A DNA stretch of 54,838 nt from Burkholderiaceae bacterium (lineage in GTDB: Bacteria > Pseudomonadota > Gammaproteobacteria > Burkholderiales > Burkholderiaceae_D): contig JAMNXS010000012.1 in the NCBI GenBank assembly GCA_023653025.1, forward strand, positions 1 to 54,838. The letters run 5' to 3'. This document shows, piece by piece, positions 1-54,838 of the stretch; position 1 is the first letter of the stretch, and each line of letters starts with the position of its first letter. The notes under the pieces were generated by a model. That model had not been told where the DNA came from, searched no databases, and saw only the letters and a list, made by a program, of their open reading frames with translations. A program made the position numbers and the translations under genes.

Positions 1-423
1 GGTGCCAAGGATGATCGACGACACGGTCAGGCCCTCGATCCAGCCGTTGGCCGCCACCAGTTTTTCCGGCGGCAGCAATTCGGTCAGGATGCCGTACTTG
101 GCCGGCGAGTAGGCGGCCGCGCCGAAGCCGACCACCGCATAGGCGAGCAACGGGTGAACGCTGAAGAACATCATCAGGCAGCCGGCGATCTTCACGAGGT
201 TGGTGATGAACATCACCCTGCCTTTCGGGAAGGCATCGGCGAAGGCGCCGACAAAGGGGGCGAGCACGACATAGGACAGCACGAAGAACAGCTTGAGCAT
301 CGGCGTCATCCAATCCGGCGACTGGCCCGAGACCAGGATGGCGATGGCAACGATCAGCAGCGCATTGTCGGCGAGCGACGAAAAGAATTGCGCTGCCATG
401 ATGGTGTAGAAGCCGCGATTCAT
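1..423 (-). CDS. lplT: Lysophospholipid transporter LplT, N-terminal part (cut by window start)
   Basis: Reading the minus strand from ATG at 423 gives 141 uninterrupted codons that run off the left edge. The product starts MNRGFYTIMAAQFFSSLADN and contains the segments LADNALL, APFVGAFADAFPKGRV and AAYSPAKYG, which match in order the N-terminal half of LplT, the major-facilitator flippase that moves lysophospholipids across the inner membrane for re-acylation. Several hydrophobic segments are visible. The gene is divergent from alr across about 160 bp, an arrangement I recall from other Burkholderiales. No strong ribosome-binding site is visible, so the exact start is less certain than the identity. 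Confidence 0.85.
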   Translation of the reverse strand, partial: MNRGFYTIMAAQFFSSLADNALLIVAIAILVSGQSPDWMTPMLKLFFVLSYVVLAPFVGAFADAFPKGRVMFITNLVKIAGCLMMFFSVHPLLAYAVVGFGAAAYSPAKYGILTELLPPEKLVAANGWIEGLTVSSIILGT

Positions 424-584
424 GAAGGTGATGTGCGTGCGATTGGCTGGCAGGATGCGTGCGGTCGGGCGGGCGGCTTGCTTTATACCACGAAATCAAC
501 GCGGCTCCGGTCGGCCATGCGCGGCGCGTGCGCCAGCTCCGGTAAAATGACGCGCTTGCTCCATTTCCTTGTCATTCCCGCCTG

Positions 585-1694
585 ATGCCCCGACCGCTCG
601 TAGCCATTACCGACCTTGATGCGATGCGGGCCAACCTGTCCCGTGCGCGCGCAGCGATGCCGGGAGCGAAGGTATGGGCGGTGGTCAAGGCCGATGCCTA
701 CGGCCATGGCCTGCTGAATGCGATGCGCGGCCTGGCGTTTGCCGACGGCCTGTCGCTGGTCGAACTCGACCGAGCGGTGCAGCTGCGGGAGGCGGGCTGG
801 CGCAAGCCGCTGATGATGATGGAGGGCATGTTCGATCCCGCCGACCTCGACACGATGGCCGGCCTCGCGCTGCAGCCGGTCGTGCACAACGACGAGCAAC
901 TGGCGATGCTTGCATCCTTTGCAGGGCCGGCGCTCGACGTCCACCTGAAAATCAACACCGGCATGAACCGGCTCGGCTTTCGCCCGGAGCGCCTGCACGA
1001 GGTCTTCGGGCGCCTGCGCGGCATGCGCGCCGTGCGCACGATTGCGCTGCTGACCCATTTCGCAAATGCCGACAATCCGCAGTCGGCCCCGAGCGCCGAG
1101 CTGCAATGGCAGCGTCTGCGCGAGCAGTGTGCGGGGCTGGACGCGGAGATCAGCCTGTCGAACTCGGCAGCGCTGCTGCACCAGCCCGCCATCCGCTGCG
1201 ACTGGGTGCGGCCGGGCGTGATGCTGTACGGCGGGTCGCCCGGCGGCGGCACGGCGGCATCGTTCGGGCTGCGCGCGGCGATGACGCTGCAAAGCAGGCT
1301 GATATCGGTGCAGGCGCTGCAGGCCGGTGATAGCGTCGGTTACGGCAGCGTGTTCACCGCCGATCGTCCGATGCGAATCGGCATCGTTGCCTGCGGCTAC
1401 GCCGACGGCTACCCGCGACATGCGCCGACCGGCACCCCGGTGCTGGTCGATGGCGTGCGCACCCGGCTGCTCGGACGCGTGTCGATGGACATGCTGGCCG
1501 TCGATCTCACGCCGGCACCGGGCGCGGCGGTCGGCACCCCGGTCGTGCTGTGGGGCGATGGCCTGCCGATCGACGAGGTGGCCGAGGCCGCCGGCACGAT
1601 CAGTTACGAGCTCATGTGCGCGATCGCGCCGCGCGTGCGGCGCGAAGTGCGCGGCGATCTGTCCATCATGGCTGCTGCAACCGGGCACGCATAA
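585..1694 (+). CDS. alr: Alanine racemase
   Basis: The 369-residue product is a fold-type III PLP enzyme that interconverts L- and D-alanine in the cytoplasm to supply D-Ala for peptidoglycan. The PLP lysine is Lys35 in VVKADAYGHG, the second catalytic residue is Tyr253 in VGYGSVF, and Arg129 in GMNRLG matches the arginine that pairs with that tyrosine in characterised enzymes. C-terminal LGRVSMDM is also typical, and the length is normal. The stop lies 5 bp before the radA start, so the two genes are probably cotranscribed. A TAAAAT hexamer at 543-548 could be a -10 box, but I see no good -35. Confidence 0.96.
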   Translation: MPRPLVAITDLDAMRANLSRARAAMPGAKVWAVVKADAYGHGLLNAMRGLAFADGLSLVELDRAVQLREAGWRKPLMMMEGMFDPADLDTMAGLALQPVVHNDEQLAMLASFAGPALDVHLKINTGMNRLGFRPERLHEVFGRLRGMRAVRTIALLTHFANADNPQSAPSAELQWQRLREQCAGLDAEISLSNSAALLHQPAIRCDWVRPGVMLYGGSPGGGTAASFGLRAAMTLQSRLISVQALQAGDSVGYGSVFTADRPMRIGIVACGYADGYPRHAPTGTPVLVDGVRTRLLGRVSMDMLAVDLTPAPGAAVGTPVVLWGDGLPIDEVAEAAGTISYELMCAIAPRVRREVRGDLSIMAAATGHA

Positions 1695-1699
1695 ACGAC

Positions 1700-3070
1700 A
1701 TGGCCAAGGTAAAAACCAATTACACCTGCACCGAGTGCGGCGGCGTCAGCAACAAGTGGAGCGGGCAGTGTCCGTCCTGCGGCAAGTGGAATACGCTGGT
1801 CGAAACCATCGTCGAGCCGGCAGGCAACCGTTTTTCGGCGCAGCCGCAGGGCCTGGTGCAGGGCGCTCCGGTGCTGCGGCTGTCGGAAATCGCCGCGGCC
1901 GACGTGCCGCGCTTTGCGACCGGCATCGATGAATTCGACCGCGTGCTCGGCGGCGGGCTGGTGGCCGGCGGCGTGGTGCTGATCGGCGGCGACCCCGGCA
2001 TCGGCAAGTCGACGCTGCTGTTGCAGGCACTGGCTAATTTGTCGAAGCTGAAGAAGGCGCTATATGTTAGCGGCGAGGAGTCGGGCGCGCAGGTGGCGCT
2101 GCGCGCGCGGCGGCTGGCCATCGACGCCGACGACCTGCAGTTGCAGGCTGAGATCCAGCTTGAAAAAATCCTCAATACGCTGGCCGAGCAGAAGCCGCAG
2201 GTTGCAGTGATCGACTCGATCCAGACCCTGTATTCGGATGCGCTGACCTCGGCGCCCGGATCGGTGGCGCAGGTGCGCGAGTGCGCGGCCCAGCTGACGC
2301 GCGTGGCCAAGCAGTCCGGTATCACCATTATTCTGGTCGGCCATGTGACGAAAGAGGGCGCGCTGGCCGGGCCGCGCGTGCTCGAGCATATCGTCGACAC
2401 GGTGCTGTATTTCGAGGGCGACACACACTCGAGTTTTCGCCTCGTGCGCGCATTCAAGAACCGCTTCGGCGCCGTCAATGAGCTGGGCGTGTTTGCGATG
2501 ACCGAGAAAGGCCTGAAAGGAGTCTCGAATCCGTCGGCCCTGTTCCTGTCTCAGCATGATGCGCAGGTGCCGGGGTCGTGCGTGATGGTCACGCAGGAGG
2601 GTACGCGGCCGCTGCTGGTCGAGATCCAGGCGCTGGTCGATGCGTCGCACCTGCCGAATGCGCGCCGGCTGTCGGTCGGCCTCGAGCAGAACCGGCTGGC
2701 GATGCTGCTGGCCGTGCTGAACCGCCATGCGGGTGTCGCGGCGCATGACCAGGACGTATTCATCAATGCGGTCGGCGGCGTGAAGATCACCGAGCCGGCG
2801 GCCGATCTGGCCGTGCTGCTCGCGATCCAGTCGTCGATGCGCAGCAAGCCGCTGCCGCGCGGGCTGGTCGCCTTTGGCGAAGTGGGCCTGGCCGGCGAGA
2901 TCCGTCCCGCGCCGCGCGGCCAGGAAAGGCTGCGCGAGGCGGCCAAGCTCGGGTTCTCGATGGCGCTGGTGCCGAAGTCCAACCTGCCGAAGCAGAAGAT
3001 CGAGGGCTTGCAGGCGATCGGCGTCGAGCGGATCGACGAGGCGATGGGGAAGGTCAGGGAGTTCGGGTAA
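1700..3070 (+). CDS. radA: DNA repair ATPase/helicase RadA
   Basis: RadA promotes branch migration of recombination intermediates. The 456-residue product has a four-cysteine zinc finger (Cys10, 13, 24, 27), a RecA-like core with Walker A GGDPGIGKST at 96-105, the RadA-specific KNRFG motif at 253-257, and a C-terminal Lon-protease-like domain without the protease serine. ATG at 1700 was chosen because the zinc finger begins right after it; the frame is open further upstream, but that stretch lies inside alr. The last 17 bp overlap the 3' end of convergent hpnE, so no separate terminator fits between the two. Confidence 0.97.
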   Translation: MAKVKTNYTCTECGGVSNKWSGQCPSCGKWNTLVETIVEPAGNRFSAQPQGLVQGAPVLRLSEIAAADVPRFATGIDEFDRVLGGGLVAGGVVLIGGDPGIGKSTLLLQALANLSKLKKALYVSGEESGAQVALRARRLAIDADDLQLQAEIQLEKILNTLAEQKPQVAVIDSIQTLYSDALTSAPGSVAQVRECAAQLTRVAKQSGITIILVGHVTKEGALAGPRVLEHIVDTVLYFEGDTHSSFRLVRAFKNRFGAVNELGVFAMTEKGLKGVSNPSALFLSQHDAQVPGSCVMVTQEGTRPLLVEIQALVDASHLPNARRLSVGLEQNRLAMLLAVLNRHAGVAAHDQDVFINAVGGVKITEPAADLAVLLAIQSSMRSKPLPRGLVAFGEVGLAGEIRPAPRGQERLREAAKLGFSMALVPKSNLPKQKIEGLQAIGVERIDEAMGKVREFG

Positions 3071-4373
3071 TGTGGTACGCCGCCGCCAAGCCGCTGCGCA
3101 CCGCCGACTCGATCGTCGCCGGATACTCTCCCTCGGTGTAATCTCCCGCCAGCCACAGCCCGTCATGCAAGGTCGCGTTCGGCGGCCGCGCGAGGTTCGG
3201 CGTGCAGGCAAAGGTGGCCCGCTTTTCGGTCACGGCCTTGCTCCACAGCGGCGAGGCCAGCGCCGGCATCCGCAGCGCGCCGGCCAATTGATGCGCTACG
3301 GCCGCTTCGAGAGCAGCAGCGCCTGCGGCCATCGCATCGGAGGACGCACTGACCACCACGGCCAGCAAGCCGGCCTGCGCGGCATCGAGTTGTCCGCGGT
3401 CGAACACGTACTGGCCCCAGCGCCCCTGCAGCGGATCGTCGCGCAGCGCCAGCATGGGCCGCGGCAACGCCGTGTCGGGGCTGTACTGCAGATAGCAAGT
3501 GGTGATCGGCTCGAACGCGAAGCTCAGGGCTGTGGCCAGCGCGGCATCGACGCCGGCCAGCAGCGCGGCGGCGTTCGAGGGCGAGGTGGCGACGACCAGC
3601 TCCCGGAAGCGGCCCTGCCGGCTGTCGCCGGCCACGATCCATTCATCGCCGGCACGCTCGACGGCTTTCACCTGCGTGCCGAGCAGCGCCGTGCCGCCGT
3701 GCTTTTCCAGCCAGGCGATCGCCGCATCGGGGAGCAGCGCGGACAGGTCGACCTTCGGCAACAGCATATCGGAAGCATTGCGCGAAGCGCCGAGGCTGTC
3801 GCGCAGCACGGCAAGGAATACTCGCGCCGACGCACGCTCGGGCGGCGTGTTGAGCGCGGCGATGCACAGCGGCCGCCACATCAGCACCGTCAGGCGTTCG
3901 GTCTGGTCGAAGCGATCCAGCAGCTCGGATACCGTGCAGTCCTGGTTCAGTTGCCAGCCCATCCAGCGCGCGGCCGATGAAAAGCGGGCCATCGACAGCT
4001 TGTCGGCCAGCGACAGGCCGCGGGCCAGCAGAGCGCCGGCGAGCAGATGAAAAGGCGCTGGCAGGCGGGGCGCGACAAGGTCCATGTCGTCGTCGCCCTC
4101 GGCGTAGCGCATCTGCAGCGGCAGCCGCAACAGCAGCTGCGCCGGCTCGAGGCCGACCGTGCGCATCAGGTGCAGCGTGTCGCGGTAGGCACCGAGCAGG
4201 ATGTGCTGGCCGTTGTCGAGCGTCTGTCCGCGGTAGGTGATGCGCCGGGCTCGGCCGCCGGCCACGCGCGCTGCCTCGAACAGCGTGACCCGGGCGCCGC
4301 GCCGCGCAAGTTCGACCGCCGCGGCGCAACCGGCCCAGCCGGCGCCGATGACGGCGACCGACGGCGTCCTCAT
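3054..4373 (-). CDS. hpnE: Hydroxysqualene dehydroxylase HpnE
   Basis: The 439-residue flavoprotein of the amine-oxidase/phytoene-desaturase superfamily reduces hydroxysqualene to squalene in the bacterial three-enzyme route. An N-terminal dinucleotide-binding fold starts with VIGAGWAGCAAAVELARRG (about 8-26), and the C-terminal FAD segment GDYTEGEYPATIESAVRSG lies at about 411-429. It is the third gene of a minus-strand run hpnC-hpnD-hpnE, 13 bp after hpnD. Its 3' end overlaps radA tail-to-tail by 17 bp. The specific name rests partly on the neighbours, because the superfamily also includes carotenoid desaturases. Confidence 0.93.
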   Translation of the reverse strand: MRTPSVAVIGAGWAGCAAAVELARRGARVTLFEAARVAGGRARRITYRGQTLDNGQHILLGAYRDTLHLMRTVGLEPAQLLLRLPLQMRYAEGDDDMDLVAPRLPAPFHLLAGALLARGLSLADKLSMARFSSAARWMGWQLNQDCTVSELLDRFDQTERLTVLMWRPLCIAALNTPPERASARVFLAVLRDSLGASRNASDMLLPKVDLSALLPDAAIAWLEKHGGTALLGTQVKAVERAGDEWIVAGDSRQGRFRELVVATSPSNAAALLAGVDAALATALSFAFEPITTCYLQYSPDTALPRPMLALRDDPLQGRWGQYVFDRGQLDAAQAGLLAVVVSASSDAMAAGAAALEAAVAHQLAGALRMPALASPLWSKAVTEKRATFACTPNLARPPNATLHDGLWLAGDYTEGEYPATIESAVRSGLAAAYHITRTP

Positions 4374-4386
4374 GCCGGCCGGTCCA

Positions 4387-5220
4387 TCAGCCGCGCACCC
4401 AGGTCTTCCACGCCAGCCACAGCTTGCGCAGCGGCGTCAGCGAGATTCTGTGCTGCAGGACGAAGAAGCCGTCGCGCTCGATTTCATCAAGCAGTGCGCG
4501 ATAGATGGCAGCCATGATCAGGCCCGCGCGTTGCGCGCGCCGGTCCTGAGGCGGCAGCAGCGCGAAGGCTTCGTCGTAGCAGCGCTGCGCGCGCGCGAGC
4601 TGGAAACGCATCAGCCGGACGAAATTGTCGCTGTGCTTCGCGTTCAGGATGTCGGAGGCAGGCACGCCGAACTGCTGCAGCTCCGAAATCGGCAGGTAGA
4701 TGCGGCCGCGGCGGGCGTCTTCGCCGACGTCGCGGATGATGTTCGTCAGCTGGAAGGCGAGCCCCAGCTTTTCCGCGTACTGCAGCGTGCGCTCGTCGCT
4801 GTAGCCGAAGATGCCGGCCGACATGATGCCGACCACGCTGGCCACGTGCCAGCAGTAGCGCTCGAGCGCAACGGCATCGAGGTAGCGGGTCTGGGTCAGG
4901 TCCATCTCCATGCCGTCGATGACCGCGATCAGGTGTTCGCCGCGCAGCTTGAACGGCTGTAGGTGCGGCGCCAGCGCGCGGGTGACCGGATGGTTCGGCG
5001 TGCCGGCCAGCAGTTGCGCGACTTCGTTGCGCCACCAGTTCAGCGTGGTCAGCGCCACCTGCGGATCGCTGGTCTCGTCGACGACGTCGTCGACCTCGCG
5101 GCAGAATGCATAGAGCGCCGTGATCGCCAGTCGCCGCTGCGGCGGCAGGAACAGGAAGCTGTAATAGAAGCTGGATCCGCTTTGCGCCGCTTTCTGCTGG
5201 CAGTATTGGTCAGGGGTCAT
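4387..5220 (-). CDS. hpnD: Presqualene diphosphate synthase HpnD
   Basis: The 277-residue trans-isoprenyl diphosphate synthase of the squalene/phytoene synthase family condenses two farnesyl diphosphates to presqualene diphosphate. Both metal-binding aspartate clusters are present: CREVDDVVDE with Asp44, 45 and 48, and RDVGEDARRGRIYLP with Asp164 and 168. Length and all-helical composition are normal. It sits between hpnC (39-bp gap) and hpnE (13-bp gap) on the same strand. HpnD and HpnC are paralogues, and I assigned them by order and the more typical RDVGEDARRGR motif here. Confidence 0.93.
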   Translation of the reverse strand: MTPDQYCQQKAAQSGSSFYYSFLFLPPQRRLAITALYAFCREVDDVVDETSDPQVALTTLNWWRNEVAQLLAGTPNHPVTRALAPHLQPFKLRGEHLIAVIDGMEMDLTQTRYLDAVALERYCWHVASVVGIMSAGIFGYSDERTLQYAEKLGLAFQLTNIIRDVGEDARRGRIYLPISELQQFGVPASDILNAKHSDNFVRLMRFQLARAQRCYDEAFALLPPQDRRAQRAGLIMAAIYRALLDEIERDGFFVLQHRISLTPLRKLWLAWKTWVRG

Positions 5221-5259
5221 GGAGAGTGTCTGGTGTGCGCTTGGGCGGCGAGCCGAATG

Positions 5260-6075
5260 CTAAACGACAAAGCGCAGCGAGCGCCAGCCCAGCCGCAGCC
5301 AATCGCCGGCGTCGAGTGTGGGGCGGCGACGGAACACGTCGCCATCGACCGCCTCGATTTTCTCTAGGATGCGCAGCCCGCCCAGCACGATCAACCGCAG
5401 CTCCCAGCCGAGGCGGCCCGGCAGCGCGCGCGCCAGCGGCGCGCCCGACAGCATCATCCGGCGCGCGCGATCGATCTGGAAGGCCATCATCGCCCGCCAA
5501 CGCAGGTCGGACCGGGCGTCGGCGATCTGCTGCTCGTCGATGCCGAAGCGGCGCAGGTCGTTCTGCGGCAGGTAGACCCGGGCCTTCTGCCAGTCGATCG
5601 CCACATCCTGCAGGAAGTTGATGATCTGCAGCGCGCTGCAGATCGCGTCGCTTTGCGACAACGACAGCGGCCGCGACTCGCCGAACAGTGCGAGCATGAT
5701 GCGCCCGACCGGATTGGCCGAGCGCACGCAGTAGTCGAGCAGTTCGTCGAAGCTGTCGTAGCGTGTCTTGACCACATCCTGCCGGAACGCGGACAGCAGG
5801 TCGTGCAGCGGACGGGTTGCCAGCCCGCGCTCATTCAGGGTCTGGGCGAGGGCACGGAAAAGGGCGGTGTCCGGTGTCTCGCCGCGGTCGATGCGGTTGA
5901 GTTCGGCCGCATAGGCATCGAGCGCGGCGATGCGCGCGGCGGGCAGCGCATCGCCCTCGTCGGCAATGTCGTCCGTGCTGCGGGCAAACGCATAAATCAC
6001 GCGCACGGGCGCGCGCAGGCGGCGCGGCAGCAGCGGCGATCCGACCGGAAAGTTTTCGTAATGCGAATTCGGCAT
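5260..6075 (-). CDS. hpnC: Hydroxysqualene synthase HpnC
   Basis: The 271-residue squalene/phytoene synthase family protein converts presqualene diphosphate to hydroxysqualene, the step between HpnD and HpnE. Aspartate clusters are RSTDDIADEGD (Asp35, 36, 39) and LQDVAIDWQKARVYLP (Asp157, 161); the second lacks the DARRGR form seen in HpnD, which is usual for HpnC. It is first in the hpnCDE run and divergent from the RND efflux genes, so its promoter should lie in 6076-6321. The squalene-hopene cyclase gene is not in this window. Confidence 0.92.
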   Translation of the reverse strand: MPNSHYENFPVGSPLLPRRLRAPVRVIYAFARSTDDIADEGDALPAARIAALDAYAAELNRIDRGETPDTALFRALAQTLNERGLATRPLHDLLSAFRQDVVKTRYDSFDELLDYCVRSANPVGRIMLALFGESRPLSLSQSDAICSALQIINFLQDVAIDWQKARVYLPQNDLRRFGIDEQQIADARSDLRWRAMMAFQIDRARRMMLSGAPLARALPGRLGWELRLIVLGGLRILEKIEAVDGDVFRRRPTLDAGDWLRLGWRSLRFVV

Positions 6076-6122
6076 GCAAGCGTGGTCGGAAAATTGGTAG
6101 CAACAAGGAAACCCGGCTTGGC

Positions 6123-6128
6123 TATAAT
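6123..6128 (+). promoter_or_regulatory. Putative -10 box for the RND efflux operon
   Basis: A perfect TATAAT lies in the gap between divergent hpnC and the RND adaptor. The nearest -35-like hexamer, TTGGTA at 6094-6099, is 23 bp away, too far for standard sigma-70, so activator help or another start is possible. If used, the mRNA would carry a leader of about 190 nt before the GTG start at 6322. I see no known riboswitch fold in that leader. Confidence 0.4.
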
Positions 6129-6321
6129 TGCTAACCCTCGGGTCATTAAGAGCCTGGCTCGCGAGGCCGTCAGCGGCGTTGGCAGTCCCTTGCCCTACTT
6201 CTGTACTGCCTGCGGGACCGCCGCCTTGCTGCCGACCTTGCGAGACAGGCTCTGGAAGCCCGCTCTACCTCATAACCCGTGCCAGGCCGCCATCGGCTGG
6301 CCGAATAGTAAAGGAAAAACC

Positions 6322-7446
6322 GTGCGACTTTTCTCGACTGGCCAGCGCCCTCGCGCTGCGCTGCGCCTGTTGTCGATGGCGCTGGTAGCAACGGTGATGG
6401 CAGCATGCTCGAAGCCGCCCGACAAGACCGAGGACATCCGCCCGGTGCGCGTGCTGCAACTGGCGCCGATCGGCCACAGCGTGGGCTTCGAGCTGGCCGG
6501 CGAGATCGTGCCGCGCTACGAGTCGCGCATCGGCTTCCGGGTGGGCGGCAAGATCGTCGAGCGCAAGGTCGAGGTCGGCTCGCCGGTGCGCCGCGGCCAG
6601 GCTTTGATGCAACTCGACCCGACCGACCTGCAACTGTCGCAGGCACAGGCGAAGGCGGCCGTGGCCGCGGCTGAGAGTAGCCTGACGCTGGCGAAGGCCG
6701 ATCTCGACCGCTTCCGCGAGCTGCGCCAGAAAAATTTCGTCAGCCAGGCGGTGCTCGACGCGAAGCAGGCGGCCTACCAGTCGGCGCTGTCCGGCCATGA
6801 ACAGGCGGTGGCCGGCCTCAAGGTGCAATCGAACCAGCGCAGCTATGCGACGCTGGCGGCCGACGCCGATGGCGTGGTGACCGCGCTCGACGCCGAGGTC
6901 GGGCAGGTGGTGGCCGCCGGTACGCCGGTGGTGCGCATTGCGCGCAGCGGCGGCACCGAGGTGCGGGTCAGCATTCCCGAAGACCGGGTCGAGGCCTTGC
7001 GCCGTGCCGCTTCGGTCACGGTGCGCACCTGGGCGAACCCGGGCGCGGCGCTGGAGGGTACGGTGCGCGAAGTCGCGCCGGTGGCCGATCCGGCCACGCG
7101 CACGTTCACGGCCAAGATCGCGCTGCCGAAGGCGGGGCCGGAGGTAAGGCTGGGCATGACGGCCACGGTCAGCTTCGCCGTGCCGGCGCCCGACGGCCTG
7201 CGCCTGCCGCTGAGCGCGCTGTTCGAAGAGCAGGGCAGGACGGCGGTATGGGTAGTCGACAAGGGCGCGGTGCGGCGCGTGCCGGTGCAATTGGCCGGCG
7301 CGAACGGCAACGAGATTCTGGTCGCCGCCGGGCTCGAGCCCGGCCAGACCGTGGTGACCGCCGGCGTCAACCTGCTGCGCGAGGGGCAGAAGGTCGCCAT
7401 CCTCGGGCAGCCGGCCGTAGCCGCCGACACCGGGGCGGCCAAATGA
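6322..7446 (+). CDS. RND efflux periplasmic adaptor (membrane-fusion lipoprotein)
   Basis: The 374-residue protein bridges an inner-membrane RND pump to an outer-membrane channel. GTG at 6322 is preferred because AAGGA lies 6 bp upstream and it gives a basic N-region, a hydrophobic stretch and a lipobox VMAAC with the acylated cysteine at 29. The mature part shows the usual halves: a lipoyl/barrel-sandwich segment (FRVGGKIVERKVEVGSPVRRG), an alpha-hairpin rich in Ala, Gln and Lys, the return strand, and a C-terminal beta-barrel. It overlaps the permease gene by an ATGA junction. The substrate cannot be told from sequence. An alternative ATG at 6376 would remove most of the signal peptide. Confidence 0.9.
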   Translation: MRLFSTGQRPRAALRLLSMALVATVMAACSKPPDKTEDIRPVRVLQLAPIGHSVGFELAGEIVPRYESRIGFRVGGKIVERKVEVGSPVRRGQALMQLDPTDLQLSQAQAKAAVAAAESSLTLAKADLDRFRELRQKNFVSQAVLDAKQAAYQSALSGHEQAVAGLKVQSNQRSYATLAADADGVVTALDAEVGQVVAAGTPVVRIARSGGTEVRVSIPEDRVEALRRAASVTVRTWANPGAALEGTVREVAPVADPATRTFTAKIALPKAGPEVRLGMTATVSFAVPAPDGLRLPLSALFEEQGRTAVWVVDKGAVRRVPVQLAGANGNEILVAAGLEPGQTVVTAGVNLLREGQKVAILGQPAVAADTGAAK

Positions 7447-10400
7447 AAGGACGGCTCAACCTGTCGCGCTGGGCCCTCGAGCACATACCGCTGATCCGCT
7501 ATCTGATCGTGGTGCTGCTGCTTGGCGGCGTCATGAGCTACGAGAAGCTCGGCCAGGACGAGGATCCGCCGTTCACTTTCCGCGCGATGGTGGTGCGCGC
7601 CTACTGGCCAGGCGCCAGTTCGGTGCAGGTGGCCGAGCAGGTCACCGACAAGCTCGAAAAAAAGCTGCAGGAGACGCCGTATGTCGACAAGATTCGCAGC
7701 TACTCGAAGCCGGGTGAGACGCTGATCATCCTCGAGCTGCGCGAGTCGACGCCGCCGAAGGAAGTGCAGGGCGTCTGGTACCAGGTGCGCAAGAAAATCG
7801 GCGACATCCGGTACACGCTGCCGCCGGGCGTGCAGGGGCCGTTCTTCAACGACGAGTTCGGCGATACCTTCGGCTCCATCTTCGCGCTCTCTGGCGACGG
7901 CTTCACGATGGCCGAGGTCCGCGACTATGCCGACTTCGTGCGCCAGCAGCTGCTAGGCGTGCGGTCGGTGTCGAAGGTCGAGCTGTACGGCGTGCAGGAC
8001 GAGAAGATCTTCATCGAATTCTCGACGAAGAAATTCGCGCAGCTGGGCGTTCCCTTTGACGCCATCGTCCAGCAGATCAATGCGCAGAATGCGGTCGAGG
8101 GCAGCGGCGTGCTGGTGACGCCGACCGACAATCTGCAGGTGCGGGTGTCGGGCCAGACCCGGACGGCGAAGGAGCTGGAAGACCTGCCGCTGCGCGTGAA
8201 CGGCAACAGCCTGCGGCTCGGCGATTTCGCGACCGTGCGCCGCGCCTTCATCGACCCGCCGCGCGACAAGATGCGCTACAACGGCAAGGAAGTGATCGGC
8301 CTCGGCGTATCAATGGAGAAGGGCGGCGACATCATCAAGCTCGGGCGCGCTCTGGACCAGAGGGCGGCCGAGATCCAGGCCAAGCTGCCGGTCGGCATCA
8401 CGCTCGAGCGCGTGGCGGACCAGCCGCGCGCCGTCAGCCAGTCGGTCAACGAGTTCCTGAAGGTGCTGGCCGAGGCAGTGCTGATCGTGCTTGCGGTCAG
8501 CTTCCTCTCGCTCGGCTTGCATACCCGGCCGTTCCGCATCGACGTGCGGCCGGGCCTTGTGGTCGCGCTGACCATTCCGCTGGTGCTGGCCGCGACCTTC
8601 CTCGCGATGCGCGTGTTCGGCATCGATCTGCACAAGATCTCGCTCGGTGCGCTGATCATCGCGCTCGGCCTGCTGGTCGATGACGCGATCATCGCGGTCG
8701 AGATGATGGTGCGCAAGATGGAGGAGGGGCTGTCGCGCTTCGACGCCGCCACCTACGCCTACACATCGACCGCGATGCCGATGCTGACCGGCACGCTGAT
8801 CACCGCCGCCGGTTTCCTGCCGATCGGTTTTGCGCAGTCGGTCGCCGGCGAGTACACGTTCTCGATGTTCTCGGTGAACGTGATCGCGCTGCTGATCTCG
8901 TGGTTCGTCGCCGTGCTGTTCACGCCCTACCTCGGCTACGTGCTGCTGAAGGTCAGGCCGGCCACCAGCGCCGACGGCCATCACGAGCTGTTCGACACGC
9001 CGTTCTACTCGCGCCTCAAGCGCGTCGTGAACTGGTGCGTCGAATGGCGCAAGACCACGATCGTGCTGACGCTGGCCGGCTTTTTCCTCGGCGTGTTCGG
9101 TTTCAAGTTCATCGAACAGCAGTTTTTTCCCGATTCGAGCCGGCCCGAGTTGATGGTCGAGCTGTGGCTGCCGGAGGGCTCATCCTATCAGGCCACCGAG
9201 GCGCAGGCGAAGAAATTCGAGCAGTTCGTGATGAAGCAGCCGGGCGTCGAGAGCGTGACCAGCTATGTCGGCACCGGCAGCCCGCGCTTCTACCTGCCGC
9301 TGGACCAGATCTTCCCGCAGTCGAACGTGGCCCAGCTTGTATTGCTGCCCGTCGACCGGCAGGCGCGCGATGCGCTGCGGCTGAAGATCATCGACGCGTT
9401 CAGGACCGATTTCCCGGAAGTGCGCGGGCGCGTGAAGCTGCTGCCCAACGGGCCGCCGGTGCCGTATCCGGTGCAGTTCAAGGTGACCGGCCTCGAGATG
9501 GAGCAGGTGCGCCAGATCGCCAACGAGGTCAAGCAAGTCATGCGCGGCAACCCGAACGCGATCGGCGTCAACGACAACTGGAACGAGTCGGTGAAGGTAT
9601 TGCGCATCGACCTCGACCAGGACAAGCTGCGCGCGCTCGGCATCAGCTCGCAGACCGTGATGCGGGCGGCCAATACCATCATGACGGGCACGGCCGTGGG
9701 CCAGTTCCGCGACGGCGACAAGCTGATCGACATCGTGATCCGCCAGCCGGTGGAGGAGCGCGCGACGATCACGGCGCTCAATGACGCCAGCATACCGACC
9801 GCCAGCGGGCGTGCGGTGCCGCTGTCGCAGCTCGCGACGCCGCGTTTCGTCTGGGAGCCGGGCGTCGTCTGGCGCGAGGGACGCCACTGGTCGGTGACGG
9901 TGCAGTCGGACGTCGTCGACGGCATCCAGGGCCCGACCGTGTCGGCTCAGATCGATCCGCAGCTCGACGCGCTGCGCGCGAAACTGCCGCCGGGCTACGA
10001 GATCCGGCTGGCCGGCGCGATCGCCGACAGCGGCAAGGCGCAGGAGGCGATCGCGGCCAATGTGCCGCTGGTGATCTTCATCGTCTTCACCTTGCTGATG
10101 CTGCAGCTGCACAGCTTCTCGCGTTCGGTGCTGGTGTTCCTCACCGGTCCGCTGGGCGTGGCCGGCGCCGCGTTGGCGCTGCTGCTCCTGCAGCGGCCGT
10201 TCGGCTTCGTGGCGCAGCTGGGCGTGATCGCGCTGTTCGGCATGATCATCCGCAACTCGGTGATTCTGGTCGACCAGATCGAGCAGGACATCGCGCAGGG
10301 CATTCCGGCCTGGGACGCGATCGTCGGCTCCGCAGTGCGTCGCTTCCGGCCGATCGTGCTGACCGCGGCCACGGCCGTGCTGGCGATGATCCCGCTGTCG

Positions 10401-10526
10401 CGCTCGGTGTTCTGGGGGCCGATGGCAGTGGCCATCATGGGCGGCCTGATCGTGGCCACGCTGCTGACGATGCTGTTCCTGCCGGCCTTGTATGCGGCGT
10501 GGTTCAGGGTGAAAAAGCCGGTGTGA
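7443..10526 (+). CDS. RND efflux transporter, inner-membrane permease
   Basis: The 1027-residue protein has the AcrB/MexB-like architecture of two repeats, each with a large periplasmic loop and six transmembrane helices. The proton-relay aspartates of TM4 are Asp413 and Asp414 in GLLVDDAIIAVE, equivalent to the AcrB pair, so it should be proton-driven. It starts inside the stop codon of the adaptor gene (ATGA), implying translational coupling. No outer-membrane factor gene follows, so a channel encoded elsewhere is presumably used. The overall look is closer to divergent acriflavin-resistance type members than to classical AcrB, and the substrate is unknown. Confidence 0.93.
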   Translation: MKGRLNLSRWALEHIPLIRYLIVVLLLGGVMSYEKLGQDEDPPFTFRAMVVRAYWPGASSVQVAEQVTDKLEKKLQETPYVDKIRSYSKPGETLIILELRESTPPKEVQGVWYQVRKKIGDIRYTLPPGVQGPFFNDEFGDTFGSIFALSGDGFTMAEVRDYADFVRQQLLGVRSVSKVELYGVQDEKIFIEFSTKKFAQLGVPFDAIVQQINAQNAVEGSGVLVTPTDNLQVRVSGQTRTAKELEDLPLRVNGNSLRLGDFATVRRAFIDPPRDKMRYNGKEVIGLGVSMEKGGDIIKLGRALDQRAAEIQAKLPVGITLERVADQPRAVSQSVNEFLKVLAEAVLIVLAVSFLSLGLHTRPFRIDVRPGLVVALTIPLVLAATFLAMRVFGIDLHKISLGALIIALGLLVDDAIIAVEMMVRKMEEGLSRFDAATYAYTSTAMPMLTGTLITAAGFLPIGFAQSVAGEYTFSMFSVNVIALLISWFVAVLFTPYLGYVLLKVRPATSADGHHELFDTPFYSRLKRVVNWCVEWRKTTIVLTLAGFFLGVFGFKFIEQQFFPDSSRPELMVELWLPEGSSYQATEAQAKKFEQFVMKQPGVESVTSYVGTGSPRFYLPLDQIFPQSNVAQLVLLPVDRQARDALRLKIIDAFRTDFPEVRGRVKLLPNGPPVPYPVQFKVTGLEMEQVRQIANEVKQVMRGNPNAIGVNDNWNESVKVLRIDLDQDKLRALGISSQTVMRAANTIMTGTAVGQFRDGDKLIDIVIRQPVEERATITALNDASIPTASGRAVPLSQLATPRFVWEPGVVWREGRHWSVTVQSDVVDGIQGPTVSAQIDPQLDALRAKLPPGYEIRLAGAIADSGKAQEAIAANVPLVIFIVFTLLMLQLHSFSRSVLVFLTGPLGVAGAALALLLLQRPFGFVAQLGVIALFGMIIRNSVILVDQIEQDIAQGIPAWDAIVGSAVRRFRPIVLTAATAVLAMIPLSRSVFWGPMAVAIMGGLIVATLLTMLFLPALYAAWFRVKKPV

Positions 10527-10559
10527 CGGGGTTGTGCAGGCGGAGATGATGGCGGTGAC

Positions 10560-10642
10560 GGCGGATTTCGCTGCGCTCTATCCGCCCTGTGGTCAACAAG
10601 CCAGACAAGCCATAGGGCGGGTAGAGCGCAGCGAAACCCGCC
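10560..10642. repeat. Inverted-repeat (REP-like) element, copy 1
   Basis: Two 33-bp arms (10560-10592 and 10610-10642) are reverse complements with three mismatches, separated by 17 bp. The core is a G/C-rich run around TTTCGCTGCGCTCTA flanked by CCGCC/GGCGG. A second copy of the same design is at 48172-48261, and the two also share left-flank sequence (GGCGG.TGACGGCGG). Such short palindromic intergenic elements are common in proteobacteria; transcribed, this would form a long hairpin just after the RND permease gene and may protect or end that mRNA. Confidence 0.85.
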
Positions 10643-10739
10643 ATGGTCCCGCGCCGACCGCGCCGCTTTTTTGGCCGTCTTGCCCTTTTTTACAGTAGAA
10701 TTCGCGCCTGAAGTCAAACAGCCACTACCATGGCATCGC

Positions 10740-10779
10740 AGGGCGACCGCTTTGACGCAGGGTCGCCCTTTGCTTTTGT
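10740..10779 (+). terminator. Terminator-like hairpin before tRNA-Leu
   Basis: AGGGCGACC at 10740-10748 pairs perfectly with GGTCGCCCT at 10761-10769, with two more inner pairs, followed by a T-rich but interrupted tail (TTGCTTTTGTC). A TAGAAT hexamer at 10696-10701 lies upstream. It may end transcription from the RND side or end a short RNA of roughly 70 nt. If it were fully efficient, tRNA-Leu would need its own promoter in the next 40 bp, and I see none. Confidence 0.5.
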
Positions 10780-10819
10780 CAGAACGGATGCCGGCCGCGC
10801 CCACGACGGCGTGCTTGCC

Positions 10820-10906
10820 GCGAGGATGGCGAAATTGGTAGACGCACCAGGTTTAGGTCCTGACGCCAGCAATGGTGTGGGGGTTCGAGTCCCCCTCCTC
10901 GCACCA
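10820..10906 (+). tRNA. tRNA-Leu (anticodon UAG)
   Basis: The 87-nt gene has acceptor arms GCGAGGA and TCCTCGC, an anticodon stem CCAGG/CCTG with loop TTTAGGT giving anticodon UAG (reads CUA-family Leu codons), a long variable arm typical of class II tRNA, a TTCGAGT T-loop, and an encoded 3' CCA at 10904-10906. It lies 31 bp upstream of tig, and the mature tRNA could be cut from a shared transcript. Confidence 0.97.
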
Positions 10907-10937
10907 ACCGACTCACTCACATTTTTGGACGATTCAC

Positions 10938-12278
10938 ATGGCAACTGCAGTCGAAACACTGGATAAACTCGAGCGCCGGATCACGCTGACCGTGGCGCTG
11001 GCCGAGATCAACGAAGAGATCGAGAAGCGCCTGAAAGTCCGTGCGCGCACCGCCAAGGCGCCGGGCTTCCGCCCGGGCAAGGTGCCGATGAAAATGGTCG
11101 CCGCCCAGTACGGCGCGATGGTCGAGAATGAAGTCCTGAACGACAAGGTGAGCCGTGCGTTTGGCGAGGCGGCGGCATCCAGCAACCTGCGCGTGGCCGG
11201 TTTCCCGACTATCGAGCCCAAGGCTGACGAGAAGGTCGACGGCGCGCTGGTGTTCCAGGCGACCTTCGAGGTCTATCCGGACGTGAAGATCGGCGACCTC
11301 GCCGCAGTCGAGGTCGAGAAGACCCGGGCCGACATCACCGATGCCGAAATCGACAAGACCATCGACATCCTGCGCAAGCAGCGCGTCCACTATCACACCA
11401 AGGGCGAGGCCGGCGCGCATGGCGACGGCGGCCCGGACCGCTCGGCCCAGGACGGCGACCGCGTGACGCTGGATTTCGTCGGCAGAATCGACGGCGTCGA
11501 ATTCGCCGGCGGCAAGGCCGACGATTTTCCGTTCGTCCTCGGCGAAGGCCAGATGCTGAAGGAGTTCGAGGATGCGACGCGCGGCCTGAAGGCCGGCGAA
11601 TCGAGAACTTTCCCGCTGTCGTTTCCGGCCGATTATCACGGCAAGGATGTGGCCGGCAAGACGGCCGAATTCACTATCACCGTCAAGGGCGTCGAGTGGG
11701 CGCACCTGCCTGAAGTGGACGCGGAGTTCGCGAAGAGCCTGGGCGTGGCCGACGGCGACCTCAACAAAATGCGCGACGACATTCGCGCCAACCTCGAACG
11801 CGAGGTCGGCAACCGGGTCAAAGCACGTACCAAGGCGAGCGTGATGGATGCGCTGATCAAAGTCGCCGAGCTGGACGTGCCGAAAGCGCTGCTGGAGCAA
11901 GACGCCGAGCGCCTCGCGGACATGACACGCCAGGACATGCGCCAGCGTGGCATGGACGTGAAGGACATGCCTTTCCCGGCCGACCTGTTCACCGCTCAGG
12001 CTGATCGTCGCGTCCGCCTTGGCCTTATCCTGTCCGAGATGGTCAAGGCCAACGCGCTGCAGGCCACGGCCAACCAGATCAAGGCCCATGTCGATGATTT
12101 CGCGAAGGCCTACGAAGATCCGCAGCAGGTCGTCAAGTACTACTTTTCAGACCGCAACCGGCTGGCCGAGGTCGAGGCGCTGGTGCTGGAAGAGAATGTC
12201 GTCAACTTCGTTCTCTCGAAGGCCAAGGTCACCGAGAAGCCGGTGTCGTTCGATGAACTGATGGGCAACCAGGGCTGA
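10938..12278 (+). CDS. tig: Trigger factor, ribosome-associated chaperone
   Basis: The 446-residue protein binds the ribosomal exit tunnel and shields nascent chains. An N-terminal ribosome-binding domain carries the signature GFRPGKVP (about 39-46), a central FKBP-type prolyl-isomerase domain spans roughly 165-255 ([13 protein letters not shown] through the FPADY segment), and a helical C-terminal chaperone domain follows. ATG at 10938 gives the usual N-terminus ([19 protein letters not shown]). It heads the conserved order tig-clpP-clpX-lon. There is a small hydrophilic insertion just before the FKBP domain ([11 protein letters not shown]), probably a loop. Confidence 0.97.
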
Positions 12279-12309
12279 CGGCAAACCTGCTTCATGCCGC
12301 GCTGAAGTC

Positions 12310-12346
12310 CGGCCGCAAGTTTGGTTACACTACCAGCTTGCGGCCG
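12310..12346 (+). other. Strong hairpin between tig and clpP
   Basis: CGGCCGCAAG (12310-12319) pairs perfectly with CTTGCGGCCG (12337-12346), and inside it TGGT (12322-12325) pairs with ACCA (12332-12335) around a 6-nt loop. Only TATTCATT follows, so it is a poor intrinsic terminator. It could partly end tig transcripts, protect an mRNA end, or lie in the clpP leader. Confidence 0.7.
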
Positions 12347-12391
12347 TATTCATTCCGGCTTCCTTCACTGAACATTCGAACGGGAAACACA

Positions 12392-13018
12392 ATGACTGAC
12401 ATCTTCCGCAAATCCGCCCTCGACACCGAGATGCTCGGCATGGTGCCGATGGTGATCGAGCAAAGCGGTCGTGGCGAACGCGCGTACGACATCTATTCGC
12501 GCCTGCTGAAGGAGCGGGTCATTTTCCTGGTCGGACCCGTGAACGACCACACGGCCAATCTGGTCGTGGCGCAGATGCTGTTCCTCGAGAGCGAGAATCC
12601 GGACAAGGATATTTCGCTGTACATCAATTCGCCCGGCGGATCGGTGTCGGCCGGCTTGGCGATCTACGACACGATGCAGTTTATCAAGCCGGACGTATCA
12701 ACACTGTGCACCGGCCTTGCAGCCTCGATGGGCGCCTTCCTGCTGGCCGCCGGCGCGAAGGGCAAACGCTTCTCGCTGCCGAATTCGCGCATCATGATCC
12801 ACCAACCGCTTGGCGGCGCGCAGGGTCAAGCGGCCGACATCGAGATCCAGGCACGCGAGATCCTGTACCTGCGCGAACGCCTGAACACGATCCTGGCCGA
12901 AAAGACCGGCCAGAGCATCGAGCAGATCGCGAAAGACACCGACCGCGACAACTTCATGTCGGCCGAGCAGGCAGCCGAATACGGGATGATCGACAAGGTG
13001 CTGACCCACCGCAGCTAA
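12392..13018 (+). CDS. clpP: ATP-dependent Clp protease proteolytic subunit ClpP
   Basis: The 208-residue serine peptidase forms the tetradecameric barrel fed by ClpX or ClpA. The catalytic triad is visible: Ser112 in GLAASMGAF, His137 in MIHQPLGG and Asp186 in DTDRDNF. ATG at 12392 was preferred over the in-frame upstream start because it gives the family N-terminus [19 protein letters not shown] and the upstream stretch includes the tig-clpP hairpin. It is followed by a structured 148-bp gap and then clpX. Confidence 0.97.
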
Positions 13019-13045
13019 CGCCGTATCATTGACATCAGCCAACAT

Positions 13046-13106
13046 CTGGCCGGCTATCGGATTGCAAATTTGCAATCAGAGCGCCGGCAAGCCTGTTGCC
13101 GGCCAG
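13046..13106 (+). promoter_or_regulatory. Palindrome and mutually exclusive hairpins in the clpP-clpX gap
   Basis: Three structures are visible. GATTGCAAATTTGCAATC at 13060-13077 is a perfect 18-bp palindrome. GCCGGCAA (13083-13090) pairs with TTGCCGGC (13096-13103) around a 5-nt loop. CTGGCCGG (13046-13053) can instead pair with CCGGCCAG (13099-13106), which shares bases with the second hairpin, so the two folds exclude each other. There is no U-run after them. The palindrome may be a protein operator, and the hairpins may set clpX mRNA levels. A TTGACA at 13029-13034 has no good -10 partner. Confidence 0.6.
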
Positions 13107-13166
13107 CGTGACGGATGTTCGAATCGCAGGTAAGATCGTTTTCACCTTTCTCCAACCAGCCAGTCC

Positions 13167-14432
13167 ATGTCCGACAAGAAATCCTCCAGCGGCGAAAAGT
13201 TGCTCTACTGCTCGTTTTGCGGCAAGAGCCAGCACGAGGTCAAAAAGCTGATTGCCGGCCCGTCGGTATTCATCTGCGACGAGTGCATCGACCTCTGCAA
13301 CGACATCATTCGCGACGAAGCGTCCGCCGTCGAGACCGTCACCCCGCGCTCGGACCTTCCCACCCCGCAGGAGATCTTCGACCTGCTCGGCCAGTACGTG
13401 ATCGGACAGCAGGCCGCCAAGCGCACCCTGTCGGTGGCCGTCTACAACCACTACAAGCGCCTGCGCCACCTCGGCAAGAAGGATGAGGTCGAACTCGCCA
13501 AGAGCAACATTCTGCTGATCGGGCCGACCGGCTCCGGCAAGACGCTGCTGGCGCAGACGCTGGCGCGTATGCTGAACGTGCCTTTCGTGATCGCTGATGC
13601 AACCACGCTGACGGAAGCCGGCTACGTCGGCGAGGATGTCGAGAACATCATCCAGAAGCTGCTGCAGAATTGCAATTACGAAGTCGAGAAGGCGCAAAAG
13701 GGCATCGTCTACATCGACGAGATCGACAAGATCTCGCGCAAGTCGGACAACCCGTCGATCACGCGCGACGTATCTGGCGAGGGTGTGCAGCAGGCCCTGC
13801 TGAAGCTGGTCGAGGGCACGATGGCTTCGGTGCCGCCGCAGGGCGGACGCAAGCATCCGAACCAGGATTTCGTGCAGATCGACACGACCAACATCCTGTT
13901 CATCTGCGGCGGCGCCTTCGACGGCCTCGCGAAAATCATCGCCGACCGCTCGGAGAAGGGCGGCATCGGCTTTTCGGCCATCGTCAAGAGCAAGAGCGAG
14001 GGCGCGGACAGCCAGAAGATGCAGGCCGTCGAGCCGGAAGACCTGATCAAGTTCGGCCTGATCCCCGAACTGGTGGGCCGCCTGCCCGTGGTGGCCACGC
14101 TGGCCGAACTGACCGAAGAGGCGCTGATCCAGATCCTGATCGAGCCGAAGAACGCGCTGATCAAGCAGTATACGAAGCTGCTCGAGATGGAAGGGGCCGA
14201 ACTCGAGGTGCGCCCGGCCGCGCTGCACGCCATCGCAAGAAAGGCGCTGGCCCGCAAGACCGGTGCCCGCGGCCTGCGCTCGATTGTCGAGCATGCGCTG
14301 ATGGACGTGATGTTCGAACTGCCGAACCAGCAGAATGTCGCGAAGGTGGTCATCGACGAGAACACGATCACCAACGGCGCAAAGCCGCTGCTGATCTATC
14401 ACGAACAGCCGAAGGTGTCCGGCGCTAAGTAG
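13167..14432 (+). CDS. clpX: ClpXP unfoldase ATPase ClpX
   Basis: The 421-residue hexameric AAA+ unfoldase passes substrates to ClpP. The N-terminal zinc-binding domain has Cys15, 18, 37 and 40 (YCSFCGK...FICDEC), Walker A is GPTGSGKT at 119-126, Walker B is in IVYIDEIDK, and the RKSDN and GARGLRSI segments are typical. Length matches the family. It ends just before an intrinsic terminator at 14437, so it is probably the last gene of its transcript. Confidence 0.98.
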
Positions 14433-14436
14433 TCGT

Positions 14437-14462
14437 GGGGGCCGTGCGCCCCTTGTTTTTTT
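14437..14462 (+). terminator. Intrinsic terminator after clpX
   Basis: GGGGC (14438-14442) pairs with GCCCC (14448-14452) around CGTGC, followed by TTGTTTTTTT. It begins 5 bp after the clpX stop codon. Confidence 0.8.
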
Positions 14463-14586
14463 GCGGCATTTCGGCTGGAAACCTGCGGATCGATCAAAAA
14501 ACAGCCCGAAAACGAGCTTATCCGGGCGGGTTTTGAACAAACGAAGTACAATCGAATCCACTGTTCAGCACAGGCTTCCATTGAAG

Positions 14587-14620
14587 AGCCACCGGGAATG
14601 TCGTCTCGCGTGGCTTTTTT
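14587..14620 (+). terminator. Orphan intrinsic terminator between clpX and lon
   Basis: An 11-bp stem with a single bulge (AGCCACCGGGA against TCTCGCGTGGCT) is followed directly by TTTTTT at 14615-14620. It lies 125 bp beyond the clpX terminator and 187 bp before lon, so it does not obviously serve either gene. Confidence 0.7.
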
Positions 14621-14703
14621 CGTTCTTTGTCCCCAGAAAATCGTAGCAAACCGCCATTTCAGCCGCACTTCCGGTGAATTGGCCACGCTCGGTATGCCAG
14701 TTC

Positions 14704-14733
14704 TTGTGATCGAACGCGTGTTCCGGGTGTAAA
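14704..14733 (+). promoter_or_regulatory. Putative sigma-70 promoter of lon
   Basis: TTGTGA at 14704-14709 and TGTAAA at 14728-14733 are separated by 18 bp, about 75 bp before the lon start. The match is moderate. I do not see a clear heat-shock sigma-32 promoter, though lon is usually heat-inducible. Confidence 0.4.
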
Positions 14734-14806
14734 TTTGTTGTGCAGAGGACTTGTGTTCCGGTCTTTCATGCCAACATGCATCAAAGGTATTTACAAAAGG
14801 CTCGCC

Positions 14807-17221
<2,415 letters not shown>

Positions 17222-17237
17222 ACTGCCTGTTGCGGTG

Positions 17238-17268
17238 AAAAAAAGCGTCCTTGCGGACGCTTTTTTTT
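17238..17268. terminator. Intrinsic terminator after lon
   Basis: AAAAAAAGCGTCC at 17238-17250 pairs with GGACGCTTTTTTT at 17255-17267 around TTGC. The A-run and T-run make it able to work in both directions. It starts 17 bp after the lon stop. Confidence 0.92.
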
Positions 17269-17364
17269 CGATGCCAAAATTTTTACTTTCCTGCGTGATT
17301 CCTCGTCGGTGGTCATGCGTCGGGTATCGGCAGGCGATGCGCGCGATGACGATCGGTAAATTTC

Positions 17365-17394
17365 TTGACACTGAATGCGGGTCGCTAGTCTAAT
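17365..17394 (+). promoter_or_regulatory. Sigma-70 promoter of hupB
   Basis: A perfect -35 TTGACA (17365-17370) and TCTAAT (17389-17394) are separated by 18 bp, about 100 bp before the HU start. This is the best sigma-70 match in the window and fits a highly expressed nucleoid protein. Confidence 0.75.
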
Positions 17395-17496
17395 ACCCGC
17401 TCGCTGCAGGCATGCGCCATCCAACAACATAACAGGCGCCTCGTGCTGCGCGACCATTGCAGAAAAAACCCAACAACATCTCCGAGGGGAATGTCA

Positions 17497-17769
17497 GTGA
17501 ACAAAACTGAACTGATTGATGAAATCGCCAAGGCGGCGGATATCTCGAAGGCCTCCGCCAGCCGCGCTCTGGAAGCCGTGATCGATGCGGTCACCGCGAC
17601 CCTGAAGCAGGACGGCTCGGTCACCCTGGCAGGTTTCGGTACCTTCTCCGTCAGCGAGCGCGCCGAACGTGTCGGCCGCAATCCGCGCACGCGCGAGGAA
17701 ATCACGATCGCCGCATCGAAAGTGCCGAAATTTAAGCCTGGCAAAGCACTCAAAGATGCTTTAAACTAG
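17497..17769 (+). CDS. hupB: DNA-binding protein HU
   Basis: The 90-residue nucleoid protein bends and compacts DNA. The product [20 protein letters not shown] has the exact family start, and the DNA-binding arm shows [20 protein letters not shown] and the ending [13 protein letters not shown] at 17497 was chosen over ATG at 17491: GAGGGG at 17484-17489 is 7 bp from the GTG but touches the ATG, and the GTG gives the canonical length. It stands alone behind its own promoter. A hairpin CCGGCG/CGCCGG at 17778-17799 follows without a T-run. Confidence 0.95.
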
Positions 17770-17840
17770 CGGTTTTTCCGGCGCGGTGACACACGCCGGA
17801 ACAGGCTGGCTGGCACGAAATGGCAGCAACGCGTTTCGGC

Positions 17841-17916
17841 GGGTGCTTAGCTCAGTTGGTAGAGCGGCGCCCTTACAAGGCGTAGGTCGGGAGTTCGAGC
17901 CTCTCAGCACCCACCA
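17841..17916 (+). tRNA. tRNA-Val (anticodon UAC)
   Basis: The 76-nt gene has acceptor arms GGGTGCT/AGCACCC, D-arm GCTC...GAGC, anticodon loop CTTACAA giving UAC, T-loop TTCGAGC, and an encoded CCA at 17914-17916. It is 49 bp upstream of tRNA-Asp and probably cotranscribed with it. Confidence 0.97.
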
Positions 17917-17965
17917 ACAAACCAGCCTGCAGGGCGAGCCGCAAGGCGCGTTCAGTGCAGCATGT

Positions 17966-18042
17966 GGAGCGGTAGTTCAGTTGGTTAGAATACCGGCCTG
18001 TCACGCCGGGGGTCGCGGGTTCGAGCCCCGTCCGCTCCGCCA
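17966..18042 (+). tRNA. tRNA-Asp (anticodon GUC)
   Basis: The 77-nt gene has acceptor arms GGAGCGG/CCGCTCC, anticodon stem CCGGC/GCCGG with loop CTGTCAC giving GUC, T-loop TTCGAGC, and an encoded CCA at 18040-18042. A terminator follows 9 bp later. Confidence 0.97.
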
Positions 18043-18051
18043 GAAAACGAG

Positions 18052-18080
18052 AAAGGCGAACCCTGCGTTCGCCTTTTTTT
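18052..18080. terminator. Intrinsic terminator after the tRNA-Val/tRNA-Asp pair
   Basis: AAAGGCGAA (18052-18060) pairs with TTCGCCTTT around CCCTGCG, followed by a T-run to 18080. Confidence 0.88.
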
Positions 18081-18140
18081 ACGCCGGTCGCACGGACCAC
18101 CACAACAAAGCCCGTCGAGGGCTGGAGACGCGAGAGCACC

Positions 18141-20072
18141 ATGCTTGAATTTATCCGCACCCACCGCAGGCTGATGCAGTTGCTGCTGCTGCTGATCATC
18201 TTCCCGTCGTTCGCCTTCTTCGGCCTCGAGAGCTACATGAGCATGGGCGATCGCGACCAGGCCGTGGCCAAGGTCGCCGGCCAGGAGATCACGCAGCGCG
18301 AATGGGATGCCGCACAGGCACGCCAGCTCGAGCGCATGAAGCAGATGTTCGGCGACCAATTCAATCCCGCGATGTTCGACACGCCGGAAGCAAAGATGGG
18401 CGCACTCGAGAACCTCATCGCGCAGAAGTCGCTGTCGAAAAACGTCGCCGACAATCATCTGACCGTTTCCGACGAAGCGATCCGCAAGACCATCCTGAGC
18501 ATTCCCGGCCTGACCGACGACAAGGGCAATTTCGACAAGGCCCGCTACGAGCAATTGCTGGCGGCGCAGAACCTGACGCCGGAAAAATTCGAGGCCAGCC
18601 TGCGCCACGACCTCGCGATGCAGCAGGTCAATGCCGCGATCCAGACCAGTGCCTTCGCGCCGAAGTCGGTGGCCGAACGCATCGCGGTGCTGAACCAGCA
18701 GAAGCGCGAGATCCAGGAGCTGGCGCTGACCGTGCAGGAGTTCAAGCCGCAGGTCAAGGTCACCGACGAGATGCTGCAAGCCTTCTATGACAAGAACGCC
18801 GCCGAGTTCGCGATACCCGACATGGTGAAGGCCGAGTTCGTCGTGCTGGCCGCCCCGGTCATCGAGCAGCAGGTCACGGTCACTGATGAGGACATCAGGA
18901 AGTATTACGAGCAGAATGCCGCGCGTTACAAGAGCGACGAGCAGCGCCGCGCCAGCCACATCCTCGTCAAGGCAGCCAAGGACGCGCCGGCAGCCGAAAA
19001 GGCCGCTGCGAAGGCGAAGGCCGAGAAACTGCTGGCAGAAGTCAGGAAGAACCCGAACGACTTCGCCAAGGTCGCGAAGGCGAACTCCGACGATCCCGGC
19101 TCGGCCGAGCGCGGCGGCGACCTCGACTTCTTCGGCAAGGGGATGATGGTCAAGCCGTTCGAAGACACGGCCTACGCACTGAAGGAAGGCGAGATCAGCG
19201 GCGTGGTCGAATCCGACTTCGGCTTCCACATCATCAAGGTCACGGCGATCAGGCCGGCATCGACCCGTCCGCTGGCCGAGGTGAAGACGAACATCGAGGA
19301 AGAGATCCGCCGCACCGAAGCCGGCAAGAAATTCGCGTCGATGGTCGAGACCTTTTCCAACATGGTCTACGAGCAGCCCGACAGCCTGAAGCCGGTGGCC
19401 GACAAGCTTGGCCTGAAGATCGACACCGTCAGCGGGCTGACGCGCCAGCCGAACCCGGCGCTGCCGCGCGCGGCGGCCTACAACCAGCCGAAGTTCCTGT
19501 CGGCGCTGTTCGCCGACGATGCGCTGAAGAACAAGCGCAATACCGAGGCGGTCGAGGTTGGCTCCGGCATCTATATCGCCGGCCATGTCGTCGAGCACAA
19601 GCCGGCGTCGCAAAAGCCGCTGTCCGAAGTGCGCGCACAGATCGAGGAGCGCGTGGTGGCGATCGAGGCCGAGAAACTGGCGAAAGCCGCCGGCGAGAAG
19701 AAGCTGGCCGAGCTGAAGGCCGGCGGCAGCGCCGAGTTTGGCGCCACGCGCTCGGTATCGCGCACCAACTTCAACGGCGCGGCCGGCCCGGTCGTAGCAG
19801 CGGTGATGAAGGCCGACGCGACCCAGTTGCCGGCCTATGTCGGCGTGCCGATCGCGGGCCGTGGCTACAGCATCTACCGCATCAACTCGGTCGACAACCA
19901 GGTCGCCGACGTCGAGTCGCTGAAAGCCGAGCAGGACCAGGTGAATGAATTCCTGTCCGCGCAGGAGATGGCCGCCTATCTTGGTGTGGTCAAGAAGCGT
20001 GCGAAGGCGGAGATTCTGAAAGCCGCATCGACGGCCAAGGCCCCGGCGGCAGACGCCCCGGCCCGCCAGTAA
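18141..20072 (+). CDS. PpiD-like membrane-anchored peptidyl-prolyl isomerase/chaperone
   Basis: The 643-residue periplasmic foldase is anchored by one N-terminal transmembrane helix (about 11-28, LMQLLLLLIIFPSFAFFG). A SurA-like N-terminal chaperone region follows, then a parvulin domain at about 262-372 (RRASHILVKAAKD through SDFGFHIIKVT) and a long helical C-terminal part rich in Ala and Lys. This is the PpiD layout: it helps newly secreted proteins fold at the Sec translocon. Position after hupB and tRNAs matches the common lon-hupB-ppiD order. Whether the parvulin domain is catalytically active cannot be judged, since the E. coli PpiD domain is nearly inactive. Confidence 0.93.
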   Translation: MLEFIRTHRRLMQLLLLLIIFPSFAFFGLESYMSMGDRDQAVAKVAGQEITQREWDAAQARQLERMKQMFGDQFNPAMFDTPEAKMGALENLIAQKSLSKNVADNHLTVSDEAIRKTILSIPGLTDDKGNFDKARYEQLLAAQNLTPEKFEASLRHDLAMQQVNAAIQTSAFAPKSVAERIAVLNQQKREIQELALTVQEFKPQVKVTDEMLQAFYDKNAAEFAIPDMVKAEFVVLAAPVIEQQVTVTDEDIRKYYEQNAARYKSDEQRRASHILVKAAKDAPAAEKAAAKAKAEKLLAEVRKNPNDFAKVAKANSDDPGSAERGGDLDFFGKGMMVKPFEDTAYALKEGEISGVVESDFGFHIIKVTAIRPASTRPLAEVKTNIEEEIRRTEAGKKFASMVETFSNMVYEQPDSLKPVADKLGLKIDTVSGLTRQPNPALPRAAAYNQPKFLSALFADDALKNKRNTEAVEVGSGIYIAGHVVEHKPASQKPLSEVRAQIEERVVAIEAEKLAKAAGEKKLAELKAGGSAEFGATRSVSRTNFNGAAGPVVAAVMKADATQLPAYVGVPIAGRGYSIYRINSVDNQVADVESLKAEQDQVNEFLSAQEMAAYLGVVKKRAKAEILKAASTAKAPAADAPARQ

Positions 20073-20096
20073 GGCGACGCCGCCGCAGTCTCAGGC

Positions 20097-20138
20097 CTCA
20101 ACCTTCAGCCCTCAACCTTCAGCCCTCCTCAGCCCTCA
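20097..20138. repeat. Short tandem repeat between ppiD-like gene and mnmH
   Basis: CTCAACCTTCAGCC occurs twice in tandem (20097-20110, 20111-20124), followed by degenerate units CTCCTCAGCC and CTCAGCC that run into the mnmH stop codon. It is the kind of simple repeat that can change length by slippage. The first copy begins 25 bp after the ppiD-like stop. Confidence 0.8.
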
Positions 20139-21269
20139 GCCGGGCGCCTCGTGCGCCTCTGGGGTCGGGCGCTCGACGGCCGGATCCGGCGTCGGATCGG
20201 CGCGGGTCTCTTCCTCGCCGATCAGCGCCCGTGCGGCGGCATCGAAATCGCTGCCTGCGATGCCGGCCATCGCCAGCACGCGCGCATCGCGATACTCAAT
20301 GAAATTGCGCTCGATCGACCGCAGGTAGGCCGGATCGTAATGCTCGACCAGCAGCGCCTCGACCAGCGCCGCCGCGTTGCCAGCTTGCGCCAGCGCGTTC
20401 CAGCTGTCGATCTTCTGGTGTCCGTGCAGCGGGACGAGATGCGACAACTGCTGTCCGAGCAGGACGGTATCGTCGACCAGATGCGGATAGTCGTCGATCA
20501 GCAGCCTGACGCGATCGGCGGTCGCGATCTGCATCCGCACGCATGGCGACGCGCGCATCTGCTGCATCAGCGCCTCGGGCACCCGCAGGTCGCCGATCTT
20601 CTTGCTCTCCGACTCGACATACACGACGCGCGCCGGCGAAAAGCCGCGCAGCGCATCCCACAGCCGGCTTTCGAACATTTTCTGCGTGGGCTGCGGCTCG
20701 GCGGGCAAGCCGCCCAGCACGGAGCCGCGGTGCGCAGCGAGGCGCTCCAGATCCAGCACCTGCGCGCCCGCGGCCGCAAGATGGCCGAGCAGGCGGCTCT
20801 TGCCGCTGCCGGTCGTGCCGCAGATGGCGCGAAAGCGCAGGTCGAGCGGCAGCTTCTCCAGCGCGGCGGACACGCAGCGCCGATACGCTTTGTATCCGCC
20901 GTCGAGCTGGATCGCCGGCCAGCCGATGCGGGCCAATACGTGGGCCAGCGAGCCGCTGCGGTTGCCGCCGCGCCAGCAATAGACGAGCGGCTTCCAGTCT
21001 TTCGGCCTGTCCCGGAAATGTTCGTCGATGTGGCGTGCGATGTTGCGCGCGACCAGCGCGGCGCCGAGCTTGCGGGCATCGAACGGACTCTGCTGCTTGT
21101 CGATCGTGCCGACCTGCGCGCGCTCGTCGTCATCGAGCACCGGGCAATTGATGGCGCCCGGAATATGGTCGAGCGCGAACTCGGACGGCGAGCGCGCGTC
21201 GATGATCGCGTCGAATTCATGAAGGCGGGCGAGGACATCGTCTGCGGCCAGCAGCGCGGGGTATTTCAT
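20136..21269 (-). CDS. mnmH: tRNA 2-selenouridine synthase (MnmH/SelU)
   Basis: The 377-residue enzyme replaces sulfur by selenium at the wobble 2-thiouridine of tRNAs for Lys, Glu and Gln, via geranylated thiouridine, using selenophosphate. It has the two-domain layout: an N-terminal rhodanese domain with catalytic Cys98 in VYCWRGGNRSGS, and a P-loop domain with Walker A GTTGSGKS at 151-158. Length is typical. selD (selenophosphate synthase) is not in the window. The stop codon lies in a short tandem repeat, so the last residues (PEAHEAPG) may vary between strains. It is head-to-tail with the tesA-like gene 10 bp away. Confidence 0.95.
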   Translation of the reverse strand: MKYPALLAADDVLARLHEFDAIIDARSPSEFALDHIPGAINCPVLDDDERAQVGTIDKQQSPFDARKLGAALVARNIARHIDEHFRDRPKDWKPLVYCWRGGNRSGSLAHVLARIGWPAIQLDGGYKAYRRCVSAALEKLPLDLRFRAICGTTGSGKSRLLGHLAAAGAQVLDLERLAAHRGSVLGGLPAEPQPTQKMFESRLWDALRGFSPARVVYVESESKKIGDLRVPEALMQQMRASPCVRMQIATADRVRLLIDDYPHLVDDTVLLGQQLSHLVPLHGHQKIDSWNALAQAGNAAALVEALLVEHYDPAYLRSIERNFIEYRDARVLAMAGIAGSDFDAAARALIGEEETRADPTPDPAVERPTPEAHEAPG

Positions 21270-21279
21270 CGGTGTTCTT

Positions 21280-21894
21280 CTACTTCAGCAGCGGCTTGAG
21301 CACGGGCCACACATTGTCGAGCATGACGGCTTGCGCGCGCTGGTTGGGGTGGATGCGGTCCGGCTGGAAAAACCTGTCGGTATCCTCGAGGCCGGCGAGC
21401 AGGAAGGGCACCAGCTTCACGCCGCGCTCGCGTGCGAGGCCCTGGTACATGGCGGCAAAACGCTTGCTGTAGTCCGGGCCGTAGTTCGGCGGCACCTGCA
21501 TGCCGACCAGCAGCACGCGCGCGCCGCCGGCCGTCGCTTCCCGGATCATCTCGCGCAGGTTGGCCTGCGTTGCGGCCAGCGACAGGCCGCGCAGGCCATC
21601 GTTGCCGCCGAGTTCGAGGATCAGCACGGCCGGCTTGTGCTGCCGCATCAGCGCCGGCAGGCGCGTGCGCCCGCCGGATGTGGTCTCGCCGCTGATGCTG
21701 GCATTGACGACGGCCGCATCGAGTTTTTCTTCGGCGATCCGCTGCTGCATCAGACTGACCCAGCCGCTGCCGCGTGCCAGACCGTACTCGGCCGACAGGC
21801 TGTCACCGAGCACGAGCAGGTTTTTTGATGCAGAATACGCCGGCAATGCGGCCAGCATCAGGCACCATGGCAACACCAGCTGGAGAACCCTCAT
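21280..21894 (-). CDS. tesA: TesA-type GDSL esterase / lysophospholipase
   Basis: The 204-residue periplasmic SGNH hydrolase acts on acyl-CoA, lysophospholipids and aryl esters. A signal peptide is visible (MRVLQLVLPWCLMLAALPAYSA), followed by GDSLSAEYG with the catalytic serine, the LGGNDGLRG block with the oxyanion Gly and Asn, and PDRIHPN with the Asp-His pair. ATG at 21894 gives a better signal peptide than the in-frame ATG at 21909, which would overlap the start codon of the divergent ATPase gene. The divergent tesA/ybbA pairing is the same as in E. coli. Confidence 0.93.
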   Translation of the reverse strand: MRVLQLVLPWCLMLAALPAYSASKNLLVLGDSLSAEYGLARGSGWVSLMQQRIAEEKLDAAVVNASISGETTSGGRTRLPALMRQHKPAVLILELGGNDGLRGLSLAATQANLREMIREATAGGARVLLVGMQVPPNYGPDYSKRFAAMYQGLARERGVKLVPFLLAGLEDTDRFFQPDRIHPNQRAQAVMLDNVWPVLKPLLK

Positions 21895-21907
21895 CCACAG
21901 ACCCTGC

Positions 21908-22603
21908 ATGCAAGAAAACTCCCCAGGAATACCGGCGATCGACGTCGCGGGACTCGGCAAAACAGTGGCGGACGCCAGCGGCGAACTGGTCATCCTGTCG
22001 GATATACATTTTACCGTGCAGGCAGGGGCGACGCTGGCTCTGGTCGGCGCGTCGGGCTCGGGAAAATCCACGCTGCTCGGCCTGCTCGCCGGCCTCGACA
22101 CGCCGAGCGCCGGCAGCGTGCGCATCGATGGCGTCGATTTGTTTGCGCTCGACGAGGACGGGCGCGCCGGCCTGCGCAAGGACAAGCTCGGCTTCGTATT
22201 CCAGTCGTTCCAGCTGCTCGCGCACCTGACCGCGCTCGAGAACGTGATGCTGCCGCTCGAGTTGCGCGGCGACGCCGGCGCCGCCGCCAGGGCCAAGGCG
22301 ATGCTCGAGCGCGTCGGGCTCGGGCAGCGGCTGCGGCACTATCCGAAATTTCTTTCCGGCGGCGAGCAGCAGCGCGTGGCGCTGGCCCGCGCCTTCGTCA
22401 CCGAGCCGCCGCTGCTGCTGGCCGACGAGCCGACCGGCAGTCTGGATGCTGCCACCGGCGAGGCCGTGATCGATTTGATGTTCCGGCTCAATCGCGAGCA
22501 GGGTTCGACGCTGGTGCTGGTCACGCACGATCCCGCGATCGCGGCGCTGTGCGAGCGCCGCATCACGCTGCATGCCGGCCGCATCGTCGAGGCAGGCGCA
22601 TGA
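21908..22603 (+). CDS. ABC transporter ATP-binding protein, YbbA/LolD-like
   Basis: The 231-residue ATPase belongs to the MacB/LolD/YbbA group. Walker A is GASGSGKST (from 47), the signature is [15 protein letters not shown], and Walker B is [12 protein letters not shown], all intact. In E. coli the divergent ybbA is followed by the permease ybbP; here no permease follows. Instead the gene overlaps an MGS-like gene at an ATGA junction, so the two are translationally coupled. The permease may be elsewhere or lost. Residues before about 12 are poorly conserved, so the start is less certain. Confidence 0.9.
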
Positions 22604-23499
22604 CGGGCGGTGCCGGCTACCGCATCGGCCTGGCGGCCAACCGGCTGCACATCGACGGCCCCGGCTCGGCGCTCGCGCGCCTGCTGCGGGAATCCCGCCG
22701 AGCCATCGTCGAGCATCTGGAACCGGAATTGGTGGTCGTCGGTCGCACGCTGGACGCGATCGAGCAACAGGGGCTGCTCGACGGCTACCACCGGCTGCAG
22801 CGCTTTCCGTATGGCCGTGAGGGCGGCCTGATGCGGCTCGTGTCGCGGGTGGTGGTTGACGATCCGGCGCGGCGGCTGGATGCGGTGATCTACCTGATCG
22901 ACCCGGTCGATCCCTCGTCGACGTTTCCGGAAGCCGTCGCACTGAAGCGCCAGTGCATCATTCACGGCAAGCCTTTCCTGTCGACGCTGGCCGGCGCGCG
23001 CGAATGGTTCGAGCTCGAGGCCATGGCAGCCGGCGCAGCGCCGGATCCGGCGCTCGATCCGCTCTTCGACCTGCAGGGCGACAGCATCGCGCTGATCGCG
23101 CATGATGCGCTAAAAGGGCAGATGCTGGCGCTCGTCGAAAAGCATTTCGCGCTGTTCGACCGTTTCGGTACCCGCTACGCGACCGGCACCACCGGCGGGC
23201 TGCTAAACGGTCTGGCGATGCGGATCAAGGGCGAGGCGGCCGGGCGCCACTGGGTGCGTCCGCTGCGCTCCGGCCCGCTGGGCGGCGACGCACAGATCGC
23301 CGAACTGATCCTCGATCGCCAGTGCCGGCGCACGCTCTTCCTCGAAGATCCGCATGTCGCGCGTCAGCATGAAGCCGACATTCAGCTGCTTGAGCGCGCG
23401 GCGCGAACGCTGACCGATTATGCGAGCTGCGTCACCGATCTGAAATTTGCGGAACGCTGGTGCAGCCTGATGGCGCGTCGCGTCACGGCCGCCGGTTGA
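22600..23499 (+). CDS. Tandem methylglyoxal-synthase-like protein, degenerate N-half and intact C-half
   Basis: The 299-residue protein reads as two MGS-like domains. The C-half (about 160-290) keeps the catalytic features of methylglyoxal synthase: IALIAHD with His168 and Asp169, Lys172, the phosphate loop YATGTTGG (193-200), SGPLGGD with Asp230, and HEAD with His257 and Asp260. It could therefore turn dihydroxyacetone phosphate into methylglyoxal. The N-half (about 5-140) follows the same order of strands but lacks those residues (NR for HD, VGRTLDA for TGTTG, no GGD) and may be regulatory. Ordinary MgsA is about 150 residues, so this is an internal duplication. It starts inside the ATPase stop codon. 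The 3' end overlaps nnr tail-to-tail by 17 bp. Confidence 0.8.
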
Positions 23500-24982
23500 G
23501 CTGGCGGCGGATGTAGGCCGGCAGCTCGCCGGCCGTCGCGCCGACCGGGCCGATGCCGTCGTCGACCATCGCATCGGCCGCCGCGCCATGTAGCCATACC
23601 GCGGCCAGCGCGGCCTCCCGCACTGGCAGGCCGCGCGCGAGCAGTGCTCCGCACAGGCCGGACAGCACGTCGCCGCTGCCGGCCGTGGCCAGCGCCGGAT
23701 TGCCGGTCGTGTTGATCGCGCAGCACCCGTCGGGCGCCGCAATGACAGAACCCGAGCCCTTCAGAATCACCGTCGCGCCGAAGCGCTGCGCGATGCCCGA
23801 TGCTGCGCGCAGGCGGTCGGCCTGCACGCCTGCCGCGTCGCAGCCCAGCAGTCGCGCGGCCTCCAGCGGGTGCGGGGTCAGCAGAGCGGGCGCGCGGCGT
23901 TGCGCAAGGCGTGCCTGCAGCGCCGGCTCCTCGGCCAGCAAGTTCAGCGCGTCCGCGTCGAGCACCAGCGGCAACGCGCAGCCGAGCGTGCGTGCGACCA
24001 GATCGACTGCCGTGCGCGACCGGCCGAGACCGGGGCCGGCGACCGCTGCGCCACTACCGAGCGCGACGCCCTGCGCAGCGCGGCACATCAGTTCCGGATG
24101 GACGGGATCGAAGGCCGGCACGACGCCGGCGAAGGCGGCAAAGACGCGGCCCGCGCCGGCCAGCGCCGCCGTGCGTGCCGCAAGAAGCACTGCGCCGCCC
24201 ATACCGTCTGCGCCGCCGATGATCGTGACGTCGCCGAAGCTGCCCTTGTGCGATGCATGCCGGCGTGCGGCGAAGGCGCCGGGGAAATGGCCGGGGGTGT
24301 TCAGTTCGGCCACGGGCGGCGGGAACAGCGCGGCATCGACGCCCAGCCTTTCGACGACGACGCTGCCTGCGCAATCGCGGCCGTGGCCGGTATGCAGCCC
24401 GGGCTTGTCGCCGATGAAGGTGACGGTCTGCCGCACGCGCAGCGCGGTGCCGCCGCCGGCCAGCGCACCGGTGTCGGCGTCGAGCCCGCTTGGCACATCG
24501 ATCGCCAGCACCGGCAGGTCGCGCCGGTTCAGCGCATCGATCACGCCGGCCACGGGCGCGGCGATGGCGCGCGCAAGGCCGATGCCGAACAGGCCGTCGA
24601 TCGCGATCGACCACGGCTGCCCGAGCTCGGCCTCGGCGACGAATACGACGCCCTGTTCCAAGGCGCGCGCGTGCGCGCTGCGCGCATCGGCAGGCAAACG
24701 GTGTGCGTCGGCAGGCATCCAGACCCGCACCGGAATACGCTGCAGTGCCAGCTGGGCAGCCGCTTCGAGCGCGTCGCCGCCGTTGTTGCCGGGGCCGGCC
24801 AGCACCAGCACCGGTGCGCTCGAGCCGCAGCCGGCAAACATGCGCGCGGCCGCGGAGGCGGTGACGGCGCCGGCGCGCTGCATCAGCGTGCCGGGCGGTA
24901 GGGTAGCCATGGCCGTCTGTTCGACGGCACGCAGCTGCACGATGCTGTACAGGGGGCGCGTCTCAGCGCACGCGGTCGCCAT
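23483..24982 (-). CDS. nnr: Bifunctional NAD(P)H-hydrate epimerase / ADP-dependent NAD(P)H-hydrate dehydratase
   Basis: The 499-residue repair enzyme restores hydrated NADH and NADPH. The N-terminal YjeF domain (about 1-215, with GPGNNGGDALEAA and IDVPSGLDADTG) epimerises R- and S-NAD(P)HX. The C-terminal ribokinase-like domain (about 225-499, with GSFGDVTIIGGADGMGGA and ATAGSGDVLSG) dehydrates the S form using ADP. The order and length match Nnr fusions. Its start overlaps the last 20 bp of dadA, and its end overlaps the MGS-like gene by 17 bp, so it is tightly packed and probably translated with dadA. Confidence 0.95.
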   Translation of the reverse strand: MATACAETRPLYSIVQLRAVEQTAMATLPPGTLMQRAGAVTASAAARMFAGCGSSAPVLVLAGPGNNGGDALEAAAQLALQRIPVRVWMPADAHRLPADARSAHARALEQGVVFVAEAELGQPWSIAIDGLFGIGLARAIAAPVAGVIDALNRRDLPVLAIDVPSGLDADTGALAGGGTALRVRQTVTFIGDKPGLHTGHGRDCAGSVVVERLGVDAALFPPPVAELNTPGHFPGAFAARRHASHKGSFGDVTIIGGADGMGGAVLLAARTAALAGAGRVFAAFAGVVPAFDPVHPELMCRAAQGVALGSGAAVAGPGLGRSRTAVDLVARTLGCALPLVLDADALNLLAEEPALQARLAQRRAPALLTPHPLEAARLLGCDAAGVQADRLRAASGIAQRFGATVILKGSGSVIAAPDGCCAINTTGNPALATAGSGDVLSGLCGALLARGLPVREAALAAVWLHGAAADAMVDDGIGPVGATAGELPAYIRRQLNRRP

Positions 24983-26219
24983 GGCGGGACAGGGTCAGGC
25001 CGTCGATATCGATTTCCGGGCGCCGGCCCGAGATCACGTCGGCCACCAGCTTGCCGCAGCCGGCGGCCATGCCCCAGGCGGCGGCGCCGTGGCCGGCATT
25101 GACGAAAACGTTGGCATGCCGGGTCGGGCCGATCAGCGGCACGCCCTCGGGCAGCATGGCGACCGGTCCGCACCAGAAGCTGGCCGTCCGGTAGTTCGCC
25201 GCGCTCGGGAACCAGTCGTCGGCCACCTTGACCAGGGTGTCGACGGCTTTCGGATGGAGATCGAAATTCGACGAGCCAAGTTCGGCGCAGCCAGCAACGC
25301 GGATGCGCTTGCCGAGCCGGGTCAGGGCGATGCGGTAGGTGTCATCGAACACGGCCACCTGCGGCGCCAGTTCGTATTCCTGGATCGCGGTCGATGCCGA
25401 ATAGACCTTGACCGGGTACATCGGCACCGATACGCCGGCACTTTTCAGCAGGCGGCCGCTGCCGGCGCCGGCGGCGATGACTACGGCATCCGCGTCGATC
25501 GACTGGCCGGCGACGCGCAGGCTGACGCCGCCCAGTTCGGCCTGCACGGCCTCGACATCGCAATTGAAATGGAACTCCACCCCGCGATCCTGCGCGAGGG
25601 TGCGCAATTGCCGCACGAACAGCGGGCAGTTGCCGGCCCAGTCATCGGGCATGAACATCGCCGAATGGAAAGGCGTGTCGGACGACAGCGCGGGCTCGAG
25701 CTGGCGCGCGGCTTCGGCGTCGAGCAATTCGTTGCGCGAGCCGGCCTCGCCCAGCGCCTCCATCAGCGGCTGCGCCAGTTCCTGGTCCTTCTTGCTGCGG
25801 AAGATTGTCATCACGCCGCTGCGCTGCTGGAAATCCAGCTCCTGCTTCTGCACCAGATGCTGCATCAGTTCCTGGCTGAACAGCGCGAGGCGCTGCAGCC
25901 GTTGCTGGTTCTGCCGAAAACGGTCGGTCGCGCTCTCGCCGATGGCGCGTCGCAGCCAGCGCCACATGGCCGGCTCGAAGCGCGCGCTGAAGGCCATCAG
26001 GGATTCGGTGCGGAACAGCATCGACAGCACGCGTCCCGGCGTGCCCGGCATCGACCACGGACGCAATGCGGCCGGGCCCATCAGATCCAAGTTGCCGAAA
26101 CTGGCCTCCTGGGCGACGTTGCCATAGCGCTCGACGACGGCCACCTCATGTCCTGCTTCAGCGAGGTAATAGGCAGTGCACACCCCGACGACACCGCCGC
26201 CGATCACAGCTACACGCAT
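24963..26219 (-). CDS. dadA: D-amino-acid dehydrogenase small subunit DadA
   Basis: The 418-residue FAD-dependent, membrane-associated dehydrogenase oxidatively deaminates D-amino acids such as D-alanine. The N-terminal FAD-binding motif is VIGGGVVGVCTAYYLAEAG, and the C-terminal GHGAAAWGMAAGCGKLVADVI matches the end of the family. ATG at 26219 puts the dinucleotide fold at the very N-terminus as in E. coli DadA; the open frame continues upstream but the leader contains hairpins. With alr at 585 the window holds both a maker and a consumer of D-alanine, though not adjacent. It precedes nnr on the same strand. Confidence 0.92.
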   Translation of the reverse strand: MRVAVIGGGVVGVCTAYYLAEAGHEVAVVERYGNVAQEASFGNLDLMGPAALRPWSMPGTPGRVLSMLFRTESLMAFSARFEPAMWRWLRRAIGESATDRFRQNQQRLQRLALFSQELMQHLVQKQELDFQQRSGVMTIFRSKKDQELAQPLMEALGEAGSRNELLDAEAARQLEPALSSDTPFHSAMFMPDDWAGNCPLFVRQLRTLAQDRGVEFHFNCDVEAVQAELGGVSLRVAGQSIDADAVVIAAGAGSGRLLKSAGVSVPMYPVKVYSASTAIQEYELAPQVAVFDDTYRIALTRLGKRIRVAGCAELGSSNFDLHPKAVDTLVKVADDWFPSAANYRTASFWCGPVAMLPEGVPLIGPTRHANVFVNAGHGAAAWGMAAGCGKLVADVISGRRPEIDIDGLTLSRHGDRVR

Positions 26220-26586
26220 GGGACTCCAGAACTTGAAAACCTCATGGCCGGCCTGCCGCAGCCATGGAGCAGGTCTATGCCTGCGGGATTGAAGAAATCC
26301 CGCATAGGGTATCCGCAAACAGTTGTTTGAACAATCAGCTTCGATGATCGCGCATCGATGCGGTGCGTGCACCAATCCAGCGTCTCGGCTTAGTGCGGTG
26401 AGGAGAATTCCTAGGACGGTTTAGTTCACGGCGCGCAACACTCTCACCCTGCTTGCACCGAGGGCTCAAACCCGACAAACCCGCCAGTGTTGGCATGGCA
26501 ATTGCAAAAAGAGAAACCGGCAACGCACTCCGAGCAGGTGCGAGGCTGAACCGATCCAGGCCATCCGAGACAGGGAGGAAGTCATC
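26220..26586. promoter_or_regulatory. Divergent control region between dadA and an unknown gene
   Basis: These 367 bp hold no gene but several sites. TGCGGGATT (26282-26290) and AATCCCGCA (26296-26304) form a 9-bp hairpin around GAAGA in the dadA leader. TTGTTTGAACAA (26323-26334) is an inverted repeat. TCGATG-N6-CATCGA (26341-26358) and GGTGCGTGCACC (26362-26373) are dyads lying 117-149 bp upstream of a sigma-54 promoter at 26490-26506, at a distance usual for enhancer-binding protein sites. A strong ribosome-binding site GGGAGGAAG is at 26573-26581. Confidence 0.6.
26490..26506 (+). promoter_or_regulatory. Sigma-54 (RpoN) promoter
   Basis: TTGGCATGGCAATTGCA matches the RpoN consensus YTGGCACGRNNNTTGCW at every defined base except one (T for C after TTGGCA). 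The -24 GG and -12 GC are exactly 10 bp apart. Transcription would start near 26516-26518 and reach the gene at 26587 after a leader of about 70 nt. Such promoters need an activator bound upstream, and dyads at 26341-26373 are candidates for that. Confidence 0.75.
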
Positions 26587-27435
26587 ATGTTGAGAGCATC
26601 TTCGTTCACCCAGAGCCATGGCGTCCGCCATGCAGCGGCTGTTCATGGAAGCCGTGCCGCACACCGCGCGATCCCGCGCGTCGCGCTCCGGGGTACGGCC
26701 ACGACCTCCGACCCGATGCACGAGTTCCGGGTGCAATGGGCGCTTGAGCGGCAGAAAGCGATGCAGATCGACCTCTCCACACTCGACCGCAACCCGCGCG
26801 CAACCGACACGACGCTGGCCGAACCATGGCGGACGATCTTAGTCCCGAATCGCAGGCTCGAGTCGCTCAAGTATCACGACTATCCGGCACCCACCGGCCT
26901 CGGCCCCTTGTGGGGGATAGGCGAGTGTCGACCGGTGTCGAACTGCAACCCCATCGACGTCAATCCCGATGCTATCGATTCGGAACGCCAGACGCGCCGT
27001 CCGGGGGTGTATTCGTACCAGGGGCGTTTCGACAGGGTGGTTCGCGGCGCCTACGGCAACCGCAACTTCAAGTACCTGTATGCCCTCGACCACCGAGGGA
27101 TGCACATCGCGCGCGAAATGACGCCTTGCAAGGCCAGTTCGCGCGGCATCATCACGCACTCCATCCTGGTGGACCGCGGAGCGGCTGCCGGAGAAATTTT
27201 TTTCGATCTTGATGATGCGGGCAAGGTCTATGTCAATTACGGCTCGGCGCGGATTCCTATCGAAGACGTCTGGCAGGCAGAAAAGGTCGCGGAATTCGTG
27301 CTGGCGCTCGGCTACCACACCGTGGTGGCGATGATTCCCGATCGCGACCTGAAAAAGCATCCGTACGGGATGGGCGATCGCTACGGCAAAGACGTCGAGA
27401 ATTTAGTCTTCAAGCGGGAAACCGAAGCGCCCTGA
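26587..27435 (+). CDS. Hypothetical protein behind a sigma-54 promoter
   Basis: I do not recognise this 282-residue protein. The start is well supported by GGGAGGAAG 5 bp upstream. The first 40 or so residues are rich in Ala, Arg, His and Ser with no membrane segment or clear signal peptide, like a disordered leader. The middle has Trp/Pro/Cys-containing segments (TGLGPLWGIGECRPVSNCNP) and RPGVYSYQG. The C-terminal part has GEIFFDLDDAGKVYVNYGSARIP then EFVLALGYHTVVAM, which faintly resembles a C-terminal domain of exported or toxin-like proteins with a GE-strand-N-x-SGHY pattern; this is recollection, not a match I can test. It is divergent from dadA and ends 3 bp from convergent amidase. Confidence 0.75.
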   Translation: MLRASSFTQSHGVRHAAAVHGSRAAHRAIPRVALRGTATTSDPMHEFRVQWALERQKAMQIDLSTLDRNPRATDTTLAEPWRTILVPNRRLESLKYHDYPAPTGLGPLWGIGECRPVSNCNPIDVNPDAIDSERQTRRPGVYSYQGRFDRVVRGAYGNRNFKYLYALDHRGMHIAREMTPCKASSRGIITHSILVDRGAAAGEIFFDLDDAGKVYVNYGSARIPIEDVWQAEKVAEFVLALGYHTVVAMIPDRDLKKHPYGMGDRYGKDVENLVFKRETEAP

Positions 27436-27438
27436 TGA

Positions 27439-28731
27439 TCAATGGGCAAGCAGGTGTTCTACCGCCATCCCGATGGCCATCACCCGGGCATCGGTCATGG
27501 CCGGGCCTGCCACGCTCAGCCCGACGGGCAGGTCGCCATCTCGATGGCAGGGCAGCGACAGTGCGCAGCCGTCTAGCAGGTTGATGAGTGACGGATTGCG
27601 CAGCAGCAGGCGGTTGGCCTCGAAGAAGGCCTCGTCCGAGGCCAGCAGAGCTTCGGTGCGCGGCGCAACAATGGGCACGGTCGGCATCAGCATCGCATCG
27701 AAACCGCGCAGTGCGCGCTCGACCTGTGTGATCCATTCGCCGCGCGCGGCGCGCAGACGGCGCAAATCCTCAGCCGTGCTGCCTTCACCAAGCCGGATGC
27801 GCTGCGCCACCCGGTGGTCATAGCGCATTTCCGCGGCCGCCAGCAGCGACCGGTGCCACGCATAGGACTCGATCGGCGAGAAGCGATTGATCTCGCGAGC
27901 ATCGGCCAGCATCCTCATCGGCACTTCGATGATCTCGGCACCGGCGGCCGACAGCTTTGACAGGGTGGCCGTAAAGGCCTTGGCCACATGGTCGTCGATG
28001 TCATCCATCACCACGTCTTCCGGCACGGCGAACCGCAGTCCGTCGAGTGCGAGCGCCGGCGGCGACAGCGGTTGATCCGCGATGATGCTGTCGACGATCA
28101 GGCAGTCCGCGACACAGCCGGCAATCGGGCCGAGGGTGTCGAGCGTGGGCGACAGGGGGACCGTGCCGGCGGTCGGCATCCGCCGCATCGTCGGCTTGAA
28201 GCCGGCCAGGCCGCAGAGCGCCGCCGGAATGCGGATCGAGCCGCCGGTGTCGGATCCGATGGCGGCGACGCACAGGCCGGCGGCCACGGATACGCCCGCG
28301 CCGGAGGACGAGCCGCCCGGGATGCGTGCCGGATCGACCGGATTGGCGGGCGTGCCGTAATGCGGGTTGATGCCGACGCCGGAAAACGCGAACTCGGTCA
28401 TGTTGGTCTTGCCGACGACGGCCGCGCCCGCCGCGCGCAAGCGGGCCACGACCGGGGCATCGGCGGCTGCCGGCGGACGGCCCTCGAGCACGACCGAGCC
28501 GGCCAGCGTGGTCTCGCCGGCCACGTCGAGCAAGTCCTTGATCGATACCGGCAAGCCGGCCAGCGGCGAGACGGACTGGCCGGAGACGCGCATCACGTCG
28601 GCATGCGCGGCCGCTGCCAGCGCCTCGTCCCGGTACAGGCGCGTGAACACGGATTCGGACTGCAGCGCCCGGTCGAGGCTGTCATGCACGAGTTCGCGGC
28701 GGTTCTGGTCAGCGAGGTCGGAAATGGGCAT
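27439..28731 (-). CDS. Amidase-signature family hydrolase
   Basis: The 430-residue enzyme has the Ser-cisSer-Lys triad of the amidase signature family: Lys65 in VSIKDLLDVAG, Ser141 in PGGSSSGAG and Ser165 in GSDTGGSIR. It hydrolyses an amide bond, but the substrate is not evident. It is shorter than GatA, and with no gatB/gatC neighbours it is unlikely to be the tRNA amidotransferase subunit. ATG at 28731 starts MPISDLADQNRRELVHDSL, a plausible N-terminus; the frame stays open about 200 bp further upstream into low-complexity GC-rich sequence. It is divergent from purL. Confidence 0.88.
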   Translation of the reverse strand: MPISDLADQNRRELVHDSLDRALQSESVFTRLYRDEALAAAAHADVMRVSGQSVSPLAGLPVSIKDLLDVAGETTLAGSVVLEGRPPAAADAPVVARLRAAGAAVVGKTNMTEFAFSGVGINPHYGTPANPVDPARIPGGSSSGAGVSVAAGLCVAAIGSDTGGSIRIPAALCGLAGFKPTMRRMPTAGTVPLSPTLDTLGPIAGCVADCLIVDSIIADQPLSPPALALDGLRFAVPEDVVMDDIDDHVAKAFTATLSKLSAAGAEIIEVPMRMLADAREINRFSPIESYAWHRSLLAAAEMRYDHRVAQRIRLGEGSTAEDLRRLRAARGEWITQVERALRGFDAMLMPTVPIVAPRTEALLASDEAFFEANRLLLRNPSLINLLDGCALSLPCHRDGDLPVGLSVAGPAMTDARVMAIGMAVEHLLAH

Positions 28732-28937
28732 GGTATCGGGCCGCGGTCGGCTGACCGCCGAGCTTCGGCCATGCAGCTTCGGCCGTTGAGGCGGATTGGT
28801 TGATAGTTGACCAACGATACCACGCCCGGACGCAGCGGCCACAGGCCAGAGCCGGGGCCCGGCGCAGGCGCTGGCACGGGCGCTGGAATGGACACCGCAG
28901 CGGACGCTGTGACGGGGGCCGGCACGGACAGGCAAGG

Positions 28938-28943
28938 TATAAT
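28938..28943 (+). promoter_or_regulatory. Putative -10 box of purL
   Basis: A perfect TATAAT lies 74 bp before the purL start. No recognisable -35 is at 16-18 bp. The rest of the 286-bp gap between the amidase and purL is GC-rich with loose repeats of GGCGCTGG-like words and no further gene. Confidence 0.45.
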
Positions 28944-29017
28944 GTAGGCCTCCGATTCACCTTGCGGCGAGCTTGCCCCGGCGCCGGCCGTCCGTCCCGC
29001 ACACCGTCATCTCAGCC

Positions 29018-32000
29018 ATGCTCATTCTGCCGGGCTCCAGCGCCCTGTCTGCCTTCCGTGTCCAGCGTCTGTTAACACAACTGAAAGCGATCGATCCTGC
29101 GATCACCGGCATCAGCGGACGCTACTGTCATTTCATCGACAGCAGCGCCGCGCTGCCCGACGACGACCGCAGCCGCCTCGCCGCGCTGCTGACCTACGGC
29201 GAGCCCTTCGAGGGCCAGGGCGACGGCGAGCAGTTCGTCGTCATTCCGCGCTTCGGCACCATTTCGCCGTGGGCCAGCAAGGCGACCGACATCGCGCGCA
29301 ATTGCGGGATGGCGCACATCCACCGGATCGAACGCGGTGTGATCTACGTTGTGCAGATGAAATCCGGTCTGCTGGGCAAGGCGAAGGCGCTCGACGGCGC
29401 GAAGGCCGCCGCGGTCGCGGCCCTGCTGCACGACCGCATGACCGAAACCGTGGTGCGCGATCCGCGGCAGGCGCAGGCGCTCTTCACCGAGCTCGAGGCG
29501 CAGCCGCTGGCGCATATCGACCTGCTCGGCGGCGGCCGCGCCGCGCTCGAGGCAGCCAATGCCGAACTCGGCCTGGCGCTGTCCGGTGACGAGATCGATT
29601 ATCTGGACGATGCGTTCACACGGGCCGGCCGCAACCCGACCGACGTCGAGCTGATGATGTTCGCGCAAGCCAACAGCGAACACTGCCGGCACAAGATCTT
29701 CAACGCCGACTGGACCATCGACGGCGAGAAACAGGACCGCTCGCTGTTCGCGATGATCCGCAACACGCACCAGCTGCAGCCGAGGGGGACCATCGTCGCG
29801 TATTCCGACAACTCGTCGGTGATCGAGGGCGCGGACGTGATGCGCTTCTACCCGCGCGCGGATCGCGGCCTGTCGTATGCGCCGTCGCAGGAGCAGACCC
29901 ACATCCTGATGAAAGTCGAGACGCACAACCATCCGACTGCGATCTCGCCGTATCCCGGCGCATCGACCGGCGCCGGCGGCGAGATCCGCGACGAGGGCGC
30001 GACCGGCCGCGGCGCGAAGCCGAAAGCGGGCCTGACGGGCTTTACCGTCTCGAACCTGATGATCACGCACGCCGTGCAGCCGTGGGAAAACGCGCGCGAC
30101 GTCAACCAGCCGGTCGCGCTGCGCAGCGGCCACGGCGACTCGACCATTACCGGCAAGCCCGAACGGATTGCCTCGCCGCTGCAGATCATGATCGACGGCC
30201 CGCTCGGCGGCGCCGCGTTCAACAACGAGTTCGGCCGGCCCAATCTCGCCGGTTATTTCCGCACCTACGAGCAGAATGTCGGCGGCACGGTGATCGGCTA
30301 CCACAAGCCGATCATGATCGCCGGCGGCATGGGCAACATCTCCGCGCTGCACACGAAGAAGGAAGCTCTGCCGGTCGGCAGCCTGCTGATCCAGCTCGGC
30401 GGGCCCGGCATGCGCATCGGCATGGGCGGCGGCGCGGCATCGTCGATGGCGACCGGCGCCAACACGGCCGACCTCGATTTCGATTCTGTCCAGCGTGGCA
30501 ACCCCGAGATGGAGCGGCGCGCGCAGGAGGTCATCAATGCCTGCTGGGCGCTGGGCGAGCACAACCCAGTGCTGTCGATTCATGACGTCGGCGCAGGCGG
30601 CCTGTCGAACGCTTTCCCGGAACTGACCAACGACGCCGGTCGCGGCGCAGTATTCGACCTGCGCAAGATCCAGCTCGAGGAGAGCGGGCTCGCGCCGAAG
30701 GAAATCTGGAGCAACGAGTCGCAGGAGCGCTACGTGCTCGGCATCGCGCCGGCCAGCCTGCCGCTGTTCCGCGAGATGTGCGAGCGCGAGCGCTGCCCGT
30801 TTGCGGTGGTCGGTATCGCGACCGAGGAGCGCCAGCTGCGCGTGCTCGATCCCGAGCATGACAACTATCCGGTCGACATGCCGATGGAGGTCCTGCTCGG
30901 CAAGCCGCCGAAGATGCATCGCGACGTGAAACGCGAGCAGCGCGCGACGACGCCGATCGACCTGACCGGCATCACGCTCGAGCAGGCCGGTGAGCGCGTG
31001 CTGAAGCTGCCGACGGTGGCCGACAAGTCGTTCCTGATCACGATCGGCGACCGCTCGGTTGGCGCCCATACGGCGCGCGACCAGATGGTCGGCCCGTGGC
31101 AGGTGCCGGTGGCTGATTGCGCAGTGACGACGATGAGCCACGAGGGCAATCTCGGCGAGGCCATGGCGATGGGCGAGCGCACGCCGCTGGCCGTAATCGA
31201 CGCGCCGGCCTCTGGCCGCATGGCCGTCGGGGAGGCGCTGACCAACATCGCAGCAGCAGCCATCGACGACATCACCGACATCAAGCTGTCAGCCAACTGG
31301 ATGGCCGCCTGCGGCCAGCCGGGGCAGGATGCGGCGCTGTTCGATACCGTGAAGGCGGTCGGCATGGAGCTGTGCCCGGCGCTCGGGCTATCGATCCCGG
31401 TCGGCAAGGATTCGCTGTCGATGCGTACCACATGGAAGGACGAAGCGGGCGACAAGTCGGTGACGTCGCCGGTGTCGCTGATCGTATCCGCATTCGCACC
31501 GGTGACGGATGTACGCGCCACGCTGACGCCGCAGCTGCGCAGGGACGCAGGCGACACGGCGCTGATCTTCATCGACCTCGGTCGCGGCAGGAACCGGATG
31601 GGCGCCTCCGCGCTGGCGCAGGTGATGCAGCAGATCGGCAATGAGGTACCGGACGTCGATTCGGCGCAAGATCTGAAAGGCTTTTTCGGTGCGATCCAGC
31701 AGCTGAACCGCCAGCAGATGCTGCTTGCCTACCATGACCGCTCCGACGGCGGCCTGTATGCGACGCTGTGCGAGATGGCCTTCGCCGGCCATGCAGGCGT
31801 GACGGTCAACCTGGACATCCTCGCCACCGAGGGCGAACATGCGAGCGACTGGGGCGACTCGAAGAACTGGGCCTCGCAGGTTGAGGCGCGCCGCAACGAC
31901 CTGACGCTGCGCGCGCTGTTCGCCGAAGAGCTGGGCGCAGTGGTCCAGGTGCGTGCGGAGCAGAAGTCCGACGCCATGAACGTGCTGCGCGAATTCGGGC

Positions 32001-33034
32001 TCGGCGCCTGCAGCCACATCATCGGCAAGCCGAACAAGCGCGACGTGATCGAATTCACGCGCGACGCGAAGGTCATCTACCAGAAGCCGCGTGTCGAGCT
32101 GCACCGCTTCTGGAGCGAGACCAGCTGGCGCATTGCCCGCCTGCGCGACAACCCGGCCTGCGCCGACGCCGAGTACGATCGCATTCTTGACGCCGCCGAC
32201 CCCGGCATGACGCCGAAGATCACGTTCGACATGAACGAAGACATCGCTGCGCCGTTCATCGCCACCGGCGTGCGTCCGCGCGTGGCGATCCTGCGCGAGC
32301 AGGGCGTGAACTCGCATGTCGAGACGGCATATGTGATGCACAGGGCCGGCTTCGACGCGGTGGACGTGCACATGAGCGACCTGATTGCCGGCCGCGCGAC
32401 GCTGGCCGATTTCACCGGCCTGGTCGCCGTCGGCGGCTTCTCGTATGGCGACGTGCTGGGCGCGGGCGAGGGCTGGTCGAAAACCATCCTGTTCAATCCG
32501 GCGCTGTCGGACCAGTTCTCCGGCTTCTTCCGGCGCACCGACTCCTTCGGCCTCGGCATCTGCAACGGCTGCCAGATGATGAGCAGCCTGAAGTCCATCA
32601 TCCCCGGCGCCGAGCACTGGCCGAAGTTCACCCGCAACCAGTCCGAGCAGTTCGAGGCGCGGTTCGCGATGGTCGAGGTGATGGAGTCGCCGTCGATCTT
32701 CTTCGCCGGCATGGCCGGCACGCAGGCGCCGATCGCGGTGTCGCACGGCGAAGGCTTCGCGAACTTCGCGCACACCGGCGACGAGCAGTCGGTCAGCGTG
32801 GCGCTGCGCTTCGTCGATCATCGCGGCCAGCCGACCGAGACTTATCCGCTGAACCCGAACGGCTCGCCGTCAGGCATGACGTCGGTGACCACCGCCGACG
32901 GTCGCTTCACCGTGATGATGCCGCACCCCGAGCGCGTGTTCCGCACCGTGATCAACTCCTGGCATCCGGACGGCTGGGGCGAGGACGGGCCGTGGATGCG
33001 GATGTTCCGCAATGCGCGTAAGTGGGTGGGCTGA
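29018..33034 (+). CDS. purL: Phosphoribosylformylglycinamidine synthase (large PurL)
   Basis: The 1338-residue single-chain enzyme carries out the fourth step of purine synthesis, converting FGAR to FGAM with ATP and glutamine. The N-terminal PurS-like domain begins [19 protein letters not shown]; two AIR-synthase-like halves follow ([20 protein letters not shown] marks the active site), then a C-terminal class I glutaminase with Cys1182 in [16 protein letters not shown] at 29018 was chosen over an open frame 45 bp upstream because it gives the family start. It is a monocistronic unit with a terminator after it. Confidence 0.98.
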
Positions 33035-33050
33035 GCCGGTCCGACCCGCG

Positions 33051-33081
33051 AAAAAAAACGCTGCCTCGGCAGCGTTTTTTT
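33051..33081. terminator. Bidirectional intrinsic terminator between purL and the parvulin gene
   Basis: An A-run and CGCTGC (to 33064) pair with GCAGCG and a T-run (33069-33081) around CTCG. It stops purL on the plus strand and can stop the convergent operon on the minus strand. Confidence 0.92.
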
Positions 33082-33097
33082 CTGAAGTGCGCAAGAC

Positions 33098-33877
33098 TTA
33101 CTGGATCTTGGCTTTCTTCTTCAGGTCTTGCTGGAAGTTCTGCAGCCTCTGCTGCTGCAGCGACTCGGCGATCTGGCCCTTGACCTCGTCGAAGCCGGGC
33201 ACCTGCGCGTCGCGGGTCTCTTCGAGACGGATCACATGGAAGCCGAACTGGGTCTGCACCGGCGTCTGCGTAAACTCGCCGGCCTTCAGGCCGACCATCG
33301 CCTCGGAGAATGGTTTCACGAAAGCGTCCGGCGGCGCCCAGCCGAGCTCGCCGCCCTGATTGGCCGAGCCCGGGTCCTTCGACGCCTTCGCGAGTTCCTC
33401 GAACTTGGCGCCGCCCTTGAGCTTGCCGATGATGGCCTTGGCCTCGTCTTCCTTCTCGACGAGGATGTGGCGCGCACGATACTCCTTGCCGACCGACTGT
33501 GCCTTGAACTTGTCGTATTCGGCTTTCATGTCCTCGTCCTTGACCGGGTTCTTGGCCAGGAATTCCTGGGCCAGCGCGCGGATCATGATGGACTGGCGGG
33601 CGAGGTCGATCTGGTTCTTCACCTCGGGGCGGCTGGCGATGCCCTGGCGGTCGGCTTCCTGTGCGAGCACTTCGCGATTGATCAGTTCGTCCTTGATCAT
33701 CGAGCGCATCTCGGGCGAATCCTTCTGGCCCTGCTGCACCATCTGCTTGACCATGGCATCGACGCGAGCGGTCGGGATGGCCTTGCCGTTGACGACGGCG
33801 ACGTTCTGCGCGTGGACCGGCAGGGCTGCGGAGGCGGCCAGCATGACCATCAGGCCGGCGGATTTCAGGTTCATCAT
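33098..33877 (-). CDS. Periplasmic parvulin-type peptidyl-prolyl isomerase
   Basis: The 259-residue foldase has a signal peptide (MMNLKSAGLMVMLAASAALPVHA, cleavage before QNVAVVNG), a SurA-like N-terminal helical part, and one parvulin domain at about 130-225 (RARHILVEKEDE through TQFGFHVIRLEE). It assists folding of exported proteins. It is the last gene of selO-msrB-yciB-bolA-ppi, 50 bp after bolA. Start could be the first or second of two consecutive Met codons (33877 or 33874). It is paralogous to the larger membrane-bound foldase at 18141. Confidence 0.92.
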   Translation of the reverse strand: MMNLKSAGLMVMLAASAALPVHAQNVAVVNGKAIPTARVDAMVKQMVQQGQKDSPEMRSMIKDELINREVLAQEADRQGIASRPEVKNQIDLARQSIMIRALAQEFLAKNPVKDEDMKAEYDKFKAQSVGKEYRARHILVEKEDEAKAIIGKLKGGAKFEELAKASKDPGSANQGGELGWAPPDAFVKPFSEAMVGLKAGEFTQTPVQTQFGFHVIRLEETRDAQVPGFDEVKGQIAESLQQQRLQNFQQDLKKKAKIQ

Positions 33878-33927
33878 GGTTGAGCTTGGGGTGGGTTGAT
33901 CAAAAATGCCGCGGGACGCGACTCGGT

Positions 33928-34203
33928 TCAGGCGGACTTCGCCTCGTCGGGGGTCAGCAGGGTCATTGCAAGAGCGTGTATTTCTTTTTGCATCATCTCG
34001 CCCAAGCAATCATACACCAGCCGATGGCGTGCCACTTTGTTCAGGCCTTCGAAGCGGGCGGACACCAGTCGCAGCCGGTAGTGACCACCGCCCGACGCCG
34101 CGCCGGCATGGCCGGCATGCAAATGCGATTCGTCATCGACCACGCACTCCAGCGGTGCAAGGCCGGCATCGAGCAGTTGCCGGATGCGTTGCGGCCGGTT
34201 CAT
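33928..34203 (-). CDS. bolA: BolA-family protein
   Basis: The 91-residue protein has the BolA core: a [20 protein letters not shown] strand-helix unit and the RHRLVYDCL segment with the conserved His. BolA proteins partner monothiol glutaredoxins in iron-sulfur cluster handling and affect cell shape under stress. Its ATG overlaps the yciB stop by 4 bp, so it is translated together with yciB. A much longer open frame extends upstream, but that part lies inside yciB and is not real. Confidence 0.92.
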
Positions 34204-34820
34204 TCGGCCTCCTTCAGGTAGCGGGACAGGTAGACACTCTGCGCGATTACGAAGGCGATCATCAGGCCAAGAAAGCCGAACAGCTTGAAGTTGACCCAGA
34301 ATTCCAGCGGGAAGCTGAAGGCGACATACAGGTTGACGACACCCATTAGCGCGAAAAAGCCGCCCCATGCGAGGTTCAGCCGCGTCCATACCTGGTCGGG
34401 CAGGCTCAGTTGCTTGCCCATCATCGCGCGGATCAGGTTCTTGCGGAACACGCCCTGCGCGCCGAGCAGCGCGACGGCGAAGCACCAGTACAGCACGGTG
34501 GGTTTGAGCTTGATGAACTGTTCGTCATGGAACCAGATCGTCGCACCGCCGAACACCACGATGATGGCCAGCGAGACCCACAGCATGTTGTCGACCGGCT
34601 TGCGGCGCGCCAGCAGCCACAGCACCTGTCCGGCGGTGGCGATGATGGCCACGGCGGTTGCGAGCAGGATGGGCGCCTGCTGCAGCGTGACCTCGCCGCC
34701 CGATACCAGCGCCGACAGGTACTGGCTGCCGAACGCCTGCGCGGCCTCAGGCTGGGCGCCAGCCGCCTTGAAGACGACAAAAAAGAGAATGACGGGAAAG
34801 AGGTCGAACAGCAGCTTCAT
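34200..34820 (-). CDS. yciB: Inner-membrane septation protein YciB (IspZ)
   Basis: The 206-residue integral membrane protein starts [21 protein letters not shown] and has about five hydrophobic segments; [19 protein letters not shown] and [20 protein letters not shown] are conserved landmarks. YciB interacts with cell-elongation and division proteins and affects envelope integrity. It lies 19 bp after msrB and overlaps bolA by 4 bp. Confidence 0.95.
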
Positions 34821-34839
34821 GCGGCTCCGGTGGCGGAAG

Positions 34840-35241
34840 TCAGGGTTGAGGGTCGAATTTCAGCGACGCCGAGTTGATGCAGTAGCGCAGGCCGGTCGGC
34901 GGCGGACCGTCGGGGAACACGTGGCCCAGATGTGCGTCGCAGATTTTACAGAGGATTTCGGTGCGCACCATACCGTAGCTGCGGTCGATGCGCTCGGCGA
35001 CATGCGCCGGGTCCAGCGGCCGGAAATAACTCGGCCAGCCGCAGCCGGAATCGAACTTGGCGTCCGATTCGAACAGCGGCGTGCCGCAGCAGACGCAGCT
35101 GTAGATCCCATGCTCGTGATGATCCCAGTAACGCCCGGTGAACGCGCGCTCGGTGGCGGCGTGGCGCGTCACTTCGTACTCGAGCGGTTCGAGCATCGCG
35201 CGCCACTCGGCGTCGGTGCGAACGATTTTCTTTTCATCCAT
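34840..35241 (-). CDS. msrB: Peptide-methionine (R)-S-oxide reductase MsrB
   Basis: The 133-residue zinc enzyme reduces methionine-R-sulfoxide in proteins. Zinc cysteines are Cys49/Cys52 (SCVCCG) and Cys98/Cys101 ([13 protein letters not shown]); the catalytic residue is Cys121 in [11 protein letters not shown], and GCGWPSY is the substrate pocket. ATG at 35241 ([13 protein letters not shown]) fits the family; an open frame upstream overlaps the end of selO. It lies 58 bp after selO and is probably cotranscribed with it. Confidence 0.96.
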
Positions 35242-35299
35242 CGGTTTCTCTTTCGCGGTTTCGCTGTTCCTCTGCTGCTGCAGCGCAGTCGCCGGCCCG

Positions 35300-36823
35300 T
35301 CACGAAGAGCAGCTGACCTCGATGCCGGCGGCCCAGTCCGGCGGCAGGGCGGCATAGGCCTCATGTTCCGGCTGCTCGTCAAACGGTTGCCGAAGTACCG
35401 CCAGCAACCGGGCCACTTCCGAAAAATCTTTCTGTGCGGCTTTGTCGATCGCCACCTGCGCCAAGTAATTGCGCAATATGTATTTCGGATTCACCCGGTT
35501 CATCCGGCTCCTGCGCGCGCCATCCGCGCTGCCCTCGGCCCGCAGTCTGCGCCGGTATTCTACTGACCACGCGTCGAATGCGCTGCGGTCGATGAAGAGG
35601 TCGCGTAGCGGTGCGTCGGCCGACGGATCGTCGACCGCAAGGCCGGACAGCCGGCGGAAGAACAGGGTGAAATCGACCCGGTTCGCGGCCAGCGCCTGCA
35701 GTAGCGCGGCGATCAGAGCCTCGTCGCCGTCCTGCGTGGTCGACAGACCGAGTTTGGCATGCCAGAGCGCATCCATTTTCGCGGCGAAGCTCGGCTGGTA
35801 GACGGACAGCGCCTCCTGCACTTCGTCGACGTCGCCGATCAGGCCTACCATCGCCTGGCCGAGCGCATAGCAGTTCCACTCGCCGATACGCGGCTGCATC
35901 CGGTATGAATAGCGCCCCTGCTGGTCAGTATGGTTGCAGATGTGCGCGGGGTCGTAGGCCTCCATGAAGCCGAAGGGGCCGTAATCCAGCGTCTGCCCGA
36001 GGATGGACATGTTGTCGGTGTTGAGCACGCCATGCATGAAGCCGACCGCCTGCCATTGCGCCACCAGCTCGGCCGTGCGCCGGGTCACTTCGCGCAGCAG
36101 CGTGTGATAAGGCCGGTCGCTTCCCTGCAGCTCGGGAAAGCTGCGCGCGATCACGTAGTCGGCCAGCAACCGCAGCTCCTGCGGCCGGTCGTTGTAGAAC
36201 CAGTGCTCGAACGAGCCGAAGCGGACGAAGCTCGGTGCCATGCGGGTGACGACGGCCGTGCTCTCCGGCATTTCGCGCATGACCCGCATGTCCGAGCCGA
36301 TCACGCACAGCGCGCGCGTGGTCGGTATGCCGAGCGCGGCCATCGCCTCCGAGCACAGGAATTCGCGGATCGACGAGCGCAGCACCGCGCGGCCGTCGCC
36401 CATGCGGGAGTAGGGCGTCCTGCCCGAGCCCTTGAGCTGCAACTCCATCCAGCCATGCGGTTCCGTCGGCGACGGCGCCTCGCCGAGCAGGATCGCGCGG
36501 CCGTCGCCGAGCTGTCCGGCCCAGACGCCGAACTGGTGGCCGGAGTAGACGGCTGCCAGCGGCTGCGACGTCGGCAGTTCGGCGTTGCCGCTGAAGACCT
36601 CGACGAATTGCTGATCGCGCAGCGCCGCCGGATCGAGTCCGATCAGCGCGGCAGCCGCCTCGCTCGCGCATACCAGATACGGTGCGGGCAGCGGCGTCGA
36701 TGCCAGGCGGGTGTGGAAGGCCGGCGGCAGCGCGGCAAAACGGTTGTCCAGCGTCAAATCCGCCAGACGACGAACACCGGGCGGCGCGGACCGGGACGGG
36801 TTCGGCAGGCTGGGAGAGTTCAT
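35300..36823 (-). CDS. selO: Protein adenylyltransferase SelO (YdiU)
   Basis: The 507-residue pseudokinase-fold enzyme transfers AMP from ATP to Ser, Thr or Tyr of target proteins, with a role in oxidative stress. Landmarks are [13 protein letters not shown] (nucleotide loop), [20 protein letters not shown], and [12 protein letters not shown] followed by [14 protein letters not shown] (catalytic and metal residues). It ends in Cys-Ser-Ser; eukaryotic SelO has a selenocysteine near this C-terminus, and bacterial forms use Cys. It heads the operon selO-msrB-yciB-bolA-ppi and is divergent from the aldolase-like gene. Confidence 0.95.
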
Positions 36824-36866
36824 TGCAGGCTTCTGTTACGATGCGTGACCACAGGACAAGGTTTGC

Positions 36867-36879
36867 GGATTTCAAATCC
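36867..36879. promoter_or_regulatory. 13-bp palindrome between selO and the aldolase-like gene
   Basis: GGATTTCAAATCC is perfectly symmetric around its central C. It lies 43 bp from the selO start and 80 bp from the aldolase-like start, a position where a repressor could act on either gene. The family of regulator is unknown. Confidence 0.4.
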
Positions 36880-36959
36880 CGAAGCGGGGAAAGGCCGCTA
36901 AGCTGTACCCAACGGCCGATAGACAGAGCCGCATTGTGACAGATAAGAGGAGAGCGCAT

Positions 36960-37736
36960 ATGAACGCCCCTGAACGCCTGGAGATACCTTCACTGCAGGA
37001 TCGCGTCAGCGCTGCCGAATGGCAGATGCGCGTGGATCTTGCGGCCTGCTACCGGCTGGTGGCTGCCTTTGGCTGGAGCGACCTCGTCTTCACGCACATC
37101 ACCGCGCGACTGCCGGGGCCGGAGCATGCTTTCCTGATCAATCCCTACGGGATGATGTTCGACGAGATCACGGCTTCGTCGCTGGTGCGCATCGACCTGC
37201 ACGGCAACAAGCTCGACGATTCGTCGTTCCCGGTCAATCCGGCCGGCTTTACCATCCACTCGGCCATTCATGAAGCGCGCGACGACGCGATCTGTGTGCT
37301 GCACACGCACAGCCTGAACGGCGCCGCCGTCGCGGCGCAGGAAGCCGGCGTGCTGCCGATCTCGCAGCCGTCGATCTTCGTGCTCAACAGCCTCGCCTAT
37401 CACGACTACGAAGGCCTGGCGCTGAACGCCGACGAGAAGCCGCGGCTGGTGGCCGACTTCGGCGACAAGAGCTTCCTGATGCTGCGCAATCACGGCCTGC
37501 TGACCGTCGGGCGCACGGTGGCCGACGCCTTTCTCAATATGTACCTGTTCGAAGCCGCCTGCACGGTGCAGGTGCGCGCGATGGCCGGCGGCACACCGCT
37601 GCGGCCGGTGCAGCAGGCGATCATAGCCAATGCGATGGCGCAGGCGCGGCAGGTCACGAATGCGCAGTACGGATCGCTCGCCTGGCCCGCGTTGCTGAGA
37701 AAGCTGGAGCGCGAGAACCCGGGCTACCGTACCTGA
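36960..37736 (+). CDS. Class II aldolase/adducin-family protein
   Basis: The 258-residue protein has the class II aldolase fold. Zinc ligands are His115 and His117 (VLHTHS) and His178 (RNHGLL), and the N-terminal GWSDLVFTHITARLPGPE block is the family substrate region. Known members cleave or epimerise sugar phosphates such as fuculose- or ribulose-phosphate, but this subgroup in Burkholderiales has no settled substrate. ATG at 36960 has AGAGGAGAG just upstream. Tandem repeats follow its stop, and then an acyl-CoA ligase and liv-type transporter genes on the same strand. Confidence 0.88.
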   Translation: MNAPERLEIPSLQDRVSAAEWQMRVDLAACYRLVAAFGWSDLVFTHITARLPGPEHAFLINPYGMMFDEITASSLVRIDLHGNKLDDSSFPVNPAGFTIHSAIHEARDDAICVLHTHSLNGAAVAAQEAGVLPISQPSIFVLNSLAYHDYEGLALNADEKPRLVADFGDKSFLMLRNHGLLTVGRTVADAFLNMYLFEAACTVQVRAMAGGTPLRPVQQAIIANAMAQARQVTNAQYGSLAWPALLRKLERENPGYRT

Positions 37737-37738
37737 GT

Positions 37739-37790
37739 ATCGAGGGTGAACATCGAGCGTGAACATAGAGTGTGAACATCGAGCGCGTGC
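37739..37790. repeat. 13-bp tandem repeats after the aldolase-like gene
   Basis: Four adjacent units of ATCGAGNGTGAAC-type sequence start at 37739, 37752, 37765 and 37778; the fourth is degenerate at its end. They begin 3 bp after the aldolase stop codon, in the 143-bp gap before the acyl-CoA ligase gene. Confidence 0.85.
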
Positions 37791-37812
37791 TGCGATGCAA
37801 GATGAAAAGCGG

Positions 37813-37841
37813 TTGACGGATTGACAATCGGCTTCAAGAAT
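37813..37841 (+). promoter_or_regulatory. Possible promoter of the acyl-CoA ligase-liv operon
   Basis: TTGACG (37813-37818) and AAGAAT (37836-37841) are 17 bp apart, 39 bp before the ligase start. The -10 is a weak match. An extra TTGACA at 37821-37826 has no partner. Confidence 0.35.
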
Positions 37842-37879
37842 CGCGGCACACCAACGCCAATCCCTTCTTCGGAGACACC

Positions 37880-39529
37880 ATGACGTACCCCCAGAGCCCA
37901 CTCATGGGCCGCATGATGAGCCAGCCGCTGCTCATTTCCTCGTTGATCAGGCATGCCGACCGCTACTACGGCGACACCGAGATCGTGTCGCGACGGGTCG
38001 AGGGCGACATTCACCGCACCACCTACCGCGAATGCCACCGCCGCGCGCGTAAGCTGGCCAATGCCCTGACCCGGCTCGGCGTGTCGATGGGCGACCGTAT
38101 TGCGACGCTCGCTTGGAACGGCTATCGCCATCTCGAGGCCTACTATGGCGTATCCGGCATGGGCGCCGTGCTGCATACGATTAATCCGCGCCTGCATCCG
38201 GAGCAGATTGCCTACATCGCCAATCATGCCGAGGACCAGTATCTGCTGTTCGACCTGACTTTCCTGCCGGTCATCGAGGCCATCGCGCCGCTGTGCACGA
38301 CGATCCGGGGCTTTGTCGCGCTGTGCGACCGCGACCGCCTGCCGGCCTCGGACAAGCTGCCCGGCCTGCTGTGCTACGAAGACTTGCTCGAGGCCGAGTC
38401 CGACGAATTCGAATGGCCGCTGTTCGACGAAAACTCGGCCTCCAGCCTCTGCTACACGTCCGGCACGACCGGTAACCCGAAGGGCGCGCTGTACTCGCAT
38501 CGCTCGGCGCTACTGCATTCATATGCGTCGGCGCTGCCGGACGCATTGAACGTGTCGGCGCGCGACGTGGTGCTGCCAGTGGTGCCGATGTTCCATGTGA
38601 ATGCCTGGGGCCTGCCGTATTCGGTGATGCTGACCGGCGCGAAGCTGGTGTTCCCCGGCCCCGCGCTGGACGGCAAGTCGCTGTACGAACTGTTCGAGCA
38701 GGAGAAAGTGACCTTCTCTGCCGGCGTGCCGACCGTCTGGCTCGGCTTGCTGACCTACGTCGGCCAGAACAAGCTGAAGTTTTCCACGTTCAGGCGCACC
38801 GTGATCGGCGGCTCGGCCTGTCCGCCGGCGATGATGAAGACCCTGCGCCATGACTATGACGTGGAGGTGGTGCATGCGTGGGGAATGACCGAGATGTCGC
38901 CGCTGGGCACCTGTTGCACGCTGCTGGCGTCGCACGAGGGCTTGCCCGACGAGCAGAAGCAGGCGCTGCTGGAGACGCAGGGTAGGGTGATCTTCGGCGT
39001 CGACATGAAGATCGTCGACGACGACGGCAAGGAACTACCGTGGGACGGCAAGACCTACGGCAACCTGCTCGTGCGCGGGCCGTGGGTGGTGTCCGGCTAT
39101 TTCAAGGCCGAGGGCGGCGACGTGCTGCAGGACGGCTGGTTCCCGACCGGCGACGTGGCCGTGATCAACCCCGAGGGCTACCTGCAGATCACCGACCGCA
39201 GCAAGGACGTGATCAAGTCCGGCGGCGAGTGGATCGGCTCGATCGATCTCGAGAACATCGCGGTCGCCCACCCGGCGGTGCTGCAGGCCGCCTGCATCGG
39301 CGTCCACCATCCGAAGTGGGACGAGCGCCCGCTGCTGGTGGTGGTGAAGAAGCCGGGAGCGGACGTCAGCCGGGAAGAACTGCTGGCCTTCTACGAAGGC
39401 AAGATCGCGAAATGGTGGACGCCGGACGACGTGGTCTTTGCCGACGCGCTGCCGCTGGGCGCCACCGGCAAGATCCTGAAGAACCGTATTCGCGAAACCT
39501 ATCGCGACTACCGGTTGCCGACGGCCTGA
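37880..39529 (+). CDS. AMP-dependent acyl-CoA synthetase (fatty-acid CoA ligase type)
   Basis: The 549-residue enzyme activates a carboxylic acid to its CoA thioester through an acyl-adenylate. Motifs are [18 protein letters not shown] (P-loop), [22 protein letters not shown], and the C-terminal catalytic Lys in [10 protein letters not shown]. It resembles medium/long-chain and methylmercaptopropionate CoA ligases, so chain length cannot be fixed from sequence. It is directly followed (19 bp) by livHMGF and a binding protein, suggesting that it activates the compound imported by that system. Confidence 0.93.
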
Positions 39530-39548
39530 CGAGCGGACGGGAACGAGC

Positions 39549-40496
39549 TTGGAATTCCTCCTGATATCGCTGCTCAACGGCCTGAGCTACGGACTGCTGC
39601 TGTTCATGCTGTCGTCCGGGCTGACGCTTATCTTCAGCATGATGGGCGTGCTGAACTTCGCACACGCGAGTTTCTACATGATCGGCGCCTATCTCGGCTT
39701 TTCGATCAGCCGCTACCTCGGCTTCTGGCCGGCGCTGGTGATCGCGCCGCTGGCCGTCGGCGCGATCGGTGCGCTGGTCGAGCGCTTCGGCCTGCGCGTC
39801 GTGCACAAGCACGGGCATGTGTCCGAACTGCTGTTCACCTTCGGCCTGTCATACGTGATCCTCGAGGTGGTGCAGATGATCTGGGGCCGCGCGGCCGTGC
39901 CTTACCGCATCCCGGCCGAGCTCGACGGTCCGCTGTTCGCGCTGTACTCGATGGCGTTCCCGATGTACCGCGGCTTCATGATGGCGGTGGCGCTGCTGAT
40001 GCTGGGCGCGGTCTGGCTGCTGCTGACGCGCACGCGCATCGGGCTGGTGATCCAGGCGGCGCTGACGCACCCGGAGACGGTCGAGGCGCTCGGCCACAAC
40101 GTGCCGCGCGTCTTCATGCTCGTCTTCGGCGGCGGCTGCGCGCTGGCCGGTCTGGCCGGCGTCATCGGCGGCAACGCCTTCGTCACCGAGCCGGCGATGG
40201 CAGCCATGGTCGGCAGCATCATCTTCGTCGTGGTCGTCGTCGGCGGCATGGGCTCGCTGGCCGGCGCGCTGCTGGCCTCGCTGCTGATCGGCCTGATCCA
40301 GACCTTTGCCGTGGCGCTCGACTGGTCCTTGCTCGGGCCGCTGGCCCGGCTCGGCGTGCAGGTCGCGCCCGGCGATGCGGCCTACCGGCTGCTGTCGCTG
40401 ACGCTGGCCGAGGTCGCCCCCATCCTGCCCTATGTGCTGCTGGTGCTGGTGCTGATCCTGCGCCCGCGCGGCCTGCTCGGAACGAGGGAGACCTGA
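39549..40496 (+). CDS. livH: Branched-chain amino-acid-type ABC permease LivH
   Basis: The 315-residue inner-membrane permease begins at a TTG codon, read as MEFLLISLLNGLSYG, the typical LivH start; no ATG is available near the N-terminus. About eight hydrophobic segments are seen, with landmarks SGLTLIFSMMGVLNFAHASFYMIGA and VIGGNAFVTEP...GGMGSLAGALLASLLIGLIQTF. It pairs with LivM to form the channel. The stop codon overlaps the livM start by one base. Confidence 0.93.
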   Translation: MEFLLISLLNGLSYGLLLFMLSSGLTLIFSMMGVLNFAHASFYMIGAYLGFSISRYLGFWPALVIAPLAVGAIGALVERFGLRVVHKHGHVSELLFTFGLSYVILEVVQMIWGRAAVPYRIPAELDGPLFALYSMAFPMYRGFMMAVALLMLGAVWLLLTRTRIGLVIQAALTHPETVEALGHNVPRVFMLVFGGGCALAGLAGVIGGNAFVTEPAMAAMVGSIIFVVVVVGGMGSLAGALLASLLIGLIQTFAVALDWSLLGPLARLGVQVAPGDAAYRLLSLTLAEVAPILPYVLLVLVLILRPRGLLGTRET

Positions 40497-41785
40497 TGCC
40501 GGTCGCTGCCATGCACTACCAACCGCTGAACCTCGGACGCTGGATCGTCTGGACGCTGTTCGCCGTGCTGCTCGCCGCCGCGCCGCGCGTGTTCGGCTCC
40601 GGCGGCGGCTTGTCGCTGCTGTCGCTGACGGGCACGGTGATGATCTTCGCGCTGTCGTACAACATGCTGCTCGGGCAGGGCGGCATGCTGTCGTTCGGCC
40701 ATGCGGTCTACTCGGGACTCGGCGCCTTCATCGCGATTCATGCAATCAACCTCGCGGCCGGCGGGTCGCTGCCGCTACCGCTGACGCTGGTGCCGCTGGT
40801 TGGCGGCGTTGCCGGGCTGTTGTTTGGTGCGCTGTTCGGTTACGTGACAACCAAGCGCTCCGGCACGACCTTCGCCATGATTTCGCTCGGCATCGTCGAA
40901 CTGGTGTTCGCCTGCTCGCTGATGTTCCCTGGCTTCTTCGGCGGCGAGGCCGGCATCTCGGGCGACCGGGTGTACGGCAAGCCCTGGTTCGGCATCAGCT
41001 ACGGGCCTCAGGTGCAGGTCTATTACCTGATCGCCTTCTGGCTGTTCGTCAGCACCGTCGCGATGTTCGCGCTGGCGCACACGCCGCTGGGCCGCATCGC
41101 GAATGCCGTGCGCGACAACCCGGAGCGCGTGGAATTCATCGGCTACGACACGCAGCGCGTGCGCTGGCTGGTGCTGATGCTGTCGGGATTCTTCGCCGGC
41201 ATATCGGGTGCGCTGTCGGCGATCAATTTCGAGATCGTCACGGCCGAAAACGTCAGCCTCGCGCGTTCGGGAGCCGTCCTGCTGTTCACCTTCATCGGTG
41301 GCACCGGCTTCTTCTTCGGGCCGCTGCTGGGCGCGATCGTCGGCGTGTTCATGACGGTGACGCTGTCCGAGTTCACGAAGGCATGGCAGCTCTACCTCGG
41401 CCTGTTCTTCATTTTGATGGTGATGTACGCGCCGGGCGGGCTGGCCAGCCTGCTGATGATGAACCTGCGCATCGCCGCCCACGGCATGCTGCGGCGGGTG
41501 CTGCCGGTCGGGCTGGCCGTGCTGGGCTCGACGCTGGTGGCGGCTTGCGGAGCCATCGTGCTGATCGAGATGCTGTACCACTGGTCGCTGGAAGCGGCGC
41601 AGGGTTCGGCGATGTCGGTGCTGGGCGTGGCGGTCGATACCGCGAGCCCGGCAGGCTGGCTGGCAGGCGCGGCATTGCTGGCGCTGGGGGCGCTGTCGTT
41701 CCGCCTGACGCAGCCGCCGTTTGCCCGCGTGTGGGGCGACGCGAATGCCGAGATCGAGCGGCTCGAGGCAAGGAGGACGGCATGA
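40496..41785 (+). CDS. livM: Branched-chain amino-acid-type ABC permease LivM with C-terminal extension
   Basis: The 429-residue permease carries the LivM core (ALSYNMLLGQGGMLSFGHAVY, TPLGRIANAVRDNPERVEFIGYDT, FIGGTGFFFGPLLGA). After the core, which ends near the APGGLASLL segment, about 110 residues follow with two more hydrophobic stretches and a charged tail (NAEIERLEARRTA). Start could also be Met6. Its last bases overlap the livG start (ATGA). Confidence 0.93.
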   Translation: MPVAAMHYQPLNLGRWIVWTLFAVLLAAAPRVFGSGGGLSLLSLTGTVMIFALSYNMLLGQGGMLSFGHAVYSGLGAFIAIHAINLAAGGSLPLPLTLVPLVGGVAGLLFGALFGYVTTKRSGTTFAMISLGIVELVFACSLMFPGFFGGEAGISGDRVYGKPWFGISYGPQVQVYYLIAFWLFVSTVAMFALAHTPLGRIANAVRDNPERVEFIGYDTQRVRWLVLMLSGFFAGISGALSAINFEIVTAENVSLARSGAVLLFTFIGGTGFFFGPLLGAIVGVFMTVTLSEFTKAWQLYLGLFFILMVMYAPGGLASLLMMNLRIAAHGMLRRVLPVGLAVLGSTLVAACGAIVLIEMLYHWSLEAAQGSAMSVLGVAVDTASPAGWLAGAALLALGALSFRLTQPPFARVWGDANAEIERLEARRTA

Positions 41786-42549
41786 GCGCGCACGCACTCG
41801 AACTGCGGCACCTGACCAAGCGATTCGGCCAGACCGACATCATCCGCGGCGTCGACCTGCAGGTCAGCCCCGGCGAGCGGCTGGCCGTGATCGGCCCGAA
41901 CGGCGCGGGCAAATCCACCCTGTTCAACCTGATCTCCGGGCGCTTTGCACCGAGCAGCGGGCAGGTGCTGCTGAACGGCACCGACATCACCGGCCTGCCG
42001 CCGTACAAGATCAACCGGCTCGGGCTGTCGCGCAGCTTCCAGATCACCAATATCTTCCACCGGCTGTCGGTGTTCGAGAACCTGCGCTGCGCGGTGCTGT
42101 GGTCGCTCGGCTATCGCTATTCGTTCTGGCACAAGTTGAACGCCCTGAAGGATGCGCGCGAGCGCGCGGAAGAAGTGATGGAAGCCATCGGCCTCGGCTG
42201 GCGGCGCAACGCAGCCGCCGGACTCCTGACCTATGCCGAGCAGCGCGCGCTCGAGATCGGCATCACCATCGCCGGCGGCGCCGACGTGATCCTGCTCGAC
42301 GAGCCGACCGCCGGCATGAGCCGCTCCGAGTCGGACGCGGCGGTCGAACTGATCGCGCGCGTGACCGAGGGCCGGACGCTGCTGATGGTCGAGCATGACA
42401 TGGGCGTCGTGTTCGGCCTCGCCGACCGGATTGCGGTCGTCGTCTACGGCGAGGTGCTGGCCTGCGACACGCCGGCAGCAATCCGCGACAATGCGCAGGT
42501 GCAGGAAGCCTATCTCGGCGGCCATGCGCCGCAGGAGGAAGCGGCATGA
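41782..42549 (+). CDS. livG: Branched-chain amino-acid-type ABC ATPase LivG
   Basis: The 255-residue ATPase has Walker A GPNGAGKST, the LivG landmark GLSRSFQITNIFHRLSVFEN, and Walker B ILLDEPTAGMS. The usual LSGG signature is replaced by LTYAEQRALEIG, a variation also common in this family. ATGA overlaps join it to livM upstream and livF downstream. Confidence 0.95.
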   Translation: MSAHALELRHLTKRFGQTDIIRGVDLQVSPGERLAVIGPNGAGKSTLFNLISGRFAPSSGQVLLNGTDITGLPPYKINRLGLSRSFQITNIFHRLSVFENLRCAVLWSLGYRYSFWHKLNALKDARERAEEVMEAIGLGWRRNAAAGLLTYAEQRALEIGITIAGGADVILLDEPTAGMSRSESDAAVELIARVTEGRTLLMVEHDMGVVFGLADRIAVVVYGEVLACDTPAAIRDNAQVQEAYLGGHAPQEEAA

Positions 42550-43247
42550 GCGCCTTGCTCGACGTGCGCGACCTGCATGCTTTCTACGGCAAGAGCCACG
42601 TGCTGCACGGCGTGAACCTGCGCGTGGACGCGGGCGAGATCGTCAGCCTGCTGGGCCGCAACGGCGTCGGCCGCTCGACCACGGTGAAAGCCGTGATGGG
42701 CCTGGTGCAGGCAGCCGGTTCGGTGAACTTCAAGGGCAGCGAGGTGCTGGGCCTGCCGGCCTTCCGCATCGCGCATCTCGGGCTCGGCTACGTGCCGGAA
42801 AACCGGGATATCTTCCCCACCCTGACGGTCGAGCAGAACCTGCTGCTCGGACAAAAATCCGGCCGGGTGTCGCGCTGGAGCCTCGCCGACATGTTCCGGA
42901 TGTTTCCGCGCCTCGAGGAAAGGCGGCATACTGCGGCCGGCGTGCTGTCCGGCGGAGAGCAGCAGATGCTGACGCTGTGCCGGACCCTGATGGGCGACCC
43001 GGACCTGATCATGATCGACGAGCCGACCGAGGGCCTGGCGCCGAAGATCGTCGATCTGGTGGCCGACTACCTGCAGGCGCTGAAGCAGCGCGGCGTGTCG
43101 GTGCTGCTGGTCGAACAGAAGCTGGCCATTGCGCTCGACATTGCGGACCGCATTTACGTGATGGGACGCGGCGCGATCGTGTTCGAGGGTTCGCCGGAAG
43201 ACCTGCGTCAGCGGCCGGCCGTGCGCAAGGAATGGCTCGAGGTCTGA
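42546..43247 (+). CDS. livF: Branched-chain amino-acid-type ABC ATPase LivF with Arg in Walker A
   Basis: The 233-residue ATPase has the signature LSGGEQQMLTLCRTL and Walker B LIMIDEPTEGLAP, both intact. The Walker A reads GRNGVGRST with Arg43 where nearly all ABC ATPases have Lys. The codon is CGC and the surrounding sequence is fully conserved, so it is not an obvious sequencing slip. LivG, with a normal Walker A, could supply the second working site of the heterodimer. It is followed 40 bp later by the binding-protein gene. Confidence 0.93.
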   Translation: MSALLDVRDLHAFYGKSHVLHGVNLRVDAGEIVSLLGRNGVGRSTTVKAVMGLVQAAGSVNFKGSEVLGLPAFRIAHLGLGYVPENRDIFPTLTVEQNLLLGQKSGRVSRWSLADMFRMFPRLEERRHTAAGVLSGGEQQMLTLCRTLMGDPDLIMIDEPTEGLAPKIVDLVADYLQALKQRGVSVLLVEQKLAIALDIADRIYVMGRGAIVFEGSPEDLRQRPAVRKEWLEV

Positions 43248-43287
43248 AATTTCTTCATCATCCCGAATGCTTAGGAGGCAGACAACC

Positions 43288-44529
43288 ATGAAATCCAACG
43301 CCCGACTCCTGCTGCTGGCCGCAGCAACGGCCATCGGCCTCGCAGCCACGCCCGCCCGGGCCGACGTCGTGAAGGTCGCCTTCATCGATCCCCTGTCCGG
43401 GCCGTTCGCGCCGGTCGGGCAGAACCTGCTGAAAAGCTTCCAGAGCGTGGCCGACATCGCCAATCGCGACAAGTGGGCGCCGGGCCACACCTTCGAAGTG
43501 GTCGGCTTCGATAACAAGGCCAGCCCGCAGGAGTCGCTGACGGTGCTCAAGACTGCCATCGACCAGGGCTTCCGCTACATCGTGCAGGGCAATGGCTCGG
43601 GCGCGGCCGGCGCGCTGATCGATGCGATCAACAAGCACAACGATCGGAACCCGGGCAAGGAAATCGTCTTCCTCAACTACGCGGCGGTCGATCCCGACCT
43701 GACCAACAGCAAGTGCAGCTTCTGGCACTTCCGGCTCGATGCCAATTCCGACATGAAGATGGAGGCGCTGACCGCCTTCCTCGCCAAGGACGCGTCGGTC
43801 AAGAAGGTCTACATCATCGGCCAGAACTACGCGCACGGGCACCAGGTGACGCGCGCGGCCAAGGATTACCTCAAGCGCAAGCGTCCGGACGTCGAGATCG
43901 TCGGCGACGACCTGCATCCCATCGGCAGCGTGAAGGACTTTTCGCCGTATGTCGCGAAAATCGCCGCCAGCGGCGCGGATGTCGTCATCACCGGCAACTG
44001 GGGCTCGGATCTCGCGCTGCTCGTGAAGGCCGCGCGCGAAGCCAGCCTGAAGGCGAAGTTCTATACCTTCTACGGCTACACCACCGGCGTGCCGACCGTG
44101 ATGGGCGCGGCTGCCGCCGACTACGTCCGTTATGCCGGCACCTGGAACGTGAACAACGAAACCTACTCCGGCAAGGATCTGGTCGAAGGCTTCAAGAAAA
44201 AATTCAACGACGATTTCTACGCAGTCACGACCTACTCGGCGCTGCAACTGCTGGGCATCGGCATCCGGCAGGCGAAGTCCACTGATCCGGTCAAGGTGGC
44301 TTTTGCGATGGAGGGACAGAAGTTCAAGACGCTGAATGGCGAGGTCGAGATGCGCAAGGCCGATCACCAACTGCAGCAGCCGATCTACATCACGACCTGG
44401 GTCAAGACCAATGGCAAGGACGTGAAGTTCGATCAGGAAAACACCGGCTACGGCTGGCGCACCGAGCAGAAGATCGAGCCCTATGTGGCTGCGCAGCCGA
44501 CATCCTGCAACATGAAGCGGCCGTCGTGA
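43288..44529 (+). CDS. Periplasmic substrate-binding protein of the liv-type ABC transporter
   Basis: The 413-residue Leu/Ile/Val-binding-type protein has a signal peptide ending ARA (cleavage after residue 25), then VVKVAFIDPLSGPFAPVGQNLL, the ligand-pocket start typical of this fold. GGAGG lies just upstream. It closes the operon ligase-livHMGF-binding protein and probably captures the substrate the ligase acts on. The family covers amino acids, aromatic acids, amides and other carboxylates, so the ligand is open. Confidence 0.92.
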   Translation: MKSNARLLLLAAATAIGLAATPARADVVKVAFIDPLSGPFAPVGQNLLKSFQSVADIANRDKWAPGHTFEVVGFDNKASPQESLTVLKTAIDQGFRYIVQGNGSGAAGALIDAINKHNDRNPGKEIVFLNYAAVDPDLTNSKCSFWHFRLDANSDMKMEALTAFLAKDASVKKVYIIGQNYAHGHQVTRAAKDYLKRKRPDVEIVGDDLHPIGSVKDFSPYVAKIAASGADVVITGNWGSDLALLVKAAREASLKAKFYTFYGYTTGVPTVMGAAAADYVRYAGTWNVNNETYSGKDLVEGFKKKFNDDFYAVTTYSALQLLGIGIRQAKSTDPVKVAFAMEGQKFKTLNGEVEMRKADHQLQQPIYITTWVKTNGKDVKFDQENTGYGWRTEQKIEPYVAAQPTSCNMKRPS

Positions 44530-44550
44530 TCCGCCTTCCGTGACGCAAAC

Positions 44551-44606
44551 GCGCTACCGGCCGCATCGGCCGCCGGTAGCGCCGTCAGTTTTCTCGATTT
44601 TTTCCT
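44551..44606 (+). terminator. Intrinsic terminator after the liv operon
   Basis: GCGCTACCGGC (44551-44561) and GCCGGTAGCGC (44572-44582) form a perfect 11-bp stem around a 10-nt loop, followed by T-rich sequence (GTTTTCTCGATTTTTTC). Confidence 0.85.
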
Positions 44607-44616
44607 CGATTTTTTC
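44593..44616. repeat. T-rich 12-bp tandem repeat
   Basis: CTCGATTTTTTC occurs twice in direct tandem (44593-44604, 44605-44616), with a partial third unit CTCGAACG. It extends the T-rich tail of the preceding terminator. The rest of the gap up to 44792 shows no gene. Confidence 0.8.
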
Positions 44617-44792
44617 CTCGAACGCTTCCCCGATCGTTCCTTCGCCTGCCTAGCCGCCATTCAGCCGGCTGGGTTTGTCGTCCGCCGTCGCGCCGCACGG
44701 TATGTTCTTCGCCACACTTGATCCGATGCGATAGACAAGCCGGATCGCCTGCCTGCAAGCTGCCTCCACTTTGAACTCGTTCGGAGGTTTCC

Positions 44793-45995
44793 ATGCGGGG
44801 CATTTTTCCACTCCTGCTGGCAGGAGCGCTGGCCGTGGCGGACGCCGTATCCGCGCAAACCCTGCGCATCGGTCTGAGCGGCCCCTTCAGCGGCGGCTCG
44901 AGTCCGATGGGCGACAGCATGCGCAATGGCGTTCGACTGGCGGTTAATGAGATCAATGCCATTGGTGGCATCGATGGCCGGCTGATCGAACTGATCGAAC
45001 GCGACGACCGGGCCGACAACGAACTCGGCGCCCGCATTGCCGACGAGCTCACGCGGATGAAGGTGGTGGCGACCATCGGCATCGTCAACACCGGCGTCGG
45101 GCTGGCATCGGTCGACGCCTACCAGAAAGCACGGATACCGCTGATGGTCGCGGTATCCACCGGGCCGGCGCTGACCCGCAAGTTTGCGCCGCCGGCGAGT
45201 CCGGCCAACTTTATTTTCCGGGTATCGCCGACGCTCGACCTCGAGGCGCGCATGCTGGTCGCCGACCTGCACAAACGCGGGCTTGCCCGTGTTGCGCTGC
45301 TGGCCGATGACACGCCGTACGGCGACAGCGGTGTGTCGGCCTTCACCGTCGCGGCGCGCGCCGCCGGGCTTGAACTGGTCGCGATGGAGCGCTTCCGGAT
45401 CGGCGACGCCGACATGAGCCGGCAGCTCGGCGCTGCCCGCGCCGCCGGCGCGCAGGCCGTAGTCGCCTGGGGCATCGGGCCGGAGCTGGCGCAACTGGCG
45501 CGCGGGATGGCTGCGCTGCGCTGGAAAGTGCCGATGCTGGGCAGCTGGACGCTGTCGATGCGCAATTTCATCGAGGCGGCCGGCACGGCGGGCGAGGGCG
45601 CGCTGATGCCGCAGACCTTCATCCAGGATGCCGGATCGGCGGCCAAGAACAGTTTTTTGCTCGCCTATAGTCGCCACTTCAAGGCCGACCTGATACCGTC
45701 GCCGATGAGCGCCGCGCAGGGTTACGACGGCATGCATGTGCTCGCGCTGGCACTCAGACAAGCGCTCAGGCAGGCGCGCTCGCTGGACGGCGACGCCGTG
45801 CGGCGCGCGCTGGAAAACCTCGACGCGCGCTACCAGGGGGCGGTCACCAGCTACGAGAAACCTTTTACGCCCGACGATCATGAAGCGATCTCGGCCAACA
45901 TGATGATCATCGGCAAAGTCGTCGACGGACGCGTCGACTATGCGTATCGCGTGGATCGTCAACGCAGCGCGCTGCTGAAGGTCAAGACGAAATAA
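44793..45995 (+). CDS. Second liv-type periplasmic substrate-binding protein
   Basis: The 400-residue protein has a signal peptide (cleavage after VSA, residue 21) and a type I periplasmic-binding fold: LRIGLSGPFSGGSSPMGDSM, then NEINAIGGIDGR and SPTLDLEARMLVADLHKRG. It has its own ribosome-binding site GGAGG. No permease or ATPase genes accompany it, and a terminator separates it from the liv operon, so it may share the LivHMGF channel or serve another system. It differs clearly in sequence from the binding protein at 43288. Confidence 0.9.
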   Translation: MRGIFPLLLAGALAVADAVSAQTLRIGLSGPFSGGSSPMGDSMRNGVRLAVNEINAIGGIDGRLIELIERDDRADNELGARIADELTRMKVVATIGIVNTGVGLASVDAYQKARIPLMVAVSTGPALTRKFAPPASPANFIFRVSPTLDLEARMLVADLHKRGLARVALLADDTPYGDSGVSAFTVAARAAGLELVAMERFRIGDADMSRQLGAARAAGAQAVVAWGIGPELAQLARGMAALRWKVPMLGSWTLSMRNFIEAAGTAGEGALMPQTFIQDAGSAAKNSFLLAYSRHFKADLIPSPMSAAQGYDGMHVLALALRQALRQARSLDGDAVRRALENLDARYQGAVTSYEKPFTPDDHEAISANMMIIGKVVDGRVDYAYRVDRQRSALLKVKTK

Positions 45996-46022
45996 TACGA
46001 TCGTACTTTTATCGGTTATAGT
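45996..46022 (+). promoter_or_regulatory. Palindrome and -10-like box before the beta-oxidation gene
   Basis: TACGATCGTA (45996-46005) is a perfect 10-bp palindrome starting at the end of the preceding gene. TATAGT (46017-46022) is a one-mismatch -10 box, and the palindrome covers where the -35 would sit. A regulator of fatty- or aromatic-acid use would be a reasonable guess for the binder. Confidence 0.4.
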
Positions 46023-46080
46023 GGGCGGCGAGGCGGTCGCGGCTTGCGACCATCGACGACAACAAGAGGAGACCCCCTTC

Positions 46081-48159
46081 ATGACCGCGACTTACCAGGC
46101 CCACGGCGATATTGCCGTCATTACGCTCGCCAACCCGCCGGTGAATGGCCTCGGGCATTCGACCCGGGCCGGCATTGTCGACGGCGTGAACCGCGCGCTG
46201 GACGATGCGTCGATCAAGGCGATCGTGCTGGTGGGCGAGGGTAAGGGGTTCTCGGGCGGGGCGGATATCCGCGAGTTCAATACGCCGAAGGCCCTGCAGG
46301 AACCGTCGCTGCACACGGTGATCCGCGTGGTCGAGTCGGCCGCCAAGCCGGTGATTGCCGCCATCCACGGAATGGCGATGGGCGGCGGGCTGGAACTGGC
46401 GCTGGGCTGCCACTACCGCGTGGCGGTCGCCGGCGCACAGATCGCGCTGCCGGAAGTGAAGCTCGGCATCCTGCCCGGCGCCGGCGGCACGCAGCGGCTG
46501 CCGCGCGTGCTTGGCCTTGAGCAGGCGTTGAACATGATTGTTTCGGGCACGCCGGTGCGGTCGGAGAAATTGGCCGGCACCAAGCTGTTCGACCAGATGA
46601 TCGACGGCGACCTGCTGCCGGGTGCGCTGAGTTTCGCGCGCGGCATTGCCGACCGGCGTCCGCTGCCGAAGGTGCGAGATATTCGCATCGCGCATGCGAA
46701 TGCCGACGGCTACCTGCAGTTCGCGCGCAACACGGTGCGCGCCGTGGCCGGCCCTTTCCCGGCGCCGCTGCAGTGCGTGGAGGCGGTGGCGGCAGCGGTC
46801 GGCAAGAAGTTTGACGACGGGCTGAAGATCGAGCGCGACCTGTTCCTCGCGCTGGTGCAGACGCCCGAGTCGAAGGCGCTGCGCCACGCCTTCTTTGCCG
46901 AACGCGCCGCGTCGAAGATTCCCGACGTGCCGGCCGATACACCGCTGCGCGCCATCCGTAGCGCCGCCGTGATCGGCGCCGGCACGATGGGCGGCGGCAT
47001 CGCAATGAATTTTGCGAACGCGGGCATTCCCGTGACCCTGCTCGAGATGAAGCAGGACGCGCTCGACAAGGGGCTGGCAACCATCCGCAAGAATTACGAA
47101 AACTCGATGAAGAAGGGCAAGCTGACGCAGGAGCAGCTCGAGCAGCGGGTGGGGCTGATCACGGGCACGCTGTCCTACGAAGCGATCGGCAGCGCCGATA
47201 TCGTGATCGAGGCGGTGTTCGAGGACATGGCGGTCAAGGAGACGGTATTCCGCAAGCTCGACGAGGTGATGAAGCCGGGCGCCATCCTCGCGTCGAACAC
47301 GTCCACGCTCGATGTCGACCAGATCGCGGCGTTCACGAAGCGTCCGCAGGATGTGATCGGCACGCATTTCTTCAGCCCGGCGAACGTGATGAAGCTGCTC
47401 GAGATCGTGCGCGGCGCGCAGACGGCGAAAGACGTGCTGGCGACCGTGATGGATCTGGCGAAAAAGATCAGGAAGACCGGCGTGGTCTCCGGCGTGTGCG
47501 ACGGTTTCATCGGCAACCGCATGGTCGAGCAGTACATCCGCCAGGCCGGCTTCCTGCTGGAAGAAGGCTGCCTGCCCGCGCAGGTCGACAAGGCGATCGA
47601 GAAGTTCGGCTTTGCGATGGGGCCGTTCCGCATGAGCGATTTGGCGGGCAACGACATCGGTTGGTACATCCGCAAGCGGCGCTATGTCGAGAAGCCCGAT
47701 GTCACGTACTCGAAAATTGCCGACAAGCTTTGCGAGCGGGGGCGCTTCGGCCAGAAGACCTCGGCCGGCTGGTATGACTACAAGGCCGGCGACCGCAAGG
47801 CCTATCCGTCGGACGAAGTCAACCGGATGATCGTTGAACACTCGGCCGAAATCGGCGTGCAGCGGCGCAAGGTCGGCGACGAGGAAATCGTCGAGCGCCT
47901 CGTCTATGCGCTGGTGAACGAAGGGGCGCACATTCTGGAAGAGGGCATTGCACTGCGCGCTTCCGACATCGACATGGTCTACCTGACCGGTTATGGCTTC
48001 CCGCTGTTCCGCGGCGGCCCGATGTTCCATGCCGATACCGTCGGGCTGTCGAACGTGCTGATGGCGATCCGCCAGTATGCGAAGGGCCAGCATCCGGAGG
48101 CATGGAAGGCCGCGCCGTTGCTCGAGCGACTGGCCGCCGAGGGGAAGGGCTTCAATTGA
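46081..48159 (+). CDS. Bifunctional enoyl-CoA hydratase / 3-hydroxyacyl-CoA dehydrogenase
   Basis: The 692-residue FadB/FadJ-like protein carries two steps of beta-oxidation. The N-terminal crotonase domain (about 1-190) has both catalytic glutamates, Glu105 in GGGLELALG and Glu125 in LPEVKLG, 20 residues apart as in FadB. The NAD-binding domain starts with VIGAGTMGGG (299-304 for GAGTMG), and two C-terminal dehydrogenase domains follow (FFSPANVMKLLEIVRG, GFIGNRMV, FAMGPFRMSDLAGNDIG). No thiolase gene is adjacent, so it works with thiolases encoded elsewhere. ATG at 46081 has AAGAGGAGA upstream. Confidence 0.94.
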   Translation: MTATYQAHGDIAVITLANPPVNGLGHSTRAGIVDGVNRALDDASIKAIVLVGEGKGFSGGADIREFNTPKALQEPSLHTVIRVVESAAKPVIAAIHGMAMGGGLELALGCHYRVAVAGAQIALPEVKLGILPGAGGTQRLPRVLGLEQALNMIVSGTPVRSEKLAGTKLFDQMIDGDLLPGALSFARGIADRRPLPKVRDIRIAHANADGYLQFARNTVRAVAGPFPAPLQCVEAVAAAVGKKFDDGLKIERDLFLALVQTPESKALRHAFFAERAASKIPDVPADTPLRAIRSAAVIGAGTMGGGIAMNFANAGIPVTLLEMKQDALDKGLATIRKNYENSMKKGKLTQEQLEQRVGLITGTLSYEAIGSADIVIEAVFEDMAVKETVFRKLDEVMKPGAILASNTSTLDVDQIAAFTKRPQDVIGTHFFSPANVMKLLEIVRGAQTAKDVLATVMDLAKKIRKTGVVSGVCDGFIGNRMVEQYIRQAGFLLEEGCLPAQVDKAIEKFGFAMGPFRMSDLAGNDIGWYIRKRRYVEKPDVTYSKIADKLCERGRFGQKTSAGWYDYKAGDRKAYPSDEVNRMIVEHSAEIGVQRRKVGDEEIVERLVYALVNEGAHILEEGIALRASDIDMVYLTGYGFPLFRGGPMFHADTVGLSNVLMAIRQYAKGQHPEAWKAAPLLERLAAEGKGFN

Positions 48160-48171
48160 TGGGCGGGTGAC

Positions 48172-48261
48172 GGCGGGTTTCGCTCCGCTCTACCCGCCCT
48201 ATGATTCCGTGATGTCACAGATCACACCGTAGGGCGGATAGAGCCGCAGGCGAAATCCGCC
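48172..48261. repeat. Inverted-repeat (REP-like) element, copy 2
   Basis: The left arm (48172-48204) and right arm (about 48226-48261) are imperfect reverse complements with the same core as the element at 10560 (GGCGG-R-TTTCGC...CTCTAYCCGCCCTA). The left flank GGCGGGTGACGGCGG also matches copy 1. It lies 12 bp after the beta-oxidation gene and separates it from the convergent reductase gene. The remaining gap to 48344 is C-rich with no gene. Confidence 0.85.
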
Positions 48262-48344
48262 GTGCGAACCGACGAACAACGCCACCCGCCGCAACGCCTG
48301 ACCACCCCCCGTCCACCCACCGGTACTGCCGGCCTTGCCGCCAC

Positions 48345-49142
48345 CTACCAATAGTTCTCCGTCAAAAACTGCCCCGGCGTCATCCGCCGGCACGGCTTCA
48401 TGCCGCGCGCATGCAAGCGGCTGCGCATGTCCTCGATCATCTGCGGATTCCCGCACAACATCACCCGTGACGCGTCGGCCGTGATCGGCGCACCGGCCGC
48501 TGTTTCAAGTTCGCCCGTATCCCACGCGCAGGTGATCCTGTCGCCGATCATGCCTGCGGCCAGCTCGGTCGGGGCCGGCCGGCTCAGGCAGCACAGCAGC
48601 GACAGCTCCGCGCGTCCGTCGCATCGTGCCGACTGCATGCGCAGCAATTCGTCGCGGTAGACCAGTTCGGCGCAGTGGCGCACGCCGTGCACGAGAAATA
48701 TGCGGCGGAACTGCCGCCAAACCGCGTCATCGCGCAGCATCGAGACGAAGGGGCCGATTCCAGTACCGGTGGCTAGCATCCACAGATCATCGCCATCGGT
48801 GAAGCGATCGGCCGTCAGGAAGCCGTAGTTCTCATGCTCGATCCAGAGACGGTCGCCGGGCTGCATCTCGCGCAACCGGGATGTGAACAAACCGTCCGGT
48901 ATCAGCACGGCCACGAATTCGAGCTGCGGCTCGCGAGGGGCGGACACGAAGGAAAACGCCCGCCAGACCCGTTGCCCGTTGACCTGCAGCGCAATCCTCG
49001 CGTACTGGCCCGCGACGTAATTCAGTTCCAGTGGCCGGGTGGTCGCAAAGCTCAGGAGCGACGGTGTCCAGTGCGTCATCGCAATGACACCTTCGGTCGA
49101 GAATGGCTTCGATGACGTCGGGGCGGAGGGCATGGTCGTCAT
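48345..49142 (-). CDS. fpr: Ferredoxin-NADP+ reductase (Fpr type)
   Basis: The 265-residue flavoprotein moves electrons between NADPH and ferredoxin or flavodoxin. The FAD motif is RAFSFVSAP (the usual RxYS with Phe for Tyr), the NADP loop is LATGTGIGPFVSMLRD, MLCGNPQMI is the second NADP segment, and the end is GQFLTENYW with a terminal Trp as in bacterial subclass I enzymes. Start could be 49142 or the in-frame ATG at 49133. It stands alone, with its own leader shared with the divergent pilus genes. Confidence 0.92.
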   Translation of the reverse strand: MTTMPSAPTSSKPFSTEGVIAMTHWTPSLLSFATTRPLELNYVAGQYARIALQVNGQRVWRAFSFVSAPREPQLEFVAVLIPDGLFTSRLREMQPGDRLWIEHENYGFLTADRFTDGDDLWMLATGTGIGPFVSMLRDDAVWRQFRRIFLVHGVRHCAELVYRDELLRMQSARCDGRAELSLLCCLSRPAPTELAAGMIGDRITCAWDTGELETAAGAPITADASRVMLCGNPQMIEDMRSRLHARGMKPCRRMTPGQFLTENYW

Positions 49143-49295
49143 TGGACAGCGAGATGCCGTTGTTGGCTCACCACGAAATAGCCGGCTGATGTGCTGCCGG
49201 AAAATTTTTCTTGTGCCGAGACAGAAGCGTAAATCACAGGGGCGGCATGTCCTTCCTTACGATCGGGGTCCCTTCATTTTTTTGAGGAAACCCTG

Positions 49296-49832
49296 ATGAA
49301 AAAACTCCATCTTGCCTCCGCAGCCGTTGTCCTCGGACTTGGCCTCGCCGCCGGTATTGGTGATGCGTTCGCCGGCACCGCGACTGCCAACCTGAGCGTC
49401 ACAGCAACAGTGGACGCCAGCTGCACGATCAATACCTCGCCGGTGAACTTCGGCACCTACCAGCCGACGGCCGCGACGCCGACCTTTGTGTCGGGGTCGC
49501 TCACCATCGCCTGCGTCAAGGGCACGACGCCAGCCATCGGCTTGAGCGGTGGCAGTAACCCGGGTCTCAATCCCGGTCAGCGCGCAATGGCCAATGCGGT
49601 GACCAGCGAGCAGCTGAGCTACTTCCTGTACAAGCCGGCACCGGCGACGCCAAATACCTGCACGACGAACGAGACGGATGCCTGGGGCGCGACCGGCACC
49701 GAGCGCCTCCAACCGGGCGCCACGGCCACGGTCAATGCCGCGACCTACAGCATCTGCGGCAAGATCCCGGCGCAGCAGGATGTATCGACCGGCAGTTACC
49801 AGGACACCGTCATCGCCACGGTGGAGTTCTGA
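49296..49832 (+). CDS. Csu-type pilus major subunit (spore coat U domain)
   Basis: The 178-residue secreted protein has a signal peptide (cleavage after DAFA, residue 26) and one SCPU domain: NLSVTATVDASCTINTSPVNFGTY at its start and the ending TGSYQDTVIATVEF as donor and last strand. Cys residues at the SCTIN and IACVKG positions make the usual disulfide. This is the CsuA/B-like building block of archaic chaperone-usher pili. GAGGAAA at 49284-49290 is a good ribosome-binding site. The chaperone gene follows. Confidence 0.93.
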   Translation: MKKLHLASAAVVLGLGLAAGIGDAFAGTATANLSVTATVDASCTINTSPVNFGTYQPTAATPTFVSGSLTIACVKGTTPAIGLSGGSNPGLNPGQRAMANAVTSEQLSYFLYKPAPATPNTCTTNETDAWGATGTERLQPGATATVNAATYSICGKIPAQQDVSTGSYQDTVIATVEF

Positions 49833-49834
49833 TC

Positions 49835-50680
49835 GTGAGGCGCCCGGCTGCCGGTTCCGGCTGTTTTCCGGCACTCTGCCGGGCGCTGGCCAGCGTAAGT
49901 GACCGCCTGCGTGACCACTTACGCAGCCGCATTCGTGACCGCATTCATGACCTGCCCGCCGAGCGCTTGCCACGCTGGGCGGGTATTGCCGCGCTGGTCT
50001 GGGCTTCGCACGCGCAGGCGGGTTCCTTCACTGTCAACCCGGTCAGGGTCGAGCTTTCCGCCGCCGCGCCGACTGCGGTGCTGCAAGTCGAAAACATCGA
50101 GCGCGCACCGATAACGATCCAGTTGTCGACGATGGCATGGGCACAGCCTGCCGGCAATGACGTACTGCAGCCCAGTCGCGACATTCTCGCCACGCCGCAG
50201 ATTTTTACGCTCAAGCCCGGGGCGACGCAAATCCTGCGCATTGGCCTGATGCGCAAGCCCGATGCCGGGCAGGAACTGGGCTATCGCTTGCTGCTGGAAG
50301 AAATTCCGCCCCCGCCGGCGCCGGATTTCAGGGGTCTGCAAGTGGCGCTGCGAGTCAGCCTTCCGGTGTTCGTCAAACCTGCGACCGAGGGCCGTCCGCG
50401 GCTGACCGCGTCGATCGAACGCAGGGCTGAGCAGCAGTGGCATCTGACACTGACCAATCACGGCAACGCGGCCGCCCGGTTGCAGGGCCTGACCGTCCAT
50501 CCGAACCGCGACCCGCAGCAGACATTGGCGGCTTACCCGTCGGCCGTTTACGTATTACCCGGACAGCGCAGGGAACTCACGTTCAGGCCGGCTGCGGGCA
50601 GCCTCGACGACGTCATGCTGATCAAGGCGGTCATGCAAGGCACGCCGCTGGAGCTTCATGCGAATCCTGCGGGTCAGTAA
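49835..50680 (+). CDS. csuC: Csu-type pilus chaperone
   Basis: The periplasmic chaperone holds pilus subunits for the usher. Mature sequence GSFTVNPVRVELSAAAP starts the first immunoglobulin-like domain, LKPGATQILRIGLM is the usher/subunit-binding strand region, and the second domain ends near DDVMLIKAVMQ. With GTG at 49835 the protein has 281 residues and a 62-residue leader, far longer than a signal peptide. A TTG at 49967 would give an ordinary 18-residue signal (MPRWAGIAALVWASHAQA) and 237 residues. The intervening stretch carries a 9-bp hairpin, so the TTG start should be considered. The 3' end overlaps the usher gene by 23 bp. Confidence 0.9.
   Translation: MRRPAAGSGCFPALCRALASVSDRLRDHLRSRIRDRIHDLPAERLPRWAGIAALVWASHAQAGSFTVNPVRVELSAAAPTAVLQVENIERAPITIQLSTMAWAQPAGNDVLQPSRDILATPQIFTLKPGATQILRIGLMRKPDAGQELGYRLLLEEIPPPPAPDFRGLQVALRVSLPVFVKPATEGRPRLTASIERRAEQQWHLTLTNHGNAAARLQGLTVHPNRDPQQTLAAYPSAVYVLPGQRRELTFRPAAGSLDDVMLIKAVMQGTPLELHANPAGQ
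49893..49924 (+). other. Hairpin between pilus subunit and chaperone genes
   Basis: GCGTAAGTG (49893-49901) and CACTTACGC (49916-49924) form a perfect 9-bp stem around a 14-nt loop. Without a T-run it is not a terminator. Placed after the major subunit gene, it could protect the subunit mRNA or lower downstream expression, as in other pilus operons. Confidence 0.6.
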
Positions 50681-53144
50681 GCGTGCCGGCACGGCCAGCT
50701 CGCGCGCCTGCGGCGCGGGAGGCCCGGTGTTGGTCGCGGCTGTGCTGGTCGCCCTGGTTGCGCTGGGTGTCCTTGGCTGCGTGCCCGCGCATGCCGGCCT
50801 GCTGCCCCGGGACACGTCAAAAGATGGACCAAAGGAAGCTTCAAATGAAGCCCCAAATGAAGCCCCAAATGAAGCCCCGCTGCACGAGGCCCTGATGCTG
50901 TCGCTGACCATCAATGCCCAGCCCGGCGACCAGGTAGTGCTTGTATTGCGCGACCGGGCCGGTCAGTGGTTGCTGCCGGTCGATGCTCTGCGGGCAGCCG
51001 GTGTCCTGCTGTCCGATATCGATCCGGTGCGCGTGGGCGGGAACGACTATGTGCCGCTGGCGGCACTCGGCACCCCGGACACTGCCTTCGACGCGTCGCG
51101 CCTGCAACTTGATGTCCGCCTCGCTGCGGACCGGTTCGTGGCCTCCCGGCTGAGTTCCCGTCCGCTGCGGCCGAACGTGCCCGCGACACCGGCGGTGCCA
51201 GCGGCCGGCGCCTACCTGAACTACGATCTGCTGGTCGATCATACGCCGGCCGGACGGGGCTTGAGCCTGTTTGCCGAGGGCGCCGCATCCATCGGCAGCG
51301 GGGTCGCGGTTTCGCATCATCTGTTCAGCGGCCGACCCGGCATCCGGGATTCGATCCGGCTGGAGACGACCTACACCGTCGACCAGCTGCCGCAGGTCGC
51401 CACCCTGCGCCTCGGCGATGCGGTGACGCGACCGGCCAATGCGCTCGGGCGTCCTGTGCGGTTCGCCGGCATACAGTGGGGCACCAATTTCCAGACCCGG
51501 CCAGGCATGATCACGCTGCCTGTGGCGACCTTATCCGGTCAGGCAGCGCTGCCCTCGACCATTGACCTGTATGTCGATAACGTGTTGCAGGCACGCGAGC
51601 CGATACGGCCCGGTCCGTTCTCGATCACCAGCATGCCTCTGGTATCCGGCGATGGCGAGGTGGTGGTACGGGTCACCGACCTCGCAGGGCAGCAGACGCT
51701 GATATCCCAGCGCTTCTACAGCAGCACCGCGATGCTCGCACCCGGGCTCAGCGATTACTCGATCGAACTGGGCGCGTTGCGCCGCGAATTCGGATGGCGC
51801 AGCAACGCCTATGGCGATCCTTTCCTGTCGGCCGGATGGCGGCACGGATGGAACCAGCGACTGACCGTCGAGCTAGGCGGCAACCTGCAGAAGTCCGGAG
51901 CGGCCGGCCTGCTGGCAGGGCTCGCGGCGGCCTTTCCCGGTATCGGCATCGGCACGGTGGGACTCGGCTTCAGCGACGGGCCAGACGGCAGCGGCGCGCA
52001 GTTCGCGCTCGGATTCGAGCGCCGCACCCGAAGTCATACCTTGTCGGCGCGATCACAGCTTGCCACCGACGACTTCCGGCAAACCGGCGTCGATCCCTTA
52101 CAGGGTCTGAAACGGCTGGACAGCATTTTTTACGGCTACCGGATCGCCGGCATCGGCCATCTCGGGCTCTCGTTCACGCGTCAGCAGCGGCAGGCCGGCG
52201 CTGCGGTCGCCATTGCCACTGCCAGCCTCGGCAGCCGCCCGACGCCGTGGGGAAGCCTCGTGCTGTCGCTTTCCGAAACAAGAGCCGACCGGACCGATCA
52301 CCAGATCGGACTGTACTGGGTCAAGGGGCTCGGGCGCGATACCAGTGTAAGTGCCTTTTACAGTCGGACCGGCGAGGGCCGGGCACAGGATGCGATACAG
52401 CTGCAGAAGAACATGACTCCGGGCGAGGGCTGGGGCTACCGGCTGCAGGCGGCACGCGAAGCGGCCCAGCAGGCATCGGTGTTCGGCCAGAACGGCTACG
52501 GCTTCGGCCGGCTTGAGCTGGCAGAGCTGAACGGGCAGACCAGTGTTCGGGCCGGATTGTCCGGCGGTATCGCAACGCTCGACGGTCAATGGTTCGTGTC
52601 GCGCCGCATCGACGGCAGCTTCGGCGTGGCGAGCGTGCCGGGCTTGGCGAATGTCCGCGTCTATGTAGATAACCAACTGGCCGGACGGACCAATGACAAA
52701 GGCTATGCACTGCTGCCGCGCCTGTATCCGTACATGAAAAACAATGTCTCGATCGAGCAGCTCGATCTGCCGATCGACGTACAGGTCGGTACCCTAAAAA
52801 TGCAGCCGGTGCCGGCATGGCGTTCCGGCCTGAGGATCGATTTTCCCGTCCGGCACGCTGCCGCCGCGACGCTGGATCTGATTCGCGCCGATGGCAGTCC
52901 GGTTCCGGCAGGGGCAGTGGCAACGCTGTCGGCTCGCGACGGGACGAAAAATGCCGGGGATGAGGAGCCCTACGTGGTCGGCCACCGGGGTTTGGTCTAC
53001 CTGAGCGGATTGAGCGCGGACAATCGACTGCACGTTCGCTGGCCAGGCGGCGCGTGCATGGTGATCTTTGCTTACGCAGCGGCGAAGGGCCAGGTTCCTT
53101 ATCTCGGTCAGTTCGACTGCACAGCGACGGAGACAACGCGATGA
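50658..53144 (+). CDS. csuD: Csu-type outer-membrane usher
   Basis: The 828-residue usher forms the outer-membrane pore that assembles and secretes the pilus. A hydrophobic signal segment (about 24-46, ending VPAHA) is followed by a short linker with a NEAP tandem repeat, then an N-terminal chaperone-binding domain, the FimD-type beta-barrel (from AGAYLNYDLLVD), a plug region and C-terminal domains (PNVRVYVDNQLAGRTNDKGYALLPRL, VTLSARDG-like). It overlaps the chaperone gene by 23 bp and the final subunit gene by an ATGA junction. GGAG lies 5 bp before the ATG. Confidence 0.93.
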   Translation: MRILRVSKRAGTASSRACGAGGPVLVAAVLVALVALGVLGCVPAHAGLLPRDTSKDGPKEASNEAPNEAPNEAPLHEALMLSLTINAQPGDQVVLVLRDRAGQWLLPVDALRAAGVLLSDIDPVRVGGNDYVPLAALGTPDTAFDASRLQLDVRLAADRFVASRLSSRPLRPNVPATPAVPAAGAYLNYDLLVDHTPAGRGLSLFAEGAASIGSGVAVSHHLFSGRPGIRDSIRLETTYTVDQLPQVATLRLGDAVTRPANALGRPVRFAGIQWGTNFQTRPGMITLPVATLSGQAALPSTIDLYVDNVLQAREPIRPGPFSITSMPLVSGDGEVVVRVTDLAGQQTLISQRFYSSTAMLAPGLSDYSIELGALRREFGWRSNAYGDPFLSAGWRHGWNQRLTVELGGNLQKSGAAGLLAGLAAAFPGIGIGTVGLGFSDGPDGSGAQFALGFERRTRSHTLSARSQLATDDFRQTGVDPLQGLKRLDSIFYGYRIAGIGHLGLSFTRQQRQAGAAVAIATASLGSRPTPWGSLVLSLSETRADRTDHQIGLYWVKGLGRDTSVSAFYSRTGEGRAQDAIQLQKNMTPGEGWGYRLQAAREAAQQASVFGQNGYGFGRLELAELNGQTSVRAGLSGGIATLDGQWFVSRRIDGSFGVASVPGLANVRVYVDNQLAGRTNDKGYALLPRLYPYMKNNVSIEQLDLPIDVQVGTLKMQPVPAWRSGLRIDFPVRHAAAATLDLIRADGSPVPAGAVATLSARDGTKNAGDEEPYVVGHRGLVYLSGLSADNRLHVRWPGGACMVIFAYAAAKGQVPYLGQFDCTATETTR
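50843..50878 (+). repeat. Three perfect 12-bp repeats inside the usher gene
   Basis: AAATGAAGCCCC occurs three times in exact tandem, encoding Asn-Glu-Ala-Pro three times just after the signal peptide. Being a multiple of three, copy changes keep the frame and only alter linker length. Confidence 0.9.
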
Positions 53145-53611
53145 GCTATCGGTCGTTTGTCCGTGCGATGCTGGCCATTGCCGTACTCGTTTCCGCGCTC
53201 GTTACCGGCTCTCACGCGCAGGCCATGAACTGCGCCGTCGTCAGTTCGCCGCAATTCACGTTCGGCCCGTATGATTCGTTGTCCCCGATGGCACTGGACG
53301 TGCAGGCCAGCCTCGTGGTGCAATGCACGCCGGCGACGCCCGGCCAGCTGTTGAACCTACAGGTCAGTCTGGCAGGTGCGTCGCAGCCGCTGCAGATGGT
53401 CAATGCGCATACGGGCGAGCGCCTGACCTTTGTCCTGTACGCTGATGCCGGTCGCACGCAAGCCATCGATAGCCAGCAGGTATGTAGGATGCAGTTGCCA
53501 CTGCCGGGGCCGACGCTGCTATCGCTGCCGGTATACGGCCGTGTGCCGGCCCGGCAAGGCGTATCGGTCGGCACATATCAGTCCCAGCTGGCGGTCGTTC
53601 TGAATTTTTGA
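53141..53611 (+). CDS. Csu-type pilus terminal subunit, single SCPU domain
   Basis: The 156-residue secreted protein has a signal peptide (ending SHAQA) and one spore coat U domain (NCAVVSSPQFTFGPYD to GTYQSQLAVVLNF). By its place after the usher it corresponds to the CsuE tip subunit, but CsuE of Acinetobacter has two domains and is about twice as long; here only the pilin-like domain is present. Translation is coupled to the usher (ATGA). The next gene is convergent, 6 bp away, with no terminator between. Confidence 0.88.
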   Translation: MSYRSFVRAMLAIAVLVSALVTGSHAQAMNCAVVSSPQFTFGPYDSLSPMALDVQASLVVQCTPATPGQLLNLQVSLAGASQPLQMVNAHTGERLTFVLYADAGRTQAIDSQQVCRMQLPLPGPTLLSLPVYGRVPARQGVSVGTYQSQLAVVLNF

Positions 53612-53617
53612 TGCGCA

Positions 53618-54838
53618 TCATCCGCCGGCCGGCTTGCTGCTCACCACCCGCGGATGCCCGCTGCCGCCAACGGTCTGCAGGCTGACCGGCCGCCGCCAGA
53701 CGCGGGAAATATAGTCGAGCACGCGCTCGGCGCGCGATATGTCCAGTCCGCGGCCGTCGTCGCGAAATTCATGCACGAGCTCCAGACTGCCGTCGACATG
53801 CATCGCGGTAACCGCCACCCGCGGCGCGCCGTAGTTGAACTTCGGCGCCAGGATCGCCTCCCGGATCGCATGGATGGTCTTGTCCGCAATGCGGATACCG
53901 CCCTCATGGTCGGCTTCGTAGACGAACAGATCGAGCTTTTCGGCCAGTTCCTGCGTCAGGTAGTTGCGGATGAAACCGAAGTCGTCTTCGTCGCGGCAGA
54001 TCTCGCGGGCGCGTGCCACGCCTTCGCGTTCGATGATGTCCTCCCAGATCGAAAAGCCCAGATGGTAGGGATTGATCGACAGCGATAGCTGGTTGTCGGC
54101 GGCAAACGGGCGCACGACATCCGAATGCGCCTTGATGGCCGATACATACAGGTCGGACGGGAGGAAATCGGCTTCGCGCAGCAGGCGGGCATGCCAGTAG
54201 GACGCCCAGCCTTCGTTCATGATCTGGCAGGCGAATACTGGATAAAAATAGAATGACTCCTCGCGCACGGCGAGGAAGATGTCTCTTTCCCATCCTTCCA
54301 TGTCGGGCGCATAGTTGGCGATGAACCACAGCAGGTCATACTCCGGTCGCGGCGGGATCGCGGCATGGCGGCGGACTTCAGGCACCGGCGGCTCGACCTC
54401 GCCCGGAAGCCGGTGGAAACGCAGGGTGAAGGCATCCTGCGGATGGTTCCGTGCCGCAGCCGGGACATCGCCGGCATAGGTTCGCCGGTGCAGCGGCAGG
54501 TTCACGTCCACATGCGGCTCCAGTGCGAGGGCGGCATCGAGTATGGCCTCGACCCGCCCCTGGCCGTGCTCGGCCAGAGCCATTTCTATCGTGTGCGCGC
54601 GCTCGGCAGCCTGCTCGAGTATGTGGCCGCCGGCCATCTCCATGAACCGGGCGAACAGATGGTTGTTCTTCGCAAAGTCGGCATGGCCGATTACATGGGC
54701 GACGACCAGCGTGTTCTCTGCCACCGAATTGTCGCGCACCAGATAGGCGTGACAGGGATCGCCGGGGAACATCACCTCGAAAATGCGCGAATGTCCCATG
54801 CCCTGCCGGATCAGCTGGTGGATGTAGCGTATGCCGAA
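53618..54838 (-). CDS. SpoVR/YcgB-family protein (5' end beyond window)
   Basis: The frame runs from the stop at 53618 to the right edge with 406 codons visible; the first visible residues are FGIRYIHQLIRQGMGHSR, so the start lies outside. Landmarks are FEVMFPGDPCHAYLVRDNSVAENTL, AHVIGHADFAKNN, PEYDLLWFIANYAPDMEGWERDI, IMNEGWASYWH and NPYHLGFSIWEDI, all typical of SpoVR. The family is linked to stress and sporulation-like gene sets, and in proteobacteria often sits with prkA and yeaH, which would lie to the right. Its biochemical role is unknown; the HxxxH- and HxxE-like residues hint at metal binding. Confidence 0.92.
   Translation of the reverse strand, partial: FGIRYIHQLIRQGMGHSRIFEVMFPGDPCHAYLVRDNSVAENTLVVAHVIGHADFAKNNHLFARFMEMAGGHILEQAAERAHTIEMALAEHGQGRVEAILDAALALEPHVDVNLPLHRRTYAGDVPAAARNHPQDAFTLRFHRLPGEVEPPVPEVRRHAAIPPRPEYDLLWFIANYAPDMEGWERDIFLAVREESFYFYPVFACQIMNEGWASYWHARLLREADFLPSDLYVSAIKAHSDVVRPFAADNQLSLSINPYHLGFSIWEDIIEREGVARAREICRDEDDFGFIRNYLTQELAEKLDLFVYEADHEGGIRIADKTIHAIREAILAPKFNYGAPRVAVTAMHVDGSLELVHEFRDDGRGLDISRAERVLDYISRVWRRPVSLQTVGGSGHPRVVSSKPAGG

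Follow-up and report, generated by a model that had tools for sequence, protein, structure and literature searches.

The regulatory signals and the product of an orphan gene

The locus studied here raises the question of which signal controls an orphan gene with an elaborate upstream region, and what its product might do. The gene occupies positions 26587..27435 on the forward strand of the window, i.e. the whole stretch of 54,838 nucleotides that was analysed, and encodes 282 amino acids, with a ribosome-binding site, GGGAGGA (26573..26579, forward strand), 7 bases 5' of its ATG. The initial annotation had described a sigma-54 promoter with two upstream dyads in front of a protein that it could not place. 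All of these elements, from the two dyads and the box to the ribosome-binding site and the frame of 282 codons, were found where it had put them.

The orphan gene is preceded by a conserved sigma-54 promoter

The -24/-12 box TTGGCATGGCAATTGCA (26490..26506, forward strand), identified by a consensus scan and by its conservation in relatives, is the sole zero-mismatch match in the window to YTGGCAYGNNNNTTGCW or TGGCAYGGNNNTTGCW, the degenerate sigma-54 consensus; matches with up to two mismatches are no commoner in the window than in shuffled sequences. In all 19 loci whose upstream DNA could be read, one of them in another genus, a sigma-54-type box precedes the orphan gene; for loci with a called start its distance to the start codon is 44-133 bp. 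We scored 17 loci, namely the window and 16 relatives, each over 200 bp 5' of the called start (L013 with no upstream DNA and L017 and L090 with no called start are not among them), and the best box reached 11-13 of 13 in all 17; of the 500 shuffles made for each locus, 0-1.0% reached as much. On the opposite strand these stretches scored 0-9. Contig C30 of genome G490 likewise terminates in a matching box, the gene of this genome being on another contig.

Most relatives keep an A-rich extension of the AAAAARRGAAA type directly downstream of the box (26507..26516, forward strand), the closest group (L008-L012) being without it. Scanning 21 genomes for the extended promoter with up to three mismatches yielded 20 matches, and the pattern read backwards yielded 5. 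Fourteen of the 20 are at the orphan gene, including the contig end in G490 and a second gene copy in G435, and the six others are near the chance rate, as the backward control gave 5. The interest of these six lies in the genes that follow them. Three keep GG and GC and lie 5' of UrtA, an MSMEG_0572/Sll0783 nitrogen-starvation gene and a FlrC-like gene; the three without the -24 GG comprise two identical matches, one of which was read and lies 5' of an ion-channel-like gene, and L143. RpoN itself is encoded on contig C103 (PF04552, 223.6 bits). Conservation of box and frame in relatives, on which the initial annotation had made its reading depend beforehand, was found for both, and together with the zero-mismatch box this argues strongly for a real, well-conserved sigma-54 promoter of the orphan gene.

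NtrC-like sites lie upstream of the promoter

The NtrC box consensus given in the available text of two publications (PMC8743547, PMC4987338) is TGCACCAnnnTGGTGCA, and the accessible part of a third (PMC5491218) gives no NtrC box. We identified an NtrC-like box, CGCATCGATGCGGTGCG, at 26351..26367 (forward strand), which scores 14.5 with an NtrC matrix (training sites 12.4-18.5), deviates from YGCACC-N5-GGTGCR at 3 of 12 positions and is the top matrix site of the whole window, located upstream of the orphan promoter. The dyad GGTGCGTGCACC (26362..26373, forward strand) consists of the right half of this box and the next TGCACC half-site, and a further GCACC half-site lies at 26455..26459 (forward strand), -36 from the -24 element. 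Both dyads had been noted to lie at enhancer-site distance. Of the two, GGTGCGTGCACC is conserved, one clade of relatives having it as RGTGCATGCACY and others as separated half-sites, whereas TCGATG-N6-CATCGA (26341..26358), which overlaps the NtrC-like box, is not conserved.

Half-sites of the GGTGC/GCACC type are strongly enriched, with 37 in 19 upstream regions (that of L024 being 7 bp long) compared to a Markov-shuffle mean of 6.6 and a maximum of 16 in 500 shuffles. Leaving the L024 region untrimmed gave 38 (shuffle mean 7.1, maximum 15), and thinning to 10 loci gave 16 (mean 3.9, maximum 10 of 500); the upstream regions of L010 and L090 have none. The half-sites also recur at defined positions: of 18 loci, 9 have RGTGCR at exactly -128 and 7 have it at -88, and YGCACY is found at -122 in 6/18 and at -152 in 4/18, much of this signal being supplied by the close kin L014-L018 and L026. 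The NtrC matrix, built on 10 sites outside the family and leaning to the consensus because these were the best consensus matches upstream of sigma-54 boxes, gave a family mean best score of 8.46. Shuffles averaged 3.8 (maximum 6.2 of 300), and stretches taken at random from these loci 3.2 (maximum 5.4 of 300). Taken singly, 6 of 18 upstream regions reach p <= 0.05 and 9 have p values of 0.16-0.42; the homologue in G332, a genome outside the genus, scores 5.5 (p 0.25). Most boxes of the family have one strong and one degenerate half. As GGTGC/GCACC matches the NtrC half-site, we classify the upstream sites as NtrC-like.

These sites point to nitrogen limitation as signal and to a known activator whose gene lies elsewhere in the genome, and from the upstream sequences we consider it likely that the orphan gene belongs to the NtrC/sigma-54 nitrogen-limitation regulon. 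NtrC is probably the activator and nitrogen limitation probably the signal, which would make the condition-specific control suggested by the initial annotation probable as well. Upon nitrogen shortage phosphorylated NtrC would bind the boxes some 90-155 bp upstream of the -24 element and loop to the sigma-54 polymerase waiting at 26490-26506, thereby opening the promoter, so that the single orphan gene would be transcribed. Such an arrangement would tie an undescribed protein family to a precise condition, nitrogen limitation.

Known NtrC/sigma-54 promoters of the glnA, glnK-amtB and glnHPQ type are alike in the -24/-12 box, the NtrC-type boxes about 90-155 bp upstream and the single transcription unit; the orphan gene differs from them in that its boxes are mostly half-degenerate and its product is unrelated to known nitrogen genes. 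In G000, G479 and G340, glnA is preceded by a sigma-54 box as well as by NtrC-like boxes (2-3 mismatches), and glnA of G141 has a weaker one with 4. The G568 gene for an MSMEG_0572/Sll0783 protein (TIGR04044) resembles the orphan gene in its extended sigma-54 promoter (3 mismatches) and likewise has an NtrC-like box, but the orphan protein does not match the TIGR04044 model. On contig C67 of the source genome a nitrate-transporter-like gene (L034, named by reading) carries a sigma-54 box and the NtrC-like box CGCACCATCAGAGTGCG.

NtrC and a FleQ-like protein as candidate activators

The source genome has 11 PF00158 matches, one of which is ClpB-like by reading, leaving ten enhancer-binding proteins. 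None of the matches is on the contig of the window, so that the earlier statement that no activator gene is nearby holds for this contig; the NtrC-like sites point to an activator encoded on contig C56. There NtrC (L038) is identified by TIGR01818 with 691 bits (cut-off 558.6), and a reciprocal best hit to it exists in each of the five further genomes compared, including G141, which lacks the orphan gene.

Another enhancer-binding protein might act instead, in particular the FleQ-like L037 encoded on a flagellar contig, which would place the orphan gene in a flagellar sigma-54 regulon. L037 has reciprocal best hits in G479, G340 and G457, all of which carry the orphan gene, and none in G141, which lacks the gene and keeps NtrC; this pattern, however, rests on one gene-negative genome, and G332 has a divergent homologue of the orphan gene with its own box yet no reciprocal L037 match. 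Sigma-54 boxes are present at flgB, flhA, fliL, fliC and an FlrC-like gene of the source genome, with two copies of GGTGC/GCACC each at flgB and fliC and none at the other three. When scored with the NtrC matrix, though, none of seven other sigma-54 promoters (six flagellar) reached 0.05, the p values ranging from 0.07 to 0.99. We regard control by L037 or another enhancer-binding protein as unlikely and favor NtrC.

The flagellar boxes are on contigs C22 and C118 (L029, L030, L031, L035, L036), 5' of flgB, flhA, fliL, the FlrC-like activator and flagellin (fliC), names being assigned by reading, and their sequences indicate that the source genome has a sigma-54 flagellar hierarchy, which is unusual for Burkholderiaceae. 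L109 of G340 is the orthologue of the FlrC-like L044 (74% identity), and L124 of G141 is nearest to L046 (36%). Like L037, an orthologue of L044 is missing from G141, and gene-positive G457 likewise shows none.

Distribution of the orphan gene

Of the 21 genomes of the genus, 18 carry the orphan gene, 17 detected by protein search and one, G519, in which the gene is split across two contig ends. A search of 294 genomes of the family matched 18, i.e. the 17 of the genus and G332, the only match among the 273 searched genomes that belong to the family but not to the genus. An order-wide search with a 15-row profile matched one of 399 genomes, the source genome itself, and a search with the protein matched 2 of 300, the second of which, in G152 (E 8e-4, two stops), was discarded as spurious. 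No relatives of the protein were found in the plasmids, phages (best E 2) or viral contigs searched. G141, of the same genus and 100% complete, has the amidase directly adjoining the dehydrogenase with the orphan gene missing, a clean absence through loss or because the gene was never gained. For G526 and G568 neither the orphan gene nor an orthologue of the neighboring amidase was found.

The gene-positive genomes of the genus each have a single orphan gene, and its place in the chromosome is constant; G435 and G539 have extra fragments. The copies L021 (G435) and L017 (G556) have an in-frame stop, and contig C100 of G435 bears another, partial copy; these oddities may be due to decay, to errors of assembly or to mixed bins. 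L025 of G539 is a contig-end fragment with a translation identical to the gene start of G425 (L010) and probably reflects a mixed bin.

The product has a variable basic tail and a conserved core

We scanned 15 members of the protein family against Pfam, NCBIfam, PHROGs and PADLOC and obtained no credible match, in agreement with the initial annotation, and literature searches showed nothing on the family among the papers listed; the family is undescribed in these libraries and listings. Stray matches of single members to an NCBIfam Rmt methyltransferase (E 0.0078) and a Pfam BldD-like model (E 0.1), as well as a match to phrog_4958 (E 0.008-0.01) seen for the window protein alone among the 15, were taken as chance, and the single match of a PDB profile search (E 0.55) was discarded.

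The relatives' proteins are 24-57% identical to the window protein over full length. The alignment comprised 15 sequences, with L016, L017, L021, L025 and L026 excluded as fragments, for in-frame stops or as an identical copy (L016 without special reason), and its invariant residues are concentrated in a conserved core (residues ~76-282) that follows a variable, basic tail (~1-75). The orphan protein evolves fast, with 27-65% identity to the window's across loci, compared to 63-85% for amidase, purL and dehydrogenase. Among seven pairs compared, dN was 0.33-0.86 for the tail and 0.11-0.28 for the core in the five more diverged ones, with dS of about 1 or more, and in the two closest pairs 0.05-0.06 and 0.02-0.06, respectively; dN was below dS in all seven. 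Retention of the promoter among relatives with proteins only 24-57% identical to the window's, combined with the rapid change of the N-terminal tail, points to a function that is useful and specific to this lineage of Burkholderiales.

All 16 members examined are basic over their first 45 residues (net charge +5 to +9); acidic residues are scarce by reading, and no hydrophobic stretch is apparent by eye. The initial annotation had considered an exported or effector-like protein. This basic segment, which evolves faster than the core, and the lack of a known family are features that an effector or toxin exported via a secretion system might have; the gene, however, occurs once per genome at its fixed locus in the genus, its product matches no toxin family, and neither an immunity partner nor a secretion gene was seen beside it in the 54.8-kb window, rendering this reading improbable. 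Most likely the product is cytoplasmic, with a compact core of the alpha/beta type preceded by a basic tail that is disordered. Structure models (mean pLDDT 40.9 for the full length protein, 53.6 for the core with a pTM of 0.61) are too weak to assign a function.

As a nitrogen-limitation protein the product might aid survival of nitrogen starvation by binding a partner, either an enzyme or a nucleic acid, which we offer as a tentative guess. Ornithine decarboxylase antizyme and GNAT-like folds may be among the closest known systems, the structure comparison having given antizyme/GNAT-like matches that serve as a lead only. The product could be a bacterial analogue of antizyme or of the small glutamine-synthetase inactivating factors, confined to the genus and induced by nitrogen starvation, the antizyme/GNAT-like core of which would bind an enzyme of nitrogen metabolism and restrain it, but we rate this specific version as very improbable.

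Neighboring genes and the divergent promoter

The orphan gene is flanked by a divergent D-amino-acid dehydrogenase gene (DadA-like, 24963..26219, reverse strand) and a convergent amidase gene (27439..28935, reverse strand). Wherever contigs reach, the order in the genus is dehydrogenase, orphan gene, amidase, purL, with the exception of five close relatives that keep the right side and for which the dehydrogenase was not found on the left within the DNA examined; in G332, outside the genus, the surroundings are different. That the GGTGC half-sites serve the divergent dehydrogenase rather than the orphan gene is hardly probable, for although most loci have them between the two promoters, GGTGC is retained at -112 to -130 in four of the five loci for which no adjoining dehydrogenase was found (L008, L009, L011 and L012; not L010), and glnA carries the same type of box.

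A scan for sigma-70 promoters listed no site across 26100-27700, nor did it list a conserved block at 26306..26334 (reverse strand) in which TTGTTC-N17-TACCCT can be discerned by eye. We dropped this block as an activator site, since a similar block persists in G141, the genome without the orphan gene, and for the same reason its sequence is read as a probable promoter driving the divergent D-amino-acid dehydrogenase gene.
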